From: a virus
IMG/VR virus record: IMGVR_UViG_3300023192_001873
Location: 1 to 24,717 of that record
DNA length: 24,717 bases
Reading direction: 5' to 3' (one strand)
The notes below the pieces were generated by a model that was not told where the DNA came from, did not search any database, and was given only the letters and a program-made list of their open reading frames with translations. Shown here in pieces: positions 1-24,717 of this stretch. Each line of letters opens with the position of its first letter. The first letter of the stretch is position 1. A program made the translations under genes and the position numbers.

Positions 1-20
1 ATGATTGTATTTATTCCTGT

Positions 21-563
21 TCAGAGTATGAGATGGTTTACGGGGAACAAAGCAACTTTGGCAGGAGATAATGTAGTAGAGAGGTCGTATGGTATTACGA
101 ATATTGTGACATTGAATCTACCAATAATGTCATCATCTTGAATAATAGCGTGTGAGCCTATAGTATCGTTTCGGCTCTTAAGGAATCTCATAGTGGGGCC
201 TTTATCATTATCTTTGAATCTAGCAAGTAAGGCAGTTGAATCGGAACCGCCGGTACCCAATAACTGAAATGTTGCTGTATTACTTGTTGCTATCGATGAA
301 TCATGCCCTATTACTACACCTGTTCCATTTGAGAAGAAAGTAGAATTATCTGTTGCTGGACTTATGGTGATAGAAGCACCAGCGTCAGAAGTTATAGTAT
401 CTAATGCGATACCTCCCACGTTGGTAATGTTTCCATCACCGGCATCAAGTCCTGCGCCAAGGGTAACTAAACTAGAGAAAGTTGTAGCGTTTGCAACTGT
501 ACCGCCAGTAAATGTGGCGCCTCCCCCCGGTGCGTGTGATTTTCCCGGTATATTTATTCCCAT
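21..563 (-). CDS. Tail-fibre/appendage-like protein, C terminus uncertain
   Basis: 180 residues. The body is rich in Gly, Ala, Thr, Ser and Asn, with short repeated beta-strand patterns (NITNVGGIALDTI, ASITISPATDN) and a segment with ARFKDNDKGPTMRFLKSRN and IIQDDDIIGRF. Such sequence is typical of trimeric phage fibre or appendage shafts that end in a beta-structured tip. The start ATG lies 1 nt past the stop of the 93-aa gene, so the two are probably translated together. After IIGRFN the composition changes abruptly and only about 30 hydrophobic residues follow before the stop. Proteins of this type usually continue well beyond that point. This could be a truncation, frameshift, inversion junction or assembly join near the left edge. 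A virion-surface role is inferred from composition and position only; no receptor-binding or enzymatic domain is visible. Confidence 0.6.
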   Translation of the reverse strand: MGINIPGKSHAPGGGATFTGGTVANATTFSSLVTLGAGLDAGDGNITNVGGIALDTITSDAGASITISPATDNSTFFSNGTGVVIGHDSSIATSNTATFQLLGTGGSDSTALLARFKDNDKGPTMRFLKSRNDTIGSHAIIQDDDIIGRFNVTIFVIPYDLSTTLSPAKVALFPVNHLIL

Positions 564-564
564 A

Positions 565-846
565 TTATGCTAGGGTCAAATAACCTATAGTAGTAGAGCC
601 ACTTGCTACAATCGCTTGGATTACAGAATCAGTAGGAATTCCTATAGATTCATCTGCTGCTAACTTAAATCCATTTGAAGTTGTAACAGTAGCCGTACCA
701 ATAAAGGCATCTGTTGATCCCTGATTAGTTAAAATTACACCAGCTCGACCCGGGCTGGCCGCAACTATTTCAGTTGCCGAAGTATCAACCGAAACTTGAG
801 CATTAGCTAAAGCAGTACCATTAGAGACTCCGCTTATAAAAGCCAT
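565..846 (-). CDS. Small beta-rich virion protein
   Basis: 93 residues. The protein is almost entirely beta-prone: it has the pattern VSVDTSATEIVAA, then RAGVILTNQGSTDAFIGTA, then NGFKLAADESIGIP, ending in strand-like SGSTTIGYLTLA. This matches small beta-sandwich proteins found near phage capsid genes and used as head decoration, head-fibre or neck components. It has no cysteines, signal peptide or membrane segment. Its stop lies 1 nt from the start of the fibre-like gene. Upstream is a 157-nt gap with two strong hairpins, so its expression may be separated from the 108-aa gene. No good Shine-Dalgarno sequence precedes the ATG, only AAAGAA about 10 nt away. The structural role is inferred from composition and position; I cannot name a family. 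Confidence 0.55.
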   Translation of the reverse strand: MAFISGVSNGTALANAQVSVDTSATEIVAASPGRAGVILTNQGSTDAFIGTATVTTSNGFKLAADESIGIPTDSVIQAIVASGSTTIGYLTLA

Positions 847-955
847 TATTTTAATTCTTTGTTAAACAAATAATGATTGTGGAAATATCCCCTCACATTC
901 CTTATTTGTTTACAAAAAACAGGTTAATTATACTGTTCAAATCTCACATTCTTAT

Positions 956-1000
956 CTCAACTCCTGTAAAGGAGTTGAGGAAAAATGCGAAAGCATTTTT
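956..1000 (-). terminator. Two adjacent perfect hairpins, terminator-like
   Basis: Read on the minus strand, directly after the 108-aa gene, the first hairpin pairs AAAAATGC with GCATTTTT (1000-993 and 988-981) around a 4-nt loop. It ends in a T-run, like a weak intrinsic terminator. One nucleotide later a second perfect 9-bp hairpin pairs CTCAACTCC with GGAGTTGAG (979-971 and 964-956) around a 6-nt loop, with no T-run. The rest of the gap (847-955) is AT-rich and I see no other feature in it. The pair may reduce transcription from capsid genes into the fibre-like genes, or protect an RNA 3' end. Confidence 0.55.
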
Positions 1001-1003
1001 AAT

Positions 1004-1330
1004 CTAGCCAAAGCATACAATGCTTAATTGCTCTGAAGTTACATAAACATCCGTATCTAGTCCTAGGGTAAATCCTAGCGTTGAAGGAGTGATACCATTA
1101 GATGTAATAAAGGTACGAGTTCCTGCTGCTACTGTTTTCAATGCTTCTGCGTCTGCCATACCTTCTACAAATTCATATCCGTCCCGGCTAGTTTCGTTTA
1201 TAACGAGAACGTATCTTGGCTTAAAACCAATATCAAACGCTCGCGCTGCAACTGTTCCTGTGTCTATATGGCTTATTGTAACCATTCTCGACACATTTAG
1301 AGGGCTGTTGATTGTTTCTGTTATAGCCAT
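1004..1330 (-). CDS. Small head/decoration-like virion protein
   Basis: 108 residues, starting at an ATG. The middle contains GFKPRYVLVINETSRDGYEF followed by VEGMAD. The C-terminal half reads as RTFITSNGITPSTLGFTLGLDT and further short strands. The order 'GFxPRYVxVxNxTxRxxYEwxeGM', then 'G.RT..TS.GIT', then 'Ft.G' is, from memory, a recurring pattern in small proteins next to phage capsid genes that are often called decorator or head-stabilising proteins. It lacks cysteines apart from one near the C terminus and has no membrane segment. It lies 41 nt downstream of the 186-aa gene and is followed by two hairpins at 956-1000. I infer that it is displayed on or bound to the capsid; no function is proven by the sequence. 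Confidence 0.55.
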   Translation of the reverse strand: MAITETINSPLNVSRMVTISHIDTGTVAARAFDIGFKPRYVLVINETSRDGYEFVEGMADAEALKTVAAGTRTFITSNGITPSTLGFTLGLDTDVYVTSEQLSIVCFG

Positions 1331-1371
1331 TAGTGTTTAGAGGTTTTTTTAATGGTAAATACAAGTAATAC

Positions 1372-1932
1372 TTAAATACCAAGCTCAGGATGAGTTCCTT
1401 GTTTTGTCCCAAGTTTTAGGACATTATCAATGGCTCTCTGCGTTTGGCGTTGAGATTCCTCAATCATCTCAGCTACTTGTTCAGGTACATCTACATACAT
1501 ACCTTTTTTAATATTTAGTCTATATCCGTTGATAATAACAGGATGAGTAGCTCCGTAGCTTTCTCCCTGTTCAAGCGGAATAATAAGTCTAACCTTTGTT
1601 TGAGCTTCTAAACATTTTTTCATAATCTCTTCTTTGCTTCCTATCGGTATATGACCTTCTTCTACTCCCAATCCTATAACTGTAAACTTATTAACTCCTT
1701 TATCTTCGGATCCCTTTTCTTCTTTTACCAGAGACTCTTCTGTCCCCGGTAACTGCTCTTCTTCTTTTTTAGCAGGTTTCTTTACGGCCTTCCTCTCTTT
1801 AGATATGAACTTTTTTTGTAATTTTGTAACAAGTTCAGACCTTTCAAGACTATCCCACCCTACTATACCCTCTTTTTCAGCTACTCTGCGGAGTTGGGTC
1901 GTATTCTTCCTCTTTAGGTTTACATTAGACAT
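1372..1932 (-). CDS. Virion-associated protein with N-terminal SAP/HeH-like domain
   Basis: 186 residues in three parts. Residues about 5-40 (LKRKNTTQLRRVAEKEGIVG and WDSLERSELVTKLQ) resemble a SAP/HeH or Rho-N-like helix-extended-helix DNA-binding fold. Residues about 45-80 are a Lys/Glu-rich linker of low complexity. Residues about 110-175 (VRLIIPLEQGE, then PVIINGYRLNIKKGMYVDVP, then EQVAEMIEESQRQ) form a small domain often found beside phage capsid genes. The last ends in a helix that would suit binding to another head protein. The gene lies 21 nt downstream of the major capsid gene. The arrangement would suit a head protein that touches both packaged DNA and the shell, but this is inference. 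No enzymatic residues are visible. Confidence 0.55.
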   Translation of the reverse strand: MSNVNLKRKNTTQLRRVAEKEGIVGWDSLERSELVTKLQKKFISKERKAVKKPAKKEEEQLPGTEESLVKEEKGSEDKGVNKFTVIGLGVEEGHIPIGSKEEIMKKCLEAQTKVRLIIPLEQGESYGATHPVIINGYRLNIKKGMYVDVPEQVAEMIEESQRQTQRAIDNVLKLGTKQGTHPELGI

Positions 1933-1953
1933 AATAACTATTCTTTAATTGTA

Positions 1954-2913
1954 TTAGGATGCAGCGTGCTCCAACCTAAGCATAAAGTTTTCATTCAGAA
2001 TCTTTGCAACAAATGTTGCTTTCCAACCTGATGTTTGTCGCTGATCCAATGGGTCTGCGCTACCTGCTGAACCAAGAGGCTTAATGATGTTCCTCATAGC
2101 GTTTCCTGAAATTCGAGTTATACCGTAAGCTTCTGCTCCTATAATCATTGTGCCATATACATCAATACCTCCCGATCCTCCGGCTGTGAATACCTTTGCG
2201 TTTGTCGTTTCAATGAATCGAACTTCATCAAGAGCTCCTATCTCCCCTTCCATAGCAGTTTTCTGTCCGTATTCCTCAACGCGGACAAACCCTGAGACAC
2301 TTTTTAGGTCAAAGGTTGTTCGAGGATGGACAATAGCGACATAGCAAGCTGGAACAGGGTCCGTATTGAATCCTGTACCTGCGTCAATCTGTGAGGTAAT
2401 CTTTTTTGCATTGTTAGTCTTTAATGTTCGTACTGCCTCTTCAACTTCTGCTTTTGTGATTAACATTACAGAAGTTACACCAGTTCTAGCTGTAGCGGTT
2501 GAAGCATACTGAACAGTAGTACCTGCAACAATAACATCCCTAGTTAGTTGATCCAGAGTATCACCTGCTTGAACACCCAAAAGTTCTGCAGTTTCTGTAA
2601 GAACCGGGTCAAGAGTTGTAAGGACCAAAAGGTCTGTTAGAGTTACAAAATCACCATATTCAGCTACAGTTGCCGTTACGTCTGTGATTGACAACTGTGA
2701 ACCTGAAGGAGTTGTACCCTCACTCAATGCAGTTGTAGCTGCAGTAAGAAGAGTATAGCGCCTAAACTTAATTGCAAGTGTGTTATTCCGGGGAATATCA
2801 CGTACCTGCGCCCATCTCGTATGAACGAAAAGGGGTACAGCCTTCATTAACAATCGTCTGTCGTAGAAAAAGTTAATGGCAGCTGTTACTTGACTTAAAG
2901 TAGTGTTCGCCAT
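1954..2913 (-). CDS. Major capsid protein, N4-gp56 family
   Basis: 319 residues, the usual length for this family of HK97-fold shell proteins. Recognisable blocks are an N-terminal segment with FFYDRRLLMKAVPLFVHTRW; IPRNNTLAIKFRRYTLLTAAT, typical of the N4-gp56 family; then LSEGTTPSGSQLSITDVTATV and EYGDFVTLTDL. The central part has ACYVAIVHPRTTFDLKSV, followed by FVRVEEYGQKTAMEGEIGAL, and the C-terminal part has DPLDQRQTSGWKATFVAKIL. It assembles the icosahedral shell of the prohead. The gene sits directly after the scaffold-like gene, as in most tailed phages, with a 27-nt gap and no clear Shine-Dalgarno sequence. Family assignment is from recognised sequence blocks and is firm; no search was run. 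Confidence 0.93.
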   Translation of the reverse strand: MANTTLSQVTAAINFFYDRRLLMKAVPLFVHTRWAQVRDIPRNNTLAIKFRRYTLLTAATTALSEGTTPSGSQLSITDVTATVAEYGDFVTLTDLLVLTTLDPVLTETAELLGVQAGDTLDQLTRDVIVAGTTVQYASTATARTGVTSVMLITKAEVEEAVRTLKTNNAKKITSQIDAGTGFNTDPVPACYVAIVHPRTTFDLKSVSGFVRVEEYGQKTAMEGEIGALDEVRFIETTNAKVFTAGGSGGIDVYGTMIIGAEAYGITRISGNAMRNIIKPLGSAGSADPLDQRQTSGWKATFVAKILNENFMLRLEHAAS

Positions 2914-2940
2914 GTTTATTACTAAATTAATTTATAAATA

Positions 2941-3576
2941 CTATATCTGGCCTGTTTTCGCTTTGAAGGCTAATTCGTCAATCTGCTTATCTGACATTTT
3001 AGAAACATCGGGAAAATCTCCTGATTCCATAGGTCTTCTTGAATGTCCACCCATAGAACTTCCTGCTGCTTCTTCATCAGCTTGAGCCTTCTTTTCTTTG
3101 AGTTCCTCTTTCTTAGCAGCCAATCCTAAGTAAATGAACTCAACTGACACCGCTTGATATACAGGATGCTCCATATATTTCCTTATCGTACTTTCCATTT
3201 CTTTTGCTCCCGGATAATCAGAGAATACTTTATTCAATTCTTGATCATCCGTCTGAGTACGAATCTTATCAAGCACAGGTTTCATCCCTCTCTGAACTTC
3301 CGTCTGTATATCATCGTTACCTTCAGGAGAAAATTCGTTATTTTTATATTCTGAATAATCATCATCATCTTCATCTCCGAATTTTTGCTCCTCTTCCTTT
3401 TTTTCTCTTTTTCCTCTCCGCTCTTGGATATATTCCTGAGCGCTTTTTCTCACCGGTGGCTCATCCGTTTCTGGTTGAGGCTCCGGATTTTCGGGTTCCC
3501 CTCCCGAACCTCCTTCGAGGTTTTTTCTTTCTTCCTCTATATCTTCCTCGGTAGGTATTTTTTCGGGGTCTGCCAT
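2941..3576 (-). CDS. Scaffold-like capsid assembly protein
   Basis: 211 residues from the ATG at 3576. A GTG at 3588 would add four residues, but the ATG reading MADPEK is the more normal start. The N-terminal half is extremely acidic and low in complexity (runs of Glu, Pro and Asp, including GDEDDDDYSEY). The C-terminal half is mainly charged helix, with AAKKEELKEKKAQADEEAAG and a closing KMSDKQIDELAFKAKTGQI. No enzyme motif is present. An acidic, helical protein immediately before the major capsid gene and after the portal is the standard place for an internal scaffold that directs prohead assembly and is then removed. Function is inferred from position and composition. Confidence 0.7.
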   Translation of the reverse strand: MADPEKIPTEEDIEEERKNLEGGSGGEPENPEPQPETDEPPVRKSAQEYIQERRGKREKKEEEQKFGDEDDDDYSEYKNNEFSPEGNDDIQTEVQRGMKPVLDKIRTQTDDQELNKVFSDYPGAKEMESTIRKYMEHPVYQAVSVEFIYLGLAAKKEELKEKKAQADEEAAGSSMGGHSRRPMESGDFPDVSKMSDKQIDELAFKAKTGQI

Positions 3577-3660
3577 AATTTTACACACCGCTCATAATCT
3601 CGTATGGCGAAACGATACTTGGCGGTGGACTTTATACGCGGCCCTCGACCAAAGAGCCGG

Positions 3661-3690
3661 AAAATAAAAGCCTCCAATATAAGAGGCAAA
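3661..3690 (-). terminator. Rho-independent terminator after the 93-aa gene
   Basis: On the minus strand GCCTC (3687-3683) pairs with GAGGC (3674-3670) around an 8-nt loop, followed by the T-rich run CTTTTATTTT. It stands between the 93-aa gene and the scaffold/capsid genes, so it should end or weaken transcripts from the promoter at 4050-4080. The rest of the 3577-3755 gap shows only a small GGGTAAAACCC hairpin near 3715-3725 and no clear new promoter, so capsid expression may depend on read-through. Confidence 0.65.
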
Positions 3691-3755
3691 ATATTATCTG
3701 CAAATACAGACAAGGGTTTTACCCCCGGCAATTCTGAAGACTATTCTATCTTTTT

Positions 3756-4037
3756 TTATTCGTAAGGATCGAATGTTGGAGGAAATTCGGGTTTATCTCC
3801 TAAATCTGCTATTAGTTCTTCTGGCATTTCCATAAAGCGTACTAACGCGCGTCTTTCTCTTTGTATCATTTCTATATTCTCTTCATCATTTAAATCGAAC
3901 TCACCATGTAATTTTTTCTCTGCAATACCAACACTTTCTTGAAGTTTATTTACCAGAAATTTCCAACCCATACCTTCTTTTAATATTTTAAGTGCTTCAA
4001 TAACGCTTTCTTTTTTGTTTTCTTCTTGGTCCATCAT
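3756..4037 (-). CDS. Small conserved phage protein between portal and scaffold
   Basis: 93 residues, mainly helical and charged. Blocks are VIEALKILKEGMGWKFLVNK, then a Glu-rich middle, then MIQRERRALVRFMEMPEELI, and it ends in EFPPTFDPYE. Small helical proteins with the 'gWk.l...l' and 'lpeeli' pattern are common between portal and scaffold genes in phages, but I know no function. It appears to be its own transcription unit: a promoter lies at 4050-4080, overlapping the portal stop codon, and a terminator at 3661-3690. The predicted transcript start lies only a few nucleotides from the ATG, so the mRNA may be nearly leaderless. A second ATG follows the first immediately. Confidence 0.65.
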   Translation of the reverse strand: MMDQEENKKESVIEALKILKEGMGWKFLVNKLQESVGIAEKKLHGEFDLNDEENIEMIQRERRALVRFMEMPEELIADLGDKPEFPPTFDPYE

Positions 4038-4049
4038 ATCTCTACTTAT

Positions 4050-4080
4050 ATTTTACCATAGTTTACGAAATTTGTGTCAA
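4050..4080 (-). promoter_or_regulatory. Sigma70-type promoter with extended -10
   Basis: On the minus strand there is a perfect TTGACA (4080-4075), a 19-nt spacer and TAAAAT (4055-4050), preceded by TATGG, which gives an extended -10. The -35 box contains the TGA stop of the portal gene. Transcription would begin about 7 nt downstream, just before the 93-aa gene. Confidence 0.55.
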
Positions 4081-6038
4081 GCTGCCGGAAGTAATTGTTG
4101 CGGTGATCTTCCTGCGGATTGTTTCTTACCTGTTTCCTGAGCGCGGGCTTTAGAACCAACAGGTTTAAATTCAGGAATTGCTTCGGGAGAAGGGAACAAT
4201 CCGGGATTCATTTTCTTAAACATCATCATTTTTTTATGAGTTTCTATATGAGCAAGTTTAGATGGAGTATCTGCTGCTTTATTATGTATCTCCATATGAA
4301 TTAAGTCATCATCAAGAGCATTTATCTTTGGAAGTTTATTATCGTTTAGTTGTTGATTTTCATCTTCAGACCTTAGTTCGTCAATAGTCGGTGGAAACAT
4401 CATCATTAATTCTTGATGTGTTCTCTGTAAAACCTTACCTAGTTTCCTGAAAACATATCTTCTATTTGTTTGTGGGTCCTGAATAACAATCTGAGCAAAT
4501 GTGGACAACTCCTGAAACTCTTTCTCTCTTCTTTGCGCTGCGTTTGTAGAAGACTCTACATATATATCAGGGTCTATTCTAGATATAAAATTATCTTTTG
4601 TTAGTTTTCTTTGAATAGCTGAAAGAGGACCCTGGAGTCTAAGAATCTTCTCGTCTATCTCTTCTTTGAAGTATTTTTTATAAAGCCAATACCATTGTCT
4701 CCAATATCGTTTCTCACTCCAACCGAATATACGTGCCGCTAATGAATGCCTTACATCTTTACTGGCTGATATTAACTGGGTTTCACCTAATGTTCTACTT
4801 TGTCTAGGTTGTACGCCCTGAGCTATCTCAGGAGCAGCTACGGCTTTCTGTGCGCCGACATCTAATATATTAAGTATTAAGTTGACTTGCTGATGAAATA
4901 AGGATTTTTGAAGAGGTACTGCTGCTTTTGTTGGGTCCCCTGCAACAGGTATGAATTTATTAAACTGGAAATCTAAATCTTTAGGATTTGTTATCTTCCT
5001 TTTATCGAAAATATACATCGGGTAAAGGTCCGCCTTTGCTGAATCAAACCCTAGATTAACCATAACTGCCCGGGCTCTTTGTTTATCTTCTATAAGGTCG
5101 GGGATTGATACTCCATCCCAATCGTGAGACATAGGGAATATAGTACGATCTATTACAGGCCATACTTCACTATCCAAGCGTTGGTATCTAACAATAATCT
5201 GTCTATTATTAGCAAGAGTTACAATATACTTCTTTCCTCTTATAGTTGTGAACCACTCCACTAGATTATAAGCATAGTTCATTCCTAACATTTCCTCAGC
5301 TTCTCTTGTGTGATTCTGCCCCTGTGCTTCTCTCCGGGCTTGCTTTGCTTGATCCGTCATATTCTTTAGGTCTTTATCCTTTTTGAGTTTAGCTATATTA
5401 AAGTATTTGGGATGATTCTTCATTTCCCATTTACTTAACTCAATCTCTCTACCGAAGAATCTAGCAGAACCATATCCCTTTTGATTGCCGTTGATTGATT
5501 TCGCTCTTGGGTCGCGAATAAATGTCATTGGGTCTATTATCTCTGATACCGGGACCATATTCTTTCTATCAAATTCATTTAGCATTATAAGTCCTCTACC
5601 AAAGAAGAGAGTGTCCCATATCCACTCATAGTCAGCTTCATCTTTCTGCATTAGTTCATAATCGTGTTGTGCCATACCGGTCAAGTTTTCTGCTATATCA
5701 TCATCACCTTCTTCTTTACCTCCGAACTCAACTGAAAGTTTATCGTCATATAATGCAGCAAGTACAGTTTGAAAAACACTAAATAAAAGCGAGTCCCCCA
5801 CTTTGTCGGGATCTCGCTTCTGATTGTTATAAAGTTTAAGTCGTTTAAGAGATTCCTTTCTCTTCTCTTGTACGTGGTCAAAAGAAAGAGTAAATTCTTT
5901 ATCTATCTGCTCTATTAGTTTTGCTTGCTCATCTTCACTTATAGGAGCCTCGTCTATAATATTTTTAGATTCTTCTGTATTCTTTATCTCTTCTTCTGTC
6001 ATTACCTCAGTATTTTTTACTTCGTTATTTATTGCCAC
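4077..6038 (-). CDS. Portal protein (large, podovirus/N4-type size)
   Basis: 653 residues. The portal is the dodecameric ring at one capsid vertex through which DNA is packaged and ejected; it binds TerL and nucleates the prohead. The N terminus is an acidic leader (residues 1-50). Then come FDHVQEKRKESLKRLKLYNN and SLLFSVFQTVLAALYDDKLS, typical early portal helices. Next are EWIWDTLFFGRGLIMLNEF and a 'IIDPMTFIRDPRAKS' strand pair. The central part contains LVEWFTTIRGKKYIVTLANN and the DWDGVSIPDLIEDKQRARAV block. A long helical C-terminal region holds DVGAQKAVAAPEIAQGV and RTLGETQLISASKDVRHSLA. The size and order match the large portals that accompany N4-gp56 capsids. It is preceded by a 61-nt gap and ends in the promoter for the 93-aa gene. 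Confidence 0.85.
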   Translation of the reverse strand: MAINNEVKNTEVMTEEEIKNTEESKNIIDEAPISEDEQAKLIEQIDKEFTLSFDHVQEKRKESLKRLKLYNNQKRDPDKVGDSLLFSVFQTVLAALYDDKLSVEFGGKEEGDDDIAENLTGMAQHDYELMQKDEADYEWIWDTLFFGRGLIMLNEFDRKNMVPVSEIIDPMTFIRDPRAKSINGNQKGYGSARFFGREIELSKWEMKNHPKYFNIAKLKKDKDLKNMTDQAKQARREAQGQNHTREAEEMLGMNYAYNLVEWFTTIRGKKYIVTLANNRQIIVRYQRLDSEVWPVIDRTIFPMSHDWDGVSIPDLIEDKQRARAVMVNLGFDSAKADLYPMYIFDKRKITNPKDLDFQFNKFIPVAGDPTKAAVPLQKSLFHQQVNLILNILDVGAQKAVAAPEIAQGVQPRQSRTLGETQLISASKDVRHSLAARIFGWSEKRYWRQWYWLYKKYFKEEIDEKILRLQGPLSAIQRKLTKDNFISRIDPDIYVESSTNAAQRREKEFQELSTFAQIVIQDPQTNRRYVFRKLGKVLQRTHQELMMMFPPTIDELRSEDENQQLNDNKLPKINALDDDLIHMEIHNKAADTPSKLAHIETHKKMMMFKKMNPGLFPSPEAIPEFKPVGSKARAQETGKKQSAGRSPQQLLPAA

Positions 6039-6099
6039 TTTTTATAATTTTCTTATATTTTTTATTTCTCTTAATATGGTTTTCTTTTTTTCTTGTGCA

Positions 6100-6327
6100 T
6101 TATATTATACCGACTTCTATGATTTCAAAATGCGCTTCTAGTTCTCCACCACTTACTTCGTGTATAGATTTTTGTTTTGTCTTAATAATAATTTCATATT
6201 CTCCACCTACCTTCCAATCTTTTATTTCAGGTAGATCAACTTCTCTAAAAGAAATCATAGGATATACCGGCTCAAGACTAATAGGTCCAATCTCTGTATC
6301 TTCGTTTATAGATTTTACTTTCCTCAT
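6100..6327 (-). CDS. Small beta-rich conserved phage protein
   Basis: 75 residues. The core LPEIKDWKVGGEYEIIIKTK followed by a hydrophilic turn and HFEIIEV forms a small beta-barrel-like pattern that recurs in short proteins upstream of portal genes. No function is known to me. It has no Cys pairs, signal or membrane segment. It lies 2 nt after the 83-aa gene and 61 nt before the portal, so it is probably translated from the same message. It may be a head or packaging accessory protein; that is inference from place only. Confidence 0.6.
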   Translation of the reverse strand: MRKVKSINEDTEIGPISLEPVYPMISFREVDLPEIKDWKVGGEYEIIIKTKQKSIHEVSGGELEAHFEIIEVGII

Positions 6328-6329
6328 GT

Positions 6330-6581
6330 TTATTTTTTTATTATTGTTTCTATCGTTGTATGAGCAGCAGCTACAGTATAGGCCAGTGCTGCTTTCTCCT
6401 CCTTATCTGTGTATGGGTTATCTAAAAACATTCTTCTCCACCACTTAGGTTTTATATTAAAATATCCGGTAAACAATTCTCCCTTATATAATACCAGATA
6501 TTCAAACAAAGTATCTATTTTTCTAATATAATATTGAGCCCCTTCGTATTCAAATTTTTTCCCTATTGTTTCTATTTTCAT
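6330..6581 (-). CDS. Conserved hypothetical phage protein
   Basis: 83 residues. The first half is beta-like (KKFEYEGAQYYIRKIDTLFE, then YLVLYKGELFTGYFNI). A basic, Trp-rich patch follows (KPKWWRRMFLDNP) and then a helix (KEEKAALAYTVAAAHTTIETI). I do not recognise it. The ATG has a plausible Shine-Dalgarno sequence (AAGAGG, about 5 nt away), better than its neighbours. It lies 44 nt downstream of TerL and 2 nt upstream of the 75-aa gene. A perfect TTGACA follows the TerL stop, so a secondary promoter may serve it, the 75-aa gene and the portal. Confidence 0.6.
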   Translation of the reverse strand: MKIETIGKKFEYEGAQYYIRKIDTLFEYLVLYKGELFTGYFNIKPKWWRRMFLDNPYTDKEEKAALAYTVAAAHTTIETIIKK

Positions 6582-6594
6582 AGAGCCTCTTTAT

Positions 6595-6622
6595 ATTTTC
6601 TCATTTTGAAAAACTTTGTCAA
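6595..6622 (-). promoter_or_regulatory. Candidate promoter after TerL
   Basis: Minus strand: a perfect TTGACA (6622-6617), a 16-nt spacer and GAAAAT (6600-6595), with TG one base before the -10. The context GCTTGACA is shared with the promoter after the portal gene. The predicted transcript start falls close to the Shine-Dalgarno sequence of the 83-aa gene, which weakens the case. Confidence 0.3.
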
Positions 6623-6625
6623 GCA

Positions 6626-8164
6626 TTAATCATATGGATCAAATGACCTTGCTTCCTTTATACCATAAGATGCTCCTTGTATGTTTGGTGGAGGTATGTA
6701 CACAGGTTCTTGTATGAGTAATCTTCCTAGACATTCTATCATATGGTCATCCTTATCCATTGGCTTCTCCTTGGGACTCTTTCTCTCTGCCGCTTTACCT
6801 CTCCAATCATCCCATTGGTAGTGTTCTATCTCCCATATGGTTCTCTTACAGGTATCGAAGATATAGAGTTCAGGTGCTACTACAATGTCTTTACCTCTAA
6901 CCTCGTAATCAAAAGCATCCTTAACGCGCCTGTCGGCTCTCTGGCGGTCTTTTGTGGCTTTCATATAGTCTAGTCCCAGTTCCCTTAGTTGTCCTGCTAA
7001 CATCTGACGTGAGGGGTCTATCTGGTGTTTATCTTCCACGAACGCCGCAGGGTCCGCCCAACGCCCCTCAATGCGGAATCTATCTGCCTTGTTATGTATC
7101 CTCCTAGCAAGTTCTGGTGTTTTGAACGTGCCATACAATTCATCGACAACGAAGAAGGTACCCATCCTATCAACTGCAAGCCATAGTACAGCATCAGGAT
7201 TACGTGGATGAGGATCTAATGCTTCAATCACGCAGTAATCTCTATGAGTGATATTAAAAGGACTTATCACGTGGACCTTAGGTTCGAAGTTCTTGAAGAC
7301 CATACCTGTAAGGTGTTGGAACTTCCCATAGATACGCGCCTGCTTATCCTCGTCATCGTACTCTTCTACCATCCGCATAATGTCTTTGTGATTCAGTATG
7401 CCTCTTATACCGTGATCCTTGCAGTTCGCTTCCACATCTGCCTGTATGTAATCTCGTTGGTCCGTATTCTCTCCCCTATAATTCAATATATGGTCATACA
7501 TCCACGCACTACCAGTAAGCGGCGTTGCTGTGATAAAGATTAGTCCTCCCATTCTCATACGAGCCACTGTTGCCTTGAAGATTGCAAGCGGTGGAGGTTC
7601 ATCAAACCAAGCGAATCCTAGAGTAGCACTCTCGAACTCTTTAGGGTCCTGCTCATATGTCATCAACTCAAACTTGAATCCTGTATCTGTTTCCCAGTTA
7701 TATTCATAGTTCTTCCCTGACTTAGCCGTTGTGTACCTGCCACGTGGGAACCATTTCTTGAGTTCTGGTATCATTACCTCTTGTATTGTAGTTGGATCCG
7801 ATACTACGCGGCCCATTTTCTCATACGGAAAGTTATTGAATATGGGGTAGTTAAACCAATCGTTTCCGCCCGGGCGATTACCAAAAAGGATATGCGCTAA
7901 CATTGCACTTCCTGCGGCAGTTTTACCAACTCCATTTGCGGCAGTAAGCAAAGAGATAAATGTACGGTCCTTTCCTACCATTTCAATGAACTCTGAAATC
8001 TTCCCATTAGGGACATAGAAAGATTGCGGATTCAGTAATTCTTTAACTGCCTTATTCCTTATCCGCGATCTCTCCTTCTTTTTCTGCAAGAGCCTTTTCT
8101 CTTCTTCTAATTGACTCCTCCGCATTTTCAATCTCTTCGTCTGTGAGGGTGTCTTTTGGGTCAT
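6626..8164 (-). CDS. terL: Terminase large subunit (packaging ATPase/nuclease)
   Basis: 512 residues. It cuts concatemeric DNA and drives it through the portal with ATP. The ATPase domain shows the Walker A motif AANGVGKT (75-82), the Walker B motif GFAWFDEPPP with D188/E189, and the coupling motif TATP (212-215). The RNase H-like nuclease domain begins with EALDPHPRNPDAV (D317 a probable metal ligand) and continues to a C-terminal DDHMIECLGRLL with further acidic residues. The first ~37 residues overlap the TerS gene in another frame by 113 nt. A second ATG at 8125 (reading MRRSQLEEEK), preceded by GAAGAG, would reduce the overlap to 74 nt and may be the true start. No start codon avoids the overlap without removing conserved sequence. 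Confidence 0.93.
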   Translation of the reverse strand: MTQKTPSQTKRLKMRRSQLEEEKRLLQKKKERSRIRNKAVKELLNPQSFYVPNGKISEFIEMVGKDRTFISLLTAANGVGKTAAGSAMLAHILFGNRPGGNDWFNYPIFNNFPYEKMGRVVSDPTTIQEVMIPELKKWFPRGRYTTAKSGKNYEYNWETDTGFKFELMTYEQDPKEFESATLGFAWFDEPPPLAIFKATVARMRMGGLIFITATPLTGSAWMYDHILNYRGENTDQRDYIQADVEANCKDHGIRGILNHKDIMRMVEEYDDEDKQARIYGKFQHLTGMVFKNFEPKVHVISPFNITHRDYCVIEALDPHPRNPDAVLWLAVDRMGTFFVVDELYGTFKTPELARRIHNKADRFRIEGRWADPAAFVEDKHQIDPSRQMLAGQLRELGLDYMKATKDRQRADRRVKDAFDYEVRGKDIVVAPELYIFDTCKRTIWEIEHYQWDDWRGKAAERKSPKEKPMDKDDHMIECLGRLLIQEPVYIPPPNIQGASYGIKEARSFDPYD

Positions 8165-8534
8165 AAGTTATTTTCTTTCTTATTTCTATTCTTCCTTTTA
8201 CTCTATTGAACTCTCTTATGGCTCCGACTTTGGCGGACATATCAGCCCATTGAAGAGCAACTGCTCCGAGTTCTTTATCAATCACTTCTTCGGAGTACCT
8301 TATATCAAGTAATTCACGACAGCGTTTCAGCAAGTTATCGTTTGTGAGCAGGCGGGCCGCGTTCGCTTTAGCACTTTCATATTTTACCGGATTCTGTTTG
8401 GTGTTAAATGCTTTTAGATATGCGAGCGTTCCGTTGCCAAAACAATCTCTATTGTTTGCGAAATATCTGCAAAACAACTCTTCTTTTGGAGTGAGTTTCT
8501 TCTTGTGGATAACTTGGCGTATATCTTTTTTCAT
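8052..8534 (-). CDS. terS: Terminase small subunit
   Basis: 160 residues. It recognises the packaging site and recruits TerL. The N-terminal block LTPKEELFCRYFANNRD (14-30) followed by TLAYLKAFN and AKANAARLLTNDNLLKRCRE is the helix-turn-helix DNA-binding region of the Terminase_2-type small subunits. The middle ELGAVALQWADMSAKVGAIR is the oligomerisation helix region. The C terminus is very charged (ENAEESIRRREKALAEKEGE), probably contacts TerL or portal, and is encoded over the TerL start in a different frame. It is the first gene of the leftward late module and faces the plus-strand operon across a 60-nt gap. Confidence 0.85.
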   Translation of the reverse strand: MKKDIRQVIHKKKLTPKEELFCRYFANNRDCFGNGTLAYLKAFNTKQNPVKYESAKANAARLLTNDNLLKRCRELLDIRYSEEVIDKELGAVALQWADMSAKVGAIREFNRVKGRIEIRKKITYDPKDTLTDEEIENAEESIRRREKALAEKEGEIADKE

Positions 8535-8594
8535 AATTGTGTTAAATTATTTGTAATATCATAAAGGTCGCTAGAATTAAACAAGTAAAATAAT
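8535..8594. promoter_or_regulatory. Divergent promoter region between terS and the plus-strand operon
   Basis: This 60-nt AT-rich gap is the only divergent junction in the window and must hold starts for both directions. Leftward: TTGTTT with a 20-nt spacer, then TATTAC preceded by TATGA, which resembles the extended -10 pattern seen elsewhere here. Rightward: TTGTAA, 15 nt, TAGAAT. The two overlap, so one regulator could control both. Both -35 boxes are weak. Confidence 0.35.
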
Positions 8595-9146
8595 ATGTGT
8601 CAGATTTCTAAAACTAAATTGGTCCGCAACTGCCCACACGATGTTCCGATAAAATATACAAAAGCATTTTCGAAACATTGTGCGGCGTGCGACATTGAAG
8701 TATCTGTAACTTCACTAGAAAACTGGGAATTGTATTTGGATAGCGGTGATGATAAATATCTAAATGATATTAAACCTGAAATGTTTGATGGCTATATTGG
8801 AAAAGAGTTTCGTATGATACTGGCGTGGGAGGGTGGCGAAAGATTAGTAACTGCTAGACTCGGAAGTCATAATTCTAAAGCGTGTGCCGAGGGAGAACAT
8901 ACGATACTCTGCTCCGATTGTAGCGCTTGCGAAGGCAAGGATATTACTGATTGCGGTGGCGAGTGCTTTGATTGTCAATGTCCCAGTGCCGAAAATGAAA
9001 ATGCGGAAAGATATTCTGGTTGTGATTTATGCTACAGCGGAAATTGTGCGCACTCTTGTCATAGTCAGCACAATGAAGAGCGCATCTACTGTCGCGCTAA
9101 TATCACTGAGAATCAGGATGAGTATGTCAAGAAATTAGGAGTTTAG
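8595..9146 (+). CDS. Cysteine-rich protein, unknown function, ENQDE motif
   Basis: 183 residues with 17 cysteines. An N-terminal cluster (NCPH at 12-15 and HCAAC at 28-32) could bind one zinc. A non-cysteine segment of about 60 residues follows, with EFRMILAWEGGERLVTARLG. A dense C-terminal cluster (CSDCSAC, CGGECFDCQC, CDLC, then further Cys/His, residues 106-166) could bind several metals or form a cystine-rich fold. There is no signal peptide, so intracellular zinc binding is more likely than disulfides. Residues 172-176 are ENQDE, also found in the next two proteins. I do not recognise the family. It is the first gene of the only plus-strand operon, and its stop is followed by a GC-rich hairpin at 9163-9186. 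Confidence 0.65.
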   Translation: MCQISKTKLVRNCPHDVPIKYTKAFSKHCAACDIEVSVTSLENWELYLDSGDDKYLNDIKPEMFDGYIGKEFRMILAWEGGERLVTARLGSHNSKACAEGEHTILCSDCSACEGKDITDCGGECFDCQCPSAENENAERYSGCDLCYSGNCAHSCHSQHNEERIYCRANITENQDEYVKKLGV

Positions 9147-9162
9147 ATAATCGCAAGGTTTT

Positions 9163-9186
9163 GAGGAGGGGTATTGCTCCTCCTCC
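9163..9186 (+). terminator. Hairpin between the first and second plus-strand genes
   Basis: GAGGAG (9163-9168) pairs with CTCCTC (9177-9182) around an 8-nt loop; alternative registers using the following TCC are possible. There is no T-run, so it is more likely an attenuator, RNA-stability element or Shine-Dalgarno-masking stem than a true terminator. The rest of the 75-nt gap is AT-rich, with no clear ribosome site for the next gene. Confidence 0.4.
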
Positions 9187-9221
9187 ACGAGTAGTAAATT
9201 ATAAACTAACAAGATAAAAAT

Positions 9222-9551
9222 ATGAAACGATACAAAGCAACTTTAGAGTTTTACTACAAGTCAGCCACAACGGACCAAGCACTAGGCATAGCAGATAACA
9301 TTGCTTACATAGTAGAGGGTACAGACGCGCAGAAGATATTTAATGAGAATCAGGATGAAACTGTGTATAGGGATGATTTTCTAAACGCAGTAGTTTGTAA
9401 AATAACTGAACGTGGCGGAAAGATATGCTGTGGCAGGGAATTGGATAGAAACGTCTATAAAAAGTCCGATACTTCTTGGCTCTACCGCATTACATTTATC
9501 TGGGCTACAAAATGGTTTAGAATCTCTCAATTAATATTCAAAAACAAGTAA
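9222..9551 (+). CDS. Hypothetical protein with ENQDE motif
   Basis: 109 residues, not recognised. The N-terminal half looks like an alpha/beta fold beginning with MKRYKATLEFYYKSATT and the helix TDQALGIADNIAYIVEGTD. ENQDE lies at residues 42-46. Two adjacent cysteines (KICCGREL) and an aromatic C terminus (SWLYRITFIWATKWFRISQL) follow. The last segment is hydrophobic enough to bind a membrane or partner but contains Arg and Lys, so a transmembrane helix is doubtful. It lies 75 nt after the cysteine-rich gene and 4 nt before the 119-aa gene, so the last two are probably translated together. Confidence 0.6.
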   Translation: MKRYKATLEFYYKSATTDQALGIADNIAYIVEGTDAQKIFNENQDETVYRDDFLNAVVCKITERGGKICCGRELDRNVYKKSDTSWLYRITFIWATKWFRISQLIFKNK

Positions 9552-9555
9552 TAAT

Positions 9556-9915
9556 ATGGCAAACTTACAATCCATACTTAAATCCTACAATAGAACTCTT
9601 TCACCTGAAAATCAGGATGAAGAAACAGCGCTCAAGATAAATCCAGAAGATACGGCTAATACACTTCTCGGTCCTATTATGGGACGCTCACATTGTCAGA
9701 ACTGCACCTGCGAGCATATTCTACCAATCAATCCAATGGTAGAGGAACATAGAAAGGTTATAACTGCAATGTGGAAATTATATGATGTGTGGGATGAAGA
9801 CTTGAATTTCAACTATCCTAAATACCTCCCCTCGTTTGATGACTTCATACACGATTTCAGGTGGCTCCTCGGATATGACGCAGATAAGGAGAGAGGAGGA
9901 GCAGAAGTAGAATAA
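9556..9915 (+). CDS. Hypothetical protein with ENQDE motif and CxxCxCxH cluster
   Basis: 119 residues, not recognised. ENQDE is at residues 18-22, near the N terminus, unlike its positions in the two upstream proteins. SHCQNCTCEH (45-54) gives Cys and His ligands that could hold one metal. The C-terminal half is helical and acidic with many aromatics (VITAMWKLYDVWDEDLNFNY, then FDDFIHDFRWLLGYD). It is the last gene of the plus-strand operon; its stop codon lies in the loop of a small hairpin (9905-9921). Confidence 0.6.
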   Translation: MANLQSILKSYNRTLSPENQDEETALKINPEDTANTLLGPIMGRSHCQNCTCEHILPINPMVEEHRKVITAMWKLYDVWDEDLNFNYPKYLPSFDDFIHDFRWLLGYDADKERGGAEVE

Positions 9916-10008
9916 CTACTTTTAGCAGGGGTCTCCCACACACTCGCGGAGGCTCCTCTAAAGGTTATTATCACTCTCTCAAACTAATTCCTATCTTAAA
10001 GGTAGTTT
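9896..10008. other. Convergent intergenic region with three inverted repeats
   Basis: This is the convergent junction between the plus-strand operon and the leftward KH gene. AAGTAG/CTACTT (9905-9910, 9916-9921) brackets the TAA stop of the 119-aa gene and is followed by TT. GAGGAGC (9896-9902) can pair with GCTCCTC (9952-9958). AAACTA..CCT / AGG..TAGTTT (9981-10008) forms an imperfect stem readable from both sides. None has a strong T-run, so at best they are weak bidirectional terminators. From 10009 to 10058 I see nothing. Confidence 0.4.
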
Positions 10009-10058
10009 ATATCGACTCTCATCCCTACCTCCCTTATATCTCATTGTGGAGCGTTGTT

Positions 10059-10334
10059 TTATTGCGAATCACTGCTATCTGGTATTTTTTGGTAAGGTTC
10101 TTCAATCTTTACGGAAACACGTGCGCCGTTCTGAAAGCCTACTAATTTCAATATCAACTTGATTGAACTGGCGTGGACTCCTCGCTGACCCAGTACCAAT
10201 CCCATATCCTTTTTTGCTACCCATAAGCGTAAAAGTACTCCCATATCATCCACGCTCCTAATCGTTTTAACCTCTTCTGGATGATATACGATCGCTTTGA
10301 TGATTGTCTCAAGAACTTCTTGGTCTTGCCCCAT
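10059..10334 (-). CDS. KhpA-like KH-domain RNA-binding protein
   Basis: 91 residues. Almost the whole protein is a single small KH domain of the KhpA/YlqC (UPF0109) type: helix VLETIIKAIVYHPEEV, strands with VLLRLWVAKKDMGLVLG, the GxxG loop GQRG (49-52), helix VHASSIKLILKLVGF, and a final strand GARVSVKIEEP. The usual bacterial sequence at this loop is GKQG. In bacteria KhpA is 75-80 residues, binds RNA as a homodimer or with KhpB, and affects small-RNA and cell-division control. A phage copy could redirect host RNA binding or protect phage RNA; that is inference. It is the last gene of the leftward early region, 21 nt after the 54-aa gene. No Shine-Dalgarno sequence is evident. Confidence 0.8.
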   Translation of the reverse strand: MGQDQEVLETIIKAIVYHPEEVKTIRSVDDMGVLLRLWVAKKDMGLVLGQRGVHASSIKLILKLVGFQNGARVSVKIEEPYQKIPDSSDSQ

Positions 10335-10355
10335 TAAATAACTATCTTAATAATT

Positions 10356-10520
10356 CTATTTCTTTACCTCTTCTTTCCCTACCCACACGTTCATCCGCAC
10401 ATCCAGCGCGTTCGCTTTAACAATCTTTACAACTTCATTGATAAATGTTTTCTTATATGACGCATCCACATCCTCTCCTGTATCTTTATAGATTGTCAGT
10501 TCACAATAAATTACATCCAT
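10356..10520 (-). CDS. Small hypothetical protein (54 aa)
   Basis: 54 residues, running from MDVIYCELTIYKDTGEDVDA to VWVGKEEVKK. The pattern strand-turn-helix-strand, with KTFINEVVKIVKANALDVRM as the helix, looks like a genuine small alpha/beta protein rather than chance. I do not recognise it. It ends 21 nt before the KH gene, and a perfect -10 box (TATAAT) lies just upstream of its ATG, so it and the KH gene may form one short transcript. The predicted leader is only about 10 nt. Confidence 0.6.
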   Translation of the reverse strand: MDVIYCELTIYKDTGEDVDASYKKTFINEVVKIVKANALDVRMNVWVGKEEVKK

Positions 10521-10533
10521 ATTCTATTGTACC

Positions 10534-10539
10534 ATTATA
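10534..10539 (-). promoter_or_regulatory. Candidate -10 box upstream of the 54-aa and KH genes
   Basis: Minus-strand TATAAT lies 14 nt before the ATG of the 54-aa gene. The best -35 at 17 nt is TTAATC, which is poor. Just upstream, AATCCT and AGGATT form a small hairpin (10544-10560) across the spacer, which could be an operator. Confidence 0.3.
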
Positions 10540-10616
10540 AAATAATCCTAGAGGAGGATTAAGAAAAGGTCAGTTCGACTTTTACTTGGATTTCTCCATC
10601 CTCCCCTCCAAATGTT

Positions 10617-10814
10617 TTAAATGTTATCGTAACTCTCTTCCTCTCTTTCTTTCTCTTCGTTTCTTTCGCGCTTCTTCTGTCGGCAAGGTTTACAACGCTT
10701 TGGATTATCTAGCCCTTGCTTATGAAAGAAGTCCTGTTCTCTTTCGCCAAACGCAAAATCACTATCGCAATCAAATTCTTTACACCTTATTTTTTGGGGT
10801 CCGCGTGATTGCAT
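10617..10814 (-). CDS. Zinc-ribbon protein, zf-trcl type
   Basis: 65 residues. The pattern KIRCKEFDCDSDFAFGEREQ followed by FFHKQGLDNPKRCKPCRQ is the short treble-clef zinc ribbon often seen in small bacterial and phage proteins ('Cx4-5C..dF.f...EQ.fy...g..nPkRC..C'). The four ligands would be C11, C16, C41 and C44. A very charged tail (KKRERNEEKEREEESYDNI) ends it. A separate open frame continues past the stop in the +1 frame, so the natural C terminus may differ. The start overlaps the end of RusA by 28 nt, so the two are probably translated together. It may bind DNA, RNA or protein; no partner can be named. Confidence 0.65.
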   Translation of the reverse strand: MQSRGPQKIRCKEFDCDSDFAFGEREQDFFHKQGLDNPKRCKPCRQKKRERNEEKEREEESYDNI

Positions 10815-11227
10815 TGGTATATTTTAATAGTACCATAAATACCGGCAATTTTATCTTGTTGCTCTACCGCGTGTACGAAAGAGCCATATACATTCTTATC
10901 ATCCACAAACAGCGAATCGCATACTCCCTTGAAAACATTATCGGGATCCGCGTGTCTCCCGTCTGCCCACGAAATATATAAACTCATAAACGCCTCCTCC
11001 CCTTTCGCTAGTTTTATCGGCTTACCTTGCTGTACTAGCAAGTCCGCCGCAAACTGTTTCTCTACCTTTTCTAGCGAGTTGATATAACAACCTCTAACGT
11101 ACTCTTTCCAGTTGGCGTACTTTACTGCTCTTGGGAGCCATAATCCTCGAACTGTTACTCTTGTGTATGCCAACGGATTGCCTTTTGGGTTTTCTTGATT
11201 GCCGGGGATTTCGAAAGATAATTCCAT
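10787..11227 (-). CDS. rusA: RusA-type Holliday junction resolvase
   Basis: 146 residues, slightly longer than E. coli RusA (about 120). RusA is a dimeric metal-dependent endonuclease that cuts four-way junctions made during recombination and replication, which helps produce packageable DNA. The signature is RHADPDNVFKGVCDSLFVDD (91-110): D94 and D96 with N97 form the metal-binding DxDN, K100 is the conserved lysine, and D104 and D109/D110 complete the acidic set. The N-terminal KGNPLAYTRVTVRGLWLP matches the usual substrate-binding start. The ATG lies inside the upstream zinc-finger reading frame, next to a run of six A. The neighbouring recombination ATPase makes a role in recombination-dependent replication likely. 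Confidence 0.9.
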   Translation of the reverse strand: MELSFEIPGNQENPKGNPLAYTRVTVRGLWLPRAVKYANWKEYVRGCYINSLEKVEKQFAADLLVQQGKPIKLAKGEEAFMSLYISWADGRHADPDNVFKGVCDSLFVDDKNVYGSFVHAVEQQDKIAGIYGTIKIYQCNHADPKK

Positions 11228-11450
11228 TTCTTTTTTCCGCCTCGATGCATTCGGCGCATAATCCCCGAGCTCCTACGAGAGTATGTTGCCTGCCACATCC
11301 AAGCGTCATTTTAGTTTTCATTTTTTTCGCTGCACATTCATAGTTCTCGTTTTTTTCGTGCATAAGTACTTCACAAGACGTACATCTAGGATGTACGCGT
11401 AAAAGAACATAGCAGTACTCGCATATCTTTTTCGAATTGATTAGTATCAT
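11094..11450 (-). CDS. Double zinc-finger-like protein overlapping rusA
   Basis: 118 residues from the ATG at 11450; an upstream ATG at 11534 would add 28 residues that overlap the 43-aa gene and two hairpins, so I prefer 11450. KKICEYC with PRCTSC forms one Cys4 site. A second cluster (YECAAKK, TLGCGRQH, GLCAEC) could form another. The zinc-binding part ends at about the rusA start. The last ~45 residues overlap rusA in another frame, are basic and low in order, and may be over-run. A +1 shift at the A-run (GGAAAAAAG, near 11236-11244) would join the zinc fingers directly to RusA. A separate small zinc protein, a natural fusion or a sequence indel are all possible. Confidence 0.55.
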   Translation of the reverse strand: MILINSKKICEYCYVLLRVHPRCTSCEVLMHEKNENYECAAKKMKTKMTLGCGRQHTLVGARGLCAECIEAEKRNGIIFRNPRQSRKPKRQSVGIHKSNSSRIMAPKSSKVRQLERVR

Positions 11451-11462
11451 TAGATTAAAGGT

Positions 11463-11515
11463 GGGACGATTAAACGCTCGTCCCGGGCGTATCTTTTCTC
11501 TAGTCATCGCTAGAG
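11463..11515 (-). promoter_or_regulatory. Tandem hairpins in front of the zinc-finger/rusA genes
   Basis: Minus strand: CTCTAG (11515-11510) pairs with CTAGAG (11503-11498), covering the stop of the 43-aa gene. Then GGGACGA (11484-11478) pairs with TCGTCCC (11469-11463), 12 nt before the ATG at 11450. There is no T-run. They could tune translation of the downstream genes, be a processing site, or form operator palindromes. Confidence 0.45.
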
Positions 11516-11631
11516 CAACACTGTGTTTCATCAACTATCTCGACTTTCGCGCGCAACTTTTTCTTGCCGAAAACAAGAACTACGCTCAAAGCCGATGCTA
11601 CCACAGCAATAACGGCTATCTTCGTCTTCAT
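11500..11631 (-). CDS. 43-aa single-pass membrane protein
   Basis: 43 residues. It begins MKTKIAVIAVV, followed by a hydrophobic stretch to about residue 21 (one transmembrane helix), then GKKKLRAK, an acidic tail and DETQCCSSDD at the end. The ATG has one of the strongest Shine-Dalgarno sequences in the window (AAGGAGG, 7 nt before), which makes chance unlikely despite its size. The tail cysteines could be lipid or metal sites, but there is no lipobox. It lies 44 nt after the 62-aa zinc protein. I do not recognise it; a membrane-anchoring or superinfection role would be a guess. Confidence 0.65.
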   Translation of the reverse strand: MKTKIAVIAVVASALSVVLVFGKKKLRAKVEIVDETQCCSSDD

Positions 11632-11675
11632 ATCGCCACCTCCTTTTAAGAATCTCGAATAAAGAAAGGAATAAC

Positions 11676-11864
11676 TTATTCAGGGGCCCACCCTACTCCC
11701 CAATTTTCATCCACGTGTTGTCCGCGCCATTTCTTTATAAGGTCCCTCAATACTGCCATACAAGAAATACACATACCTACTGTAGTTGACTCCTTTGGTG
11801 CTACCCTGTCGAGCTCAAAAAAATAAAGAACGTGTAGCCCACAAAACAAACAGCATTTACCCAT
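11676..11864 (-). CDS. 62-aa zinc-ribbon-like protein
   Basis: 62 residues. CCLFC (4-8) and CISC (32-35) form a four-cysteine zinc ribbon. A short helix VLRDLIKKWRGQHVDE and a Trp-rich end (NWGVGWAPE) follow. It has a strong Shine-Dalgarno sequence (GGAGG, 7-8 nt before the ATG). The structured RNA element at 11884-12034 ends only 20 nt upstream of its ATG, so this gene is the most likely target of any control by that element. No known family. Confidence 0.65.
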   Translation of the reverse strand: MGKCCLFCGLHVLYFFELDRVAPKESTTVGMCISCMAVLRDLIKKWRGQHVDENWGVGWAPE

Positions 11865-11883
11865 TATACTTCCTCCGTTGTTT

Positions 11884-12034
11884 AAGTGCTCTCGGCTAGG
11901 GGCGTGAAGAGTAATTTGGGAAATATGAGAAACCCGCTAGGGCTCTCCACACTCCTCTCAAAATAAGTATGGGCATCACCATAACCTTATCTCGAGATCA
12001 AATAGCCACATAAAATCCCTAGCCGAAAACACTT
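11884..12034 (-). ncRNA. Structured leader RNA with two competing pairings
   Basis: The 180-nt gap between the 92-aa and 62-aa genes is closed by a long stem on the minus strand: AAGTG (12034-12030) with CACTT (11888-11884), and TCGGCTAGGG (12026-12017) with CCCTAGCCGA (11901-11892), a 15-bp pairing with one 3x3 internal loop. Inside are TATGG/CCATA, the palindrome ATCTCGAGAT, and a stem with a one-base bulge capped by TAGC (11947-11927). CCCTAGC in that inner stem can pair with the same GCTAGGG that closes the long stem, so two folds exclude each other. An extended -10 promoter sits just upstream and the Shine-Dalgarno sequence of the 62-aa gene just downstream. This suits a cis-acting switch or a small RNA. 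It matches no riboswitch class I know. Confidence 0.6.
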
Positions 12035-12043
12035 ATCCTTATT

Positions 12044-12322
12044 TTATTGTAGCATATGCCCACATTCTTGGTTCCTTTCGTGCCACTCGTTATACTTACA
12101 CTTCCATTCGCCTCGCTTTACCCTCTCTACCTCTTCATATTCCGCTCCTGTTACAAGCCGGGAAATAGAAAAGGTCATAACAATACTTTCGCCAATCTCA
12201 ATATATTTCACATCGTTACGAATCGCCTCCTTTACCAACTCCGCTTCCTCTTTATTGAGAAAGAACTTAGAGCGGTCCGATAAAACAAGAACGTAGTTCT
12301 TTGTACTTAGTGCTTTATTCAT
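12044..12322 (-). CDS. Conserved hypothetical phage protein (92 aa)
   Basis: 92 residues. NYVLVLSDRSKFFLNKEEAE is a strand followed by a helix; then VKYIEIGESIVMTFSISRLV, and a C-terminal CKYNEWHERNQECGHM that could hold one metal through Cys and His. The first two thirds look like a small alpha/beta fold common in phages beside replication genes, but I know no function. Its ATG overlaps the replication gene stop as ATGA, so the two are translationally coupled. Its last codons hold the extended -10 promoter of the leader RNA. Confidence 0.6.
   Translation of the reverse strand: MNKALSTKNYVLVLSDRSKFFLNKEEAELVKEAIRNDVKYIEIGESIVMTFSISRLVTGAEYEEVERVKRGEWKCKYNEWHERNQECGHMLQ
12046..12057 (-). promoter_or_regulatory. 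Extended -10 promoter of the leader RNA
   Basis: Minus strand TATGC-TACAAT matches the extended -10 pattern (TRTGN-TATAAT) except one base. The -35 region is poor, as is allowed for extended -10 promoters. The predicted start is near 12039, five nucleotides before the structured element begins at 12034. Confidence 0.5.
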
Positions 12323-13125
12323 CTTATTTTTATTCCTTTCATAGCCGAACTTCCATTTTCTTTCTTGTAGTAAATAACAAGTTCTGCCAACTTCTCTTTT
12401 AATTGATAAGGCGTAGTTATTGTTGGTGCGTACTTTTTCCCTTGTACCGATACCGCATATTCAGCTGATCGGATTGCTTTTTCTTCCCCTAGTTTATCTA
12501 TAAGTTCTTGCGCTGCTTTCCGGGAAGTTTTGTTTCCCCAAGAGATTGTAGGATTTAAGTTCTGGTAGAATATATCGAAGATTTTATGTATTGGTTCTGC
12601 GAAGATATTTTCCACAGCGCGAACGCGCTGTTTCTTCTTAATATGTTCTTCTTTAAGTGTTCTTCTTATACTATGTCTTTCAGCCTGTATCTTACTGTTC
12701 TTCTGGCCTGTATCTCGTGTTCTTTCAGCCTGTATCTTTTTAGAAGATACTGCTCTTTTGGTCGGTATCTTCAAGGTTAGATTCTCAATCTTCTCATAAT
12801 TCAATATATTAAGTTTCCAAATGTCCGTAATAGAATATGTATTTATTGGTCTTGTTTTTCCTGCGCTCATTCCCATAAATTTTATCCAACCCTTATCCAA
12901 AAGATACTTCAAGGATTTATTATAAGCCTTTCGTCCGATGCCCATTTTCTTCATTACGGTTTCTTGTGTAGCAAAGCACGTGCCGTTTTCCCCGGAATAT
13001 CTTTTCATTTGCCAGTAGAGAGATTGGTCGATAGCCGTAGAGTGATTGAGAATATAGTGCGGCAGTTGAGAGAAGTATTTTTTATCTCCCGAGCCGTCCA
13101 CAATTTTTAGTTTATTGTCTTTCAT
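12319..13125 (-). CDS. Replication initiator with winged helix-turn-helix
   Basis: 268 residues. The N-terminal domain (about 15-100) is a winged helix: LPHYILNHSTAIDQSLYWQM, then TCFATQETVMKKMGIGRKAY as the recognition region, then SLKYLLDKGWIKFMG, the organisation of phage O-type and replisome-organiser proteins. A basic, Gln-rich linker (about 125-170) follows. The C-terminal domain (about 175-260) contains ISWGNKTSRKAAQELIDKLG and APTITTPYQLKEKLAELVIY, a short helical domain common in such proteins that would recruit helicase or loader. The linker is encoded by iteron-like DNA repeats, as in lambda O. It overlaps the 92-aa gene by 4 nt and is preceded by a large hairpin and a possible -10 box. 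No helicase or polymerase is seen here, so it may use host enzymes. Confidence 0.7.
   Translation of the reverse strand: MKDNKLKIVDGSGDKKYFSQLPHYILNHSTAIDQSLYWQMKRYSGENGTCFATQETVMKKMGIGRKAYNKSLKYLLDKGWIKFMGMSAGKTRPINTYSITDIWKLNILNYEKIENLTLKIPTKRAVSSKKIQAERTRDTGQKNSKIQAERHSIRRTLKEEHIKKKQRVRAVENIFAEPIHKIFDIFYQNLNPTISWGNKTSRKAAQELIDKLGEEKAIRSAEYAVSVQGKKYAPTITTPYQLKEKLAELVIYYKKENGSSAMKGIKIR
12676..12771. repeat. Iteron-like repeats inside the initiator gene (possible origin)
   Basis: Three copies of a GCCTGTATCT core sit at 12681-12693, 12704-12716 and 12726-12738, spaced 23 and 22 bp, about two helical turns. The first and third share 18 identical nucleotides. A weaker fourth copy, GGTCGGTATCTT, is at 12760-12771. 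The first and third are read as KIQAER in the protein, but the middle copy is read in a different frame (DTGQK). The similarity is therefore at the DNA level. This is the layout of the lambda origin inside gene O. Confidence 0.6.
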
Positions 13126-13144
13126 ATTTACTAAGCTAATTATT

Positions 13145-13221
13145 ATTATATCTTCAGCTCTCCATTTCGGCTACCCATTACGCTCTCGCGATAATGGTAA
13201 TTGAGTAGCCGAATCGAGAGC
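13145..13221 (-). promoter_or_regulatory. Large hairpin and possible -10 before the initiator gene
   Basis: In the 102-nt gap, GCTCTC (13157-13162) pairs with GAGAGC (13216-13221), TTCGGCTAC (13166-13174) with GTAGCCGAA (13205-13213), and CCATTA (13175-13180) with TAATGG (13192-13197). On the minus strand a perfect TATAAT (13150-13145) follows at once, with a poor -35 that would fall in the stem. It may be an operator or a structured leader. The TCGGCTA core is shared with the leader RNA at 11884-12034. Confidence 0.45.
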
Positions 13222-13227
13222 CAACTA

Positions 13228-13410
13228 TCAGTGCGATTTCCGGTAATGATTTTGATTCATACGCTCTATTAAACTATTGAGCTTATCGATACTGATAGAA
13301 AAGTGTCCTAATTTCCCTGCTTCACAAAAGAATATATCCCCTCCCACACGTACATCCAGAGATTTTCCACATTTCGGGCATTTATAGGTTTTTAGATTAT
13401 CCCAGTTCAT
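13228..13410 (-). CDS. 60-aa zinc-ribbon protein
   Basis: 60 residues from the ATG at 13410, reading MNWDNLKTYKCPKCGKSL. I prefer this over the upstream TTG at 13446 because it forms an ATGA overlap with the stop of the 77-aa gene. CPKC and FFCEAGKLGH supply three Cys and a His for one zinc. The helix DKLNSLIERMNQNHY ends the protein. The rejected upstream extension holds the DNA repeat shared with the helicase. Function unknown; small zinc ribbons of this type often bind nucleic acid. Confidence 0.65.
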   Translation of the reverse strand: MNWDNLKTYKCPKCGKSLDVRVGGDIFFCEAGKLGHFSISIDKLNSLIERMNQNHYRKSH

Positions 13411-13640
13411 AATGTCGGTGGTATATCTTTGTAAATCCAACTTTCCCAATCTAGCATACCTGCGCGGTCAATTAGCTTATCCTGTTCGTGGCATTCGCAC
13501 GTACAATCGTGTACTCTATCCCCAGGGTGTTCGCTTTCACACTCGCAAACTTCGTCCTCGAATGTATTCGAGTTCCGCAGCGCAGATTCTTTTACAGTTT
13601 CTACGAAACTTTCATAGAAACTTTTATCTTCTTTAGTCAT
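13407..13640 (-). CDS. 77-aa Cys/His-rich protein
   Basis: 77 residues from the ATG at 13640, chosen over an ATG at 13655 because AGAGG lies 5 nt before it. The N terminus is a helix (KEDKSFYESFVETVKESALR). The middle is a dense metal-binding stretch, VCECESEHPGDRVHDCTCEC, with a further His. The C terminus (MLDWESWIYKDIPPTL) is encoded by DNA nearly identical to a piece of the helicase gene in another frame, so this end is probably a later addition. It overlaps the 60-aa gene by 4 nt and follows the recombination ATPase by 36 nt. No family recognised. Confidence 0.6.
   Translation of the reverse strand: MTKEDKSFYESFVETVKESALRNSNTFEDEVCECESEHPGDRVHDCTCECHEQDKLIDRAGMLDWESWIYKDIPPTL
13411..13457. 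repeat. DNA repeat copy 1 (second copy 19967-20013)
   Basis: The 31 bp 13411-13441 match 19967-19997 at all but two positions, and weaker similarity continues to TAGCAT at 13457 and 20013. Read in the helicase frame both copies give LDLQRYTTDI, and both differences are silent in that frame. Here, however, the frame used is a different one (77-aa gene). This suggests a fragment copied from a helicase gene. Confidence 0.8.
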
Positions 13641-13676
13641 TTTGCCTCTTAACATATTTGTTCGATTAATTCTTAT

Positions 13677-14648
13677 CTAATTCCCTGGAACTTTTACTCT
13701 TGGCTCTGCTTTTTTGAAGCGTGCGACTTTGAGCGGAGTTCTTACATTGGGTAGAGGATCTGATTCAACAACAGGTATAGAGTCGTTCTTATGGTCCTCT
13801 ATGTGCTTAGAGCGTAGCGTTTCCGACATTTGTCCAATGTAGGCACTCATTTCAGAAATAGTCAGCTCCTGCGCTGATTTTCCAATCTGCTCCTCCAAAA
13901 ACTTTAGGGACCTGCCAACCTGTTTCAGCATAGCTTTCAACTCCTTAAACTTCTCTTCGTGTTCATCGATTCCCTCGTCTGCCCAACTCCTTAATGCTTT
14001 TCCTGTTTCCTCCGTTATTATAAATTCCGCCTTATCCATAAACAGGCTTGTTCTGTCTTTGCCTGTGCTTGCGAGGTGGTGTATATCTATGTCGAACGCG
14101 ATTGTCATTTCGTACTCAAAGCCCTCTCTTATTACTGGTTTCAGCCCTAGTTTCTCTACTCTTATCTTTCCGTCCGCGCCGGATTCCATCGCATAATCCT
14201 GTTTTGAACGCATAGCGCAAATCATATGGGCCCTATTCTGCAGAATTGCATTAATGAATTTCCGATAGCGTGGCGTTGCCTTTCCCCAATCCTGAAATTT
14301 TCCTCCCATTCGGTCCACAATTTCAAGAGTTCCTCCCTCTCCCTCCCAAACGTGTGTTACGGAGTCCACAATAATCACTTCCATATTTGCCGCCTCCGCC
14401 GAACGTATAGCCTCGACATACTTCTCTGGCTCAAATGGTGGGTCAAGCTCAATGACATTGTATGCTCCCAAATGTGCGTAGAGGTCCCCTGAATGATTCT
14501 CCGTATCAATCAAGGCAATCTTATCCCAAGGGGCTATACCTGATGCCATAAGGAGCGCGGAGTATGTTTTACCCGATCCCGAGGGACCGGCAAGTCCTAT
14601 GCGCAACCTCGCTTTTTTCCTGTCTGCCTTTCTAAGTTCAAATGCCAT
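13677..14648 (-). CDS. RecA-like ATPase, Sak4-type recombination protein
   Basis: 323 residues from the ATG at 14648 (MAFELRKADR); an in-frame ATG at 14696 would add 16 residues that overlap the 30-aa gene. Walker A is GPSGSGKT (21-28), Walker B is VIIVDS (91-96), and DTENHSGDLY and RSKQDYAMES are typical of phage AAA_24/Sak4 ATPases. Sak4 proteins are short RecA-like proteins that bind single-stranded DNA and promote annealing, usually with a phage SSB. After about residue 230 a helical and disordered tail (EEKFKELKAMLKQVGRSLKF) extends beyond the usual length of about 230-250, perhaps for partner binding. It would work with RusA in recombination-dependent replication. No SSB gene is recognised in the window. 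Confidence 0.8.
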   Translation of the reverse strand: MAFELRKADRKKARLRIGLAGPSGSGKTYSALLMASGIAPWDKIALIDTENHSGDLYAHLGAYNVIELDPPFEPEKYVEAIRSAEAANMEVIIVDSVTHVWEGEGGTLEIVDRMGGKFQDWGKATPRYRKFINAILQNRAHMICAMRSKQDYAMESGADGKIRVEKLGLKPVIREGFEYEMTIAFDIDIHHLASTGKDRTSLFMDKAEFIITEETGKALRSWADEGIDEHEEKFKELKAMLKQVGRSLKFLEEQIGKSAQELTISEMSAYIGQMSETLRSKHIEDHKNDSIPVVESDPLPNVRTPLKVARFKKAEPRVKVPGN

Positions 14649-14650
14649 AC

Positions 14651-14743
14651 TTATTGTATCGCAATCCATATCGCAAATATGACTACTAGGAGGCATACAA
14701 ACGTAATGGCCGATACTAAATTACTTATTATTTCTTTTCTCAA
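14651..14743 (-). CDS. 30-aa membrane peptide, candidate
   Basis: 30 residues from a TTG start, LRKEIISNLVSAITFVCLLV then a hydrophobic end in AIWIAIQ. Nearly all of it is one transmembrane helix. The stop lies 2 nt before the ATG of the recombination ATPase, and the promoter at 14784-14814 lies just upstream. There is no ATG and no Shine-Dalgarno sequence, so it may be chance, though the hydrophobicity is striking. Confidence 0.35.
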   Translation of the reverse strand: MRKEIISNLVSAITFVCLLVVIFAIWIAIQ

Positions 14744-14783
14744 AGTATTACTTGTGATTAATTTCTGCGACCTTTATATATAT

Positions 14784-14814
14784 ATTATCGCATAAAGTGC
14801 CCATACCCTGTCAA
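14784..14814 (-). promoter_or_regulatory. Sigma70-type promoter of the replication/recombination region
   Basis: Minus strand: a perfect TTGACA (14814-14809), a 19-nt spacer and GATAAT (14789-14784), preceded by TATGC, an extended -10. The same layout (TTGACA, 19 nt, TATGN before the -10) occurs at 4050-4080. It lies directly after the terminator at 14874-14906 and the tRNA-like element, so it starts a new transcription unit. Confidence 0.6.
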
Positions 14815-14817
14815 CTA

Positions 14818-14864
14818 TTGGCTCTAGTAGCCAATATAAGGGGGTTCGATTCCCCTTGGGGTCC
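14818..14864 (+). other. tRNA-like 3' half (possible attachment site)
   Basis: On the plus strand: TTGGC (14818-14822), a 7-nt loop TCTAGTA, GCCAA (14830-14834), a 5-nt variable region TATAA, then a T arm GGGGG-TTCGATT-CCCCT (14840-14856) and TGGGGTC plus C. All spacings match a standard tRNA from position 27 on. The loop has C where a tRNA needs U33, and no proper D arm or matching acceptor strand precedes it; the sequence there is a promoter on the other strand. A phage attachment site copied from a tRNA 3' half or a decayed tRNA would look like this. Confidence 0.5.
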
Positions 14865-14873
14865 CCTAATCAC

Positions 14874-14906
14874 AAAAAACCCGCGCGGAGGAAGCGCGGG
14901 TTTTTT
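14874..14906. terminator. Strong bidirectional intrinsic terminator
   Basis: CCCGCGC (14880-14886) pairs with GCGCGGG (14894-14900) around a 7-nt loop, flanked by six A on the left and six T on the right, so it works on both strands. It ends the leftward transcript of the polyvalent protein and membrane cassette 16 nt after the last stop codon. Confidence 0.9.
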
Positions 14907-14921
14907 GTTATCCGGTTGTTT

Positions 14922-15389
14922 CTAGGAAATATCCGAATCTTTTATTTCTATACTGTTACTCTTTATCCATTTACGCGCGGCATTCAAAAGAATGCTCGCG
15001 ATAGCTACAACAATAGGGGTAGAAGTACCTAAATCTATCTGGGGCAGTATAGCTAACAAATAAGCTATCAAAGCTCCGCCTAGTGCAATTCCGGCGCCTT
15101 TGGCTATCTTAACTCCGTCCTTTTTATCTAGTTTATACTTTCCTGAACCTTCCATTTTATTTTTGAATACTGACTTAATTCTTCTTATGATACTCTTCGA
15201 CTTTACGAATCCTATTGGTTTTCCCAATATAAGAGTATCAAACTTCTTTTTACTCATTGTATTTACTTCATCCCGACTCCATACCATACTCAATAATCCA
15301 GAATCAGTAACATTACATTTATAACCTCTCCTGACAAACCATACTCTTCCATTTCCCGAGGGGTCTTTTATTAATTGTCCTGTTGTCAT
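14922..15389 (-). CDS. Membrane protein with two transmembrane helices (holin-like)
   Basis: 155 residues. The N-terminal part (about 10-60) has VWFVRRGYKCNVTDSGLLSM, then VNTMSKKKFDTLILGKPIGF, a soluble pattern seen in some cell-surface proteins. A basic segment follows, then YKLDKKDGVKIAKGAGIALG leading into a first transmembrane helix (about 97-115), a short turn PQIDLGTSTP, and a second (about 123-138) ending in RKWIKS. The C-terminal half resembles two-helix phage membrane proteins often called putative holins. It is the last gene before the strong terminator and follows two other membrane proteins. Holin function is inference from topology and place; no lysin gene is visible in the window. 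Confidence 0.5.
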   Translation of the reverse strand: MTTGQLIKDPSGNGRVWFVRRGYKCNVTDSGLLSMVWSRDEVNTMSKKKFDTLILGKPIGFVKSKSIIRRIKSVFKNKMEGSGKYKLDKKDGVKIAKGAGIALGGALIAYLLAILPQIDLGTSTPIVVAIASILLNAARKWIKSNSIEIKDSDIS

Positions 15390-15394
15390 TGTTT

Positions 15395-15652
15395 TTATCG
15401 TACTAAATAATTAAGCAGAAAATTATGTTTCTGTATTATCTCCGAATTTTGTTTTACTATCTCTTCCATAATATCGTTGCTCTTTCTTATTTCAATAGTT
15501 TGCTCCCGGAGCGCTGCGCCGTATTCCGACATATGATGGCCCGTAGTATCGAGAGTTGTTTGTACTATTATTACAAGAGCTACAACAATAGCTATTGCTA
15601 CACAGATAATTCCTGCGCGTATAAGTAATTGAAATGATTGTACGCTATTCAT
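15395..15652 (-). CDS. Single-pass membrane protein with coiled coil
   Basis: 85 residues from the ATG at 15652; a TTG at 15685 would add 11 residues and overlap the upstream gene. An N-terminal transmembrane helix (about 10-30, IRAGIICVAIAIVVALVIIV) is followed by a polar helix with heptad spacing (about 47-80, LREQTIEIRKSNDIMEEIVK onwards). The topology resembles an inner-membrane spanin, but there is no overlapping outer-membrane lipoprotein gene with a lipobox. It may form part of a lysis cassette or an anchored scaffold. It lies 10 nt after the 43-aa membrane protein and 5 nt before the 155-aa gene. Confidence 0.55.
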   Translation of the reverse strand: MNSVQSFQLLIRAGIICVAIAIVVALVIIVQTTLDTTGHHMSEYGAALREQTIEIRKSNDIMEEIVKQNSEIIQKHNFLLNYLVR

Positions 15653-15662
15653 AGCCCTATGC

Positions 15663-15794
15663 TTACATTCGGTCCGGGTAACCAAAAAATATATTTAGAA
15701 AAAGGATAATCCAAAAGATTGCTCCTATCGTATATTTTCCCACATCCAAGCAAGTAAATAAAGCCCTGTCAAATGTTTTCTGCTCTCTTTTCAT
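15663..15794 (-). CDS. 43-aa membrane protein coupled to the polyvalent gene
   Basis: 43 residues. MKREQKTFDRALFTCLDVGK is polar, then one transmembrane helix (about 18-38) ends in FFGYPDRM. Its ATG overlaps the stop of the polyvalent gene as ATGA, which strongly supports translation in spite of its size. A basic N terminus followed by one membrane helix would place the start in the cytoplasm. It may be a small holin or antiholin, or an adaptor for the polyvalent protein. Not recognised by sequence. Confidence 0.65.
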   Translation of the reverse strand: MKREQKTFDRALFTCLDVGKYTIGAIFWIILFLNIFFGYPDRM

Positions 15795-18700
15795 TCCGTT
15801 TTGTAAAATAGTATAGGGGTAATGATTTTATTTTTTGTGAGTACTCTTCCGAACGCATCAAATTCTTCAGCGCTCATTTTCTTCTTCCACACATTAAGCA
15901 ATACGAGTTTTTCTTCGTTCGTGCGCGCTGATATAACTGAATTTATAGCAGGGTCCGCACCTCCGCGCTGAAGCGATACATCAAATTTCTTTTTAACGCG
16001 TCCCATTTCATCGCGCTCTTCACTACTTGCCGGGACAATCGATCCGAATATCTCTTCAATGAGGTCCATTTTTAATTTCTGCGTATCTGTTTCTCCTTCT
16101 TGATACTTCTTTATATGGTCATTTATAAGTCTATTTTGAGATAATACTTCCCTGGCTCTTTCTCGTTTAACAGGACCTAGAGTTTCCCGAGCTTTTTCTA
16201 ATCTTCCGTAATCGGATATTCTTATAAAGCGTCCCATAATAGGACCTATTAATGGAACAGAAATGAACTTTTCGCCCATAGTTTTTTTCCTAGGCGGACT
16301 TTCTCCTGCGTAGAATTTCACAAATACATTTCCTCCCAACTGCTGAAACTGATACATCATAAACGGTTTCCATGCGTCAAGTCCTCCTGCATCCAGTTCT
16401 TTCTGTGTAAGAACCAATCTTCCCCGAAAAGAATCATAGGGATTTCTTCCCTCTAGCATAGCTTTTGTATCTAAAACTGCCGGTATAGCTGGCATAAGTT
16501 GTGGAACTTGTCCGCCGAATAATGCCGCCATTTCTCCTATATCTTTGTATAAACCTTTTTCGTTTCTAGACGAATTCATCGCTTTCCATTGAAGTCCACC
16601 GATAAGTCTTCCGAATTCATCCGTTGGGACTCTTAGATATATACTCTTTCCTGACTTAGAATCTCTACCTAGACATATTATCATATAGTTCGTCATATCA
16701 TATTCGCTCACGTCTTCGTAGCATTTCCTTACGGCATCTCCAAATGCTCCCATAACAGCTGCAAGCATTATCATCTTAGGAACCATAACCGATTCTGCTG
16801 TTTTCCACCAAAAACCGCTTCTTGTTTTAGGGTTTGTGGCTATTCCAATATCTGCTGATATTCCCTGAACAAAAGAGTTTGAGAAAAGAAATAGTTCATT
16901 TGTTATAGCAGTTAAATATCCTCGGTCAAGAAAGTCCGGAGATCCGATGTTCTTTCTTATAAAATTACGCATTTCATTCGGTTCCATTTTACCTTCAAGT
17001 TCAAAGAATCCGGCAACTTTCGGTAAAGTTTCTATCATATCTCCTGTTTCCTGAATAAAATTGAAAATTGCGCGGAATGGTCGTAATATTGGACCTACTA
17101 TCGGCCATCCTTTACTATCATATTTTTCTCCCATACCTGCTTCAATCAAAATAGATTGAATTTGTGCATCTTCGGCTATTTCATTACTCATTATATCATT
17201 CCACGTTACAGATAATATTTGTTGCTGATACATTTCTTGTATAACTTGCAATGCTTCCAGTTCTTTTTCGGATGCTTCTTTAAGGGTTTTCTTAAATCCA
17301 AATGCTCTGCGTCTAGCGGGTCTAAATGCTTTTGCATACATACTTAATGCTCTAGGAAATGTAAGATGAGGTACATTTTTCCAAAATCGTAAGAAATCAC
17401 GAATTCCATTGAAGGCTATAAACCCTGGATTATAAACAATAAATATTTTGCGGAAAATCTTTCGGTTTGCCCAACTAAAGGGACTCATTGGAATCATTAC
17501 TGCTTTATTTCGCGCAATAGAATTGTTGTCTAAAGAATTCGCAATAACTGGGTCTATGTATTTACCTTTAAACTGGCCTTTTTCATAATAAGTTGATAGT
17601 AAAAATTTTTTATCTTTCGATTGTATAGGTGTTCGATAACGCCCACTCCATTTATAATCGGCTTCCTTTATCTCATCAGGATAGCCTTTTTCTAACATAG
17701 AGTATGTTGCTATCTTAACTTTTTGCATTTCTATAGCGCGTACAGTAGAAACTACTTTAAGTAAAAGAGCATTTGCCGGATTAGTAATATCTTTAAGAGT
17801 ACCCACTTGTGGCTTTACTTGCCATTCTAGAGTTCTTTCCATATGTTCTACCACTTGAAAGGGTACATATTTTGGATTTTCTTGCATTTGATCAAAGAAT
17901 TCTTTGGAATATAATCCTTGCTCATAAGCTTCAGTAGCTATTGTTCTAAGAAATTCGCGTAAGAAGTCTGCATTTTTTGATAATATTTTAAAGTTTTCAT
18001 CTCCTAATGATTCGCGTAGATACTTAATACCTTTTTTTGCAGTAGCCGGTGTTACACCCTGGGGGTTTGCAAACTCGCTGCGATCTCCGAGAAGAACACG
18101 TTCGTAAAGAAGAAACTCTCCAAAACTGTGCCAATCAATTCCATATTCCTGTAGTTCTTCCCTAATCGGCTGTACGTGCTCCATAAATAATCCTTTAATT
18201 CTACCTGATAAATAATTTTTCCCGGCAAGTAAATATTTTGGATTTTCATCATCATTAATATGCTGTCCATTTTTCTCCATCTTATTTACCCTATTATATA
18301 TTCCTTGATTCTGGCTCTTAACCGCTATTAAGAAGTGCTCCCAATAATTCGCCAAAGAAAGTTTTTTTAGTTCTTTCCCTTGTTCAACCAATTCTTTTGC
18401 AGCATAATCTCCTCCTACAAATCCTTTTTGGTGGCGTGCGCTGCGAATCGCAAGTAATTCAGACTCATCTTTACTAAGTAATTCTTGTAGTTCCAAGAAC
18501 TGGGTTTTTACTTCAGGCTTAGCATCAAGTTGTTCCAAGAATGTATTATAGAAAGTAGGAGCCATACGTTCTAAGGTTCCCGGGCTATTGAATAATAGAG
18601 AAACAGCATCTGCATATAATTCTTTTGAGCTATTCCTATAATTTAAAAATGCTTGCGTTGCGTTATCCTTATCATATGGCCTCCAGAATTCACTCACCGC

Positions 18701-21700
18701 TTTTAATTCTTCTCTTACTGTCTTATTCTTTATTTCTACTTTTCCAAATGTACCTTTCATAAATTTTCGCAAGCTGAAAAGCCTTCCAAGTAGATTGCCT
18801 CTAGTAAGAATTTTATGAGGGATGTAGTCAATAAGATGGCCTATCTCATGAGCAAGTACTTTTGCTAAATCTACCTGATTATCTTTTTTGAAAAGTTGCG
18901 CAGACAATTTTATTCTTCCGCGTTCAATATCATAAAATCTTCCTAATGCTCTTCTAAATCTTGTACTTATTTGTGGGTATGCACCGGTAAGCATTTTTGA
19001 AAGATATACTAACTCAGGAAATTCTAACGGCCGTACAGTGTCCATACTGCCAAGTTCTACCTTTATATCAGCATAATGTCCTACTGTTGCAGTACCTCCT
19101 GGCGCAGTTTCTTTTCTTTTAACAACTCTTTTTACCTTTTTTTCTGTAACAGGTTTTTCTTGAAGCTCAAAAAATGTTTTGTTTTCCTCCCTTGTTTCCT
19201 CGAGTAGGGCCTCAAAATTTGTTTCAGGAACTACATACGCCTTCTTCTCTGCTTGTGCTTTTACCATTATATCTTTGAATTTTTCGTCAATATCTTTCAG
19301 TTGCTTCTCTTTCTCCTCTTTTCTAGTTTTCATTTGGTCTAGGTTCTCTTGTGTAACTTTCTCACGCTTAATGTACGCCTCTAGCGCAGTAATATCTTCT
19401 TCTCCCGACTTTTTGGCATTCCGGGCCCTGTTAAGTTCCGCTTTCTGGGACGACAACCGCGCCTCCCCGCGCTGTACCTCTAGTGCACTTCTTTCTGTTG
19501 AAAGTGTAACCTTTAGGTCTTTGATTTCCTCTGACACAGAAGCGATAAGAGTATCTGCTTCCTCAATCTCTCTTTCAATAATAGCTTTATCGGAACCCTC
19601 TAAGATTTTCTCAAATCTATTTGATTGCACCGCAAACAGGGCAATCTCGCTACGTAAGTCGCCTTCGTCTTTCTGCCTCCTTACTTGTGCTATCTGAACT
19701 GGGTCGGTTAGGAGAGACTCCAACACTTCGTCAAATGGTAGTTCGCCCCCCTCTGTTTCAGTTATGCGCTCTCCTCGTTTAAGAGCTTGTGTGGTTTGGA
19801 AGTCTCGGCTTTCTTTCTGAGATACCTTCTGAGTTACAAATACGTCTCCGGTGTTCTTTGCCATCATGCGCCAGATGCGTATATTCTTCCAAATATTTCC
19901 TTGTCGCCATCCTCGGCCGGCAAGTTGTATAAATGATACGAAATTCCAAAAAGGAGTAGTAACGTAAATGTCGGTAGTATATCTCTGTAAATCCAACCCT
20001 TCTAAAATAGCATCGGACCCAATAAGTACTTTGATTTTGCCATTATTTTTACCATTGTATGCGTCTTGGGTTTTCAACTTCTGCGGATCCGTTGTGTTTC
20101 CATTGATAATCCCTACTTCTTCGGACTTTAAGCCAATCTCTTTTATGAGGTACTCCTTAAATAAATTGTGAAAATTGATATTAAGTTTGTCTTGTTTGAC
20201 TCGTCCGATATACACAATCGAGCGGGCCCGCGGCTCTTTCTTTACTACCTCCTTTATATTTTGTGCTATGAAAAAAAGTTTTGGGGTATTCTGCACAAAT
20301 GTCTTGTAGTTAGGCGCAGCACCCTCATAATACTCGGTAGCATACTCGGAGAAGGACCCTCGGACCATAGCGTTTTGGACCTTCAATAATTCGCCCGATA
20401 GCCTCTTACCCTCTTCGCTTCTCCGGTTTACCTTTTTCAATGCTGCCATTATCGAGTTGTATTTCCCCGACAACATTACAGATATATCGTATTGTATTTG
20501 TGTACTTTCAACTTTTATATCTTTATCAATTCTGTTTGGCCGGATTACGCCCGCCTCGTCCCCATCAATCTTTATTATATTTCGGCTTAGAAATTGCCGC
20601 AGCGCATCAAAATTGATATACCGTTTTACTACCATACCTTTCTCTATCATCAAGTTAGGCTTTACAACGTAGTCCTGTTCCATCACCATAAAGTTATCTA
20701 CAAAATCCCGCACGTTCATTATACCCATTTCCTTCATTTCCTCTGCGCCAGTAAAGGAAGGGATCGAATACATTTCTAGCGGGCTGTTTGCAAACGGAGT
20801 AGCAGAGAGCCCTATCACGTTCTTGTTGCCAGTAAGCATATGTATATATTTTGCAAGCACCCAAAGCCTCAAACCTCTTGCGCTTGGACTAACTTTTAGA
20901 TTGCTATATGGGTTTGTACCTCGCTTGCCGGTTACAGGGTCTCTTTGTGATGGTACTCCCGAAATAACATGATTATAGTTGTGTATCTCATCTGCGGTAA
21001 TGTGGTCTATTCCTAAGTCCTCAAAGAAAATACGAGTTCCTTTTTTACTAAATCCTAACTTATCTTTTATCTTCTTTATCTCTAGCTCTATCTCTCGGGG
21101 AGTAGTGGCATCCCCACCAAAAACTTCCCTCAATTCTCCAATAAGCTTTCTATAATTTTTTTTCTTTAAGCCCAAAAACTCTAACGATGACGGTTGAATA
21201 ATAACGAATGACTTGTCTTTAAGCTCATTCCCCTTGAATGCCGCCAATTTCTTACGGTCTCTAAAATCATAAATATTAGCCTCTGGTAAAATACCCTTTA
21301 TTGTATCTATCCATTGTTGGCCTATACCAAAACGTGGAACTACAATGAGAGCTTTATGTGCGGTTCCTTTTCTAAATGCTTCTGCAATAGCAATAATACC
21401 GGTTATAGTCTTTCCTACTCCTACATCTTCTGCGGCAGTTCCTTTTCCGCGAATTTGTAAAAATCCAAGAGCTCGCTTTTGCCCGGGATTGAGTTCCCAC
21501 TCAGGTTTGAAGTCTTTGAATACTTTTACACCAATAGGTACATTGCTGTGGTCCATAAAAAACATCGCGTTCATAGTTCGGTTATATCTGCGCTCTGCCT
21601 GTTTCTTTATTTCTTTATTTTTTGTAGCGTAGTCTTTTAAAAAACTGCTAAATAGTTTATTTGTAACCCGCGCTATATTCTTCTGCACAAAAGACTTCTG

Positions 21701-24700
21701 CGCGTCTGTCATACTTTTCGGCATAGTCAATCGGTTTTCTACAAATCGGGTTATCTGGTTCCTCTCAATGCCCTCTAATGCTTCGTTGGGTAAGTCTCGC
21801 AAATAAAATGTATTAAAATGTTTTATTATACTCAGGTCATCCACCTTAACATCAACCCAAAATCTTGATTGCGGCGCGGTTCCAATCTCTTCTACGCTTG
21901 TCCATTGTGGTAGAACTGACTCTGCTTTTGTCCTCTGCTTATTATACTGCGCATCGCTAATGGTATCTTTTTCTTGCTCTAAATCGCTGAGTAAGTCGTA
22001 AAGGTTTGTATTATCAACATATACTTCATCTAAATACCATTTGCCTCTCCGGTAACTAAAGTATTTAATTTTATCTTGATCCGATACATTTTTTATATAC
22101 TCTCCTTCAATAGAAGCGTCCGATAAAAGTTTTTCGTAGGCTCCCTGCTCAACCTCGCTTACCTTACCGCCAATCGTCATTAGTTCACCCTTCGCTTTAT
22201 GCTCCGTCAATACTTTTTTAACTATATCTTTATTTACAATGACCGGCTTTTTCTTAACGGCGGCCTTTAATCTCTTTGTTTCAACGGACCCTTGCTTCTC
22301 GTTCACTTCCGCAAGTACATCAATGTCAGCGGCTGGTACGTTATCAATATTACCCTCCACGATCGTTTCGGGACCAAATCTACCGCTCACTTCCTTCTCT
22401 GCGCCCAAAATATTATAAGGTACTTCCTTAAAGAAAGCATCCCCCGACATATCAACTACCCTCTTCTTTACCTCAAGCCGATCCAAGGAAGTTAGTTTAT
22501 CTTTTTTGTTATCGCGCATTTTAGGGGTTCTCTTGAAAATAACTAAGTCTGTACCAACTTGCGTATCTTCAAATACACCATTTGGAAATCGGTATGCTAC
22601 CTGTAATTTACCCAATTCAGCAATAGACGACTTGCCTTGAATACTTTGGGACCGTAAGAAACTCGAAGATACTATATAAGCCAAATACCCGCCCTCTTTT
22701 GTAATAGCGAGTCCTCTGCCTATAAAGTATTCCTCCCACGTTGCGAATTGTTCGCCTTCTCCCATTCCCCTTTCTTCCCCCTGATACTTCCCATAGGGAG
22801 GGTTCCCCACTACCAAATCAGCGTATGGGGCGGGTATAACATTTCCTACGTTTTTTTCTTTATCTATAAATTGATCGGAGAAACTAACAGGATACGCTGC
22901 TCCCCTCTCTAATATTGTCCGCATATCCATATCAGGATTAAGCACCTTTGCAACCACCGCGGAATATCGGTTTATTTCAAACCCAATAAACTTAGAACTA
23001 TCAAATGGAGAGTGAAATACAAAATTCCCGGTGCCGATAGCGGGTTCAACTATTGTTTTTACTTTTGAGAGTTTGTCGCTTCCTACGACCTCTGCGAGTT
23101 TAGAATATGTAAAATTTACGAGTTTTGATGGTGTGAAAAATTCATCAAGTGCTCCTGCGGTATCTTCTGTACCCCGGTTCTTTATGCCTCCATATCCACT
23201 ATACTGCTGCAAAAGCTCTTTCTCGATTGCTGAGTATGCGGTAGGGTTAAATGCTACGTATCCTTTTCTACGAATAAGACGCTCTACCTCTTCGTTTATC
23301 TCAAGACGCTCCCTTTCAGTTTTCTTTACCCTACCGGTAATGAGGTGTTCTCTCTCTCCAAGTCCATCTCCCACATCGCCAATGCGGCCCTCTCCTTTTT
23401 TGGCTTGCCCTCCCATAACTTCAGTAGAAATGACCGTAGTTGCTCTTCCACCCCCGCTCGGTTCGCTAATGCCAATTCCCTTATCTGTGGGTAGTGCTCC
23501 TTCGTCAACGGGACCCCGAGGATCACCGGGTCTTGGTTCGATTGTAGGTTCTTCTCTTGTTGGCTCATATGCTTCTATTATCTCTTCCTCTTTTTGGGGT
23601 GTCAAATCTTCAGGAGGAGCTACTGCTCCTATAATGGGAGTTATATCTTCTTTTATCGAGTCAGTTAAACCTCTAATAATAGCAACATTTATTCCTTCTT
23701 CTTGAAATACAATAGGACTTGCTAGGTCTTTACCTAATACTTTCGCATTAGGAAAAAGTTTTAGTATAGGATTAAGATAGTTCTGCCTTACATATACTTT
23801 TTCGTTCTTTGTTTGTATGCCTATATATGTAAAACCTTCGTAAGTTCCAGTATCAACAAATGTTGCAGGGCTTAAATCCTCTGGTACTAAACTTTCCATA
23901 TCCTTATCGACAACTCGTATCCCCGGTATTTCGCCACGCTCTCTTAATGCCTCGGTTTTATTTTCGGGAGACATTTCTTTATCTTTCTCTGTAGTAAAAT
24001 ATCTTTTATCAAGATATTTTTTCCATACTTCTGCCGGAATTATTCCTGTTTCCACTCCAATACCTCTTATTTGCCAATATGTGGTTCCCCACGCATTATT
24101 CAAAATAGTTATATAGTCATTCTCAAAAGCTTTTACCCACGATACAGTTCTAGGAATTAATGATTTTGGGATAACTCCGCCCTCAATAGGGGAAGGAGTT
24201 ACTTCTTCTACTTCTACCTCTGCTGGTAATGGCGCGGCTAAATTAGCCTTGTCCCAAGCAGTATAAAAAGCCTCTGATATTTTAGCACTCCCAGATCCAA
24301 TCTCTAATCCTTCATATAGAGGTTGTAATGCTATACTTTGGGCCGGTGCACGAGGTTCTCCTGCTAAAAATGCTTTCTCCCCTAAATCCTTTGCGATAGT
24401 AACTCGTTCGGGTATAGTCATTTCTTCTACCTCTGGTGCTACTTCTTCTACCTCTGGTGCTACTTCTTCCATAAGTTCATCTGCGACATTTTCTGCCTTT
24501 TCATATGCCTCGTCCAGAAGTACTTCGGGATCTTTAGTAAATTTATTAGGTTTTGCCAATTTTGTATCAAGACCAACCCTTTTTAATTCTTCTATAGTTG
24601 CCATACGATATTCATCCTGCCACGCGCTTTTATCATGATCCGGTAACTCTCCATCAACTTCCCTTACGTTAAATAAAGTAGCTGCAATATTCCTACCCTC

Positions 24701-24717
24701 TCCACCCACAGCTGGAT
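15791..24717 (-). CDS. Giant polyvalent protein: methyltransferase, SNF2 helicase, zincin, LPD38-like (partial)
   Basis: At least 2,972 residues, numbered here from the GTG at 24709; the frame stays open to the edge, so the start is missing. Order: a disordered acidic N part (1-470); an N6-adenine methyltransferase with VEPAIGTGNF (554-563) and NPPYG (from N636); an SNF2-like helicase with Walker A DVGVGKT (1095-1101), DEIH (from D1240), a GLSATPF motif and a C-terminal EGLDLQRYTTD followed by LAGRGWRQGN; a coiled coil (about 1760-1850); a zincin HEIGH (1954-1958) with E2030 in KELYADA as third ligand; and a C-terminal part with YDMTNYMIICLG (about 2670), resembling LPD38 of polyvalent phage proteins. 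P1 DarB has the same methyltransferase-helicase pair and is injected with DNA to block type I restriction. Injection here is inference. The protease could process the chain itself or a host protein. Confidence 0.85.
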   Translation of the reverse strand, partial: PAVGGEGRNIAATLFNVREVDGELPDHDKSAWQDEYRMATIEELKRVGLDTKLAKPNKFTKDPEVLLDEAYEKAENVADELMEEVAPEVEEVAPEVEEMTIPERVTIAKDLGEKAFLAGEPRAPAQSIALQPLYEGLEIGSGSAKISEAFYTAWDKANLAAPLPAEVEVEEVTPSPIEGGVIPKSLIPRTVSWVKAFENDYITILNNAWGTTYWQIRGIGVETGIIPAEVWKKYLDKRYFTTEKDKEMSPENKTEALRERGEIPGIRVVDKDMESLVPEDLSPATFVDTGTYEGFTYIGIQTKNEKVYVRQNYLNPILKLFPNAKVLGKDLASPIVFQEEGINVAIIRGLTDSIKEDITPIIGAVAPPEDLTPQKEEEIIEAYEPTREEPTIEPRPGDPRGPVDEGALPTDKGIGISEPSGGGRATTVISTEVMGGQAKKGEGRIGDVGDGLGEREHLITGRVKKTERERLEINEEVERLIRRKGYVAFNPTAYSAIEKELLQQYSGYGGIKNRGTEDTAGALDEFFTPSKLVNFTYSKLAEVVGSDKLSKVKTIVEPAIGTGNFVFHSPFDSSKFIGFEINRYSAVVAKVLNPDMDMRTILERGAAYPVSFSDQFIDKEKNVGNVIPAPYADLVVGNPPYGKYQGEERGMGEGEQFATWEEYFIGRGLAITKEGGYLAYIVSSSFLRSQSIQGKSSIAELGKLQVAYRFPNGVFEDTQVGTDLVIFKRTPKMRDNKKDKLTSLDRLEVKKRVVDMSGDAFFKEVPYNILGAEKEVSGRFGPETIVEGNIDNVPAADIDVLAEVNEKQGSVETKRLKAAVKKKPVIVNKDIVKKVLTEHKAKGELMTIGGKVSEVEQGAYEKLLSDASIEGEYIKNVSDQDKIKYFSYRRGKWYLDEVYVDNTNLYDLLSDLEQEKDTISDAQYNKQRTKAESVLPQWTSVEEIGTAPQSRFWVDVKVDDLSIIKHFNTFYLRDLPNEALEGIERNQITRFVENRLTMPKSMTDAQKSFVQKNIARVTNKLFSSFLKDYATKNKEIKKQAERRYNRTMNAMFFMDHSNVPIGVKVFKDFKPEWELNPGQKRALGFLQIRGKGTAAEDVGVGKTITGIIAIAEAFRKGTAHKALIVVPRFGIGQQWIDTIKGILPEANIYDFRDRKKLAAFKGNELKDKSFVIIQPSSLEFLGLKKKNYRKLIGELREVFGGDATTPREIELEIKKIKDKLGFSKKGTRIFFEDLGIDHITADEIHNYNHVISGVPSQRDPVTGKRGTNPYSNLKVSPSARGLRLWVLAKYIHMLTGNKNVIGLSATPFANSPLEMYSIPSFTGAEEMKEMGIMNVRDFVDNFMVMEQDYVVKPNLMIEKGMVVKRYINFDALRQFLSRNIIKIDGDEAGVIRPNRIDKDIKVESTQIQYDISVMLSGKYNSIMAALKKVNRRSEEGKRLSGELLKVQNAMVRGSFSEYATEYYEGAAPNYKTFVQNTPKLFFIAQNIKEVVKKEPRARSIVYIGRVKQDKLNINFHNLFKEYLIKEIGLKSEEVGIINGNTTDPQKLKTQDAYNGKNNGKIKVLIGSDAILEGLDLQRYTTDIYVTTPFWNFVSFIQLAGRGWRQGNIWKNIRIWRMMAKNTGDVFVTQKVSQKESRDFQTTQALKRGERITETEGGELPFDEVLESLLTDPVQIAQVRRQKDEGDLRSEIALFAVQSNRFEKILEGSDKAIIEREIEEADTLIASVSEEIKDLKVTLSTERSALEVQRGEARLSSQKAELNRARNAKKSGEEDITALEAYIKREKVTQENLDQMKTRKEEKEKQLKDIDEKFKDIMVKAQAEKKAYVVPETNFEALLEETREENKTFFELQEKPVTEKKVKRVVKRKETAPGGTATVGHYADIKVELGSMDTVRPLEFPELVYLSKMLTGAYPQISTRFRRALGRFYDIERGRIKLSAQLFKKDNQVDLAKVLAHEIGHLIDYIPHKILTRGNLLGRLFSLRKFMKGTFGKVEIKNKTVREELKAVSEFWRPYDKDNATQAFLNYRNSSKELYADAVSLLFNSPGTLERMAPTFYNTFLEQLDAKPEVKTQFLELQELLSKDESELLAIRSARHQKGFVGGDYAAKELVEQGKELKKLSLANYWEHFLIAVKSQNQGIYNRVNKMEKNGQHINDDENPKYLLAGKNYLSGRIKGLFMEHVQPIREELQEYGIDWHSFGEFLLYERVLLGDRSEFANPQGVTPATAKKGIKYLRESLGDENFKILSKNADFLREFLRTIATEAYEQGLYSKEFFDQMQENPKYVPFQVVEHMERTLEWQVKPQVGTLKDITNPANALLLKVVSTVRAIEMQKVKIATYSMLEKGYPDEIKEADYKWSGRYRTPIQSKDKKFLLSTYYEKGQFKGKYIDPVIANSLDNNSIARNKAVMIPMSPFSWANRKIFRKIFIVYNPGFIAFNGIRDFLRFWKNVPHLTFPRALSMYAKAFRPARRRAFGFKKTLKEASEKELEALQVIQEMYQQQILSVTWNDIMSNEIAEDAQIQSILIEAGMGEKYDSKGWPIVGPILRPFRAIFNFIQETGDMIETLPKVAGFFELEGKMEPNEMRNFIRKNIGSPDFLDRGYLTAITNELFLFSNSFVQGISADIGIATNPKTRSGFWWKTAESVMVPKMIMLAAVMGAFGDAVRKCYEDVSEYDMTNYMIICLGRDSKSGKSIYLRVPTDEFGRLIGGLQWKAMNSSRNEKGLYKDIGEMAALFGGQVPQLMPAIPAVLDTKAMLEGRNPYDSFRGRLVLTQKELDAGGLDAWKPFMMYQFQQLGGNVFVKFYAGESPPRKKTMGEKFISVPLIGPIMGRFIRISDYGRLEKARETLGPVKRERAREVLSQNRLINDHIKKYQEGETDTQKLKMDLIEEIFGSIVPASSEERDEMGRVKKKFDVSLQRGGADPAINSVISARTNEEKLVLLNVWKKKMSAEEFDAFGRVLTKNKIITPILFYKTE
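24422..24469. repeat. 21-bp tandem repeat in the polyvalent gene
   Basis: Two exact copies and a partial third encode EEVAPEV repeated in the disordered N-terminal part. A related stretch (EVEVEEV) lies near 24205. This is an acidic linker that probably varies in length between relatives. Confidence 0.75.

Follow-up and report, generated by a model that had tools for sequence, protein, structure and literature searches.

The DNA examined, positions 1-24,717 (24.7 kb) of IMG/VR record IMGVR_UViG_3300023192_001873 and hereafter the window, carries its genes on the minus strand almost throughout. The capsid, scaffold-like and portal-like genes were named by position and conservation, with no library match, and neither the 62-aa nor the 92-aa ORF matched a Pfam or PHROG family. 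A tRNA/tmRNA search of the window returned none. The genes referred to below are:

1954-2913, minus: capsid
2941-3588, minus: scaffold-like
4077-6038, minus: portal-like
6626-8164, minus: terminase
10059-10334, minus: KhpA-like KH-domain RNA-binding protein, conserved ahead of the terminase gene in many relatives
10787-11227, minus: RusA-like
11676-11864, minus: 62-aa CxxC..CxxC (zinc-ribbon-like) ORF, start at 11864, downstream of the element
12044-12322, minus: 92-aa ORF of no known family, upstream of the element
12319-13125, minus: DnaD-like initiator
13677-14696, minus: Sak4-like AAA
15791-24709, minus: methyltransferase/helicase giant

The element under study sits in the 179-nt same-strand gap with the 92-aa gene on one side and the 62-aa CxxC gene on the other. 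Its parts, and the signals that flank it, are:

11883-12035, minus: whole structured RNA element (153 nt), minimum free energy -69.2 kcal/mol, z -6.57
12017-12035, minus: 5' arm of the 19-bp closing stem, including GCTAGGG at 12023-12017 (inverted repeat I3; fold)
11956-11997, minus: inner hairpin HP1, 12+5 bp (fold)
11920-11955, minus: inner hairpin HP2, 9+6 bp, including the first CCCTAGC at 11942-11936 (fold)
11939-11936, minus: HP2 loop TAGC (fold)
11883-11901, minus: 3' arm of the closing stem, including the second CCCTAGC at 11901-11895 (inverted repeat I3; fold)
11871-11876, minus: Shine-Dalgarno GGAGGA of the zinc-ribbon gene (sequence)
12046-12054, minus: extended -10 like box TGCTACAAT, candidate promoter, overlapping the end of the 92-aa gene (motif match)

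The closing stem pairs 12035-12017 with 11901-11883 over 19 bp, two G-U pairs among them. It was recovered independently as an inverted repeat and has a pairing probability of 0.99. The 115 nt that it encloses fold into an inner junction helix and the two long hairpins HP1 and HP2. Shuffled sequences reached a mean of only -43.5 kcal/mol, none of 200 being as good as the element, which ranks first among all 160-nt windows on both strands of the 24.7 kb. An earlier note on this DNA had placed a structured RNA immediately ahead of the zinc-ribbon gene, a claim that is strongly supported. It had described a 15-bp closing stem around about 115 nt; the stem and its interior were recovered, but the length was 19 bp. 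The TAGC-capped inner stem that it reported corresponds to HP2, and the Shine-Dalgarno sequence that it saw directly after the element is indeed there, ahead of the 62-aa ORF. Small ORFs inside the element (28 aa at 11982-11896 and 11 aa from 12011) are too short to judge.

On the minus strand, the helices contain 11 G-U pairs versus one A-C mismatch, and the fold reaches -67.3 kcal/mol compared with -48.8 kcal/mol on the plus strand, making the minus strand 18 kcal/mol more stable. These pair counts and this strand gap predict that the element acts as RNA and that the selected molecule is its minus strand, which has the sense of the flanking genes. As in an RNase III processing site of the T7 R-site type, the duplex is formed by coding-strand RNA. 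It is also an extended intramolecular duplex in an untranslated gap, with a 19-bp stem and hairpins of 17 and 15 bp, where such sites have about 20 bp or more.

Scans with tblastn confirmation found no homologue of the 92-aa, 62-aa or DnaD-like proteins in viral contigs. The stem, searched as a DNA pattern in three parts, had no match elsewhere, a distant blastn of the DNA against phage records returned nothing, and the element is single copy in the genome. The search with the AAA protein reached only genomes that are otherwise unrelated (L002, L003). Relatives were reached via the terminase and the capsid, and their early regions were then compared; these are mosaic and have little in common with the window.

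Long hairpins nevertheless recur between the genes of these relatives. We surveyed same-strand gaps of 60-350 nt in 26 pieces of relatives and the window, with 20 shuffles each; the pieces overlap slightly and the gaps were chosen with a simple ORF caller. The helix was longer than in all 20 shuffles in 32 of the 131 gaps, where 6.2 were expected, and averaged 13.4 bp against 9.9 bp after shuffling. Among helices of at least 16 bp, 36/41 were more stable on the coding strand. The hairpins of the relatives span 16-32 bp and are unrelated in sequence, and the window itself has five same-strand gaps with helices of at least 16 bp. An early gap of relative L004 holds an element of 145 nt, closed by a 24-bp stem and unrelated in sequence, that ends about 20 nt before a start codon; further long hairpins lie in other gaps of this genome. 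The slot before the scaffold gene also often holds a long hairpin, whose sequence differs by subgroup. The same script, run on annotated genes with the minimum gap lowered slightly to 55 nt, flagged 4/17 gaps in T7 and 0/14 in lambda. Three of the four flagged T7 gaps lie at R1.3, R3.8 and R13. Some of the recurrent helices may be terminators, tRNAs (L105 6106-6173) or other RNAs. In the window, the hairpins at 858-917 (gap 847-1003) and 14869-14911 (gap 14697-14921) are near-symmetric and strong on both strands, and are probably terminators.

A second long intergenic hairpin of the window lies 28 nt before the DnaD-like gene:

13126-13227, minus: 19-bp hairpin, z -5.98

We propose that it is of the same kind as the element at 11883-12035. 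Together with the gap survey, it provides several sites per message with unrelated sequence, as is usual for RNase III sites of the T7 R-site type. The two hairpins have the 8-mers TTCGGCTA and TGGAGAGC in common, and at least one shared 8-mer occurs in 19% of shuffles. TTCGGCTA is found five times in the window (12020, 12342, 13166, 13206 and 17171) versus 0.76 expected, a count reached in 0/100 shuffles.

We tentatively favour, at a little under an even chance, the explanation that the element is an RNase-III-type processing or insulating hairpin of a polycistronic mRNA, placed just before the ribosome site of the zinc-ribbon gene. It builds on observed features: how the element folds, on which strand and where, a ribosome site that is just as accessible as without it, and long hairpins of unrelated sequence that recur in same-strand gaps of this phage and its relatives. 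The duplexes are formed on the coding strand, differ in sequence and lie at gene borders, which fits a function that reads double-strandedness, either processing by an enzyme of the RNase III type or a barrier to decay between adjacent messages; a constant place with a varying sequence fits a duplex recognised as a duplex. The element would fold constitutively as double-stranded 'punctuation' in the polycistronic early mRNA. Its 19-bp stem and two inner hairpins would together form an extensive duplex that could be cut by a double-strand-specific host RNase (RNase III type); alternatively, the duplex may block 3'-5' decay and so separate the messages on either side. The outcome would be a zinc-ribbon/small-protein message whose structured 5' end is fixed about 20 nt before the start codon. 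From these features we infer a processing role, whether cutting by RNase III or of another kind, and any influence on expression. Two elaborate inner hairpins exceed the needs of a plain RNase III site, which speaks against this explanation. It is doubtful, though conceivable, that the element belongs to a system of long, sequence-free, structure-conserved RNA duplexes which this phage group places at chosen gene borders (early genes, scaffold/capsid). Their reader would then not be ordinary RNase III but some phage or host factor, possibly the conserved KhpA-like KH protein, that times or balances expression. If cutting were shown, T7-style long-hairpin mRNA punctuation would extend to widespread uncultured phages known from metagenomes, and a class of 'mystery' intergenic structures in these phages would be explained.

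The earlier note had read the element as a bistable RNA, a switch or small RNA of unknown class that controls the small genes. GCTAGGG (12023-12017) does complement CCCTAGC at both 11942-11936 and 11901-11895, as had been pointed out, and a metabolite or ion riboswitch or attenuator could toggle between the two GCUAGGG/CCCUAGC pairings. When the folding of growing transcripts was followed, the alternative pairing was the minimum for 5' fragments of about 105-115 nt, which would suit such a switch; in longer nascent RNA, HP2 and then the closing stem displace it. In the full RNA, however, the forced alternative reaches -51.7 versus -69.2 kcal/mol, a penalty of 17.5 kcal/mol, and with the closing stem paired almost always and the alternative confined to those prefixes, we rejected bistability on energy: two folds of comparable energy do not exist in the full RNA. 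By chance, a 7-mer is shared in this way in 3% of shuffled inner sequences, a point set against the switch. No intrinsic terminator was found 3' of the closing stem, and the Shine-Dalgarno sequence is not sequestered (accessibility 0.58 with the element and 0.57 without it). The expression platform of a riboswitch, terminator or hidden ribosome site, is thus absent from the element, as are both of the outputs usual for riboswitches and attenuators. The proposed Rfam search gave no match at the gathering score and no plausible aptamer even at E<=10. A toggling switch consequently appears improbable, no positive evidence speaks for control by an unknown class of switch or sRNA, and the result removes a false riboswitch candidate. 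Our second choice, behind the processing or insulating hairpin and in itself unlikely, is a structured 5' leader driven by a promoter of its own: transcription would start near 12040-12036, and the 5'-terminal stem would shield a short mRNA from 5'-dependent decay without cutting. The box TGCTACAAT lies where the earlier note had put an extended -10, ending 11 nt ahead of the stem, and a start about 7 nt beyond it would leave no more than a few nt between the 5' end and the stem. As a promoter it is possible, but the evidence is weak because the window holds 30 equally good extended -10 matches on both strands, about one per 1.6 kb of strand. In addition, no sigma-70 promoter pair was found within the 800-bp region, and the long hairpins of the relatives are found in every kind of gap.

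The same box could instead drive a separate phage small RNA, released by processing, that acts either in trans or on an RNA-binding protein, of phage or host origin, such as the KhpA-like KH protein (10059-10334). The compact, very stable fold, the candidate promoter and the conserved KH gene nearby would agree with this, but the 3' end is without a terminator and the element is not found in relatives that carry the KH gene, so we give it little weight. Least probable of all is a role as DNA, be it as a cruciform, as a piece of a replication origin or as what is left of an inverted-repeat mobile element. The element does have 19-nt inverted ends, and near it is the DnaD-like initiator gene, within which four 18-nt iteron-like direct repeats lie at 12676-12771 (spacing 23, 22 and 33) and encode KIQAER-like repeats. 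Against this, the excess of G-U pairs over A-C mismatches is an RNA signature, a GC-skew turn is absent, the element is a single genomic copy whose stem pattern is unmatched elsewhere, and the iterons are 640 bp distant. As a replication origin the element was rejected, given the missing skew turn and the placement of the repeats in the initiator gene; it is these repeats that probably form the origin, as in lambda O.

Other structured RNAs came up in the relatives. Related contigs, at least 18 of them, carry the GGCUUUGGC capsid-leader RNA ahead of the scaffold gene and about 0.9-1.05 kb 5' of the capsid gene (L025 9018-9118, L026 2571-2664, L030 8983-9070, L037 9021-9117, L046 6013-6153; also L038, L044, L047, L055, L059, L074, L116, L121, L126, L127, L128, L129 and L139). 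It has a 24-30-bp closing stem, a hairpin whose loop reads GGGCUUUGGC(G/A)AUUUCC, the invariant loop being GGGCUUUGGCRAUUUCC, and then a second hairpin. Across nine members, 98.1% of cells pair and ten pairs are changed on both sides; 0/500 shuffles match this RNA in percentage paired, in double changes or in covariation score, and slid controls are 36-44% paired. It has no Rfam match and is apparently undescribed so far. Its two covariance models, R1 and R2, found no match in the window, so membership of the element in this family was rejected. The capsid-leader RNA is a more promising lead than the element.

A small hairpin directly before the scaffold start is present in the window (3586-3627, minus) and in ten relatives. 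Its outer stem, read from the alignment by eye, shows compensatory changes (CACCGC/GCGGTG, CATCGC/GCGATG, CGCTAC/GTAGCG and CACGAC/GTCGTG, among others), and its loop TTCG(C/G)CA is mostly conserved; it is possibly a translational operator of the scaffold/capsid genes. In L105, which is the same phage as L032, the slot before the scaffold gene is occupied by a tRNA (6106-6173, minus; Rfam match) whose acceptor stem is lengthened by many extra base pairs. The acceptor stem is likewise extended in a tRNA-like sequence at L017 245-370, which adjoins a tRNA at 373-459. Inserts of 0.5-0.8 kb, possibly introns or inteins, split terminase and capsid genes in relatives (L008 1510-2153 and 6943-7644, L009 3539-4047, L006 8140-8960).

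Among known systems, riboswitches and attenuators in Rfam resemble the element in being structured leaders upstream of a small gene, but the element is without an aptamer match, a terminator, ribosome-site sequestration or bistability of the full RNA. Structured 5' leaders and stem-loops of the ompA type stabilise mRNA; they share with the element a stable stem near a possible 5' end and a free ribosome site, whereas for the element the promoter and the 5' end are candidates only. The GGCUUUGGC capsid-leader RNA has the same architecture of a long closing stem (24-30 bp) around one or more hairpins, intergenic and on the coding strand, and differs in its invariant loop, its strong covariation and its position before the scaffold gene. 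RNase III processes T7 early mRNA at early sites (PMC4858673, PMC8708148). Compared with the T7 sites (R0.3-R1.3, R1.1 type), the element, a putative cleavage site, is larger (153 nt, with a 19-bp stem and two inner hairpins). The T7 sites and the hairpins described here are alike in being long intergenic hairpins of the coding strand, several per polycistronic message (PMC4858673, PMC8708148), that lie near the next ribosome site, are not conserved in sequence between sites and are similarly enriched by the same script.
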